Shown here piece by piece: positions 1 through 46,499 of a stretch of 46,499 nt of DNA. The stretch spans positions 1-46,499 of the forward strand of contig CAJJDF010000027.1 in NCBI GenBank assembly GCA_905182785.1. The letters are read 5' to 3'. Under the pieces are notes generated by a model. It made no database searches, was not told the origin of the DNA, and saw nothing but the letters and a program-made list of their open reading frames with translations. The position numbers and the translations under genes are program-made. Position 1 is the stretch's first letter. Each line of letters starts with the position of its first letter. The stretch is from an uncultured Flavobacteriales bacterium. Lineage in GTDB: Bacteria > Bacteroidota > Bacteroidia > Flavobacteriales_D > CAJJDF01.

Positions 1-484
1 TATTACAAGAACTAACAATATCTGTCACTGATGAAGAATTAGTAATGGTTAAATTTAAAGTCACTATTGAATCACATCCTACTGAATTAGTTAGTGTGTC
101 AGTTGCTGTATTATTAGTTGCTGTATAAGTAATCCCATCTATCCATGTGTAACTGTTACAAGAACTAACAATATCTGTCGCTGATGAATAATTAGTAATG
201 GTTAAATTTAAAGTCACTATAGAATCACAACCAACCGCATTCGTCAAAGTTTGAGTAGCTGTATTATTCGAACTCGTGTAAATTACTCCATCAATCCAAG
301 TGTAACTGTTACAGGCTGTTTGAACGTCTGTTCCAGTGTTTGAATTGTTGATTGTTAAGTTCAAAGTAACCACAGAATCATAACCACTAGCTTTAGTTAA
401 GGTATCTGTAGCAGAATTATTAGAAGCGCTATAAGTTATTCCATTTATCCATGTGTAAGAGTCACATGCTGTTATAGAATCTGT
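1..484 (-). repeat. Tandem 153-bp coding repeats (51-residue modules)
   Basis: Repeat boundaries fall at 484-332, 331-179, 178-26 and 25-1 (cut by the edge). The spacing of the CxSYTWI codons is exactly 153 bp each time, with no indels. The module reads roughly TD..xxCxSYTWIDGxTY, then xxNNTATxTLT, then xxGCDSIVTLNLTI. The two copies nearest the edge are the most alike at DNA level. The first copy (332-484) is the most diverged and has Tyr in place of the second Cys (GYDS). Confidence 0.9.
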
Positions 485-2206
485 TCCATAGGTCGAACTT
501 GATATGTCCATCCATTCAGATTGTAAAATCTTCTTTGATAGGGAGTCTTGAACAAAAATAACCACCTTCAAATCATTGAATTCTTCCACATTTGTAGTAT
601 CAAATGTACTAACCATATTAATATTAGTAACAACACCCTTAGTTAAAGAAGTTAGACTTGAACCATTTTCATTTGGCAACATATCCATCATTACATGAAA
701 AAATTCAGTTTGACCATTTGTAGTTGCATTTTGAGTTGTTTTCTTTTCTGTAATAACAACATGGTATTTCAAATTACCAGATAAATTTGCCCAAGGTTTA
801 ATATCAGCATTAATTGAAACTGTATTTCCTGTAATACTTGAGCTTAAAATATCAATACTAACAAATGAAGGTTCGATCTGAAATGACTCAATGATTGGTT
901 TTCTAATAGCATACATATTTTGATCCCATTGTCCATCTATCTCCATCATTGGAATAGAATTCAATCCATAAAACGTTCTTCTTGCAACACTCTTGGCAGT
1001 AGAGTAAGGATCTCCAATTCCAGGAAAGTTTTGTTGGTATTTTATTATAGTATATGTTCCAGCTGATAATGAAGGCACAACAACAGTATCTAAATGTTTA
1101 TTAGCAGAAAAATCAGGAGGAGAGGATGAAGAGGTAAAAGCCTCCAAAAGCGATTTTCTTGAAATAATAGTATCTACAATCTCTACATTGAAAATCACTT
1201 TGTCATCAGCTGTGTTAGCGTCTGGATTCCCATTGATATTTGATGCCCAAGCTTCAATTGTGTATGTTCCAATAGCGGTTGGATTCCAATTAATTGGATG
1301 AGAAAAATTAGTAATCACTCCAGTAGCAACACCAACTCCAGAGATATTAGAAGTAACTGTACTTCCCGCACCAACTTTATAATTAATATTATAAGATGTA
1401 ACTGTAGCTGCCCCTCTATTTTGAAGTGTTCCAGTAATATTAAATGGAGCACTGCTCAATTGGTATATATTATCAACCGTACTTGATTTTCCTGCCATAT
1501 CAAAAGAAGGTTGAGGGCCTGGAAAAAATTCAAAAAATCTATTGTCCTGAGGTGTTGGATGGTTTGAACTTAATGTTGCATAACCAGATTCGGAAACTGC
1601 TGTTGTACTATTTAACTGAATTCCAACAGTGATTCCAGCATATATTGCATTACTTCTCATATCAACCACATATATTTTATTAGTAGTTTCTTCCAACACT
1701 ATTGCCCAATAAGTCCAAGCAGAAGTGATTGCTGAAGACGTGTATGATGAAAAATGTATCCAGTGTTGTCTATTAGGAGCTGAACCAAATGTTTTGGTTA
1801 CGATATTATCATTGGTTCCAGAACCTTGAATTCCAACAATATTTACTGAATTATTTGGGTAAGTTGAAGAAGGTAAAGTAACAACACCATAAGATGGCGG
1901 TACAGTAGGACTGGCATCAAATGAGATACTTCCATTCGAAATGGCTTTGTAAGAAGTAACAGCTCCACCATTAAAATTAAATGTAAATGGAATTGTTTGA
2001 CTTGGTGACAAGGTAGGAGAAGTATTTGATGCGCCTAAAATTGTTGTCCATCCAGAACTTATACCACCACCAACTGGATATTCAGTTGCTTCAGTATTTA
2101 ATCCTCCAGGATTAGCTCCTGTGCTGTCTTTAAAGTAATAATAACCTTGTGCATCCGCATATATGAAAGTAAACAAAGCTATAATTGAAAGTGTTATTTG
2201 TTTCAT
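1..2206 (-). CDS. Large secreted repeat protein, N-terminal part (3' end beyond window)
   Basis: The reading frame stays open from ATG at 2206 to the window edge, about 735 codons, so the protein is partial. It starts with a signal peptide (MKQITLSIIALFTFIYADAQ). Residues about 20-340 look like beta-rich extracellular domains. Residues about 345-500 match the Omp28-like thioredoxin-fold domain of Bacteroidota secreted proteins: LLEAFTSS, then YTIIKYQQNFPGIGDPYST, then RRTFYGLNSIPMMEIDG. The cysteines usual after the LLEEFT-type motif are absent (SSSSPP here). From residue about 575 three full 51-residue repeats and part of a fourth follow, each with a CxSYTWIDG...GCDSIVTLNLTI core. Such proteins normally end in a T9SS sorting domain, which would lie outside this window. 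The role is inferred as cell-surface or adhesive; the exact function is unknown. Confidence 0.85.
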   Translation of the reverse strand, partial: MKQITLSIIALFTFIYADAQGYYYFKDSTGANPGGLNTEATEYPVGGGISSGWTTILGASNTSPTLSPSQTIPFTFNFNGGAVTSYKAISNGSISFDASPTVPPSYGVVTLPSSTYPNNSVNIVGIQGSGTNDNIVTKTFGSAPNRQHWIHFSSYTSSAITSAWTYWAIVLEETTNKIYVVDMRSNAIYAGITVGIQLNSTTAVSESGYATLSSNHPTPQDNRFFEFFPGPQPSFDMAGKSSTVDNIYQLSSAPFNITGTLQNRGAATVTSYNINYKVGAGSTVTSNISGVGVATGVITNFSHPINWNPTAIGTYTIEAWASNINGNPDANTADDKVIFNVEIVDTIISRKSLLEAFTSSSSPPDFSANKHLDTVVVPSLSAGTYTIIKYQQNFPGIGDPYSTAKSVARRTFYGLNSIPMMEIDGQWDQNMYAIRKPIIESFQIEPSFVSIDILSSSITGNTVSINADIKPWANLSGNLKYHVVITEKKTTQNATTNGQTEFFHVMMDMLPNENGSSLTSLTKGVVTNINMVSTFDTTNVEEFNDLKVVIFVQDSLSKKILQSEWMDISSSTYGTDSITACDSYTWINGITYSASNNSATDTLTKASGYDSVVTLNLTINNSNTGTDVQTACNSYTWIDGVIYTSSNNTATQTLTNAVGCDSIVTLNLTITNYSSATDIVSSCNSYTWIDGITYTATNNTATDTLTNSVGCDSIVTLNLTITNSSSVTDIVSSCN

Positions 2207-2230
2207 TATATGTTTTAAATTAACTTTTTG

Positions 2231-2249
2231 TAAATATAGATTAATCTAT
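2231..2249 (-). promoter_or_regulatory. Putative -7 box and overlapping palindrome upstream of the repeat protein
   Basis: On the minus strand TATATTTA (2238-2231) resembles the Bacteroidota TAnnTTTG -7 element and lies about 25 nt before the ATG at 2206. A perfect 14-bp palindrome, ATAGATTAATCTAT (2236-2249), overlaps its upstream edge, where a repressor or activator could act. No good -33 TTG was found. The assignment rests on position and motif only. Confidence 0.35.
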
Positions 2250-2790
2250 CGTGATTATTGATACATATTTGATACATTTATAGTTGTGATTTTGGGTAAA
2301 TACTCACAAACATTTCGTTTTATATACTTTATTTGTAAAACCTAAACAAAGAATGAATCTGTTTTATAAAGAACCATTTTAAGAAATCCATAAACACGAC
2401 TACCAACAAAAGAACCTTTTTGAAATACAAAATCTCCTTTTAAGTTAACAGACATATTCTCGAAAATATCTTTATTTATCATTGAGTTTATCTAATTCTC
2501 GTTCTACAAAATCATTTTCGGCTTGTTCTATTTTTCCGAAATAAGGTCTTACAGTATTATTTTCGTTTTCAAGACTTGCACAATTTGACTAAGAGAATAA
2601 AAACATTATTAGTAAGTATCTACAAACTACTAAAGCAATTCTATACAACGAAATTGAAAAAATAGAGGAATATTTAGAGGGGTCAATCTAGGGGCAATAA
2701 TTGAATGATTAATAGTGTGAATTGGGTTTTAATTTTACATACCAATAAACCCCAAACTTTGTTATACATCAATAACGAAAAGACTTTACA
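2250..2790. other. Intergenic stretch with short ORF remnants
   Basis: No intact gene of normal size is visible. On the minus strand a 46-codon ORF (2342-2482, starting MINKDIFENMSVNLKGDF) overlaps the stop of a start-less fragment (about 2472-2588) that ends in AENDFVERELDKLNDK. The overlap is of the ATGATAAATAA kind typical of coupled genes. The frame of the 46-codon ORF stays open for about 28 more codons after its TAG. On the plus strand a start-less fragment (about 2600-2690) ends IEKIEEYLEGSI. These look like leftovers of decayed genes. I do not recognise their families. Confidence 0.35.
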
Positions 2791-2793
2791 CAA

Positions 2794-2820
2794 CAAAACC
2801 CCCTAAATTAGGAGGTTTTG
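2794..2820 (-). terminator. Hairpin terminator after tRNA-Gln
   Basis: Arms CAAAACCCCCTAA and TTAGGAGGTTTTG are complementary at 12 of 13 positions, with a very short loop. It sits 14 nt beyond the 3' end of the minus-strand tRNA. The T residues are mostly inside the stem, so it may act in either direction. Confidence 0.6.
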
Positions 2821-2833
2821 ATTGTTGTTTTTG

Positions 2834-2906
2834 TTGTCCCACTAGGGTTCGAACCTAGGCTCTTCTGCACCAAAAGCAGACGTGTTGCCAATTACACCAT
2901 GGGACA
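2834..2906 (-). tRNA. tRNA-Gln (anticodon UUG)
   Basis: The minus strand folds as a full cloverleaf. The acceptor TGTCCCA (2906-2900) pairs with TGGGACA (2841-2835), with discriminator A at 2834. The anticodon arm is TCTGC-TTTTGGT-GCAGA, placing TTG at positions 34-36. The T arm contains GGTTCGAACC. CCA is not encoded (the next bases are ACA), so the 3' end must be added by nucleotidyltransferase. The gene has its own promoter and terminator and is 73 nt long. Confidence 0.95.
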
Positions 2907-2923
2907 TTCTCTATTTGAGAGTG

Positions 2924-2953
2924 CAAATATAAAAATTTCTAAGTTTAATTCAA
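2924..2953 (-). promoter_or_regulatory. Promoter of tRNA-Gln (TTG-N19-TATATTTG)
   Basis: On the minus strand TTG (2953-2951) is followed after 19 nt by TATATTTG (2931-2924), a perfect match to the Bacteroidota TAnnTTTG element. The expected start site lies about 10 nt before the mature tRNA 5' end at 2906. The promoter sits between porT and the tRNA, so the tRNA need not depend on read-through. Confidence 0.7.
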
Positions 2954-2968
2954 CTAAATTGAAAAAAA

Positions 2969-3682
2969 TTATCCCTCAAATGTGAAAGATAATTGCCACA
3001 TCCTTGTTTTTAACTTTTCAAGAGGGCTAGAATAGAAAGTATTTGTTTTTTCTAGGACATTATTTATACCAAAATCCATTCTTAAATCTATTCCGAATTT
3101 AAAATAAGTCAAATAAAAATCTATTCCTCCACCTAAAGAATAAGCAAAGTTATTGCGCTTTATTTTTAATACATCTTCATAATTAAAATCATCTCTCACA
3201 CTTATGTTAGAAGAGAAATCATATCCATACTTTGCTCCTATTGTTGAATAAAAAGCAACATTATTAATTCTATTTGTTACAAATTTTATCTGAACAGGAA
3301 ACTCAACATAAACTGAACTAAGCTTTTTATTAAATACCTCGGTTGTATCTTTTATCCAAAATACATAGTCTACACTTCTATCCTGGAACGACAAAAGAAT
3401 GGCTGCTCTTACTTTTATGTTTTTATGTAAAGAGATAGAGCCCATTGGTCCCACAGCAAATGACCCAATAGATAAAGGAGTCATAGATATTAATGAGTCG
3501 TTAAATGTATAATTTGGTTTTCTTGTAGGAACTATTGCAGATTGAGTATAACCCAACCAAAACCCAAAATGATATGAACTTTTTGTGAAATTGGGTAAAT
3601 TCAAAGGTTTGTTTTGAGATCTAACGATTGTAGAAACCAATAACAAGACCCCAAAAATTAATATGACTTGCTTTTTATTCAT
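2969..3682 (-). CDS. porT: PorT/SprT-like type IX secretion outer-membrane protein
   Basis: A 237-residue protein with a signal peptide (cleavage near VRSQ) followed by a beta-barrel-like sequence. Family hallmarks are NLPNFTKSSYHFGFWLGY at the mature N-terminus, SVYVEFPVQIKFVTNRINN in the middle, and GGGIDFYLTYFKFGIDLRMD followed by a C-terminal SFTFE strand. PorT/SprT is needed in Bacteroidota for secretion of cargo through the T9SS and for gliding in motile species. The neighbouring secreted protein at 13499 has a T9SS sorting domain, which agrees. It follows the aminotransferase gene by 4 nt, so the two are probably co-transcribed. A generic PorT-family barrel is the alternative. Confidence 0.8.
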   Translation of the reverse strand: MNKKQVILIFGVLLLVSTIVRSQNKPLNLPNFTKSSYHFGFWLGYTQSAIVPTRKPNYTFNDSLISMTPLSIGSFAVGPMGSISLHKNIKVRAAILLSFQDRSVDYVFWIKDTTEVFNKKLSSVYVEFPVQIKFVTNRINNVAFYSTIGAKYGYDFSSNISVRDDFNYEDVLKIKRNNFAYSLGGGIDFYLTYFKFGIDLRMDFGINNVLEKTNTFYSSPLEKLKTRMWQLSFTFEG

Positions 3683-3686
3683 TCTA

Positions 3687-4877
3687 TTAGTTTAATAAGG
3701 ATAAAGCATTTTTTATTCGTTTTATTGCCTCAATTAAGTTTTCTTTTGATGCAGCATAAGAAATTCTAATTGTTGTATCAGAACCAAATGCTTCTCCCGT
3801 TACTAAAGCTACTTTTCCTTGCTCTAGTATAAATAAAGTAAGCTCTGAAGCATTATTAATAGTTTTTCCTTCGTATGATTTTCCAAAAAATGAACTCACA
3901 TCTGGAAATACATAAAATGCTCCTGAAGGATTATTACACTCAACTCCTTCTATTGCATTAAATCCTTCTACAACCAGTTTTTTTCTTTCTTTAAATTCAT
4001 CCAGCATGTATTTTACTTTATCTGGAGAATTAGAAATTGCTTCTGTTGCTGCTTTCTGAGAGATGGTAGATGTTCCCGAAGTTATTTGGCCTTGAGCTTT
4101 GATACAAGCATCTGCCAACCACTGTGGTGCTGCAATATATCCCAATCGCCAACCTGTCATTGCGAACCCTTTGGATATACCATTTACAATCACAACTTGT
4201 TCTTTTATGTAATCAAATTGGGCAATGCTTTCGTGCTTTCCATCAAAATTTATTAGCTCATATATTTCGTCACTAATTATAGTAATCTCTGGATGCTTAG
4301 AAACAACCTTTGCTATTTCTTCTAAATCATCCTTTGTAAAAACTGTTCCCGAAGGATTACAAGGTGAACTGTAAATAATAAGCTTCGTCTTAGCTGTTAT
4401 TGCATTCTTTAAGTCTTCTATGTCAATTTTAAAATCAGTAGAAATATCCGATTGAATAACAACTGGAACTCCCTGAGCCAATTTTATTTGCTCATAATAA
4501 GTTACCCAATAAGGTGCAAACACGATTACTTCATCTCCTTCGTCCAAAACACTTAAAAATATATTAGCAAGTGATTGTTTTGCTCCCGTAGAAACTACAA
4601 CCTGACTTGGTTTAAAATCTAAGTTATTGTCTCTTTTAAATTTGTTTACAATTGCCTCTCTCAACTCCATATAACCAGCAACAGGAGGATATTTACTGAA
4701 ATTATTTTTGATCGCATTTATTCCTGCTTCTTTTATATAGTCTGGAGTGTCAAAATCTGGCTCACCTAAACTAAGGCTAATGATATCAATCCCTTGAGAT
4801 TTAAGTTCTCTACTTTTTTGGGCCATTTCCAAGGTTGCGGATGGCTCCATGTTTTGAATTCTTTGTGCTATGTGCAT
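3687..4877 (-). CDS. PLP-dependent class I/II aminotransferase (aspartate aminotransferase-like)
   Basis: A 396-residue fold-type I aminotransferase of the AspC subgroup Ib. Seen: SLGEPDFDTPDYI near the N-terminus, STGAKQSLANIF for cofactor phosphate binding, SPCNPSGTVF (the conserved NP of the active site), ISDEIYELI (the Asp that pairs with the pyridine nitrogen) and NGISKGFAMTGWRLGY, whose Lys near residue 235 forms the PLP aldimine. A C-terminal Arg in TTIRISYAAS should bind the substrate carboxylate. Length is normal. Expected to transfer amino groups between aspartate (or a related amino acid) and 2-oxoglutarate in the cytoplasm. It lies in an operon with the 221-residue protein upstream and porT downstream. 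Confidence 0.9.
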   Translation of the reverse strand: MHIAQRIQNMEPSATLEMAQKSRELKSQGIDIISLSLGEPDFDTPDYIKEAGINAIKNNFSKYPPVAGYMELREAIVNKFKRDNNLDFKPSQVVVSTGAKQSLANIFLSVLDEGDEVIVFAPYWVTYYEQIKLAQGVPVVIQSDISTDFKIDIEDLKNAITAKTKLIIYSSPCNPSGTVFTKDDLEEIAKVVSKHPEITIISDEIYELINFDGKHESIAQFDYIKEQVVIVNGISKGFAMTGWRLGYIAAPQWLADACIKAQGQITSGTSTISQKAATEAISNSPDKVKYMLDEFKERKKLVVEGFNAIEGVECNNPSGAFYVFPDVSSFFGKSYEGKTINNASELTLFILEQGKVALVTGEAFGSDTTIRISYAASKENLIEAIKRIKNALSLLN

Positions 4878-4884
4878 AAGTGTG

Positions 4885-5550
4885 TTATATGAATTTTCTC
4901 TCTATAAGTGAAATAAATTGTTGTACTGTTGAAGATTCTAAATCCCATTCGAAATTGTGCTCAATATCTGAGGATAAATAGGCTTTAGCTTCTATAATTG
5001 TATCGCAGGAATTTAATTTATCTAAAGTTTTTTCAAATGTATTTTTATCTCCTCTAAATAAATCATTTGTAAATAAAAATCTTTGATTTAACCCAATGCC
5101 TTTATTTAAGTCTAGAATCTTACTTTTATTCAGTTTTTCGGCTAATGATTCTGTTTTATCAGGTGTTGAAGCATATTGCTCATTTACCGAAGATTTAGAT
5201 TCTACTCCATCCCCTCCTATTTCTTGAATCTCATCCAATAAGTTTTTTTGATTGTGAGAAATCTCAATCAAATCTTCTTTATCTGACCCAAAATTAAATA
5301 AAAACCCTGTCTCTTCTTTTATAATTTCCGTGAAAGGTGCTTTTTCTACTTGAACTGGTTTAACATTTACATACTTGTTCTCCAACAAAGCCTTGTATCT
5401 CAATATGGTTAATCGCTCATAAATATCTCTACTGTTTTCCAGCATTTCAGATATTTCGGCTAGATCCATTTTCCCCTTATCAAGTTTTGTAGCTTGTTTA
5501 TTAAGGTTTTTGGCTAGCTCTACTAAGCTCAAATATTTGTCTTTATTCAT
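4885..5550 (-). CDS. Conserved Bacteroidota protein, unknown function
   Basis: A 221-residue protein with no signal peptide or membrane segment, so probably cytoplasmic. The N-terminal third is helical and charged (residues 1-60), the middle is low-complexity linker, and the C-terminal third carries a conserved-looking block: GIGLNQRFLFTNDLF, then GDKNTFEKTLDKLNS, then LIERKF at the end. I recognise the C-terminal block as typical of a widespread but uncharacterised Bacteroidota family. The gene lies 16 nt after the coiled-coil membrane protein and 7 nt before the aminotransferase, so an operon is likely. The function cannot be told from sequence. Confidence 0.75.
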   Translation of the reverse strand: MNKDKYLSLVELAKNLNKQATKLDKGKMDLAEISEMLENSRDIYERLTILRYKALLENKYVNVKPVQVEKAPFTEIIKEETGFLFNFGSDKEDLIEISHNQKNLLDEIQEIGGDGVESKSSVNEQYASTPDKTESLAEKLNKSKILDLNKGIGLNQRFLFTNDLFRGDKNTFEKTLDKLNSCDTIIEAKAYLSSDIEHNFEWDLESSTVQQFISLIERKFI

Positions 5551-5566
5551 AGTTACAATTGTTCTT

Positions 5567-6499
5567 TTATCTCAGTGCAAAAGTAGTAGTTCCTACCAAA
5601 GTTCCTTCTGTATAAATTTCTATTTTATAATCCCCTTCTGGTAAGGTTTCTATAGCTTTTTCATAAAATATACAAAGATCAACTGCATTGTTTTGATAAT
5701 CTATAGTTCTAGAAATACTTATTTCTATTGAGCTTTCAGCCACATCTATAATACTGCTTTTTGTATTTACTAATACATTTCCTTCCGGAGAGATAACTCT
5801 CATATAGAATGTTTTACTCCCAGCTTCAGAAATTGTATTCTCTACAATTGTAAAACAACTCTTTATCTGGTCAGTTCTTTTAGATCTTGTTGTTTCTGAA
5901 AAGCTACCACTGTTTCTAACTCGGATTGCTTCTGCTGTTAAGTTTACTATTCTGAGTTTAGACCCTTTTTCTATTGTTTTAGAAAGATTTTCTGTTTGTG
6001 TTTTTAAGTTGTCTCTTTCTCCAGATACTTTTGTAATGGTATTGTCTTTTACTTTTATAGTTGCCTGTAATTCTTTATTAAGCGTATTCAAAGAATCTAC
6101 TTTGTGTACATAATTTTTCATTACATTTCTCAAAGTCTGAGCTTCCTTTTTCATTTTATATAATTCCCTAGAACTATATTTTCTTCTTTTTTCTGAGTCT
6201 TGTAGCTCTGACAATAACAAAGTGACTTTTTGTTTTTGTAGCTCAATACTATCATTCAATTCCTGGTTATTAGTATTTACCGCACTATAATCTTCAAGTA
6301 AATTAGATAAAGAAGAAGAAATATCATCCTCCATCATGTCATTTAATCCATTCCCTTTCATCAAGCTTTCTAGTTCCATTATTTCAGATTCTAGAATTTG
6401 ATTTTGATTGTTTTTGGTGTTTAACTCATATCCCAAAAAAACTGAAAGTAAAGTCAATATGACTAGGCCTGTGATGAGAAGTGGTGTTTTATTTTTCAT
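5567..6499 (-). CDS. Membrane-anchored coiled-coil protein
   Basis: A 310-residue protein. One N-terminal transmembrane segment (residues about 7-24, LLITGLVILTLLSVFLGY) is followed by a long heptad-rich coiled coil (about 30-175). A C-terminal beta-rich domain (about 180-310) ends GTLVGTTTFALR. Similar proteins in Bacteroidota are often labelled 'chromosome partitioning', but nothing here (no Walker motif) supports that. The topology suggests an inner-membrane anchor with a periplasmic rod and head. It is the first gene of the minus-strand run down to porT and is divergent from comF, so its promoter should lie in 6500-6565. Confidence 0.7.
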   Translation of the reverse strand: MKNKTPLLITGLVILTLLSVFLGYELNTKNNQNQILESEIMELESLMKGNGLNDMMEDDISSSLSNLLEDYSAVNTNNQELNDSIELQKQKVTLLLSELQDSEKRRKYSSRELYKMKKEAQTLRNVMKNYVHKVDSLNTLNKELQATIKVKDNTITKVSGERDNLKTQTENLSKTIEKGSKLRIVNLTAEAIRVRNSGSFSETTRSKRTDQIKSCFTIVENTISEAGSKTFYMRVISPEGNVLVNTKSSIIDVAESSIEISISRTIDYQNNAVDLCIFYEKAIETLPEGDYKIEIYTEGTLVGTTTFALR

Positions 6500-6565
6500 A
6501 TCATTCTTTTATTAATGTAAAAATATGTATTTTAAGAAGTATTAACGATTAAAACAGTAAAAAAA

Positions 6566-7249
6566 TTGGGTGTTATTTCTCATTTAATAAAAATCGGTTT
6601 TCCAAACAACTGCATTACTTGTAACGATTCTCTTTTGAGAAACGAAAAATTCATTTGTTCTAATTGTTTTTTCTATATCCCAAAAGGTGAGTCAATCATT
6701 TCTAATAAAACAGAAATAAGTTCATTATTAGGCAACCAGCAGTCATTAATTGGGGGTGGACATTTATTTAATTTTGATAAAGATGGGAAAACACAACAGT
6801 TATTACACGAATTAAAATATAATTCCAACCTTCAGTTAGGTACATTTCTTGGGGAGCTTATTGGTGCCGAATTTAAATCCCAGTTGCAGGAGGTTGATTA
6901 TGTTATTCCTGTTCCTCTTCACAAAAAGAAATTATACGAAAGAGGTTATAACCAAAGTGAAATCTTAAGCAATGGAATAAATAATGTAATTGAAAAAAAA
7001 ATTCTAACTAATAACCTGGTAAGAATAAGATACACTGAAACTCAAACAAAGAAGAATAAACTAGAAAGACTAGAAAACATTAAGAATGCTTTTGAAGTTA
7101 ACAACCCAAAAGAATTAGAAGGAAAAACAATTTTACTAATTGATGATGTAATTACAACCGGATCAACTTTAGTAGAATGTATCTACGGTTTGAAATCGGT
7201 AAAAGAGATTAAACTAATTGTATTGGTATTGGCAAAAGCAGTTTACTAA
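6566..7249 (+). CDS. comF: ComF family phosphoribosyltransferase-like protein
   Basis: A 227-residue protein. An N-terminal zinc finger has two Cys pairs (C16/C19 in NNCITCN and C31/C34 in FICSNCF). A type I phosphoribosyltransferase domain follows, with VIPVPLHKKKLYERGYNQSE and the PRPP loop ILLIDDVITTGSTL near residues 190-203. ComF proteins act in natural DNA uptake, probably near the inner-membrane channel and the incoming single strand. The frame has no ATG near the start; TTG at 6566 is the first usable codon and gives normal family length. Its stop overlaps the stop of the facing gene. Confidence 0.85.
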   Translation: MGVISHLIKIGFPNNCITCNDSLLRNEKFICSNCFFYIPKGESIISNKTEISSLLGNQQSLIGGGHLFNFDKDGKTQQLLHELKYNSNLQLGTFLGELIGAEFKSQLQEVDYVIPVPLHKKKLYERGYNQSEILSNGINNVIEKKILTNNLVRIRYTETQTKKNKLERLENIKNAFEVNNPKELEGKTILLIDDVITTGSTLVECIYGLKSVKEIKLIVLVLAKAVY

Positions 7250-7653
7250 ATTTCGTATAATTCATCAAAATCTAACATATCATCACCGTGTTTTTCTACA
7301 TAATCTTCCATTACAATATAGGTTCTTTTCACTCCATATAATCGAGAAAATAGCACTTCAAATTTCACATCTTCACTCACAACCATTAGTATCTCAACAT
7401 AATCTGAATGTTTAGACGATTTTAAGTTTATTTCGCAATGAGGACAAGAGAAATCTACTTTTTCTTTATCCTTAAATACATGGCTGTAGTCATAATAAAA
7501 TTCGTACTTCCCTAAGTCAGGATCTAAAAAAATTGGACGCATCTTTCCTTTTTCGTTCCTTGTATGAAACTCAATGCCTTCTTTGGCTCTTAAATTTTCC
7601 ATACAATGAGGACAATTATACTCGTAAGTTCCTATGTCTTTTAATATTCCCAT
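7246..7653 (-). CDS. Small protein with two CPHC zinc-ribbon halves
   Basis: A 135-residue soluble protein. Two CPHC motifs occur, YNCPHCMENLRAKEG near residues 14-17 and FSCPHCEINLKSS near 70-73. They are spaced as two half-sites, suggesting either one zinc bound by two Cys pairs or two small knuckles. The C-terminus is acidic. No family is recognised beyond this. It converges on comF, and the two stop codons overlap in CTAA (TAG for this gene, TAA for comF). A role in nucleic acid or protein binding is only a guess. Confidence 0.7.
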   Translation of the reverse strand: MGILKDIGTYEYNCPHCMENLRAKEGIEFHTRNEKGKMRPIFLDPDLGKYEFYYDYSHVFKDKEKVDFSCPHCEINLKSSKHSDYVEILMVVSEDVKFEVLFSRLYGVKRTYIVMEDYVEKHGDDMLDFDELYEI

Positions 7654-7792
7654 AATTCTTTCATTAAAATAGGTAAAAAATTCAACAATCCCTGTAATTT
7701 TTGTTTAAATTTTTTAAGTAACTGAAATTGATATTTTTAATAAAATAGTATTCAAGAATCAATTATTTATTCCTTTTGTGAGAAATATAGCG

Positions 7793-7800
7793 TACATTTA
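7793..7800 (+). promoter_or_regulatory. Putative -7 element of the structured RNA
   Basis: TACATTTA resembles TAnnTTTG and would start transcription near 7807. A TTTG at 7775-7778 lies only 14 nt upstream, shorter than the 19-20 nt seen at the other promoters here, so the -33 part is doubtful. Confidence 0.35.
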
Positions 7801-7806
7801 CAGTAA

Positions 7807-8006
7807 GAAAGTTCTAAAAGATATTGACTCACACAACCGTTATATAAACTTAACATTTTATACATTGGAGACCAACTTCGGATAATGATGGCGGGCCTCA
7901 ACCAATTTATTGGTTTGCTTTATTGCAATACAGAGGATTACAGAAATAAACGAGAATCTTCAACCATTTTTACAGAAGTTTATAAAACTTCGTGTGAGTC
8001 TTTTTT
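7807..8006 (+). ncRNA. Structured non-coding RNA of about 200 nt (possible 6S class)
   Basis: The 415-nt gap between the zinc-ribbon gene and the MuiA-like gene has no credible ORF but strong RNA signals. GACTCACAC (7826-7834) pairs perfectly with GTGTGAGTC (7992-8000). The helix continues with internal loops through TATAAACTT (7843-7851) against AAGTTTATA (7976-7984). The right arm is followed at once by TTTTTT (8001-8006), as in a transcript end. Inside, CCTC and GAGG close a region with two small hairpins (ACCAAT-TT-ATTGGT, TTGC-TTTATT-GCAA), below a C/G-richer GGCGGGCCTC segment unusual for this AT-rich DNA. A long closing helix, open centre and about 200 nt recall 6S RNA, but the inner branching fits less well. 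The family is unproven; the strand comes from the T-run. Confidence 0.6.
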
Positions 8007-8068
8007 ATCATTTTATTTTGAACCTAATTAAAACTTAGGTGTACAGAAAGTAAAATAAAACGATAAAA

Positions 8069-9769
8069 ATGAAAAAATTACTTTTACCTCTAGCCTTCTT
8101 TACTTTCTCAAATTCATTCTTTTCTGGCAACTATGAAAAAGATATAAAATCTAAAATTAAAAACGTTACCGTTTATCTCAATGGAGCTCAAGTTTCTAGA
8201 AGAGGAAATGTTACTCTTAAAACAGGGATAAATACCCTATATTTTAATGATGTATCTCCTTATGTAAACCAAAAAACTATTCAGGTAAAAGGAATGGGCG
8301 ATTACATTATTTTAGATACAAAAAAGAATATAAAATATCCCGAACCTTCAAAAGCAGTTGAAATTCCTACTAAAATCACTCGTCAAATAAAAAGAACTCG
8401 AGATTCGATAAGGAATATTGATTTTGAAGTAACTAATATTTCTCAAAAATTACAACACCTTAGAACAGAGAAAAATTATTTACTTAAAAATAAAGTTTTT
8501 ACAAAAGACACCTTACCTACTCTAATCAATTCTTTAGCTTATTTAAGAAAACAATTATTTGAAATAAATGATTTGGAGCAAAAACTAAAAAGAAAGCAAA
8601 GCGATTTATCTACTCTGAAAAGGACATTAAATAAAAGAATTTCTATTCTTAATAATTACAGTAGAAACAACACGCCAAAAAATAATGCAAAGCCCATACA
8701 TCAAATTGTGGTTACTGTGCAATCAAAAAAAGAAGTCTCTGGGAACATGACGATTACTTACTTTGTAACCAATGCAAGTTGGTCTCCTAGTTATGATATT
8801 CGTGTAAAAGACATTAACTCCCCAGTAGATTTAACTATGAAAGCTACTATTTATCAAAATACTCAAGAAGATTGGGACAATGTAAAATTGACTCTTTCTA
8901 CCAATAATCCTTATAAAAACAAAATAAAACCTGAGCTGAGTATTTGGTATATTAATTATTACAATCCTAATTTAGGTTACTATAAAGACGCGAGTAAACT
9001 GAAGACAAAATCAAATGTTGCACAATTAAATAGTATTCAATTTACTTCTGCTGACGTGGCTACTGTAAACATGGAGGAATCTCTTTCCTATAGTGGAAGT
9101 AACCGCCCTGCTCCTTCGGCAGTAAGTTCTACAAACTATACCGTAAAAACACAAACTATGGCGAATGTGGAATACAAAATAGATTTGAGGTATTCGATAA
9201 AATCTGATAACAAAGCTCACATGGTAGCTGTGGAACAACAATCAATCAAAGCAAAATACTCTCATTATTTAGTCCCAAAATACGACAAAGAATCTTATTT
9301 GGTAGCTCAATTATTGGATTGGGAAGACTTGGATTTATTGCCATCCAAAGCAAATTTATTTTATGAAGGAAGTTACATTGGCGAAACTAGAATAAACCCA
9401 ACTGCTAACGACACACTTTACATTTCCTTAGGCAACGATAGAAATGTGAAAATAAAGAGGACAAAAGACAAAGAAAAATCAAGAGAGAAAGTGTTCTCAA
9501 ACAGAAAAAACACAACTATTTCTTACGATTTATTTGTGAAAAACATGAGTTCAATAACTTACAACATAATTGTAGAAGATCATATTCCTGTATCTAGAGA
9601 TGAATCAATTAAAGTAACCTTGGAAAGTAAATCTAGAGCAAATTTTAATAAAAAAACAGGAATGATGAAATGGGAATTTGACTTGAAAGCTAAAGGAAAT
9701 AAAAAACTAAATTATACTTATAAAATAGAGTATGATACTGACAAATCACTTGACTTAAGTAAATTTTAA
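8069..9769 (+). CDS. MuiA-like protein (DUF4140/DUF4139)
   Basis: A 566-residue protein with an N-terminal signal peptide (MKKLLLPLAFFTFSNSFFSG). The DUF4140 region opens with VTVYLNGAQVSRRGNVTL and is followed by a coiled coil (about residues 105-200). The C-terminal DUF4139 beta domain begins near 215 (VQSKKEVSGNMTITYFVTNA) with the signature ASWSPSYDIRV and ends in YKIEYDTDKSL. The family includes a mucoidy-inhibitor homologue but has no settled biochemical role; it is probably periplasmic or outer-membrane associated. The SIMPL-domain gene follows after 26 nt, and the two form a likely operon ended by the terminator at 10727. The structured RNA lies just upstream. Confidence 0.85.
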   Translation: MKKLLLPLAFFTFSNSFFSGNYEKDIKSKIKNVTVYLNGAQVSRRGNVTLKTGINTLYFNDVSPYVNQKTIQVKGMGDYIILDTKKNIKYPEPSKAVEIPTKITRQIKRTRDSIRNIDFEVTNISQKLQHLRTEKNYLLKNKVFTKDTLPTLINSLAYLRKQLFEINDLEQKLKRKQSDLSTLKRTLNKRISILNNYSRNNTPKNNAKPIHQIVVTVQSKKEVSGNMTITYFVTNASWSPSYDIRVKDINSPVDLTMKATIYQNTQEDWDNVKLTLSTNNPYKNKIKPELSIWYINYYNPNLGYYKDASKLKTKSNVAQLNSIQFTSADVATVNMEESLSYSGSNRPAPSAVSSTNYTVKTQTMANVEYKIDLRYSIKSDNKAHMVAVEQQSIKAKYSHYLVPKYDKESYLVAQLLDWEDLDLLPSKANLFYEGSYIGETRINPTANDTLYISLGNDRNVKIKRTKDKEKSREKVFSNRKNTTISYDLFVKNMSSITYNIIVEDHIPVSRDESIKVTLESKSRANFNKKTGMMKWEFDLKAKGNKKLNYTYKIEYDTDKSLDLSKF

Positions 9770-9795
9770 AAAACAAATCGTAAAAATATAAAAAC

Positions 9796-10701
9796 ATGAA
9801 AAAGAAATCATTAATAATAATCGTAATTACCTCTTTGTCAATGAGCTTAAATTTAAACTCTCAAGTTGGCGGAAATCAAATCTATAATAACAATAATAAA
9901 AACCGCTCATACAACTACAACAGAAAACCGATAGAAAAGACAAGTATTTACTCTACAGATTCTACTCTTGTCGTTACTGCAAAGGTTTTGCTTAATCAAA
10001 AAGCGGATTATTATTTAATTACTATTGGAGCAAATCAGCTAGGAAAAACTGTGATTGAGGTAAATCAAAAAATAAATAAAAGAATTGATAATGTGAAACA
10101 AAAACTTAATTTATTAGACATTTCAAATGATGAAATCTATGTAGATTTCATATCACAAACAAAACAATATGATTTTAAAATAACTGGCAGAGAGGTTAAT
10201 GAATATTTTGATGGTTTCAATATTAGAAAAAATATTATAATAAAAGTTAAGGATTTATCTCAGATAGAAAACATAATTAATTATTGTTCTGAATTTGAAA
10301 TTCATGATATTATTAAAGTAGACTACGTAAGCAAAGATATGGAAACAATAAATACTGAATTATTGAAGGCAGCAAAAAAAGTCATAAAGAATAAGAAAGA
10401 TGTTTTTGAAGAATTTAGCTCTAAAAAAATATCCAATAATTATAGATTGACTTATAAAAAATTTAAAACCTCCTACCCAAAAAACCTATATAAGCAATAC
10501 AAAGAAGCATTTGAAACTTCTTTAGTTACTTATGCTTACAACAGCAACTATACCAAAAAGGAAGTGAGAAAAGAGAAAACTTTTTATTATGATGGCATAG
10601 AATCTGAATATGGAGTAGATAAAGTAATAGATGAAATAGCTCCATTAATTGGAATTCAATATATCCTTGAAATACAAGTTATTTATAAACTAAAAAAGTA
10701 A
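9796..10701 (+). CDS. SIMPL (DUF541) domain protein
   Basis: A 301-residue protein with a signal peptide (residues 1-22, ending LNSQ), a short Asn-rich linker, then a SIMPL/DUF541 domain. Seen: VTAKVLLNQKADYYLITIGA, the helix EVNQKINKRIDNVKQKL, and DEIYVDFISQTKQYDF before a paired second half. SIMPL domains form oligomeric rings in periplasmic proteins such as BP26; the function is generally unknown. Co-transcription with the MuiA-like gene upstream (26-nt gap) suggests a shared envelope role. A strong terminator follows 26 nt after the stop. Confidence 0.75.
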   Translation: MKKKSLIIIVITSLSMSLNLNSQVGGNQIYNNNNKNRSYNYNRKPIEKTSIYSTDSTLVVTAKVLLNQKADYYLITIGANQLGKTVIEVNQKINKRIDNVKQKLNLLDISNDEIYVDFISQTKQYDFKITGREVNEYFDGFNIRKNIIIKVKDLSQIENIINYCSEFEIHDIIKVDYVSKDMETINTELLKAAKKVIKNKKDVFEEFSSKKISNNYRLTYKKFKTSYPKNLYKQYKEAFETSLVTYAYNSNYTKKEVRKEKTFYYDGIESEYGVDKVIDEIAPLIGIQYILEIQVIYKLKK

Positions 10702-10726
10702 CAGTACTATTCACAGCAGCTTACAT

Positions 10727-10770
10727 AAAATCTCAAACTCTAATAAATTATTTAGAGTTTGAGATTTTTT
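10727..10770 (+). terminator. Rho-independent terminator after the SIMPL gene
   Basis: A perfect 16-bp stem, AAAATCTCAAACTCTA (10727-10742) with TAGAGTTTGAGATTTT (10753-10768), has a 10-nt loop and ends in a run of six T (10765-10770). It separates the MuiA/SIMPL operon from ispE, whose ATG follows only 15 nt later. Confidence 0.9.
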
Positions 10771-10784
10771 ATGCATCTTTGTTT

Positions 10785-11603
10785 ATGCTTTTATTTCCAA
10801 ACGCAAAAATAAACCTGGGGCTTTCCATTCTCAATAAAAGAGAAGATGGATACCATAACTTGGAAAGTATTTTCTTACCCATTCCAATTACTGATTCCCT
10901 AGAGTTTATTGAGTCTGACGAAACGAAATTTGAGTGTAACATTATCATTAATGAAGAAAAATCAAACTCTGTTTTGATGGCTTACCACTTATTGAAAGAT
11001 AAGTTTAACCTTCCTGCTTTGTCTATTTATCTGTATAAAAATATCCCGATTGGCGCAGGAATTGGTGGAGGATCAGCAGATGGAGCTTTTATGCTAAAAG
11101 GATTGAATGATTATTATGAATTGGGATTAACTATACAAGAATTAAAAGATTACGCTAATAAAATTGGAAGCGATTGTCCTTTTTTTATAGATAACAAACC
11201 TAGCTTTATAGAAGGAACAGGAGAGATTTTAAGTGAAATGGAATTGGATTTATCTAATTATTATTTTGCATTAATTAATCCTAACATTCACATCAGTACC
11301 AGAGAAGCTTTTTCAAATCATACCGTGATAAAAAAAGAGAGGACTTCCCTCCTTTCTCACATTAAAAATGAACCCATTGAGAATTGGAAAAAATATATTG
11401 TTAATGATTTTGAATCTTCAATTTTTGAAATTTATCCTGAAATAGAGAAAATAAAAGAAAAATTGTATCAAAAAGGAGCCATTTATGCTTCCATGACAGG
11501 AACAGGCTCTACAGTTTACGGTATTTTTGAAAAAAAAGTAGATTTAGATGAATTTGATTCTTCTTATTTCAAAGCTTGCGTAACAATTCCAACAACCTTT
11601 TAA
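10785..11603 (+). CDS. ispE: 4-diphosphocytidyl-2-C-methyl-D-erythritol kinase
   Basis: A GHMP kinase that phosphorylates CDP-methylerythritol at O2 in the methylerythritol phosphate route to isoprenoids. Seen: FPNAKINLGLSILNKREDGY at the N-terminus (substrate Lys), the glycine-rich ATP loop PIGAGIGGGSADGA near residue 95, GSDCPFF with the catalytic Asp, and the C-terminal SMTGTGSTVYGIF. The 272-residue length is normal. ATG at 10785 is preferred over an in-frame TTG at 10779. The start is only 15 nt after the upstream terminator. The sequence CATCTTTG (10774-10781) resembles a TAnnTTTG box, so the mRNA may start at or next to the ATG. Confidence 0.92.
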   Translation: MLLFPNAKINLGLSILNKREDGYHNLESIFLPIPITDSLEFIESDETKFECNIIINEEKSNSVLMAYHLLKDKFNLPALSIYLYKNIPIGAGIGGGSADGAFMLKGLNDYYELGLTIQELKDYANKIGSDCPFFIDNKPSFIEGTGEILSEMELDLSNYYFALINPNIHISTREAFSNHTVIKKERTSLLSHIKNEPIENWKKYIVNDFESSIFEIYPEIEKIKEKLYQKGAIYASMTGTGSTVYGIFEKKVDLDEFDSSYFKACVTIPTTF

Positions 11604-11652
11604 GTTTACTTTAGCAAATTGAACTAATAAATGGTATAATCTAACAATACTA

Positions 11653-11683
11653 TTGGGAGATTGGTAGCAATAGATTACTTTTG
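11653..11683 (+). promoter_or_regulatory. Promoter of prfC, likely giving a leaderless mRNA
   Basis: TTG (11653-11655) is followed after 20 nt by TACTTTTG (11676-11683), a perfect TAnnTTTG box. The ATG of prfC begins at 11690, six nt after the box, where transcription would be expected to start. There is no room for a ribosome binding site. Confidence 0.75.
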
Positions 11684-11689
11684 CATTCT

Positions 11690-13279
11690 ATGAGCGAATT
11701 ATCAGAAGAAATACAGAAGAGAAGGACTTTTGCAATTATTAGTCATCCAGATGCTGGAAAAACTACCTTGACAGAGAAATTACTACTCTTTGGAGGAGCA
11801 ATTCAGACTGCTGGAGCAGTAAAATCGAATAAGATTACAAAGACTGCTACTTCCGATTTTATGGAGATTGAGAAACAAAGGGGAATCTCTGTAGCAACTT
11901 CTGTAATGGGATTTAATTACAAAGATTTAAAAATAAACTTACTGGATACTCCTGGTCACAAGGATTTTGCAGAAGATACGTTTAGAACTTTAACAGCTGT
12001 AGATTCTGTAATTCTTATTATTGACTGTGTAAATGGAGTGGAGCCACAAACCGAAAGGTTAATGGAAGTGTGTAGAATGAGGAACACTCCGGTAATGGTT
12101 TTTATAAATAAATTGGATAGAGAAGGACAAGATCCTTTCACGCTTTTGGATGAAATAGAAGAGAAATTATCGATTAAAGTACGTCCACTTTCTTGGCCAA
12201 TAAATATTGGAGATAGATTTAAAGGGGTTTATAATTTATTCAATTCTTCGCTTAATTTATTTCAAGTAAACAAAACAAACATTGAAGACGAAGTAGTTGC
12301 AATTAACAATTTATCCGATTCTCAATTGGATGAAATGGTAGGTGAAGTGGATGCTAATCAACTGAGAGAAGATGTGGAACTGATTGAAGGGGTTTATGAA
12401 GAATTTGACCAAGCTCCCTATTTGAAAGGTGACCTTGCTCCTGTTTTCTTTGGTTCGGCACTGAATAATTTTGGAGTTCAAGAATTATTGGATTCTTTTA
12501 TAAAAATTGCTCCCTCACCAAGGCCTACCGAAACGGATATAAGAATGGTAGATCCTGAAGAATTAAAATTATCTGGATTTGTATTTAAAATACATGCTAA
12601 CCTTGACCCAAAACACAGAGATAGAATTGCTTTCTTTAAAGTATGTTCTGGGAAATTTGAAAGAAATAAATTTTACGAGCACCAAAGAATTAGTAAGAAA
12701 TTAAGATTCAATAACCCTACTAGTTTCATGGCACAGGACAAGAGTGTAATTGATTCTGCCTTCCCTGGAGATGTAATTGGATTGTATGATACGGGTAGTT
12801 TTAAAATTGGAGATACGCTTACAGAAGGCGAAGAAATGAATTTTAAAGGTATTCCAAGTTTCTCTCCAGAGATATTCAAAGAATTGGTGAATAAAGACCC
12901 TATGAAATCAAAACAATTGGAGAAAGGAATTCAACAATTGACGGATGAAGGAGTTGCTCAATTATTTACGCAACAACCCGGTAACAGAAAGATTATTGGT
13001 GTAGTTGGAGAACTCCAGTTTGAAGTGATACAATACAGATTGAAACACGAATACGGAGCTTCCTGTGATTTTACTCCAAGAAATTTCCACAAAGCGTGTT
13101 GGATGACTACCACAGACAAGAAACAACTGGATGAATTTGTAAGAAGAAAAGCGAGTTATATTGCGATTGACAAAGATAAAAACTACGTTTTCCTTGCCGA
13201 GTCTGCTTTCTTATTGAGAACAGCAGAATTTGATTATCCAGAAATTACTTTCCATACTACGAGTGAGTTTAAAGTTTAA
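11690..13279 (+). CDS. prfC: Peptide chain release factor 3
   Basis: A 529-residue translational GTPase that recycles RF1/RF2 from the ribosome after peptide release. Seen: the G1 loop [13 protein letters not shown], switch I sequence [17 protein letters not shown], the G3 motif DTPGHKDF, and the G4 motif NKLDRE. The RF3-specific C-terminal domain contains [19 protein letters not shown]. Start chosen at ATG 11690 ([14 protein letters not shown]) rather than an in-frame ATG at 11681, which falls inside the predicted -7 box. Length agrees with RF3 of other bacteria. It is transcribed alone. Confidence 0.95.
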
Positions 13280-13308
13280 AATAGTTTATTTTTAAAATTT
13301 TATTTGTT

Positions 13309-13331
13309 ATTATTTTTATGTAAAAAATAAT
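13309..13331. terminator. AT-only hairpin between convergent genes
   Basis: ATTATTTTT pairs with AAAAATAAT around a short loop, between prfC (+) and the T9SS cargo gene (-). It could end transcription in both directions, but in such AT-rich DNA it may be chance. The rest of 13280-13498 shows no gene. Confidence 0.3.
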
Positions 13332-13498
13332 TTAAACATTTTAATATAAGAAGATTAATTATTTTTTGTTAAAGTATAGGTTTAATAACTTATTTTCAAT
13401 AATGCCAATCGCACAAACACAAATTATTCTCATAAAAGCCCAAAATGAGTTATCTACTGGAGTTTTGAAATAAGTAGATTTTATAACCAAAAACACGA

Positions 13499-15340
13499 CT
13501 ATCTCCTCATCAATTTCTTAGTAAGAATATTCTCTTCCTCCGAATAAATTCTTATGAAATAGATTCCTGAAGCAAGTGACTCTGTACTGAAATTTAGTCT
13601 GTTTTCTCCTTTCTTAGCTGCATCTTCATACAAAATACGGATTAGCTTACCGTTACTCCCAATCAAGTCTATTCGTATGTCTTTGGCTTCATTCAAAGTG
13701 AAATGGATTTCAGATTGTGTTATACTTGGATTTGGAAAAAGAGTATTCTCCGTATAAGGCGTTTCAGTGATTGTATCAAAACAATCACCAGGAAGTCCTA
13801 CTTCTGCTACCCATGATCTATTTTTTAGAGCTAAACCATAGTATCCAGAAACCCATATATTACAAGGCTCGTTATACCTTCTTTGCATTCCAAAATAATC
13901 TCCCCATCTCATTAAGTAATCTCTGTTATTCTTTACTTCTGAGCTCCCTGTTTTCACAATTTTAATTTTAGAATAATTATTTCCATCAAAATAAACCGAA
14001 GAAACCCCTGCAAATATTGCTGTTCCTGAGTGATTAAACCCAATTACTGCTTTGTTCTCATTTGGAATAACTCCTCCGTAAACAATGTTGGGATATCCAT
14101 AATCTACTCCTGTTGTTTTCACAGTTCTCCCTTCTATACTTGGAGTTCCATCAATATCCGAAACTACTCCGTGGTAAATCACACAGTTCCCTGTGGTTGT
14201 ATCCAAGCAATTTTGTACAAACTGAATCTTTCCATTCTCCACAATTCCTCCTAACACTCTTGAATCGTTTGTAGCAAACCATCTATTTCCTGCTTGTCTT
14301 GCATTTGGAGCTAAAAAATAATTTTTATCGGCACGTATCAATTTAATAGCTACTGTTGCAGAAGAACTGTTAATGGTATTGTCAATTTTTATTAAATATA
14401 TACTGTCGCTCATTGCTGCAAAATTTCTATTGGAAAGAAAGTACTGAGATTCACTTTTCAAATCAAATCCTCCTCTCACAGGATGCATGTTTCTAATAAA
14501 ACCGCCTCCTTCTTTCAAGTCCGACCATAAATCAGTAGTAATTGTAGTAGCTCCAGCATATCCATCTGCTTTGTCAATTTGCCAAATTACAGTTTGCTTA
14601 AACGAAGTCTGCCAAGTTCCTCCAGGATTTAACAAGTTAATCGTAATAAATACCTCTTCTTTTGTCATAGAAATAGCAGGATAATCACTCCAAGATCCAT
14701 CATTCAAGGGATTTCCTGAAACGGAATATACATTCCAAACTCCCATTGGGTCTTTTGTTTGAGAGAAACAAATAACTATATTACTGTTGGTAATTGTCCT
14801 TCCTGCCAAGTAGATTAATATAAATCTATCTGCTTCTGGATCGTAAATCATTTTAGGATCAAAATTATCATAGTTCATCCCAATTTGAGCAGAAAATGTA
14901 TTCAATGAAATTTCTCCTAGCGTAGTGTCATTCTCGGTATCGCGAATAAAAACTGCTGAATTATAAGCCGAAACTACAATTCCGTCATTAGAAATCGCCA
15001 TAGAATTATCATTCGGTTGACCCGCAGAACTAATGTTTGACAAAAATGATTTTCCTACTGTCAAGGTATCGTCAATTGTCACTGCCCTAGAATTACCTCT
15101 CGAATTGGTTTGTGGATAGTTAATCTGAATCTCATTTTTTCTCCTCAGCAAATAACTTTTAGTTGAGTTTCCATCTGGTGAAGGTGGCTCAAGGTTAGTT
15201 AATTTTACTTTTAAATCACTAGCTAGAGATCTCTTTACGTTCACTTCTCCTTTTTTGGTAATGGAATAAGAAGTTTTTGTTTGTGAAAAAGTATACGTTC
15301 CTAAAAACACAAATAGAAATAAAAGTAGAGATTTGTTCAT
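13499..15340 (-). CDS. Secreted protein with T9SS type A C-terminal sorting domain
   Basis: A 613-residue protein. Signal peptide MNKSLLLFLFVFLGTYTFSQ; the ATG at 15340 is chosen over a longer frame that lacks a signal at its start. The middle (residues about 90-520) looks like a beta-propeller or sialidase-like fold, with repeated strands such as DPKMIYDPEADRFILIYLAG. A C-terminal domain (about 535-613) carries FPNPSITQSEIHF, LIGSNGKLI and ESLASGIYFIRI, and ends TKKLMRR, the standard type A T9SS signal. It should therefore be exported through the PorT-dependent system and attached to the surface or released. Its biochemical role is unknown. It follows the SanA-like gene by 31 nt. Confidence 0.85.
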   Translation of the reverse strand: MNKSLLLFLFVFLGTYTFSQTKTSYSITKKGEVNVKRSLASDLKVKLTNLEPPSPDGNSTKSYLLRRKNEIQINYPQTNSRGNSRAVTIDDTLTVGKSFLSNISSAGQPNDNSMAISNDGIVVSAYNSAVFIRDTENDTTLGEISLNTFSAQIGMNYDNFDPKMIYDPEADRFILIYLAGRTITNSNIVICFSQTKDPMGVWNVYSVSGNPLNDGSWSDYPAISMTKEEVFITINLLNPGGTWQTSFKQTVIWQIDKADGYAGATTITTDLWSDLKEGGGFIRNMHPVRGGFDLKSESQYFLSNRNFAAMSDSIYLIKIDNTINSSSATVAIKLIRADKNYFLAPNARQAGNRWFATNDSRVLGGIVENGKIQFVQNCLDTTTGNCVIYHGVVSDIDGTPSIEGRTVKTTGVDYGYPNIVYGGVIPNENKAVIGFNHSGTAIFAGVSSVYFDGNNYSKIKIVKTGSSEVKNNRDYLMRWGDYFGMQRRYNEPCNIWVSGYYGLALKNRSWVAEVGLPGDCFDTITETPYTENTLFPNPSITQSEIHFTLNEAKDIRIDLIGSNGKLIRILYEDAAKKGENRLNFSTESLASGIYFIRIYSEEENILTKKLMRR

Positions 15341-15371
15341 ATCGAAATAATTGAAATCTAAAATACTTCTT

Positions 15372-16061
15372 TTAAAGAGCAATTTCAATCTTTTCACCCA
15401 AAAACTTAGGCTTAGTTTTCAACACATTTATGTCTAAAACTGCTTTAACCTTTGCCAAATACTCTCTTATTCGTAGTCTTTTACTTTGCCATGGAGTTTT
15501 TGCATTGTAACCAATAGCTTCTATTCCATTCTTTCTAGCAAGATATACAGCTCGCTCATTGTGAAATTTTTGAGAAATAACTGTCACACTGGTTTGACCA
15601 AATATTTCTTTAATCCTCACCATAGAATCTAAAGTTCTGAAACCCGCATAATCCATGGTAATGTGCTCTGCTTTCACTCCCAAACTGATTAAATAATCTT
15701 TCATTTGCTGAGGCTCGTTATAACCGTGCTTGTGATTATCGCCACTCACAAGCAAGTGCTTTACCTTTCCTGTGTGATAAAGTCTTGCAGCCGCATCCAT
15801 TCTGTGCTTAAAATAAGGGTTTATTCCATTGTTGTAGGCATACTTAGAAGTTCCAAGTACTAAACCAATGTTATTCTTGGGAATATCCTTTTTAAACTCA
15901 TACACGTAATCGTCTGCATAATCAATAATTACACGGTTGGATACCAAAGAGAAAAACACCATCAATACTCCAAAAGCTACACCAATGTTGACAAATTGGT
16001 AGAAATGAGAAAAGCAATACCTAAAAACGGATTGAATGGATTTAATTATCTCTTTCCCCAT
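15372..16061 (-). CDS. SanA/YdcF/ElyC-family (DUF218) membrane protein
   Basis: A 229-residue protein with one N-terminal transmembrane helix (about residues 22-43) and a DUF218 domain in the periplasm: GLVLGTSKYAYNNGINPYF, HRMDAAARLY, HLLVSGDN and TVISQKFHNERAVYLA. Relatives such as SanA affect envelope permeability to vancomycin; the chemistry is unknown. The ATG at 16061 (MGKEIIKS) is preferred. A longer frame to 16115 would overlap the glycosyltransferase by 74 nt, whereas this start overlaps by 20 nt. Coupling to the glycosyltransferase suggests a joint role in envelope polysaccharide. Confidence 0.82.
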   Translation of the reverse strand: MGKEIIKSIQSVFRYCFSHFYQFVNIGVAFGVLMVFFSLVSNRVIIDYADDYVYEFKKDIPKNNIGLVLGTSKYAYNNGINPYFKHRMDAAARLYHTGKVKHLLVSGDNHKHGYNEPQQMKDYLISLGVKAEHITMDYAGFRTLDSMVRIKEIFGQTSVTVISQKFHNERAVYLARKNGIEAIGYNAKTPWQSKRLRIREYLAKVKAVLDINVLKTKPKFLGEKIEIAL

Positions 16062-17283
16062 TTTTTTCAATAGTTCTATAAGTTTCCAGAATTTCGATAG
16101 TTGATTTTTCTTCACATTCTTTGGGGTAAACTAATTTCAATAATTTGATTGCTTCTTCCTTAACGGGTAAATTGGGAAAAGAATTGTCCCTAGCGAAATG
16201 AACATATTTTAGCACTGTAAATGCATTAAAAAACGTAAAAAATCGTTTCTCAAAGTTAAGGTAGTTAGTTGTATTTTGCCTTATCTCTTCTATTTTATTT
16301 TCAAAATTTATTGAATCCATAAATTGAAGTAAAACTTTACTTTTAATACTGTAATTTACTTTATTATAAATATTTGAAATATTATCAACTAACTCTTTCA
16401 ACGTCAAAAATGAATTAAAATTATAAGTGAAATAAACCAACTCTTCGGATTCTATCCAATCGCCAATTGCTTTTCCTGTTCCAAAAGGAACCCTATCAGA
16501 AATTCTTGGAGATGGAATGACACAGGTAGCATTGAGCTCAGTAAAATTCCCTAGCTCTATTATTTTTTGAAGGAAATAAAAATCCTCTCCTGCTTTCCTT
16601 TTGTTCATTCCTCCCTGCTTTTGGTAGGCTGAGGATTTTACTGCCATACTAGATCCTACAGTATGAAAAGCATAAGGCAATCCACAATAACGCAATGCTT
16701 GGTTGTAATACCTCAAATGCAATTCATAATTAATGATTCCTTTGTAAATGTTAGCTGTGTATTCCTTCCCTTGCAAAGGGTGTGCATAACGAATAGAGCA
16801 GCCGTTTGATTTCGGATTCTTAGCAAAATGACTTTCTATTTCTTGTAAATAGGTGGGTTCTACTTCGCAATCGGCATCCAAAGCCACAATAATTCCGTCT
16901 TTTTTAATCTGATGAAACAAATTCACTGCTTCATCCATTCCTATTTTCCTTGTCAACCCTACTCCTGCATGCTTTTTAGGTAATGATTTTTCAAAAATCA
17001 CATCCAGATCAAACAATGGATTTTTCTCCTTCCATTCTCTTATTTCAGATTCTGTTTTCTCGTTTTGATTAGCTATTTCTTCTAAAACTATTTCACTTTG
17101 ATTAATTACAACAATAGTTTTTACACGGTACTTTGTTTTATAACAGCTTTTTAGAGAGTTCAAAGTTCGAGTTACTTTCTCCTCGTTATGACAAGGAATC
17201 ACTATAATTATTCCCAAATTCTCATCAGAAAAATCTGTGATTTTTGGAGATTGAAACCCATATTTTACTAAATATTTATTCAT
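16042..17283 (-). CDS. Family 2 glycosyltransferase-like protein
   Basis: A 413-residue GT-A fold transferase. Seen: IIIVIPCHNEEKVTRTLNSL at residues about 26-45 for nucleotide binding, IVALDADCEVEPTYLQEIE with a DxD-like motif near 130, and GEDFYFLQKIIELG, the acceptor-side acidic motif typical of GT2 enzymes. There are no clear transmembrane helices, so it is probably cytoplasmic or peripheral. The sugar donor and acceptor cannot be told. It is the first gene of the run glycosyltransferase, SanA-like, T9SS cargo. Confidence 0.8.
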   Translation of the reverse strand: MNKYLVKYGFQSPKITDFSDENLGIIIVIPCHNEEKVTRTLNSLKSCYKTKYRVKTIVVINQSEIVLEEIANQNEKTESEIREWKEKNPLFDLDVIFEKSLPKKHAGVGLTRKIGMDEAVNLFHQIKKDGIIVALDADCEVEPTYLQEIESHFAKNPKSNGCSIRYAHPLQGKEYTANIYKGIINYELHLRYYNQALRYCGLPYAFHTVGSSMAVKSSAYQKQGGMNKRKAGEDFYFLQKIIELGNFTELNATCVIPSPRISDRVPFGTGKAIGDWIESEELVYFTYNFNSFLTLKELVDNISNIYNKVNYSIKSKVLLQFMDSINFENKIEEIRQNTTNYLNFEKRFFTFFNAFTVLKYVHFARDNSFPNLPVKEEAIKLLKLVYPKECEEKSTIEILETYRTIEKNGERDN

Positions 17284-17435
17284 TTTTTAAAAGTAATTTA
17301 ATTTCGATTATTACATCCTATTTTATTCGGTCTAATTATATTTCATAAAGCTTTCAATTAAAATAAAATAAATTTCCTTAATGATTAAGCTTTATTCATT
17401 TTTTCCATTGATGAAAAAACGAACCAAAAAAATCT

Positions 17436-17565
17436 AGGCTTAATTCTACTCCACGATTTTAACTTGAATTTTACGATTCAGTGATTGATTTCCTACACAA
17501 GCTACGGAACTTCTTCCTTCGTTCACGTAAAACACTGCATTAAAATCGCTCCGAAAAATTAGGCC
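17436..17565. repeat. Imperfect long palindromic intergenic element
   Basis: The 370-nt gap before gcvT contains two arms that match as inverted copies in three blocks: GGCTTAATT/GGCCTAATT, CGATTTTAA/CGATTTTAA and TTTTACG/TTTTACG. The arms lie at about 17436-17475 and 17526-17565, separated by unpaired spacers and a central segment of about 50 nt. GC content is locally higher than the flanks. No ORF is present. It resembles the dispersed palindromic repeats or non-autonomous elements found in Bacteroidota intergenic DNA. Repetition elsewhere cannot be seen from this window. Confidence 0.55.
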
Positions 17566-17592
17566 GAAAAGAACAAACAATCCTGATTATTA

Positions 17593-17623
17593 TTTGTCAT
17601 TTCTCAATTAAAATTTAACTTTA
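17593..17623 (+). promoter_or_regulatory. Promoter of gcvT
   Basis: TTTG (17593-17596) and TAACTTTA (17616-17623) are 19 nt apart, close to the Bacteroidota consensus. This predicts a 5' untranslated region of roughly 24 nt before the ATG at 17654. Confidence 0.6.
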
Positions 17624-17653
17624 TAGCTTAATTAAAACATACAAAACACAGTT

Positions 17654-18730
17654 ATGAAAAAAACAGCATTAACTAGTACACACATAGATTTAGGAGCAAA
17701 AATGGTTGAATTTGCAGGATATTACATGCCTTTGCAATATGAAGGATTAGGAATAGAGCATGAGACTGTAAGAAATGATGTGGGTGTTTTTGATGTTTCT
17801 CATATGGGTGAATTTTTAATCTCGGGCCCAAATGCTTTGGATTTAATACAAAAAGTATCGTCTAATGATGCAACTAAACTAACTGTGGGGAAAGCACAAT
17901 ACAGCTGCCTACCTAACGACCAAGGTGGAATTGTAGATGATTTGATTATTTATAAAATAAAAGAAGAACAATACTTACTAGTTGTAAATGCTAGTAATAT
18001 GCAAAAAGATTGGGATTGGATTTCTAAACACAATACTATGGGGGCAGAAATGAAAGATCTATCTATGGATTATTCATTATTGGCAATTCAAGGACCTAAA
18101 GCTGTTGAAGCAATGCAATCACTTACAAGTGTAGATTTAGCTGCAATTGCTTTTTATAATTTTGAAGTAGCAGATTTTGCTGGAGTTGAACATGTAATTA
18201 TCTCTGCAACTGGATATACAGGTTCTGGAGGTTTTGAAATCTATTGCAAGAACAGTGAAGCTAAACAAATTTGGGACAAAGTATTTGAAGCGGGTGCAGA
18301 GTTTGGGATTAAACCAATTGGATTAGCTGCAAGAGATACTTTAAGACTAGAAAAAGGATATTGCTTGTACGGGAATGACATAAACGACAGTACTTCTCCG
18401 CTAGAGGCTGGATTGGGATGGGTAACAAAATTTACTAAAGATTTTATTAATTCGGACAACCTGAAAGCACAAAAAGAAGCAGGTGTTACAAGAAAATTAG
18501 TTGGTTTTGAAATGCTTGAAAGAGGAATTCCAAGACATGATTACCCAATTGTAAATGCTGATGGAAAAGAAATAGGAATTGTTACTTCTGGAACTATGTC
18601 ACCTTCATTGAATAAAGGTATAGGAATGGGATATGTAGCAAAGGAACTAAGTACACCAGATTCTGAAATATACATTCAGGTAAGAAAAAAGCAATTGAAA
18701 GCTAAGGTGGTTAAGATGCCTTTTTTATAG
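17654..18730 (+). CDS. gcvT: Glycine cleavage system aminomethyltransferase (T protein)
   Basis: A 358-residue protein that takes the aminomethyl group from the lipoylated H protein, releasing ammonia and forming methylene-tetrahydrofolate. Seen: [32 protein letters not shown], the folate-binding segment [30 protein letters not shown], and the C-terminal GIGMGYV. Length is normal. It is a single transcription unit with a promoter upstream and a strong terminator downstream; genes for the other glycine cleavage subunits are not in the window. Confidence 0.95.
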
Positions 18731-18752
18731 GGAAAACTGAAAAAAAATTATG

Positions 18753-18786
18753 AATACACAAATCAAAAGGTTTGTGTATTTTTTTT
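18753..18786 (+). terminator. Rho-independent terminator of gcvT
   Basis: AATACACAAA (18753-18762) pairs with TTTGTGTATT (18771-18780) around an 8-nt loop, then TTTTTT. It lies 22 nt after the gcvT stop. Confidence 0.85.
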
Positions 18787-18966
18787 GAAAAACACAATTG
18801 TATCACTCTTGGTATTAAGAGTAAGATCTGTGTTTCTTTGCAAAGTCGCCAACTATAAAATTTAATTTTTTACAGAAAAAAGACTAAGGCAAAATATTTA
18901 TATTTAGCTTATTATCAATCCGGAATGTATTGCTTATAGCCTGTCTTACGTTTCTTATACAAACAG

Positions 18967-19071
18967 TTAAAATTTAACAATAAACCCAACTAGTATAATA
19001 AACCCTAAATCATCTACAAAATACCTTTACCTGTTTAGGTAATCTAGATAAAATGTCATTCAATAGAATAT
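18967..19071 (-). pseudogene. Decayed copy of the 3' end of the TonB-dependent receptor gene
   Basis: The minus strand here can be aligned to the last about 100 nt of the intact receptor gene (19842-19941). Shared runs include AGATTACCTAAAC, AAAGGTATTTTG and TGATGATTT, and both end in AAxTTTTAA. Translated, it gives a corrupted LDYLNR, then RYFVDDLGF, then VKF before the stop, against RDYLNRQRYFADDLGF and VNIKF in the receptor. A TAA replaces the residue after YLNR. No other part of a second receptor is present. With the intact tail it flanks the beta-sandwich pseudogene as a direct repeat. Confidence 0.8.
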
Positions 19072-19105
19072 TTTTAATGTTCAACAACAATTTTTAAATT
19101 ACTAA

Positions 19106-19765
19106 CTACCCTACTTTACTACTTGTATTAATACCCGTCATATATGGATTTAAAATAACAGATCCAACTGCTCCTGAAAAATCAAGAAAATCAGAACTCA
19201 CTATTCCAGATTTAAAATTTACTGGTAATGATAATAAGGACGGAGCTGGCAGCCCAACTACTTGCTGAATGTCATCAAAAAAGAAAGCTGAACTTGCCAT
19301 TCCGTTACCTAAATTACCAAAATCAAACATAAAAAACTACCCCATTAAAATAGTTAGAGTTCCTGCAAAAATCCATTCCAATGTTTCCCAAGGTCCTGAA
19401 ACAGTTGTCAAAGCATTTACCTCTAATGAACCTGCCGAACTTTCCAATTTAAATTTTACAACTGTACCTATTGGAGCTGTTGTATATACTTTCATTGTGA
19501 TTTTTGTATTCACAGAAAAATCTAAATTAGCAGAAAGAACTAATTTACTTCCTACCCGTATTTGACCACTATCTCTTATCATTCGAGCAACAGAATCACT
19601 TAAATTAATTCCTGTTTTACCTGGATTAACCCTAACAATAGCTGTTCCTCCATCAAAATCAATAAAATCTGAAGTGGTAACTTTACTGTCAAAAATTATA
19701 GGAAAACTTTGAGAATAACTCAAAGAAAATACAAAAAGACTGAAAGTGAATAAAATTGATTTCAT
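19106..19765 (-). pseudogene. Secreted tandem beta-sandwich (carbohydrate-binding-like) protein, disrupted
   Basis: Signal peptide MKSILFTFSLFVFSLSYSQS from ATG 19765, then a module starting FPIIFDSKVTTSDFIDFDGG with TGINLSDSVARMIRDSG and SGPWETLEWIFAG. TAG at 19337-19339 interrupts it. Two codons later the same frame resumes with MFDFGNLGNG and ASSAFFFDDIQQV, the expected end of the module. A second module (LPVNFKSGIVSSDFLDF, TGINTSSKVG) then stops at 19106, far too short. Between GTL and MFDF another frame reads NYFNGVVF, as expected for the family, so two compensating indels probably occurred. Such modules occur in Bacteroidota secreted proteins, often with glycoside hydrolases. It follows the TonB receptor. 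Confidence 0.7.
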
Positions 19766-19841
19766 AAATGTATTATAACAGTTATTGTACAATATACAAC
19801 AACTAATCTAACTACAAAATAATTTTTTGGAGAAAATTGAA

Positions 19842-22154
19842 TTAAAACTTAATATTAACCCCAGCCACAAGATTAAACCCCAAATCATCAGCAAAATACC
19901 TTTGTCGGTTTAGGTAATCTCGGTAAGTGGTGTTCAATAAGTTTTCTGCTCTTAGGTAGAGATTTAGTTTTAGTTTTTTCAATTGTTTCTCTGCTGATAA
20001 TTTAAGCCCTATCAAATAATAAGCCTCTGGAGGGGCTACAAAATCTTGTGAAGCAAACAAGTTTTTTTGTTCAAATACATAATTCCCATTTACTGTAAAT
20101 CCAACATTTTGGAAAGTTCCCAACTTTGGTAATTCATAATCAAACTCAGCAAAAATAGCATTGGAAGGCATAAAAATCAATGGCAAGTCATTGGTTTGGT
20201 CCATTCCTTTTAAGTAACAGTACTTTGCTGTAATAGTAAATCTTTGGCTAGCTTGGTAAGTTGTGGCAATATCAAATCCTGTGAGCCTTACATTAGTTTG
20301 TTGGTACTTAAAAACAGGGAAAGCTCCACGAATGGTAAGCCTAATTTCATCTTGTGGATTTAGATATATGTAATCCTTAATGTTTTGATTGTAAAACATT
20401 CCTTCCACAAATAATTTTTCTTTTATATTCCCTTTTATCGAAAGCGTATTCTTTATAGAGGTCTCTTTGTTGAGAGTTGGATCTCCTTCCTCTATTCCAC
20501 TCACTCCTTGGTGCAATCCGTTACTGTACAATTCATTTACCTCAGGATTTCTAGAGGCATATCCAATGTTATACGCTACTTTCCAGTTTTTTTGAAACTC
20601 GTGTGTAACTCCAAACAAAGCACTAAGGTTGTGATAGTCGTTTTCTGTTCTATAAATATATCGAGGAACTTCGGTAGAAATTGCTGCAACTTTTCTGTTT
20701 TCAAAATCGTATCGCCCTCCAAACTCAAATGTCGTTTTCTCCATTTTTTTGGTAATTAATCCATAAAAGCCTGTTTCAAAACCAAGATAATCAGGAATTA
20801 ATGGAAGAATCCCTGTTTCGGGTAAGTTGGTATTATCGACATGGTTTATTTGAAAACCAATATTTAAATCCCAATTTTTTGGTAAATAATTTCTGTATTT
20901 ACCTTCAATAAAATTTGAAATTTGTTTCAAACTTAAAGCTGGTATTTCGGATCTTCCGCTTCTTCTTACATCAAATTCTTTTCTCAAATTATACTGTCCA
21001 GCATAAGTAAAATCTAACCATTGCTTTTCATTAATAATATATTTTGTTTGGAACTTAAGTAAATGGTGATTTACCTTTTGGTAAGGAGAGTTAATCGAAT
21101 AAGAAAAATTATCTTCGGTATAGAAAGGAACTTTTCTTTCAAAAGCCTCTTCCAAATCGGTGAGATTTCCAATGTGTGAACCTCTTAACACACCCAAATC
21201 GGCATTGAATGAACTGAAATACAAAGCACTCGACCATTTCTTATTCCATTTTTTCTCCAATTGCAAAGCTATATTTGCTTCCTGGTTTCCAGTGTTTGTA
21301 AGGTAATAATCGGGAGTATGATTATCTCCACTTTTCTTAAGAGTTCCCACGACACGCCAAGCAAATAGTTTTCCATATTGTTGTAGTTCAAGATTTATTC
21401 CATTGCCTAATCCATTGGTTTCAAAAGAATACCGAGCTTCTCCATGAAGATGTGGTTCATTGTCAATTTTATTGGGTTCTACCAAAATTACACTCCCCAA
21501 TGAACTCCCTTGATATTCAAGAGCTCCTACTCCTTTCACTACAGTAATTTTATTGGCAACCAAAGGGTCAATCTCTGGACTGTGGTCTACACCCCATTGC
21601 TGTCCGCTTTGGGCAACTCCATTATTCAATATAGTAATTCTTGTTCCGTATAATCCATGAACTACTGGTTTTGCAATACCACTTCCGTTTTTTATTACAC
21701 TAACTCCCGAAATACCCTCGAGCATATTTGCTAAACTCTTATCTGAATTCTCGCCAATAGTTTTAGAATTTATCGATTGAGATTCTTGAGTGGTTGCTTT
21801 ATCTTCCTCTCCTTCCACTTTAAATTCATTCAATAAATGGCCATTGTGATCTAGAAAAACAATGACATTGGTATCTTTTGTCAAAGAGAAGAAGATTTCT
21901 TGAACTTCGCAGCCAATATGGCTAATATTTACGTGTAAATCTCCTTCACACATAGATTCGAATTTAAAAAACCCCAGACTATCAGTATAAACTCCTTTTT
22001 GAGATTCTTTTAGATAAACATTGGCAAAAATAATTGGTTTATCTGTACTCAAATCTTTTACTACTCCAGAAACAGTCAATTTACAATCTTGTGAAATTGA
22101 AACTACAGGTAATAGTAAAAGAAAAAAGTAAAAACATAAATTTTTATTGAACAT
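19842..22154 (-). CDS. TonB-dependent outer-membrane receptor
   Basis: A 770-residue protein: signal peptide (cleavage near VSIS), a carboxypeptidase-regulatory-like beta domain (residues about 27-110, LTVSGVVKDLSTDKPIIFAN), a plug domain (about 130-240, including SLANMLEGISGVSV and VVHGLYGTRITILNNGV), then a barrel ending in an aromatic-poor strand VAGVNIKF. It imports a metal complex or other ligand using TonB energy. The His-containing plug segment GQQWGVDHSPEIDP is typical of the ZnuD-like/heme-type group. It overlaps the upstream small lipoprotein gene by 11 nt and shares its promoter with the Fur-type operator, so metal (perhaps zinc) uptake is the best guess. Confidence 0.88.
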   Translation of the reverse strand: MFNKNLCFYFFLLLLPVVSISQDCKLTVSGVVKDLSTDKPIIFANVYLKESQKGVYTDSLGFFKFESMCEGDLHVNISHIGCEVQEIFFSLTKDTNVIVFLDHNGHLLNEFKVEGEEDKATTQESQSINSKTIGENSDKSLANMLEGISGVSVIKNGSGIAKPVVHGLYGTRITILNNGVAQSGQQWGVDHSPEIDPLVANKITVVKGVGALEYQGSSLGSVILVEPNKIDNEPHLHGEARYSFETNGLGNGINLELQQYGKLFAWRVVGTLKKSGDNHTPDYYLTNTGNQEANIALQLEKKWNKKWSSALYFSSFNADLGVLRGSHIGNLTDLEEAFERKVPFYTEDNFSYSINSPYQKVNHHLLKFQTKYIINEKQWLDFTYAGQYNLRKEFDVRRSGRSEIPALSLKQISNFIEGKYRNYLPKNWDLNIGFQINHVDNTNLPETGILPLIPDYLGFETGFYGLITKKMEKTTFEFGGRYDFENRKVAAISTEVPRYIYRTENDYHNLSALFGVTHEFQKNWKVAYNIGYASRNPEVNELYSNGLHQGVSGIEEGDPTLNKETSIKNTLSIKGNIKEKLFVEGMFYNQNIKDYIYLNPQDEIRLTIRGAFPVFKYQQTNVRLTGFDIATTYQASQRFTITAKYCYLKGMDQTNDLPLIFMPSNAIFAEFDYELPKLGTFQNVGFTVNGNYVFEQKNLFASQDFVAPPEAYYLIGLKLSAEKQLKKLKLNLYLRAENLLNTTYRDYLNRQRYFADDLGFNLVAGVNIKF

Positions 22155-22713
22155 CTAAATTAAAAGTTACTTCAATGTCTGTTTCACCCCCAGCATTTGT
22201 TATGTCTCCAGAAGAAACTCCTGTAGCACTCTTTGCAGGTTCGTGACGTAAAGTTATTTTTAATGTTCCTGTATTAGTACTGTTTGTTGTAAGAGTTGAT
22301 GTTATCCCAATTGGATCGCCATTTGCATCCATATCAGTATAGGCAATAGTTACATCAGTAGCAGAAGGTTCAAAAAAGAATTGGTGCTCATCTCCTTCAG
22401 CACTTACTTCAAGAGTAATGTCTTCTGCAGGACTTTCTATTTCATTTAATAATTCTAAAACTCCTGTGTATGTTGTATTAGAATCTAATGCTCCTCCAGT
22501 AATGGTTGGTGCACTTCCTCCATCTCCATCCAAATCTTGAAACGATAATACAATTGCAGTTCCTCCTCCAGTAGGTGTTAAAGTATAATTAAGAGTTGTA
22601 ATCACTTCTTCTTCATTAGGAATAATTGGATCATCTTTTTCTTTCTTACAAGAAGCTAATACAGATAAAATTACCAGCCCTGATATAACTATTTTATTAA
22701 ATTTTTTCATCAT
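22144..22713 (-). CDS. Small lipoprotein paired with TonB-dependent receptor
   Basis: A 189-residue protein with a lipoprotein signal (ILSVLASC, Cys22, followed by KKEKDD). The rest is beta-rich with LSFQDLDGDGGSAPT and FFFEPSATDVTIAYTD. Similar lipoproteins sit immediately upstream of TonB-dependent receptors in flavobacteria and are often labelled 'type 1 periplasmic binding fold'; the biochemical role is unknown. The start is one of two adjacent ATGs. Its stop overlaps the receptor start by 11 nt, indicating translational coupling. It probably captures the substrate or works with the receptor at the outer membrane. Confidence 0.75.
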   Translation of the reverse strand: MMKKFNKIVISGLVILSVLASCKKEKDDPIIPNEEEVITTLNYTLTPTGGGTAIVLSFQDLDGDGGSAPTITGGALDSNTTYTGVLELLNEIESPAEDITLEVSAEGDEHQFFFEPSATDVTIAYTDMDANGDPIGITSTLTTNSTNTGTLKITLRHEPAKSATGVSSGDITNAGGETDIEVTFNLDVQ

Positions 22714-22744
22714 GTTTTTTTTTAATTGAATTAATAATATGAAT

Positions 22745-22783
22745 CAAAGATAAATAAATATTTGTAACAATGTTGCAAATATT
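22745..22783 (-). promoter_or_regulatory. Promoter with Fur-family-type operator for the lipoprotein/TonB receptor operon
   Basis: On the minus strand TATCTTTG (22752-22745) is a perfect TAnnTTTG box, 31 nt before the ATG. Just upstream lies a 13-1-13 inverted repeat: AATATTTGTAACA (22757-22769), a central A, and TGTTGCAAATATT (22771-22783), with one mismatch. Its core TGTAACA-A-TGTTGCA has the 7-1-7 form used by Fur, Zur and PerR repressors. It covers the -33 region, so bound repressor would block RNA polymerase. The cognate regulator and metal are inferred, with Zur the leading guess. Confidence 0.65.
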
Positions 22784-22904
22784 ATAATAAATATTTTTTA
22801 TACTATATTTTTTAAATAGTTATGGGTATAATTTCACAACTACTTTATAAGAAAAAAGCAATAAGTTGTAAACCAAAAAAAAGGAGGTTGTAAATTAAAT
22901 TCGT

Positions 22905-24680
22905 CTAACGAATGACCTCTTCAATTTCCTCAATCACATCTACACTTTTTTCGTAAATCTCTAGGTTATTTTGTGGCGATAGTGGGGCATATTTTGCCAT
23001 TTCGCATTGTTCCAATACTGTAATGAAAGATTTAGTAGTCTTTCCTCCCACTCCTTTATTTGTGAGAGTTTCGGAGATACTTTCTTTGGTCATTTTTGCA
23101 GTTTCTATCTGCAGTTTTTCATTCACGTATTTATTCAAACCTATTAAAGTCTCATCATAAAATCCTGCAATGTTATTGTTGTCCAAGTGTTGTTTAGCAA
23201 CTGCCATTTTTAAAGCCAGTTTCTTTCTTGCATTTTTCCTTCTTTCTTCCTCAGTTTCTTCTTTATTTTTTCTCAGAAAAATAAGATAATATAAGGCTAT
23301 TCCTCCTACCAATAAACTAGGAATAAGAATATAAAGCCAAGTATATTCGCCTTTTTTAACTTCTTTATCAACTTTATCTGTCAGTTCTTCAGTCTGCTCA
23401 ATTACTGTTTCATCAATTGTCCCATCTTCGTTATAAGCATTTACTGTAAACGCATCAGAAGTAATAGTTTTGTAGGAATTTGATTTTACATCAAAATAAG
23501 AAAAAGCAATTGGCTTTATTTTAAATACTCCTGCTTTTCTCGGAATTAGTAAATAATTATACGTTTTACTTCCACTTATTCCATTTTCACTTATTCTAAT
23601 GTTATTCTTTGTTTCTGGATCATACACTTCAAATTCCTCAGGGAAATTTAGCTTTAGTTCGCTCAATTGTTTAAGGTTACCTTTTCCCGAAATCGAAATA
23701 GTAAGATCTATAGGTTGATCTATCAGTATAGAATCTGAGTTAAAAATAACTTTCATATCCATTTCTCCAACCTGATTTATAAAACTTTTTGGTGCATTTA
23801 CCGGTAGAGGTTTCACCTCAATTGTGGGAGAATTACTCACTATAGATTTACTAATTGGTGCACTAAAAGGGGAAGTTTGAATCCTTGCAGTCAAGCTAAA
23901 TGAGTTTAATTTTAATTTACCCGCTTGCTGTGGAAACAGTATTTCTTTCTTTACTGTAAACACCTGATATTGTTGACCATCAATTGTTTCTATTACAGGT
24001 TTAGAGGTTTCGGGAATTTTAATATTCTCACTCCAAAACCCTTCTTGTGTTGGAAAATCATACTTTTCTAATCCAAAATTAAAATTCTTGGTATATAACT
24101 TATAGGTGATTAAAAGCTGTTCGTTTTTATAAGGATTAGATTCTGAAACAGATATTCTTCCAAAAAAATCTTTATTACCAATTTCAACAGATTGTTGCTG
24201 CCTTCTTCCCATTCCTCGCATCATCTCCTCTTGCATTTGTCTAATCTGCTTAAATGGATCTTGTGCTCTTTGCTGCCTAGACTGACTTTCTTTCACCACT
24301 TCCATAGTTACTGTTGGCGATTCATACACAGTATTACCAACCTTTATCTTGGCACCTTTTATTTCGTGAGTACCCAGTTTTGTAGGCTGTAATACAACTT
24401 CGTATGAGTAATTAGTTTTTACTGTTGTTCTTCCAGTAACATCACGCACAATACTGTTACTTGTTCCTTGCGAAAGTCCTCCTATTACTTTGAAATTCTT
24501 ATAGTTAGGCAAAGAAAATTGTCCCCGTTTATTTACAGAATAAGTCACCTGAAATCTATCTGTGATTCCCGCTTTTTTTATTCCTCCTGTAGAACTTGTA
24601 AATTCAATGTCTTGAGAGAACCCAAGACCCGATACTAGCATAAAAAAGATAACAGCCGTGGCCAGACTTATTTTTTTCAT
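22905..24680 (-). CDS. batD: BatD-family protein
   Basis: A 591-residue protein: signal peptide MKKISLATAVIFFMLVSGLGFSQ, repeated beta domains in the periplasm (residues about 25-430) with NKRGQFSLPNYKNFKVIGG and VLQPTKLGTHEIKGAKIKVG, one transmembrane helix near 455-475 (WLYILIPSLLVGGIALYYL) and a charged cytoplasmic tail. This is the layout of BatD of the Bacteroides aerotolerance system, implicated in oxidative stress resistance. The ATG at 24680 is chosen since it begins the signal peptide. batA, batB, batC and batE are not adjacent here. The gene follows the acyl-CoA ligase by 45 nt. Confidence 0.85.
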   Translation of the reverse strand: MKKISLATAVIFFMLVSGLGFSQDIEFTSSTGGIKKAGITDRFQVTYSVNKRGQFSLPNYKNFKVIGGLSQGTSNSIVRDVTGRTTVKTNYSYEVVLQPTKLGTHEIKGAKIKVGNTVYESPTVTMEVVKESQSRQQRAQDPFKQIRQMQEEMMRGMGRRQQQSVEIGNKDFFGRISVSESNPYKNEQLLITYKLYTKNFNFGLEKYDFPTQEGFWSENIKIPETSKPVIETIDGQQYQVFTVKKEILFPQQAGKLKLNSFSLTARIQTSPFSAPISKSIVSNSPTIEVKPLPVNAPKSFINQVGEMDMKVIFNSDSILIDQPIDLTISISGKGNLKQLSELKLNFPEEFEVYDPETKNNIRISENGISGSKTYNYLLIPRKAGVFKIKPIAFSYFDVKSNSYKTITSDAFTVNAYNEDGTIDETVIEQTEELTDKVDKEVKKGEYTWLYILIPSLLVGGIALYYLIFLRKNKEETEEERRKNARKKLALKMAVAKQHLDNNNIAGFYDETLIGLNKYVNEKLQIETAKMTKESISETLTNKGVGGKTTKSFITVLEQCEMAKYAPLSPQNNLEIYEKSVDVIEEIEEVIR

Positions 24681-24725
24681 AACCTTAATAAGATGTTTTG
24701 TATTCGTAAAATAAATTAGCAATTA

Positions 24726-26483
24726 CTATGCATAAATTCCTTCCACAATGCTTGCACATTGTTCCATCACTATGTTTCTTTTCAGTTTAAGTGTGGGAGT
24801 TAATTCTCCTGTTTCTATGCTCCATTCTTTTTCAATAAGCACAAATTTCTTAACTGTTTCCCATTTTGCAAATTCTGCATTGTATTTTGCAATTTCACGG
24901 TCAAATTTATCAATAACTTGTTCGTTTTTTATCAATTGTTCGTCACTTGCGTAAATGATTTTTTTGTAATCTGCCCATACCTTCAAGCTTTCAAATGCTG
25001 GGATAATAAGAGCAGCTGTATGCTTTTTATTCTCTCCTATCACCATTATTTGCTCAATAAATGGCGATAATTTAAATTTGTTCTCCATAAGCTCTGGCGA
25101 TATATATTTCCCTCCAGATGTTTTGAATATTTGCTTAATTCTTCCTGTAATTTTCAAGAAATGAGTATCTACAAACTCTCCTTTATCTCCTGTATGAAAC
25201 CAACCATCTTTGTCTATTACTTCAGCAGTTTTTTCTGGTGCTTTGTAATATCCTTTCATCACATTTGTTCCTTTTACCAAAATCTCTCCAGTATCGGCAA
25301 TTTTCACCTCTACCGATTTCAGTACTTTACCTACTGTTCCCATCCTTACTCCGTCATTAAATTCCGAAATCACACTCACTACAGGCGAAGTTTCTGTTAA
25401 TCCATATCCTTCGTAAATTGGCATATCAGCAGCATAAAACACACGCATTAAACTAGATTCAAGAGCTGCACTTCCAGATACTATTACATCAATGTTTCCT
25501 CCCAGAGCTTCTTGCCATTTGCTAAAAATTAACTTACGAGCAATTTTTAATTTGATATTATAAATAGCTCCTTTGTCAATATCCCATTCTTGTCCTAATT
25601 TTACTGCCCAGAAAAACAATGCTTTTTTTACTCCAGTTAATTCTTCCCCTTTAGCAATAATTTTAGCGTATACTTTTTCTATCAATCTTGGTACGGCAGT
25701 AAATAAGTTTGGTTTCACGTCTCTAATGTCATCACCAACTGTTTCAAGCGATTCTGCAAAATAAACAGAAACTCCAATGTACTGGTACAAATACAAGATC
25801 ATTCTTTCAAAAACATGACAAACCGGTAAAAAACTCAATGCTTTTGCATTTTCTGCTACAGGAACTCTATCCAAACTATCTAGCACATTACTTACCAGGT
25901 TCTTATGAGTTAACATTACACCTTTTGGTAATCCTGTTGTACCCGAAGTATAAATTAATGTAGCTAAATCTTCCGTATCTACTTTATCTCTCAATGTTTC
26001 TACTTCACTGTTAGGAACATCTTTTCCTTCCTCCAATATTTCTTTCCAATGCCTTGCTCCTTCAACTTTATTAAAAGTAAAAATCTCTCCCAAAGTAGGT
26101 ATTTCAGGCTTAATAGAAACTACTTTTTGGTGTAATTCTTCGTCAGAAACAACACACAATTTTATTTCTGCATTGTTAAATATATAGGTGTATTCTTTTT
26201 CTGTAATTGTAGGGTAAATGGGTACTGAAACAGCTCCAATTTGAAGGATTGCAACATCTGCAATGTTCCATTCTGACCTATTATTAGAAATTAAGCCTAC
26301 TTTATCGCCTGGTTTTATTCCCATTTTCAATAAACCTCTACTCATTTCCATTGCCTTGTTTATATACTCTTGAGTAGAAGTTTTAATCCATTTTCCATCT
26401 CTCTTATCAACTAAACAATCATCCTGTGGATATTTATCCAATTGATGGTAGGCAAAATCAAACGCTCTTGTAATCTTAGTCAT
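24726..26483 (-). CDS. Long-chain fatty acid-CoA ligase (AMP-forming)
   Basis: A 585-residue adenylate-forming enzyme that activates fatty acids with ATP and CoA. Seen: the P-loop TLIYTSGTTGLPKGVMLTH (residues about 173-192), YEGYGLTETSPVVS (A5 motif), GWFHTGDKGEF with the ATP-ribose Asp, and KTSGGKYISPELME with a C-terminal domain near LTPTLKLKRN, whose Lys is the likely catalytic residue. The closest recognisable group is the FadD15-type bacterial ligases. It heads a run with batD and is divergent from the nuclease gene. A 13-bp palindrome lies in the shared intergenic region. Confidence 0.9.
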   Translation of the reverse strand: MTKITRAFDFAYHQLDKYPQDDCLVDKRDGKWIKTSTQEYINKAMEMSRGLLKMGIKPGDKVGLISNNRSEWNIADVAILQIGAVSVPIYPTITEKEYTYIFNNAEIKLCVVSDEELHQKVVSIKPEIPTLGEIFTFNKVEGARHWKEILEEGKDVPNSEVETLRDKVDTEDLATLIYTSGTTGLPKGVMLTHKNLVSNVLDSLDRVPVAENAKALSFLPVCHVFERMILYLYQYIGVSVYFAESLETVGDDIRDVKPNLFTAVPRLIEKVYAKIIAKGEELTGVKKALFFWAVKLGQEWDIDKGAIYNIKLKIARKLIFSKWQEALGGNIDVIVSGSAALESSLMRVFYAADMPIYEGYGLTETSPVVSVISEFNDGVRMGTVGKVLKSVEVKIADTGEILVKGTNVMKGYYKAPEKTAEVIDKDGWFHTGDKGEFVDTHFLKITGRIKQIFKTSGGKYISPELMENKFKLSPFIEQIMVIGENKKHTAALIIPAFESLKVWADYKKIIYASDEQLIKNEQVIDKFDREIAKYNAEFAKWETVKKFVLIEKEWSIETGELTPTLKLKRNIVMEQCASIVEGIYA

Positions 26484-26632
26484 AGTTAGTTTTTTTCTAA
26501 CTGCAATTTACATTATTTATAAAAAATAAACAAATAATAATTTATAAGGCATTTGTAACAAATAGAATTTATAATTCCATTATTAAGAAACCATAATTTT
26601 AATTAAGTTTGTTTTCTATTCAAAACTAATCA

Positions 26633-29395
26633 ATGAAACCATTTCTAAAACAACTAGTTGAAACTGTAAAGGCTGAACATCAAAATATTGGTAAAGTAAC
26701 TATTATTGTTCCAACCCAAAGAAGTGGTGTTTATATAAAAAAATATTTATCCGAGTTAGCTACGGAAACCACTTGGCTTCCTTCCATCTTTACTATTGAT
26801 GATTTTATAAAAAAGAATTGTAAACTAAAAGCTATTGATTCGGTAGAATTATTATTTCTGTTTTATGAATTATACCTAGAGATAGAAGGAGAAAATGCAG
26901 ATACTTTTCTTCATTTTTCAAAATGGGCTCCTACTCTTTTGGCAGATTTTAATGAAATGGATCATTATATGGTAGATGCCAAAATTATTTTTAACGACCT
27001 TAAGAACATTAAGGAAATTGACAACTGGAGTTTCAATGAAGAGGAACTGACTAACATTCAGTCTAATTTTTCTGATTTCTGGAAAAAACTACCTGATTTT
27101 TACAATAAGCTAAATGACAGACTAACAGAGTTAGAAAAAGGATATTCTGGGAAATTATACAAATGGGTAGCTACTTCTATTTATGAAGTCCTGGATGATT
27201 ACGAACCAAACTCAGTATATTTTGCTGGTTTTAATGCACTTTCTACTTCGGAAGAACAAATTATAGAAACTTTTGTAAACAGTAAAAAAGGACAACTAAT
27301 TATAGATGCCGATACCTTTTATGTAGACAATGTAGAACACGAAGCAGGTTATTTCATTAGAAAACAAATTGCGAAAAATGGCAAAAACTCCATCAAATGG
27401 ATTGAGTCTAATTTACTTAATTCCGCTAAGAAAATAGAGCTAATTTCTGCCCAATCGGATGTGATGATGGCCAAATCTGTAGGGGAAATTATTCAAAACT
27501 TAAGTGAAGAAGAGATTAAAAAAACAGCCATTGTTTTGGCGGATGAAAACTTACTTCTTCCTGTGCTTAATTCTATTCCAAGTAAAATTGACACTTACAA
27601 TATTTCTCTAGGATATTCGCTTTACAACTCCCCTATTTACAGTTTATTAAACTCTGTGTTTACAGTTCAAGAAAGCTACATTAAATTCAATAAAGGAAGC
27701 ATTCATTACAGAGGATTTTTGAGTATTGTGGAGCACTATTTAATGAAAAACATATTGAATAGTTATTCGGTAAAACAAAAAATAGTAAAGCAAAACATAA
27801 CCTTTGTTTCCAATAAATTTATCCAAACTCATGATGAGCTTTCTCCTGTTTTTTTCTTATTCGAAAAATGGGATGAAAAAAATCTACTTTCTCAGGCTTT
27901 TGATCGTTTAAAACGACTGATTGATTTGATTGTACAAGCTATTTCGTTTCAAGGGAATGCTATGGAATTGGAATATTTATTTTCGGCAAAGAAATTGATT
28001 CAAAAAGTAGAAAACAAACTAACTAAAACGGATTACATTCAAGACATCAAAACCTTGAAATTCTTGTTTTTTCAATTATTTAAAGCCGAATCGGTTGCGT
28101 TTATTGGAGAACCTCTTTCAGGATTACAGTTAATTGGAATGCTAGAGACAAGAGCTTTGGATTTTGAAAATGTTATTTTAGTCTCGGTAAACGAAGGAGT
28201 TTTACCAAAATCAAATTCGGCAAATAGTTTTTTTCCTTACGAATTAAAAAGACTCTATGAGTTACCTACTTACAAAGAAAAAGAAGCAATTTATGCCAAT
28301 CATTTCTACCGATTGATGCAAAGAACTTCCAAAGCCTTTTTATTGTATAATAACTCGACTAGTGGAATGGGTTCTACTGAAAAAAGTAGATACATTGAGC
28401 AATTGAAAGAAGAGCTGAAAGACCAAAAGCAGATTGAAATTTCTGAAAAAATAATTAGTGTTGATATCGTCAATAATAAAGTGGATTATAACACGGTTTC
28501 TAAAAGCGAAAAAATAATTGAAAACCTTCAAAATTTAGCCGAATATGGACTTTCTCCTTCTGCATTGAACAAATACATTCAATGTCCGCTTGACTTCTAT
28601 TACAGTTATGTAGTAGGATTGAGGCAGGAAGATGAAGTAGAAGAAACGATTGAAGCCAGCACATTTGGGAATGTGATTCATAAAGTATTGGAGGAATTAT
28701 ACAAACCCTTACTCAATAAAATCCTTATTCCTGAAGATATTGAAGGGTTAAAAAAGAAATTGGACGAAGAACTGGAAGCACAATTTAAAGAAATATACTC
28801 GGATCATTACGACACAGGAAAAAACTACTTGTTTTTTCATGCTGCCAAAAAGAATATTCTAGCTTTTTTGACTCAAGAAAAAAAGCTGGTGAAAGACAAT
28901 GAAGTCATAATTGTAGGCTTAGAAAAAAAGGCAGAAAAAGCTTTTCCTGTGGAAATAAATGGGAAAACAATTCAAGCCAAGCTAAAAGGAACTATTGACC
29001 GAGTAGACAGAGTAAACGGAGAGTTGAGAGTAATCGATTACAAAACTGGAGTTGTAAATTCAAATGAATTGGAATTGAAGGATTTAGAAAAAATCATTAG
29101 CGACACCAATAAATCCAAAGCATTTCAGTTAATGTTTTACGGATTATTGATGGAAGACGAACTGAAAGAAAACGAACGATTTACTTCGGGAATAATCTCT
29201 TTCAAACGTTTGAATAATGGATTGCTAGAATTATTATTTGCCGAAGGAAGAGGTCCTAAAAAAACAACTTGGCAACCTTCTCCAGTCGAGCGAGAAGAAT
29301 TTAAGGGCAAACTACAAGAATTGGTTCAGCAAATTTTTGATACTTCACTAACGTTTGAGCATAATGAGAAAGCTAAGTATTGTGAGTATTGTTAA
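26633..29395 (+). CDS. AddB-like PD-(D/E)XK nuclease family protein
   Basis: A 920-residue protein resembling the AddB/RexB half of a helicase-nuclease. The N-terminus has an inactive-helicase-like domain beginning IVPTQRSGVYIKKYLSEL. The C-terminal RecB-type nuclease domain starts near residue 640 with LSPSALNKYIQCPLDFYYSY, has the catalytic GNVIHKVLEELY, and LRVIDYKTG with the Asp and Lys. Iron-sulphur cluster cysteines: one in QCPLDF and two in the last five residues (CEYC-stop). The fourth cysteine usually found about six residues later is missing because the protein ends. Expected role is processing of double-strand breaks. It is transcribed alone. Confidence 0.82.
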   Translation: MKPFLKQLVETVKAEHQNIGKVTIIVPTQRSGVYIKKYLSELATETTWLPSIFTIDDFIKKNCKLKAIDSVELLFLFYELYLEIEGENADTFLHFSKWAPTLLADFNEMDHYMVDAKIIFNDLKNIKEIDNWSFNEEELTNIQSNFSDFWKKLPDFYNKLNDRLTELEKGYSGKLYKWVATSIYEVLDDYEPNSVYFAGFNALSTSEEQIIETFVNSKKGQLIIDADTFYVDNVEHEAGYFIRKQIAKNGKNSIKWIESNLLNSAKKIELISAQSDVMMAKSVGEIIQNLSEEEIKKTAIVLADENLLLPVLNSIPSKIDTYNISLGYSLYNSPIYSLLNSVFTVQESYIKFNKGSIHYRGFLSIVEHYLMKNILNSYSVKQKIVKQNITFVSNKFIQTHDELSPVFFLFEKWDEKNLLSQAFDRLKRLIDLIVQAISFQGNAMELEYLFSAKKLIQKVENKLTKTDYIQDIKTLKFLFFQLFKAESVAFIGEPLSGLQLIGMLETRALDFENVILVSVNEGVLPKSNSANSFFPYELKRLYELPTYKEKEAIYANHFYRLMQRTSKAFLLYNNSTSGMGSTEKSRYIEQLKEELKDQKQIEISEKIISVDIVNNKVDYNTVSKSEKIIENLQNLAEYGLSPSALNKYIQCPLDFYYSYVVGLRQEDEVEETIEASTFGNVIHKVLEELYKPLLNKILIPEDIEGLKKKLDEELEAQFKEIYSDHYDTGKNYLFFHAAKKNILAFLTQEKKLVKDNEVIIVGLEKKAEKAFPVEINGKTIQAKLKGTIDRVDRVNGELRVIDYKTGVVNSNELELKDLEKIISDTNKSKAFQLMFYGLLMEDELKENERFTSGIISFKRLNNGLLELLFAEGRGPKKTTWQPSPVEREEFKGKLQELVQQIFDTSLTFEHNEKAKYCEYC

Positions 29396-29409
29396 AATCT
29401 TAATAACAA

Positions 29410-31152
29410 TCAATCAAATAACCTCCATTTAAGCCCAAATTTAAACGATCTATCCTGATGAGGGTAACTAGTAGTAGCTAAGTAGTTTTTACCTAATTCT
29501 TTTTTGAACAAACCACTATTTACATGAGTTGCAGTTATAAAAAATGAAAAACTGTTTTTTAAGTAAAACTCAGCAAACACATCTATTATTGGGTAATTTC
29601 CTACTTTTTGTTTTTCTTGAATATAGAATTTATCTAAAGCTGGATTGTAAGCTTTTGCATAAAAGCTAGAGTAGTACAATACATTAATTCCTGCATCAAA
29701 TACCAATTGTTTTTTAAATATTTTTCCTTTGAAATAAAGCTTATTGAAAGTAACAAAGTTTGGTACTTCAATCGTTTGTTTTGCAAACACATCTTGAAAG
29801 CGAACAGACGATAATAAAAAGAAATTCATGGAAATTCTAATCTCTTTTTGAAATGTAATTCCTAAAACCGAAACAGCTGTTTGATCAATTTGAGATGCTG
29901 TATCCCAAAAAATTGCATTGGATTGAGATTCAAAATCTAATGTTATACTCGTTTGAGTATTAAAATTACGACCTGTTAAATTAGCCTTTAGGATTGAATT
30001 CCTGTTGTTCACTCTATTCCACTGATAATGGTTAGACACATAGTTGTCATAAAACAATTCGGGTTGGTTCGTACCAAAGTTTAAATTAGCTTGGTAGGCA
30101 TTAAAAATAGGCCAAGTCGAATCTACATAACTCATTTTATTTTCAAAACTAAACGATTCGTACTTCCCATTTGAAGCAATAAAATTAGCTTCAGATTTGA
30201 ATTCCATTTTATATTTTTTGGTGTAAAAACTTCCGTAAATTAAATTTTCGAAATGCGCCTTAAAAGGAGAATAACTAACATATTCAAAATAATTTTGCCC
30301 AATTCCTGCACTTACTATAGTGTTATTTTTAATGTAATCTACTCCTATCTTATGCGATATTCTCTCAAGATTTAAACTGTCTTGAGTTGTTAGAGAATCG
30401 TAATTATAATCGTTAAAAAAACCATTATTTGCAAATACATAAAAAGATTGTTTAATTCTTTTATATCCCAAAGATTGAGACAACTGAAAATAACCGACAG
30501 AATCATTTTTTGATTTGGAAAGGCTGTAAGAATGCTTATAGTTAACCTCCAGTATTTTTAAATCTAAGTTATTGGGACTTGTAGAAACTGCCGATTGCAT
30601 TTGAATGGGAAATGTAGTTTTTATGTTCGCATTACTCGAATCTAACAAAGAAAAAAAGTTGGAGTCTGCCACCCCTCCATTTATGTCGTTATTCCTTTTG
30701 TAATTCTTGAAATCAACCTCAAAATTATAGCGTTTATCTTTGGGTAAAAAAGCAAGAGAGATTTCAAGATTGGATAATGTAGCTGCTTGTGTACTATAAG
30801 TTCCCAAAGAATTTGTTTTTAACAAGGAAGCCTTCCCTAATAAGTTTTTACTTAATTTTTGATGATGTTGTAAGTCAAAATAGTTCTCTTTTCCAGAACC
30901 TAAAACATAAAAAACATCTGTGTAAGTCTTTGAATTACTTTGGCTCGAAAATAAACTCCTTACCGAAGGATTATTATCGTCAAAAGGAGAGAAAAGATTA
31001 AATTTTGCTTGCCCCAGGTTACTCAGATATACTTCATTATAATTTCTGTAATCCGAAATATGGGAGTATACATTTATGTAATTAGTATCTACTAGTTGCG
31101 ATTGCCCGTAGAAACTAACAATAAAAAACAAACTTGTAATTAACTTTTTCAT
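29410..31152 (-). CDS. Putative porin, Bacteroidota outer-membrane beta-barrel
   Basis: A 580-residue protein with signal peptide MKKLITSLFFIVSFYGQSQ. The ATG at 31152 is preferred to one 39 nt upstream. The mature part is made of alternating strands typical of a barrel, with YVLGSGKENYFDLQHHQKL, KNLLGKASLLKTNSLG and a C-terminal strand ending FGLKWRLFD. The sequence pattern matches the uncharacterised 'putative porin' family of Bacteroidota. No substrate can be assigned. It converges with the AddB-like gene (14-nt gap) and lies 51 nt downstream of the thioesterase gene. Confidence 0.75.
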   Translation of the reverse strand: MKKLITSLFFIVSFYGQSQLVDTNYINVYSHISDYRNYNEVYLSNLGQAKFNLFSPFDDNNPSVRSLFSSQSNSKTYTDVFYVLGSGKENYFDLQHHQKLSKNLLGKASLLKTNSLGTYSTQAATLSNLEISLAFLPKDKRYNFEVDFKNYKRNNDINGGVADSNFFSLLDSSNANIKTTFPIQMQSAVSTSPNNLDLKILEVNYKHSYSLSKSKNDSVGYFQLSQSLGYKRIKQSFYVFANNGFFNDYNYDSLTTQDSLNLERISHKIGVDYIKNNTIVSAGIGQNYFEYVSYSPFKAHFENLIYGSFYTKKYKMEFKSEANFIASNGKYESFSFENKMSYVDSTWPIFNAYQANLNFGTNQPELFYDNYVSNHYQWNRVNNRNSILKANLTGRNFNTQTSITLDFESQSNAIFWDTASQIDQTAVSVLGITFQKEIRISMNFFLLSSVRFQDVFAKQTIEVPNFVTFNKLYFKGKIFKKQLVFDAGINVLYYSSFYAKAYNPALDKFYIQEKQKVGNYPIIDVFAEFYLKNSFSFFITATHVNSGLFKKELGKNYLATTSYPHQDRSFKFGLKWRLFD

Positions 31153-31203
31153 TCTTGCATTAAAAGTACTCATTAACGGAAACAAACCCAATATTGATAC
31201 ATT

Positions 31204-31650
31204 TTATTTGAAAAGTTTCGCGAATTGAGTTTTCTCAAGCGGATATTTATTAAATGTTCCAATAGCTTTGGCTATTAATATTTCTTCTCCGTCTTTTTCT
31301 ACAAATATTTCTGCTGTAGATGAAATAAGTTTTTTACCTTCAAAATCCACTTTTCCTTTACCCAATAATTTGTCGCCCAAAAACACAGGTTTAAAATAAT
31401 TTATTTTGAACTCTACAGTAGAGACCAAAGCTCCTTTTTGCAAAGACAAAGAAAGGGCAGCCGAACCCAAAACGGAATCCATGAAACCTGCTACAACTCC
31501 GCCATGACAGACATTAGGAGAACTAAGGTGTTTTTCTAAAACAACCATTCTATAAATTGATTCTCCGGGTAGTTCCACGGTTAGTACCATTCCATTTTCC
31601 TTAGAAAATTGATTGATTCTTTTGTAAATTTCTATCGGGTTATCAAACAT
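31204..31650 (-). CDS. PaaI-type hotdog thioesterase
   Basis: A 148-residue single-domain hotdog protein with CHGGVVAGFMDSVLGSAALS (the HGG motif and acidic residue of PaaI-like thioesterases), VEFKINYFKPV and an LLGKGKVDFEGKKL strand. It should hydrolyse acyl-CoA thioesters; the substrate is unknown. The start is set at ATG 31650: the upstream in-frame ATG at 31674 falls inside a perfect TAnnTTTG box (TATCTTTG, 31679-31672 minus strand), so the transcript would begin after it. It is divergent from the Fur-like gene. Confidence 0.85.
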   Translation of the reverse strand: MFDNPIEIYKRINQFSKENGMVLTVELPGESIYRMVVLEKHLSSPNVCHGGVVAGFMDSVLGSAALSLSLQKGALVSTVEFKINYFKPVFLGDKLLGKGKVDFEGKKLISSTAEIFVEKDGEEILIAKAIGTFNKYPLEKTQFAKLFK

Positions 31651-31671
31651 TGTTAATATGTATTTAGAGTT

Positions 31672-31679
31672 CAAAGATA
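31672..31679 (-). promoter_or_regulatory. -7 element of the thioesterase gene
   Basis: TATCTTTG on the minus strand is a perfect TAnnTTTG match, 21 nt before ATG 31650. It decides between two candidate starts. No clear -33 TTG was seen at 19-20 nt. Confidence 0.5.
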
Positions 31680-31775
31680 GAAATAGTTTGGTTTAGTTTT
31701 TAGATAATAGAAAGTATTGTTAACTTTACGTTTAGTGATAATTAGGCTTAATTAATCTATCAATACAACAACAAA

Positions 31776-32213
31776 ATGGCGTGTAAAACTGTACAAGAAT
31801 CTGTCAAAGAAATATTTACCAAATACTTGGAGAAAAACGGGCACAGAAAAACGCCAGAAAGATTTGCAATCTTAGGCGAAATCTTTGACCATCCAGAGCA
31901 TTTTGATGTAGAAGAGTTATACACATTAATGAAAACCAAGAACTACAGAGTAAGTAAAGCAACCATTTACAACACTATAGATCTTTTATTGGCGTGTAAC
32001 TTGATTAGAAAACATCAGTTTGGAAAAAACTTGGCACAATATGAGAAATCGTATCAGTACAAAAAGCACGATCACATTATAATTACCGATACCGAAGAAG
32101 TTATAGAATTTACCGATCCTATGATAAACGAAATCAAAGCAATGGTAGAAAAAAAATATGATATAAAAGTTTTACATCACTCGCTTTACCTTTATGCTCA
32201 AAAAAACAATTAA
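31776..32213 (+). CDS. Fur-family transcriptional regulator lacking the usual cysteines
   Basis: A 145-residue protein. Winged helix: [31 protein letters not shown] and the recognition helix [20 protein letters not shown]. Dimerisation domain: [17 protein letters not shown] and [11 protein letters not shown]. His residues of the usual regulatory metal site are kept (HDH, HH). The CxxC pair normally found in the HDHLxCxxCG segment is replaced by TDTE, so a structural Cys4 zinc site cannot form. It is expected to be a metal-responsive repressor; the metal is unresolved. The STAS gene starts after one base, and purA follows. TAACTTTA at 31721 may be its -7 box. Confidence 0.85.
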
Positions 32214-32214
32214 T

Positions 32215-32565
32215 ATGAATCTAATTTACACCATAGATAATTCTGAACAAGGAATACTAATTTTCAATTTGAGTGGAAAAATACTTTCTAAAGAAGATTC
32301 TGAATCGATTTCAAATGAAATAGACGAAAACATTGAAAAAGGAAACATCCATGTTATTCTTCATTTAAAAGAGCTAGATTACATAAACAGTACAGGACTT
32401 AACTTTATCATTTCTTCTTTTACAAAAATGAGAAATGAAGGAGGAGAACTTGTTATTTCTTCTGTTTCTCAAAAAGTAGAAGACTTGTTGGTCATTACTA
32501 AACTCAATACAATATTTACTGCTTTTAAAACTTTATCCGAAGCAAAAGACAGTTTTTCAAAATAA
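32215..32565 (+). CDS. STAS-domain protein (anti-sigma-factor antagonist-like)
   Basis: A 116-residue STAS domain: GILIFNLSGKILS, then ILHLKELDYINSTGLNFIIS, whose Ser in NSTG aligns with the phosphorylatable Ser of SpoIIAA/RsbV, then LVISSVSQKVEDLL. In Bacteroidota such proteins are inferred to take part in partner switching with an anti-sigma kinase; no kinase or sigma factor is in this window. ATG 32215 is one base after the Fur-like stop, so the two are translationally coupled; a longer frame from 32194 would overlap that gene needlessly. Confidence 0.85.
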   Translation: MNLIYTIDNSEQGILIFNLSGKILSKEDSESISNEIDENIEKGNIHVILHLKELDYINSTGLNFIISSFTKMRNEGGELVISSVSQKVEDLLVITKLNTIFTAFKTLSEAKDSFSK

Positions 32566-32601
32566 ATATCAAATAAAAACAAACTACCAAACACTTTATA
32601 A

Positions 32602-33873
32602 ATGGGATTAGACGTATTATTAGGACTTCAATGGGGAGACGAAGGAAAAGGAAAAATAGTTGATGTACTTACACCTAAGTATGATATTATAGCACGTTTT
32701 CAAGGAGGACCAAATGCAGGGCATACACTTGAATTTAATGGAATAAAACACGTTTTACATACTATTCCTTCAGGAATATTTAGAGATAATGTGATGAATG
32801 TGGTAGGAAACGGAGTTGTAATTGATCCTATTATTTTTAAAATAGAAATTGATGCACTTACAAAGATGGGAGTGAATGTAAATGACAAACTGTATGTTTC
32901 TAAAAAAGCTCATTTAATTTTACCAACTCACAGGTTGCTTGATGCTGCATCAGAAAAAGCAAAAGGTAAAGAAAAAATTGGTTCTACATTGAAAGGAATT
33001 GGTCCGACTTACATGGATAAAACCGGTAGAAATGGATTGAGAGTAGGAGATATATTAAGCTCTAAATTTGAAGCAAAATATGAAGAGTTGAAAAATAAAC
33101 ATTGTAAAATGTTGGATTTTCAAGACTTTGAATATGATTTGACTGAAATGGAGGCTGAATGGTTTAAAAGCATAGATTTTCTAAAGACATTAAATATTAT
33201 TGATAGTGAGCATTTCTTGAATAGCCAATTAAAAGAAGGACTATCTATCCTTGCAGAAGGAGCTCAAGGAACTTTACTAGATGTTGATTTTGGTACATAC
33301 CCATTTGTTACTTCTTCTAATACAACTAGTGCAGGTACAGCAACTGGACTTGGTATTGCACCCAATAAAATAGAAAAAGTAAACGGAATATTTAAAGCTT
33401 ACGTAACAAGAGTTGGAAACGGTCCTTTCCCAACAGCACTGACTGATAAAACTGGGGAAGACATGCAGAATGCAGGTCATGAATTTGGTGCTACAACAGG
33501 AAGGCCAAGACAATGCGGATGGTTAGATTTACCAGCATTGAAATATGCTATCATGATTAATGGTGTTACTGAGCTTAGTATGATGAAAGCAGATGTATTG
33601 TCTGGTTTTGATCCAATAAAAGTGTGTACGCATTACAAAATTGGGGATGATTTGTACGATTATTTCCCATTTGATATTTGTGACGAAGAAATTGAGCCTG
33701 TTTATATCGAGTTTAAAGGATGGTCAGAAGATTTGACAAAAATGGATTCTATAGAACAAATACCAGGGGAATTAAACGATTACATTGAGTTTTTGGAGCA
33801 TGAATTAGAAACTCCAATCACAATAGTATCGGTAGGTCCAAACAGAACACAAACATTACTTAGAAAAAAGTAA
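32602..33873 (+). CDS. purA: Adenylosuccinate synthetase
   Basis: A 423-residue enzyme that joins IMP and aspartate with GTP in the first step to AMP. Seen: the catalytic GLQWGDEGKGKIVDVL at residues 7-22, GGPNAGHTLEFNG, GSTLKGIGPTYMDK, AEGAQGTLLDVDFGTYPFV and TTTGRPRQCGWLD, then the guanine-binding C-terminus. Length is normal. It follows the STAS gene by 36 nt and is probably in one transcript with the Fur-like regulator. The OstA-like gene follows 49 nt later. Confidence 0.97.
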   Translation: MGLDVLLGLQWGDEGKGKIVDVLTPKYDIIARFQGGPNAGHTLEFNGIKHVLHTIPSGIFRDNVMNVVGNGVVIDPIIFKIEIDALTKMGVNVNDKLYVSKKAHLILPTHRLLDAASEKAKGKEKIGSTLKGIGPTYMDKTGRNGLRVGDILSSKFEAKYEELKNKHCKMLDFQDFEYDLTEMEAEWFKSIDFLKTLNIIDSEHFLNSQLKEGLSILAEGAQGTLLDVDFGTYPFVTSSNTTSAGTATGLGIAPNKIEKVNGIFKAYVTRVGNGPFPTALTDKTGEDMQNAGHEFGATTGRPRQCGWLDLPALKYAIMINGVTELSMMKADVLSGFDPIKVCTHYKIGDDLYDYFPFDICDEEIEPVYIEFKGWSEDLTKMDSIEQIPGELNDYIEFLEHELETPITIVSVGPNRTQTLLRKK

Positions 33874-33922
33874 TACCACAAGGTTTTTTACGTTCAGTGT
33901 ACAATTAAACCTAAAACAAGAT

Positions 33923-35566
33923 TTGAAAATTAAATCAAAATATAAATTTAAAGCAACTTTAATCTCATCCATTAAAGTTGCTTTTTTTGTGCTAATTGGT
34001 TTCAATTCCTCTTCTCAAGTATTTAATGATTCCTTATTGAACGATACTTCAAAAAATGTAATCAATATTTTGGGGGCAGATTCTTTTGAGGATGACGAAG
34101 GAAATCTTGATGTTGCAAAATTTGTTGGAAACGCAAGGTTTAGTCAAGACAGTGTATTCGTGAGGTGTGATGTAGGATACCTAGAAACAAAACTTCAATA
34201 CCTGAAAGCAATTGGAAATATAATTGTAAACCAGGGCGATTCCTTATTTTTATATGGAGATTCTTTGAATTATGACGGAGAAACAAAAATTGCAATTGTA
34301 AGAGGAAATGTACGATTGGTAAAAGGAGACATGACACTTTCCTCCTCTTCCTTGATCTATAATTTAAACACAAACTTAGCCTTCTATTCGAAGGGTGGAA
34401 CTGTAGTGAGTAAAAAAAACAACAATACGCTTACTAGTACAAAAGGGTATTATTATTCTGATTACCAAAGTCTTTCATTCAAAGAAAATGTAGTATTAAC
34501 CAATCCAGAATACACCATGACATCTGATACTTTGGATTATAATGAAATCTCAGAGATTGCCTATTTCTCAGGGAATACCTTTATTAAAGGAGAAGAAAAT
34601 CTTATTTTTTGTAAAAGTGGATATTACGATACAAAAAATGATATTTCAGAATTTAATCAGGATGCATACCTTATCTCTGACGGACATAAAATTGAAGGTC
34701 AAAAGCTATATTACGATAGAAATACTGGTTTTGGAAAAGCTATAGACAAAGTAACCTTGACCGATACAGCTAATAAAATTATAGTTAACGGAGATTTTGC
34801 AACTAGAAATGAAATTAACAACACCTCTTTTGTAACTGGTAATACTTTGGTAAGCAAATGGTTTGAAGAAAAAGACACACTATTTCTTTCTGCTGATACT
34901 GTAAAAGTCGTAAAGAATGAATTGACCAAAAAGAACAGTATGTATAGCTATCATTCTGTTCGATTTTATAAAAAAGACATTCAAGGTGTATGTGATTCTA
35001 TGGTTTTTCTTCAATCTGATTCTGTATTACAACTGTATTATGATCCGATAATTTGGTCGGAAAACAGCCAAATGAAAGGAGATACTATTTTTGTTCATAT
35101 AGCAAATAATAAAATTGACAAACTAAATTTTAGAAAAAATTCTTTCATAATAGATGCTATCAATTTCTTTGATAGCATTACAAAAAGCCTTGTTTACACC
35201 AAACAATACGACCAAATAAAAGGGAAAAACATTACAGCATATTTTACTCAAGATTCTATAAGAAAAGTAATTGTGAAAGGAAATGGACAAAGTATTTTCT
35301 TTACAGGAGAGGGTGAGAAAAGAAAACAGGGATTAAATAGAATTGATTGTAGTGACATTGAAATAAGATTTGATGAAAATAAAATTGATGAAATTCTCTT
35401 TATAAAAGAACCTGCTGGAAAGTTAATTCCAATTCAAGATGTAAAAAGTGAAGAAGAGAAATTAAAAGGTTTTATGTGGAAAATTGAACTCAAGCCCTTA
35501 TCAAAAAATGATTTAATAAAGAAAAAAATAGTTGTCACTGATAAAAATCAATTAATAAATGAATAA
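33923..35566 (+). CDS. OstA/LptA-like LPS transport protein
   Basis: A 547-residue secreted protein. A basic N-terminus and hydrophobic signal segment (residues about 15-30, SSIKVAFFVLIGFNSSSQ) precede repeated LptA/OstA-type beta strands (VRCDVGYLETKLQYLKAIGN, YGDSLNYDGETKIAIVRGNV, MTSDTLDYNEISEIAYFSGN). Bacteroidota OstA-like proteins of this length are thought to help move lipopolysaccharide across the periplasm. There is no in-frame ATG anywhere near the start; TTG at 33923 is the only sensible codon because it precedes the signal peptide. It overlaps the next gene by 8 nt, tying it to a membrane glycosyltransferase. Confidence 0.8.
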   Translation: MKIKSKYKFKATLISSIKVAFFVLIGFNSSSQVFNDSLLNDTSKNVINILGADSFEDDEGNLDVAKFVGNARFSQDSVFVRCDVGYLETKLQYLKAIGNIIVNQGDSLFLYGDSLNYDGETKIAIVRGNVRLVKGDMTLSSSSLIYNLNTNLAFYSKGGTVVSKKNNNTLTSTKGYYYSDYQSLSFKENVVLTNPEYTMTSDTLDYNEISEIAYFSGNTFIKGEENLIFCKSGYYDTKNDISEFNQDAYLISDGHKIEGQKLYYDRNTGFGKAIDKVTLTDTANKIIVNGDFATRNEINNTSFVTGNTLVSKWFEEKDTLFLSADTVKVVKNELTKKNSMYSYHSVRFYKKDIQGVCDSMVFLQSDSVLQLYYDPIIWSENSQMKGDTIFVHIANNKIDKLNFRKNSFIIDAINFFDSITKSLVYTKQYDQIKGKNITAYFTQDSIRKVIVKGNGQSIFFTGEGEKRKQGLNRIDCSDIEIRFDENKIDEILFIKEPAGKLIPIQDVKSEEEKLKGFMWKIELKPLSKNDLIKKKIVVTDKNQLINE

Positions 35567-37226
35567 TTCTCTTTTGATATTAAAAAACAACAGACTGTTT
35601 TGGGGAGTAATTTTACTTTTTACACTAATCTATGTAAGGGGTTTATTTAATATTATTTACGGAATAGATGCTAGTATTTATGCCTCTTTAAGTGCAGAAA
35701 TGTCAGAATCTAATAATTGGCTTCAATTGTATCACAAAGGAAATGATTACTTGGACAAGCCTCCATTGCATTTTTGGTTATCTGCTGCTTCATTTAAATT
35801 ATTTGGTATAAGTAGTTTTACTTATAAGCTTCCTTCGTTTCTATTTACAATTTTAGGAACTTATTCTACTTATAAATTAGGAAAGTTATTATATTCTTCT
35901 CAAATCGGAAAGCTCTCTGCACTATTTTTTTACACTTGTTTTTCAATTATATTAATAAACCAAGATGTAAGAACAGATACTATTTTGGTAGGAATAATTG
36001 TTTTTGCTTTGTGGCATTTAATAGCATATGTAAAAACAAATAATTACTGGAATTTCGTATTGGGATTTGTAGGAATAGGATTGGCAATGTTGGCAAAAGG
36101 TCCTATTGGATTAATGGTTCCTGTATTAGCCTTAGGAACACATTTCTTGATTAAAAAAGAATGGTCTAATGTATTTAAATGGCAGTGGATTTTAGGACTT
36201 ATCATTTCATTTTTAGTGATTTCTCCAATGGTATGGGGATTATATCAGCAGTTTGATTTACAGCCTAATAAATACTTTCAATTATCTTCAGGAATGGATG
36301 GAACAGGAACATCTGGTTTGAGGTTTTATTTCTGGGATCAAAGTTTTGGAAGAATTACTGGGAGTAATAAAGAATGGAAAAACAATGCTTCAATTTTCTT
36401 CTTTACTCATACTTTTTTATGGTCTTTTTTACCTTGGTCAATAATCGGTTTATTTGGTTTGTTTAAGAAAATAAAAGTAGCCTTTGGTTCAATAAAAAAT
36501 AGTGAGTTTTATATGTTAGGAGCAATTATAATTCCTTTTATGGCAATGTCCAAATCACAATTTCAATTGCCCCATTACATTTATGTTTTCTTTCCTTTAT
36601 GGATGATATTAACAGGATGGTATTATAAAAAACTAATTCAATCGTCTATGTGGTATAAGGTTATTCGAATTACTCATATTATTCTTAACCTAGCTTTTAT
36701 AGGAGTTTCTATTCTTGTTTTAACCTTTATATTCCCTACAAAATCATTGCTAATTTGGATTCCTGTATTAATACTAATCCTAGGAATTGGTTATTTATAT
36801 GTGAAAACAAAAGGAAAAAATCAATTAATTTATACCACTTTGGCTTCGTTCTTTTGTGTTGTATTTGTTTTCAACTTCTATTTCATTCCCAAAGGATTAG
36901 AATATGATGGATTATACAATGCTGCAAATGACAGTAAGAATTTAAAAATAAATAGGTTGTTTTCTAACTCTGTAGGTTGTTTAACTTTTGATATCTATAG
37001 CAATAACACAGCTGAATATATTGATTTAAAAAATTTAAAGCCTCATGTTAATCAAGGGAATTACATATTTATTAAGAAGGAAAGCCTTGAAAGTCTAAAA
37101 GGATACGTGAAAATTAAATCCATTAAAGAATACCCTCATTTCTCACTTACACATCTAAATGCGAATTTTCTTAATCCGGCTACAAGAGACCAAACTTTTG
37201 AGTATTTTTATCTAGTTGAGATATAA
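35559..37226 (+). CDS. ArnT/PMT-like membrane glycosyltransferase (GT39/GT83 type)
   Basis: A 555-residue polytopic inner-membrane protein with about 11-12 hydrophobic helices and a C-terminal soluble part (from about 440). Seen: YGIDASIYASLSAEMSESNN (acidic residue in the first periplasmic loop), YLDKPPLHFWLSA, RTDTILVGIIVFALWHL and GLAMLAKGPIGLMVPV. The family uses polyprenyl-phosphate sugars to modify lipid A, proteins or glycans on the periplasmic side. Overlap with the OstA-like gene suggests lipid A or LPS modification. The precise substrate is not evident. Confidence 0.85.
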   Translation: MNNSLLILKNNRLFWGVILLFTLIYVRGLFNIIYGIDASIYASLSAEMSESNNWLQLYHKGNDYLDKPPLHFWLSAASFKLFGISSFTYKLPSFLFTILGTYSTYKLGKLLYSSQIGKLSALFFYTCFSIILINQDVRTDTILVGIIVFALWHLIAYVKTNNYWNFVLGFVGIGLAMLAKGPIGLMVPVLALGTHFLIKKEWSNVFKWQWILGLIISFLVISPMVWGLYQQFDLQPNKYFQLSSGMDGTGTSGLRFYFWDQSFGRITGSNKEWKNNASIFFFTHTFLWSFLPWSIIGLFGLFKKIKVAFGSIKNSEFYMLGAIIIPFMAMSKSQFQLPHYIYVFFPLWMILTGWYYKKLIQSSMWYKVIRITHIILNLAFIGVSILVLTFIFPTKSLLIWIPVLILILGIGYLYVKTKGKNQLIYTTLASFFCVVFVFNFYFIPKGLEYDGLYNAANDSKNLKINRLFSNSVGCLTFDIYSNNTAEYIDLKNLKPHVNQGNYIFIKKESLESLKGYVKIKSIKEYPHFSLTHLNANFLNPATRDQTFEYFYLVEI

Positions 37227-37257
37227 AATAATATTGCCCGTTTAGACAACATTATTT
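37226..37257. terminator. Hairpin between convergent genes
   Basis: AAATAATATTG (37226-37236) and CAACATTATTT (37247-37257) pair with one mismatch around a 10-nt loop. It overlaps the final base of the glycosyltransferase stop and lies before the convergent GyrI-like gene. A long T-run is lacking in both directions, so efficiency is uncertain. Confidence 0.5.
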
Positions 37258-37271
37258 GGTTTCAAATTTAT

Positions 37272-37718
37272 TTATTCAATAATTTGATAATAAATATTTG
37301 TAATTAATTCATCTTCTGAAGTTGCAGTTGCTGCATTCACATATTCTTCAATTACAAGACCTGTTTTTAAATTATATTCTTTGCAATAATCATCTATTTT
37401 AAGATGGGTAGCCATAGATTCTTCAGCCGAACCATAATATGTTGATTTCACTGCTCTACTTGCTGGAACCAAAACTAATTGTAATCCTACAGGAGCTATT
37501 TCTAAAGAACTTGAAACGGAAACACAAGGAAATACCTCTGTAGTACTATCCAATTCATTCCACGAATAATAGATACAAGAAGAGTTTCCTGTTACTTGAA
37601 TATTTACTTCTCCAATAGCAGCAAATATTGTTTGATAATTAGTTTCAAAAAACTCTTTAGTCATCACTTTTGCCATTGTGGTTTTGTGTCTAATACCTAA
37701 ACAGTTTACTTCAGGCAT
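37272..37718 (-). CDS. GyrI-like effector-binding domain, C-terminal half of a split gene
   Basis: A 148-residue GyrI-like domain: EVNCLGIRHKTTM at the start, FPCVSVSSSLEIAP, RAVKSTYYGSAEES, then EEYVN and ITNIYYQIIE at the end. These domains bind small hydrophobic ligands and are often fused behind an SRPBCC domain. Here the SRPBCC domain is encoded upstream in the same frame, separated only by TAA (37740-37742) and seven codons (IEVSQVE) that continue the domain sequence. The ATG at 37718 could allow re-initiation. So this is either a translated second cistron or the tail of a recently broken gene. Confidence 0.7.
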   Translation of the reverse strand: MPEVNCLGIRHKTTMAKVMTKEFFETNYQTIFAAIGEVNIQVTGNSSCIYYSWNELDSTTEVFPCVSVSSSLEIAPVGLQLVLVPASRAVKSTYYGSAEESMATHLKIDDYCKEYNLKTGLVIEEYVNAATATSEDELITNIYYQIIE

Positions 37719-37739
37719 TTCAACTTGTGAAACTTCAAT

Positions 37740-38288
37740 TTATTTCTTTAATGGTTCTGGAATAGATTCTGACAACTCTTTGATAATTAGTAATCCTACC
37801 TCAAAATTGGGTCCCATCATATTATCAAACATACCGAAAAAAGTAACAGGTCTCATAAAAAATGGTAAATCTCCTTTGTTATTCCAACTAATTGTTGAAA
37901 TTCCATTTTCTTCTGTTATTTCAATAAATCCTTTGGATACTGGGAATTCTTCGAATTGTAAATCGTATCCAAGCTTACTATTTGGAATAACTTCTGTAAT
38001 AGTCATATTTCCAGTTCCAGATTGTGGATCTCCAACCCAACTCGTCATTGAACCAACTGAACCAGAAGTTCCTTCGTATTTACTTTTTAAGTTAGAATCG
38101 TTTATTTTCCAAGGAGACCAGTTTTGCCATTTCTCAAAAGTAGAAATTTGATTCCAAACTTTTTCAAGGGAAGCTTCTGTAGTTATTTCTCTTGAAACAT
38201 TATATCCTTTAGGTGAGAATAATGCTAAAATTATCCAAATTACTAGTAAAGCTAAAAGGGTAATTAGTAATCCTTTTATGATTTTCAT
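37740..38288 (-). CDS. SRPBCC (polyketide-cyclase-like) protein, N-terminal half of a split gene
   Basis: A 182-residue protein. An N-terminal transmembrane helix (residues about 5-25, GLLITLLALLVIWIILALF) precedes an SRPBCC/Polyketide_cyc2 domain: NVSREITTEASLEKVWNQIS, WQNWSPW, GNMTITEVIPN and FFMRPVTFFG near the end. In related proteins the chain runs on from ...ELSESIP into a GyrI-like domain. Here TAA follows PEPLKK and the frame then continues into that domain. Membrane anchoring suggests ligand binding at the inner membrane. The function is unknown. Confidence 0.75.
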   Translation of the reverse strand: MKIIKGLLITLLALLVIWIILALFSPKGYNVSREITTEASLEKVWNQISTFEKWQNWSPWKINDSNLKSKYEGTSGSVGSMTSWVGDPQSGTGNMTITEVIPNSKLGYDLQFEEFPVSKGFIEITEENGISTISWNNKGDLPFFMRPVTFFGMFDNMMGPNFEVGLLIIKELSESIPEPLKK

Positions 38289-38327
38289 AGTATTGCTTTT
38301 GTGGTTTATACCATTATGTATACAAAA

Positions 38328-39284
38328 CTAGTTTGAAACTACACCCATAGAAGTAAACTTCTCTATACGCTCGTTTATTAAATCATTAGGATCCATAGCC
38401 GATAAAACTTTGATATGTTTCTTAATCTCGGTCTTCACTTTCTTAAAGGTTGCCTCATGGTTAGAATGAGCTCCTCCAATAGGTTCTTTTATAATCCCGT
38501 CAATTAATTTGTTCTTTTTCATGTCTTTAGGAGTCAGTTTAAGAGCAGAAGCAGCTTCTTCTTTGTGATCCCAATTTCTCCATAAAATAGATGAACAAGA
38601 CTCTGGAGATATTACAGAATACCAAGTGTTTTCTAACATTAATACTTTGTCACCAATTCCAATTCCTAATGCTCCACCAGATGCACCTTCACCAATAACA
38701 ATATTGATAACTGGAACAGTTAATTGCATCATTTCAAATAAATTTCTTGCAATTGCCTCACCTTGACCTCTTTCCTCTGCTTCAAGTCCTGGAAAAGCTC
38801 CTGGAGTATCAATTAAACAAACGATTGGTTTGTTAAATTTCTCAGCTAACTTCATTAGTCTCAATGCCTTTCTGTATCCTTCTGGGTTTGGCATCCCGAA
38901 ATTACGGTATTGTCTTAACTTTGTGTTTGCTCCTTTTTGTTGTCCAATAAACATGACAGATTCACCATCCAATAATCCAAAACCACCAACCATAGCTTTA
39001 TCATCTTTCACTCCTCTATCTCCATGTAATTCAAGGAATTCTCCATCAGTAATTGCATTGATATACGACAAAGTATAGGGTCTTTCTGGATGTCTAGAAA
39101 CTTGTACCCTTTGCCAAGGCGTTAAGTTTTCGTAAATTTCTTTTTTGGTTTCAATAATTTTCTCCTCCAATTCCTTCATAGAAACAGAAATGTTAATCTT
39201 TCCTTTTTCCTCTATCTCTTTCAGCTTCAACATTTGTTCGTTAAGCTCTTCTATTTTTTTCTCGAAATCTAAATAAATTGGCAT
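38328..39284 (-). CDS. accA: Acetyl-CoA carboxylase carboxyltransferase subunit alpha
   Basis: A 318-residue subunit that, with AccD, transfers the carboxyl group from biotin to acetyl-CoA for fatty acid synthesis. Seen: [17 protein letters not shown] helical N-terminus, [29 protein letters not shown], the oxyanion-forming [20 protein letters not shown] and the C-terminal [13 protein letters not shown] segment. ATG 39284 ([10 protein letters not shown]) gives normal length; an upstream in-frame ATG adds 11 atypical residues. It is divergent from the HEAT-like gene. Confidence 0.97.
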
Positions 39285-39423
39285 AGTCTTAAATTTTATC
39301 GAAGATACATAACACAAATAAAAAAACTAAACTATTGTTCTATTTTTTGAATTAATTAAACAAATCAACTACTTAATTATGTTAATAAACTTACCTTTAT
39401 AATCTAATTTTTAATTAAAAAAA

Positions 39424-39963
39424 ATGGCCGAAACAAAAAATGACAGTTTAATAAAAGATTTAATCTTAGATTTAGCATCTAAGGATAACAAAATATTAAT
39501 GTCTGCTCTTAAAAGAGTGAGGTCTAAAGGTAGTGAAAAAGTGATTCCGTCCTTATTTCATATAATTGAAAAGAATGAAGATGCATTAATAAAAAATGAA
39601 GCGCAAAGCATTATTCTTGAATTAAAATCTACTGCCTCTATTCCTTTTTTATTGGAGCAATTATCTCATGAAAAAGAAGAAATGAGATTGTTAGCATTAA
39701 ATGCTTTTTGGCAAACGGGATTCAACTCTCACGAAAACATGGATAAGTTTGTAACTGCGGCAATTAAAGGTTCTTTTATGGAAGCTTTTGAAGCCTACAC
39801 TATTATAGACAACTTAGAAGGTCCTTTTGAGGAAGAAAATATTATGGAAGCTCAGTTGGTTTTAAAATCTTATTTTTCTATGGCTAACGAAGACGAAGAA
39901 AAATTCCCTATAATGAAAAACATAGCTAAGCAATTAGCTAACTTTGAATTAAGTATCCAGTAA
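39424..39963 (+). CDS. HEAT-repeat-like cytoplasmic protein
   Basis: A 179-residue all-helical acidic protein with no signal. Helical pairs resembling HEAT repeats occur at residues about 17-50 (NKILMSALKRVRSKGSEKVI), 50-85 (KNEAQSIILELKS) and 85-115 (EKEEMRLLALNAFWQTG). The C-terminus carries a further helix rich in Asp/Glu. Such proteins mediate protein binding; no partner is visible. TACCTTTA (39392-39399) may be its -7 element. It is divergent from accA. Confidence 0.7.
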   Translation: MAETKNDSLIKDLILDLASKDNKILMSALKRVRSKGSEKVIPSLFHIIEKNEDALIKNEAQSIILELKSTASIPFLLEQLSHEKEEMRLLALNAFWQTGFNSHENMDKFVTAAIKGSFMEAFEAYTIIDNLEGPFEEENIMEAQLVLKSYFSMANEDEEKFPIMKNIAKQLANFELSIQ

Positions 39964-40100
39964 ATTCTCTGGCTTATTTTTCCACATATTAATGTGTAAA
40001 TAAATAGACACCCTTCTTGCTCTTTATTTATCAATTCATAAAAATGATTATAGGTCATGATATGATTAAAAGCTTTATCCAGTTTATGATAAGCAGCCAT
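39949..40100 (-). pseudogene. Possible small frameshifted gene remnant
   Basis: On the minus strand, ATG at 40100 opens MAAYHKLDKAFNHIMTYNHF, then ELINKEQE; shortly after, another frame continues plausibly as RARRVSIYLHINMWKNKPEN and ends LLDT-stop at 39949, overlapping the HEAT gene end by 15 nt. The original frame runs on into antisense of the HEAT gene and looks spurious there. This suggests one frameshift near 40015. I cannot assign a family. Confidence 0.3.
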
Positions 40101-40222
40101 TGGATTAGTAAGTATTGGAGTATTTAAACTAATATATAATAAAATGTGTGTTGCCTACTCAACAATATTATTAGTCACTTACAGTAATATTTAATTTAGA
40201 AAAAACTGAAGAAGGAACAATT

Positions 40223-40450
40223 GTGAGAGGAATTGTGAGGCCAAAACCAATCCTTTGGGCAACTTTTATTGTTCTATATACTTTTGGAATTGAGAGCTTT
40301 ATAATCCTTGCGGTTATTGGAAATGGAATGGTGTCTTTGGGTAAAACAGGGATTATACTCTACATTTCTCCCCTATTTTTAATCCTTCTTATTGTGACTT
40401 ACATTGCTGATCAAATTGGAAAAAATAAAGCCGCTAATCAAACTCAGTAA
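40223..40450 (+). CDS. Small two-helix membrane protein
   Basis: A 75-residue protein with two hydrophobic segments (ILWATFIVLYTFGIESFIIL, then LFLILLIVTYIADQIG) and a basic C-terminus. No ATG is available; GTG 40223 is used here, but the same frame is open upstream to 40175 without a better start. No family is recognised. It stands alone between the HEAT-like gene and glmM, so it may be a genuine small inner-membrane protein or a remnant. Confidence 0.45.
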   Translation: MRGIVRPKPILWATFIVLYTFGIESFIILAVIGNGMVSLGKTGIILYISPLFLILLIVTYIADQIGKNKAANQTQ

Positions 40451-40628
40451 ATTAAGTATTTTATAAAAGAAGCGTTAGATGAGTATTAAGAAAATAAAAA
40501 AATCATTTCTTAACGTTATTTTGAGTTAATAGTTTGACAAAAAAAACTCCTGTTTTATTAAAGTTTTTAAATAATTCATAGTGAATAAGTGAATTGGATT
40601 TCTAAGAATAAAAAACCTCAATTATTCT

Positions 40629-40636
40629 TACCTTTG
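40629..40636 (+). promoter_or_regulatory. -7 element of glmM
   Basis: TACCTTTG is a perfect TAnnTTTG match, 20 nt before the glmM ATG at 40657. No -33 TTG is evident at 19-20 nt. The rest of 40451-40628 shows no gene. Confidence 0.5.
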
Positions 40637-40656
40637 AATAAATCTTATTATAATAA

Positions 40657-42045
40657 ATGACTTTAATAAAATCTATCTCAGGAATTAGAGGAACAATTGG
40701 TGGAGAAATCTCGAAAAACCTTACTCCTATTGATGTAGTAAAATTCACTTCGGCTTATGCCCAATGGATAAAAAATACATTAAAAAAAGACTCAATAAAA
40801 ATTGTGATTGGCCGTGATGCTCGTCTTTCTGGTGAAATGGTATCTAATTTGGTTTCGGGAGCGTTAATTGGAATGGGTGTAGAAGTTATTGACTTAGGTC
40901 TTTCCACTACGCCAACAGTTGAAATTGCTGTTCCAATGGAAAAAGCTGACGGAGGAATTATCATTACCGCAAGTCATAATCCTAAACAGTGGAATGCACT
41001 TAAATTACTGAACGAAAAAGGAGAGTTTATTTCTGGTGCTGAGGGCGAAGAACTAATCAGGATAGCTGACAATGATAATTATTCTTTTGTAGAAGTAGAT
41101 ACTTTAGGATCTTATACCAAGAACGACACTTATTTACAAAAGCATATTGATGCAGTTCTAAATCTAAAATTAGTTGACAAAGAAGCAATTAAAAGGTCTG
41201 GATTTAAAGTAGTTGTAGATGCAGTAAACTCTACAGGAGGTATATTCATACCCGCTTTATTGAAAGAATTAGGAGTAGAAGTGGTTGAATTGTATTGCGA
41301 TCCAACAGGCCATTTTCCTCACAATCCAGAACCCTTAGCAGAAAACTTAACAGAGATCTCAAAACTAGTAGTTGAACAAAAAGCAGATTTAGGAATTGTA
41401 GTAGATCCAGATGTCGATAGATTGGCTTTTGTTTGCAATGACGGTTCTATGTTTGGTGAAGAATATACTTTGGTTGCTGTAGCAGATTACGTTACAAAGC
41501 ACACTCCCGGAAATACTGTTTCCAACCTTTCCTCTACTCGTGCATTGAATGATGTAACGGTAAAAAACGGAGGAAAATATTTTGCTTCGGCAGTAGGTGA
41601 AGTAAATGTAGTAGAAAAAATGAAAGCTGAAAATGCTGTAATTGGTGGAGAAGGAAATGGAGGAATCATTTATCCTGAAATTCATTATGGAAGAGATGCA
41701 TTAGTTGGTATAGGATTATTTTTAACACATTTAGCAATTGAAAAAGTGACTTCTAAAAAAATGAGAGATTCTTATCCAAACTATGAAATGAGTAAAAACA
41801 AGATTCAACTTACTCCAGAAATTGATGTGGATAATATCTTGTTAAAAATGAAAGAAAAATACAAAAATGAGCGTGTAAATGACATTGACGGAATAAAAAT
41901 TGACTTCGCGAACGAATGGGTTCATTTGAGAAAATCAAATACAGAACCAATTATACGAGTATATTCAGAGAGTGGAACTGAAGAAAGTGCGGCAAAAATT
42001 GCCAATCAAATAATAAAGAATATCCAAGAAATAATTAATAATTAA
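40657..42045 (+). CDS. glmM: Phosphoglucosamine mutase
   Basis: A 462-residue alpha-D-phosphohexomutase expected to convert glucosamine-6-phosphate to glucosamine-1-phosphate for UDP-GlcNAc synthesis. Seen: ISGIRGTIGG, the phosphoserine loop GGIIITASHNPKQWNALK near residue 100, the magnesium site VDPDVDRLAFV, the sugar loop GGEGNGGIIYPEIHYGRDAL and the phosphate loop RKSNTEPIIRVYSES. The length matches Bacteroidota GlmM. A phosphomannomutase is the main alternative. The cysteine desulfurase gene follows 9 nt later. Confidence 0.9.
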   Translation: MTLIKSISGIRGTIGGEISKNLTPIDVVKFTSAYAQWIKNTLKKDSIKIVIGRDARLSGEMVSNLVSGALIGMGVEVIDLGLSTTPTVEIAVPMEKADGGIIITASHNPKQWNALKLLNEKGEFISGAEGEELIRIADNDNYSFVEVDTLGSYTKNDTYLQKHIDAVLNLKLVDKEAIKRSGFKVVVDAVNSTGGIFIPALLKELGVEVVELYCDPTGHFPHNPEPLAENLTEISKLVVEQKADLGIVVDPDVDRLAFVCNDGSMFGEEYTLVAVADYVTKHTPGNTVSNLSSTRALNDVTVKNGGKYFASAVGEVNVVEKMKAENAVIGGEGNGGIIYPEIHYGRDALVGIGLFLTHLAIEKVTSKKMRDSYPNYEMSKNKIQLTPEIDVDNILLKMKEKYKNERVNDIDGIKIDFANEWVHLRKSNTEPIIRVYSESGTEESAAKIANQIIKNIQEIINN

Positions 42046-42054
42046 AAGAGAAAA

Positions 42055-43197
42055 ATGGCTATATATTTTGATAGTGCAGCGACTACACAGCTAGACAAAA
42101 AAGTAATTGAAGCAATGACAACTTGCATGAATGATGAAGTAGGAAACCCTTCTTCGACTCATTCTTTCGGAAGAAAAGCAAAAAACAAAGTAGAAAATTG
42201 CCGTAGAGATATTGCGGCTCATTTTGGTGCTCAACCTTCTGAGATTATTTTTACTTCTTGTGGAACTGAATCTGATAACATGACTATAAAATGTGCTATT
42301 GAAGACTTAGGTGTTACTAGAATTATTTCTTCTGAAGTAGAACACAAAGCAGTTTTGAGTACGGTAAAAGTATTGTGTGGAGATACAATACAAATTGATT
42401 ATGTAAAAGTAAATGAATCGGGAGAGGTTGATTTAGCTCACTTAGAAGAATTATTAAGTACTTCTGACAAGAAAACTTTAGTTACACTAATGCATGCCAA
42501 CAATGAGATTGGAACTATCTTACCAATTAAAAAAGTAGGTGATTTGTGTGAAACATATAAGGCTTATTTTCATTCGGATACAGTTCAAACTGTAGGTCAT
42601 TTTCCAATTAATTTCGAAGAAATGGGTGTTCATTTTGCAGCTTGTTCTGCTCACAAAATTCACGGACCACAAGGAGTTGGTTTTTTGTATTTGAATAAAA
42701 AAATTGCTTTAAAAGCCATGCTAATTGGGGGTGGACAAGAAAGAGGATTGAGAGCAGGAACAGAAAACTTAATTGGTATAACTGGAATGCATAAGGCTCT
42801 AGAATTGTGTTACGCTACTTTAGATAAAGACAAAGCTTACATACTTGAATTAAGAAATTACATGAAGGAGCAATTAATTGCTCAATATGGAGATCAAATT
42901 CGATTTAATGGAAGTGAGAAAAACTTTTTATATACCGTTCTTTCTGTATCGTTTCCTAACAATGAGAATAACGGGATGTTAGTTTTCAAACTAGACATGA
43001 AAGGAGTTGCAGTTTCTGGGGGAAGTGCTTGTAACTCTGGAGCAAGTTTAGGTTCTCACGTAATTCGTGGAATTTATGACAATGCAGAAGATTATGTTCC
43101 ATTGCGTTTTTCTTTTAGTAAACACAATACAAAAGAAGACATTGATATTTGCATGGCAGAATTAAAAGAATTGGTAGAAATAACTGTTATTGTCTAA
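42055..43197 (+). CDS. Cysteine desulfurase (IscS/NifS-type)
   Basis: A 380-residue PLP enzyme that removes sulphur from cysteine as an enzyme persulfide. Seen: YFDSAATTQLDKKVIEAM at the start, NPSSTHSFGRKAK, HANNEIGTI, HSDTVQTVGHF, the PLP lysine in CSAHKIHGPQGVGFLY, and the catalytic Cys in SGGSACNSGASLGSHV. Sulphur would go to iron-sulphur clusters or tRNA thiolation. Neighbours are glmM (9 nt) and the MBL gene, which overlaps its stop by one base. No scaffold (iscU) gene is adjacent. Confidence 0.92.
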   Translation: MAIYFDSAATTQLDKKVIEAMTTCMNDEVGNPSSTHSFGRKAKNKVENCRRDIAAHFGAQPSEIIFTSCGTESDNMTIKCAIEDLGVTRIISSEVEHKAVLSTVKVLCGDTIQIDYVKVNESGEVDLAHLEELLSTSDKKTLVTLMHANNEIGTILPIKKVGDLCETYKAYFHSDTVQTVGHFPINFEEMGVHFAACSAHKIHGPQGVGFLYLNKKIALKAMLIGGGQERGLRAGTENLIGITGMHKALELCYATLDKDKAYILELRNYMKEQLIAQYGDQIRFNGSEKNFLYTVLSVSFPNNENNGMLVFKLDMKGVAVSGGSACNSGASLGSHVIRGIYDNAEDYVPLRFSFSKHNTKEDIDICMAELKELVEITVIV

Positions 43198-43961
43198 TGA
43201 AAATTACATTTTTAGGAACCGGAACTTCGCAGGGAATACCTGTTATAGCATGTAATTGTGAAGTATGCCAATCTAATAATGATAAAGACAAAAGATTAAG
43301 AGTTTCTGTATTGATAGAAACTGAAAAGAATACGTTAGTTGTAGATTCTGGACCCGATTTTAGAACACAAATGCTAAGAGCAAATGTCCAAGACATTGAT
43401 GCAATTTTGTACACACACGAACACAAAGATCATGTGGCTGGAATGGATGATGTACGCCCATTTTGTTTTAAACACAACAAGGAAATTGAGATTTATGCCC
43501 ACGAACGAGTTATGAATCAATTGAAAAAAGAGTTTCATTATGTGTTTGACGAACGGTTCAATTACCCTGGAATTCCAAGAATTAATCCGAATGTAATCTC
43601 CAATACTCCTTTTGAAATAAACGGAGAAACGATAACTCCAATTAATGGCTTACATTTCAAACTACAAGTATTTGGATTTAGAATAGGGGATTTTACTTAC
43701 ATCACAGATATGAATGCTATTTCTGAAAAAGAGATAGAAAAGATAAAAGGAACTAAAGTTTTGGTGTTAAATGCACTTCAAAAAAATCCTCACATCTCAC
43801 ATTTTACTTTGGATGAAGCCATTGAAATGGCAAATAAAATAAACCCAGAAAAAACTTATTTTACTCACATGAGCCATACACTTGGGTTGCATGATGAAAT
43901 ATCTTCAGAGTTACCTGAAAATATGTTTTTGGGGTATGATGGGTTAGAAATTAAACTATAA
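43197..43961 (+). CDS. MBL-fold metallo-hydrolase (PhnP-like)
   Basis: A 254-residue metallo-beta-lactamase fold protein: KITFLGTGTSQGIPVIACNC at the start, DSGPDFRTQML, the metal motif THEHKDHVAGMDD (HxHxDH), DMNAISEKEIE and a late HMSHTLGLHDE with a metal His. A Cys pair in CNCEVC is common in the PhnP/cyclic-phosphodiesterase branch. The substrate is unknown, plausibly a phosphodiester. The ATG at 43197 shares its A with the preceding stop (TAATG), giving tight coupling; an in-frame ATG at 43149 lies inside the desulfurase gene and is unlikely. Confidence 0.9.
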   Translation: MKITFLGTGTSQGIPVIACNCEVCQSNNDKDKRLRVSVLIETEKNTLVVDSGPDFRTQMLRANVQDIDAILYTHEHKDHVAGMDDVRPFCFKHNKEIEIYAHERVMNQLKKEFHYVFDERFNYPGIPRINPNVISNTPFEINGETITPINGLHFKLQVFGFRIGDFTYITDMNAISEKEIEKIKGTKVLVLNALQKNPHISHFTLDEAIEMANKINPEKTYFTHMSHTLGLHDEISSELPENMFLGYDGLEIKL

Positions 43962-43969
43962 ATTTATTG

Positions 43970-44299
43970 ATGTAAAATAACCACACTTGGAAAGAATTTG
44001 AAAAAGTAGAAATGAGAGTAGAAACTATACTCACTGCTACAAAATTTCCTAAGGTGAATAACCCCTCTTATATTCTTACAATTGATTTTGGAATCAAAAA
44101 AACTTCGGTATAAATAACTGATTTTTATACGACCAAAGAGCTTATTGGGAAACAAGTTATTGCGGTTGTGAATTTTCCTAACAAACAAATTGCATCTATC
44201 CAGAGCAAATGTTTAATTTTAAGTGGAATTGGAAATGAAAAAAATGTAACTTTACTCTCTCTTGAGAAATCAATGTAAAATAGTGTAAGAATTGGATGA
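43970..44299 (+). pseudogene. CsaA/YgjH-like tRNA-binding protein, three in-frame TAA codons
   Basis: Read in one frame from ATG 43970 the DNA encodes an almost complete 109-residue tRNA-binding-domain protein: TWKEFEKVEMRV, FPKVNNPSYILTIDFGIKKT, then SV-stop-ITDFY, ELIGKQVIAVVNFPNKQIA, and finally stop-NSVRIG. Stops are TAA at codon 2 (43973), codon 48 (44111, where the family has Gln) and codon 103 (44276). No indel is present. Each TAA is one base from AAA, CAA or GAA. Intact relatives bind tRNA or act as export-related chaperones. It lies 8 nt after the MBL gene. Confidence 0.85.
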
Positions 44300-44323
44300 A
44301 AAAAATATTTCAAATTATAATAA

Positions 44324-44809
44324 ATGAATTTTTATAAGTTAGAAGCCAACAAACCAAATGGCGAAAAAGTATCTATGGATACTTACAAAGGAAAAACTAT
44401 TCTTTTGGTAAATACTGCTACAAAATGTGGATTAACGCCACAATTTAAAGGACTAGAAGAATTACACAAAACTTATGCAGAGAGAGGATTAGTAGTACTT
44501 GGGTTTCCTTGTAATCAATTCTTGGGGCAAGAACCTTTGAACAATAAAGACATGGAAGAAAATTGTTTAATAAATCATGGAGTTACTTTTCAGTTGATGG
44601 AAAAAATAGACGTTAATGGAAGTAAAACTCATCCTATTTATAAATTTTTGAAAAACAAATTGAGGTCTGGTATATTTTCAAACCGAATTAAATGGAATTT
44701 TGAGAAGTTTTTAATTGACAGTACAGGAAAACCAATCAAACGATTTTCTCCTAAAACTAAGCCACAAAGTATGGAAGGAGAAATTATAAAGGCACTAAAA
44801 AATGTATAA
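44324..44809 (+). CDS. Glutathione peroxidase family protein
   Basis: A 161-residue thioredoxin-fold peroxidase without signal peptide. Seen: TILLVNTATKCGLTPQFKGL, with the peroxidatic Cys (not selenocysteine), VVLGFPCNQFLGQEP, with the possible resolving Cys and the Gln of the tetrad, and IKWNFEKFLID with the conserved Trp and Asn. Reduces hydroperoxides in the cytoplasm, probably using thioredoxin. It is the first of two tandem paralogues, and its stop overlaps the next longer frame. Confidence 0.92.
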   Translation: MNFYKLEANKPNGEKVSMDTYKGKTILLVNTATKCGLTPQFKGLEELHKTYAERGLVVLGFPCNQFLGQEPLNNKDMEENCLINHGVTFQLMEKIDVNGSKTHPIYKFLKNKLRSGIFSNRIKWNFEKFLIDSTGKPIKRFSPKTKPQSMEGEIIKALKNV

Positions 44810-44810
44810 A

Positions 44811-45398
44811 ATGAAAAAACACCTATTTATTATCGGATTGACAATTATTTTAGTAGGTTGTTCCACTAAAGTGCATAAAACAGAAATAACTCAGTCTATT
44901 TTAATTAAAGAAAAAAAAATGGATAAGACAATCTATGATTTTCATTACCAAACACCTAATGACGAAACAAAATCGTTCGAAAAGTTGAGCGGGAAAGTAA
45001 TTCTTATTGTAAATACAGCTACACAGTGTGGATTAACTCCTCAGTTTGAAGGATTAGAAAAACTACACAAAACCTATTCAAAAAAAGGATTAGTTGTTCT
45101 AGGGTTTCCTTGCAACCAATTTGGAGGACAAGAACCTTTGTCAGATAAAGAAATGGTAGCTACTTGTATGAAAAATCATGGAGTTACTTTTGAATTGACT
45201 AAAAAAATTGAGGTAAACGGAGAGAGAGAGAATCCATTGTATGGTTTTCTGAAAACAGAACAAAAAATAAAAGGTAGAAACAATATTAGATGGAATTTTG
45301 AAAAGTTTCTTGTGAATAGAAAAGGAGAAGTAGTGAAAAGATTTTCACCACGAACTACTCCAGCAGAAATAACAGCAGAAATAGAAGGGTTGTTGTAA
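44811..45398 (+). CDS. Glutathione peroxidase family lipoprotein
   Basis: A 195-residue paralogue of the preceding gene with a lipoprotein signal added (KKHLFIIGLTIILVGCSTKV, LVGC lipobox), so it should sit in the cell envelope. Seen: ILIVNTATQCGLTPQFEGL with the peroxidatic Cys, VVLGFPCNQFGGQEP and IRWNFEKFLVN. ATG 44811 begins the signal peptide, one base after the first paralogue's stop; an in-frame ATG at 44802 would overlap it. Together the pair would cover cytoplasm and periplasm against peroxides. Confidence 0.9.
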   Translation: MKKHLFIIGLTIILVGCSTKVHKTEITQSILIKEKKMDKTIYDFHYQTPNDETKSFEKLSGKVILIVNTATQCGLTPQFEGLEKLHKTYSKKGLVVLGFPCNQFGGQEPLSDKEMVATCMKNHGVTFELTKKIEVNGERENPLYGFLKTEQKIKGRNNIRWNFEKFLVNRKGEVVKRFSPRTTPAEITAEIEGLL

Positions 45399-45474
45399 TA
45401 GAATAAATAAAGTGTTTTGTCGATATTTTTATTCCAATCTTTTCTGATACTACCAAGTTAATAAACTACTGCAA

Positions 45475-46458
45475 TTAATTATCCTGAACAAAACTAGAGT
45501 CCGTCAATGTTTTAAGAAAAGAAACTAAATCTAATTTTTGATTCTTATTTAAATTAAGAGGGACAATAAGAGAATCTTTGTGGATGTGATTCTTACCTCC
45601 AGTATTATAATGTTCTACCACTTCTTCCAAAGTTGTTAAACTGCCATCATGCATGTATGGAGCTGTTAATTCTATATTTCTTAATGATGGAGTTTTGAAA
45701 AGTGCTAAATCTTTGTTGTTTTTTGTCGCTCTCATCCTACCCTCGTCTTTGTAGTTTTCGTACAAACCGTTATTTGTAATTTTATATTGGGTAAAATTAA
45801 AACCTCCGTGGCAAGAAGAACAATTTGTTTTATTACTCATAAATAAATCAAACCCTTGTTTTTCTTCTTTGGTTAATGGAATCTCTCCATTAATAAACTT
45901 ATCGAATTTACTGTTCTTACTTACTAATGTTCTTTCGTAAGCCGCCAAAGCTCTTGTTATAACATAAGGATCTGGTGATTTTCCATAAGCTTCTTTACTC
46001 ATCTTTACATATTCAGGATTTTTTTTCATTTGCTCTGCAATATCTACAATATTATGAGCAAATTCATTTTCCTCTTGTATGGGAACCAAAACTTGCATTT
46101 CTATCGTTTTGATACTTCCTTCTCTCAAAAAATAAGGATGATAACCAATGTTAGCAAGACTTGGCGCATTCCTTACTCCTGCTCTATTATAAACACCTGG
46201 ACTAAAAGCAACATCATCACTAAACGCTAAGTTTGGTTTATGACAACTTGCACAACTCAGACTAGAATCTATGGAAAGGATGGGATCAAAAAATAGTTTT
46301 TGTCCTAGCTCAACTCGCTCTTTTGTTGGTCTATTGTGCTTGGGATTAACTATCTCTGGAAATAAAAATTCTGCTTTATTAAAACTGTTTTTCTTGATAA
46401 AAAAACAGGAAAAGAAAGAAATCGTAATGATTGCTATACTAATGTTCTTTCTTTTCAT
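45475..46458 (-). CDS. Di-haem cytochrome c peroxidase
   Basis: A 327-residue periplasmic protein. The N-terminal hydrophobic segment (SIAIITISFFSCFF) acts as signal or anchor. Two haem-binding motifs are seen, SLSCASCHKPNLAF near residue 70 and NCSSCHGGFNF near 215, with further axial-ligand and loop segments FFDPILS and LTAPYMHDGSLTTLEEVVEH (Met ligand). It is expected to reduce hydrogen peroxide with electrons from a periplasmic cytochrome; MauG-like roles are possible. It converges on the peroxidase pair. The remaining 46459-46499 holds only part of its upstream region. Confidence 0.9.
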   Translation of the reverse strand: MKRKNISIAIITISFFSCFFIKKNSFNKAEFLFPEIVNPKHNRPTKERVELGQKLFFDPILSIDSSLSCASCHKPNLAFSDDVAFSPGVYNRAGVRNAPSLANIGYHPYFLREGSIKTIEMQVLVPIQEENEFAHNIVDIAEQMKKNPEYVKMSKEAYGKSPDPYVITRALAAYERTLVSKNSKFDKFINGEIPLTKEEKQGFDLFMSNKTNCSSCHGGFNFTQYKITNNGLYENYKDEGRMRATKNNKDLALFKTPSLRNIELTAPYMHDGSLTTLEEVVEHYNTGGKNHIHKDSLIVPLNLNKNQKLDLVSFLKTLTDSSFVQDN

Positions 46459-46499
46459 GTTAAATAATAATATTTAAAACGGAGATTGATATTCGAGAT

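Follow-up and report, generated by a model that had tools for sequence, protein, structure and literature searches.

Results

The locus and its features

The window, by which we mean the whole stretch of 46,499 nucleotides from an uncultured Flavobacteriales bacterium that was analysed here, holds a gap of 415 nt (7654-8068) between a minus-strand ORF and the gene for a MuiA-like DUF4139/DUF4140 protein (8069-9769). In the genome, the RNA described below lies between the side of a ComF-like phosphoribosyltransferase and the MuiA-like gene. No ORF of at least 80 aa is present within 7654-8068, in agreement with a preliminary description of the window that had called the gap gene-free. That description had further seen a perfect 9-bp terminal helix (7826-7834/7992-8000), a T6 run directly after it (8001-8006), a putative -7 box about 7 nt before the 5' end (TACATTTA at 7793-7800, for which we count 6 nt) and a GC-richer core (GGCGGGCCTC at 7890-7899), all of which are found in place. 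The hairpin AACCAATTTATTGGTT at 7900-7915 is present as well. The interior fold backed by covariation is partly unlike the minimum-energy fold of the single sequence. The features of the locus are the following.

7793-7800 (+), -7-like promoter box TACATTTA of the Bacteroidota TAnnTTTG type, 6 nt before the putative 5' end
7806-8006 (+), candidate 6S RNA transcript, with the 5' end (~7806) placed from the -7 box and the 3' end at the T run
7826-7834 (+), closing helix P1, 5' strand GACTCACAC, pairing with 7992-8000 over a perfect 9 bp
7843-7851 (+), helix P2, 5' strand TATAAACTT, pairing with 7976-7984; pRNA synthesis is predicted to open this helix
7852-7866 (+), central bubble, 5' side AACATTTTATACATT, unpaired in the consensus, putative pRNA start region
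7867-7871 (+), arm helix, 5' strand GGAGA, pairing with TCTTC at 7957-7961
7877-7884 (+), arm helix, 5' strand, pairing with 7947-7954
7887-7899 (+), conserved core GATGGCGGGCCTC, of which CCTC (7896-7899) pairs with GAGG (7933-7936)
7900-7915 (+), apical hairpin AACCAATTTATTGGTT (AACCAA-TTTA-TTGGTT), with compensatory changes in the family and variable in other families
7933-7942 (+), conserved GAGGATTACA, comprising the 3' strand of the apical helix and the invariant GATTAC
7962-7975 (+), central bubble, 3' side, unpaired in the consensus structure
7975-7991 (+), alternative hairpin GAAGTTT-ATA-AAACTTC, a predicted competitor of P2
7976-7984 (+), helix P2, 3' strand AAGTTTATA, common to P2 and the alternative 3' hairpin
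7992-8000 (+), closing helix P1, 3' strand GTGTGAGTC, pairing with 7826-7834
8001-8006 (+), T6 run directly after the closing helix and, together with it, a putative intrinsic terminator

Folded as a single strand, 7807-8006 reaches -43.2 kcal/mol compared to a shuffle mean of -30.4 kcal/mol (z -3.6), a value equalled by 0 of 200 shuffles. The RNA (7826-8006, plus strand) occurs as a single copy in its own 2.3-Mb genome, and is therefore not a dispersed palindrome; the preliminary description had named dispersed copies as the mark of a transposable palindrome, and one copy is what the genome contains. No DNA similar to the locus was found in phage records.

Relation to Rfam families

6S RNA is a known kind of small RNA by which the cell's RNA polymerase is sequestered once nutrients are exhausted. 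Based on the evidence presented here, the 200-base stretch is almost certainly the 6S RNA of this bacterium, and its gene was previously unannotated. At the gathering threshold, an Rfam scan of the window reports one tRNA only and leaves the RNA gene unreported. When the gap was scanned with an E-value threshold, RF01693 (Bacteroidales-1), which Rfam describes as "6S-Bacteroidales RNA suggested", matched 7825-8007 on the plus strand over its full length (1-179 of 179) with 48.8 bits (E=4.5e-7). The curated gathering cut-off of RF01693 is 60 bits, about 11 bits above this score, which is why the standard scan misses the RNA and why we call it a homologue of RF01693, outside formal membership of the family as Rfam defines it. 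The RNA resembles RF01693 in its length, in the core GGCGGGCC...GGATTACA and in the inner helices. Unlike the structure found here, the Rfam consensus contains neither the closing helix nor P2, both of which are supported by covariation.

Neither RF01685 (6S-Flavo) nor RF00013 (canonical 6S) has a match in the window's genome. Of the models that the preliminary description had proposed to scan, Bacteroidales-1 thus finds the RNA, under its cut-off, while 6S and 6S-Flavo do not. Across the 249 genomes of the order, the RF01693 model gives one match per genome in 47, of which 1 is above the cut-off, and the RF01685 model gives 1 match; at one locus of the order (L040) RF01685 and RF01693 both match the same place. 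The resemblance to 6S RNA that had been remarked upon at the outset is therefore one of homology, given the RF01693 match, the strong covariation described below and the fact that in relatives the matches overlap with those of the 6S-Flavo and canonical 6S models. Two of the loci also carry a second RNA family: a Flavo-1 RNA (RF01705, 69.5 bits) lies at L070 2470-2547, about 1 kb or less from a 6S-Flavo gene, and Flavo-1 also matches L040 weakly, at 14-112.

Covariation across the order

The relatives were aligned over 49 loci of the order, with a structure of 39 pairs and with shuffled (500) and slid alignments as controls. In this alignment 87.1% of cells are paired, compared to 71.3% in the shuffled and 34-54% in the slid controls. 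Changes on both sides were observed in 34 of the 39 pairs (25.6 shuffled) and in 356 cells (121 shuffled), and 0 of 500 shuffles reach any of these three values. The closing helix P1 has both-side changes in 9 of 10 pairs with 94.7% of cells paired, P2 in 8 of 9 pairs with 85.2% of cells paired, and the arm helix 7877-7884/7947-7954 in 7 of 8 pairs. For the arm helix 7867-7871/7957-7961, compensatory GGAGA/TCTCC and ATGGA/TCCGT occur within the family, and the apical helix is 99.5% paired, with one pair found, for example, as GC in 19, UA in 19 and AU in 7 sequences. A long closing helix is present in 49 of 49 loci, followed in nearly all by a T-rich run, and its sequences have diverged (for example GACTCACAC/GTGTGAGTC, CCCGTGCGAG/CTCGCACGGG and TCCGCACCG/CGGTGCGGA). 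The core GGCG and GC are nearly invariant in the 49 sequences and GATTAC is invariant, and TAACA at the 5' edge of the bubble's 5' side ranks with the best-conserved bases in the 5' half of the RNA. The closing stem, central bubble and terminal arm that make up the architecture of the 6S class are thus present and supported by covariation. Together with the RF01693 match, these data bear out the earlier proposal: the RNA is structured, unannotated and some 180-200 nt long.

AT-rich intergenic DNA gives rise to many weak inverted repeats, which would speak for a chance palindrome followed by a terminator, or for a dispersed repeat. Such an origin has a negligible probability here, being refuted by the single copy, by covariation far over the controls and by a core conserved in 49 sequences. 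A 17-nt AT-rich inverted repeat (8003-8019/8052-8068, 94%) joins the T run of the RNA to the bases before the start codon of the MuiA-like gene; this repeat may be a chance product of AT-rich DNA.

Model searches in the order and phylum

We built a covariance model from all 49 loci (R1) and a held-out model from 33 sequences that excludes the window's family (R2). As the training sequences of R1 match it by construction (137.4 bits for the window, 7826-8006), the weight is carried by two independent tests, the held-out model and a search of the phylum. R2 finds exactly 7826-8006 in the window with 103 bits (E 6.4e-23). In the phylum search, R1 recovers true RF01693 members at equal coordinates with 81.5 and 73.1 bits (184 and 167 bits in RF01693) and true 6S-Flavo members in place with 57-66 bits; the latter score 98-112 bits in RF01685, over the cut-off of that family. 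Outside the class, R1 also matches loci of one family that RF00013 hits too, weakly, with 39.4 and 27.8 bits compared to a cut-off of 46.4 bits.

E. coli ssrS is not matched by R1, even with filters off, so the link to canonical 6S RNA runs through these intermediates of weak score (about 27.8-39.4 bits). For this reason, and because RF00013 has no match in the genome, the RNA is not filed in RF00013. With canonical 6S RNA it shares the closing stem, the central bubble, the arm and a similar length, but its arm is branched and its conserved core is different.

Within the order, 102 of 249 genomes have an R1 match, at a single place in each. The 147 genomes where R1 has no match include all listed members of some genera (e.g. 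g10 and g18); these may hold divergent copies missed by strict filters, or they may have lost the RNA or carry a much altered one. A cmscan of 20 further R1 matches (L082-L101; 57-120 bits in R1) gave no Rfam family at E 0.05, so R1 reaches beyond the current models and is itself the sole support for these 20. The preliminary suggestion of a lineage-specific RNA stands for the sequence and falls for the class of RNA.

Promoter

The -7 box consensus of Bacteroidota is TAnnTTTG, and TACATTTA (7793-7800) fits it except for the last base. Three relatives of the same genus have the boxes TATCTTTG, TACCTTTA and TATCTTTA at nearly equal distance, 32-36 nt before the helix. Of 53 loci, 20 have a strict TAnnTTTG in the 90 nt upstream, compared to 3.6 expected and a maximum of 10 in 200 shuffles. 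A -33 box in strict form and at the expected distance could not be established. Judged by the -7 box, transcription would probably start near 7806.

Genomic neighbourhood

The RNA lies directly upstream of the MuiA-like gene on the same strand, and both genera of the window's family (f1) share this arrangement, as might be expected of a 5' leader or cis-regulatory element (a riboswitch or attenuator) of the gene at 8069-9769. The MuiA-like gene follows the RNA only within f1, however. In other families, unrelated genes adjoin the RNA (queE-like, proC-like, zapA/rny and others), sometimes with the next gene in opposite orientation; it is found across the class, and it has its own terminator-like helix and T run. 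Since its neighbours differ between families, a leader role is highly improbable, and we reject the earlier suggestion of a 5' leader element. The 6S RNA is thus independent of its neighbours. When the MuiA-like protein was used as a query for relatives in the genome contigs searched, none were found.

Among relatives of other orders, zapA and rny flank the RNA in 6S-Flavo loci, in another family of the class and in the RF00013-matching family outside the class. A zapA neighbourhood is common, although not obligatory, for 6S RNAs. In the window's genome zapA and rny are direct neighbours, and the 58 nt between them (L103 1431-1488, G000:C19) contain no such RNA. As this site is empty, the data point to relocation of the RNA gene away from zapA-rny, in contrast to the 6S-Flavo members, which lie there. 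The E. coli 6S gene ssrS also adjoins zapA, downstream of it (PMC7641849), as do the class and phylum relatives of the window's RNA. Sequence drift and departure from the usual neighbourhood together explain why standard RNA searches miss the gene.

In three other families (L013, L039 and L050) the gene downstream of the RNA appears by eye to be queE-like (7-carboxy-7-deazaguanine synthase). This setting may be a second stable location after leaving zapA-rny.

Discussion

Our analysis very probably identifies 7806-8006 (plus strand) as a single-copy 6S RNA gene with its own promoter, whose product would hold RNA polymerase and be released upon pRNA synthesis. Sequestration of sigma-RNA polymerase, with a 3' hairpin refolding triggered by pRNA, is the mechanism that we infer to be best supported. 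The RNA would be transcribed from its own promoter and end at the closing helix and T run. P1 and P2, the central bubble (7852-7866/7962-7975) and the branched arm would together mimic an open promoter, and once growth stops the polymerase carrying the housekeeping sigma would be bound and held. On return of nutrients, the 5' side of the bubble would serve as template for the polymerase, and copying into the 5' strand of P2 (7843-7851) would produce a short pRNA and unwind P2. The freed 3' strand of P2 could then form the hairpin 7975-7991, and the RNA would be released.

Polymerase binding and pRNA synthesis are expected here by analogy with homologues. When pRNA is made on 6S RNA of the E. 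coli type, the helix beside the bubble is opened, and the 3' strand of that helix then joins an extended hairpin that drives release; the role of the 5' side of the bubble in pRNA synthesis is likewise taken from 6S RNAs in general (PMC8876501). A 6S RNA and pRNAs have been detected in Bacteroides thetaiotaomicron (PMC7366714), an RNA that we assume to be that of RF01693. For predicted Bacteroidetes pRNAs, PMC7366714 cites Wehner et al. (2014).

P2 and the 3' hairpin share one strand and are mutually exclusive, and the two competing folds are predicted to be nearly equal in stability in the window, with pair probabilities of 0.31-0.46 for the alternative hairpin and 0.47-0.53 for P2. When the 5' strand of P2 is blocked, the hairpin 7975-7991 is predicted to form. 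The P2 duplex of the window's own sequence has an energy of -9.8 kcal/mol (z -3.6), and over the 49 loci the mean P2 duplex is -10.5 kcal/mol within sequences compared to -7.7 kcal/mol across sequences. All 49 loci have a predicted 3' hairpin, of lineage-specific sequence, though in some of them neither fold clearly beats shuffles. The partner of the shared strand lies 3' of it in the window's family and, as in E. coli, 5' of it in other families. In E. coli 6S RNA, by contrast with the window's family, the corresponding strand pairs with the 3' side of the bubble.

The branched arm and the divergent sequence would also fit an RNA that resembles 6S but binds another partner, such as core polymerase, and is not a true 6S RNA. 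PMC9130861 describes actinobacterial Ms1 in these terms, as a polymerase-binding RNA structurally related to 6S RNA but bound to core polymerase. Ms1 belongs to another phylum. The matches of our model are common with 6S-Flavo and, weakly, RF00013 matches. Moreover, the RF00013 and RF01685 models gave no other 6S candidate in the genome, and both 6S RNA and pRNAs were detected in Bacteroides. We therefore consider a partner of the Ms1 kind very unlikely and retain the reading as a true 6S RNA that would sequester the sigma-bound enzyme.

With moderate confidence, we propose that RF01693, RF01685 and, from the family outside the class, the RF00013-like RNAs form one continuous Bacteroidota 6S lineage that lay ancestrally between zapA and rny and left this site in the window's order. 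In the same proposal, the 3' refolding hairpin would have been kept by selection while its pairing partner switched sides, being found 3' of the P2 strand in the window's family and 5' in some others. The evidence for three Rfam families as one lineage and for a relocation from zapA-rny adds to the interest of the locus. More generally, 6S RNA is a global transcription regulator that in Bacteroidota is divided among narrow Rfam families and mostly missed; in the order studied, R1 offers a single candidate per genome in 102 genomes, compared to 47 for the Bacteroidales-1 model (1 over its cut-off) and 1 for 6S-Flavo. Predictions of pRNA and refolding can now be tested for lineages that have no genetic model.

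Elsewhere in the window, two consecutive short ORFs on the minus strand (19106-19792) have a common motif, SDFxDFxG...NPxxTGIN; they may be the two pieces of a frameshifted gene for a secreted protein, or may encode a repeat protein.
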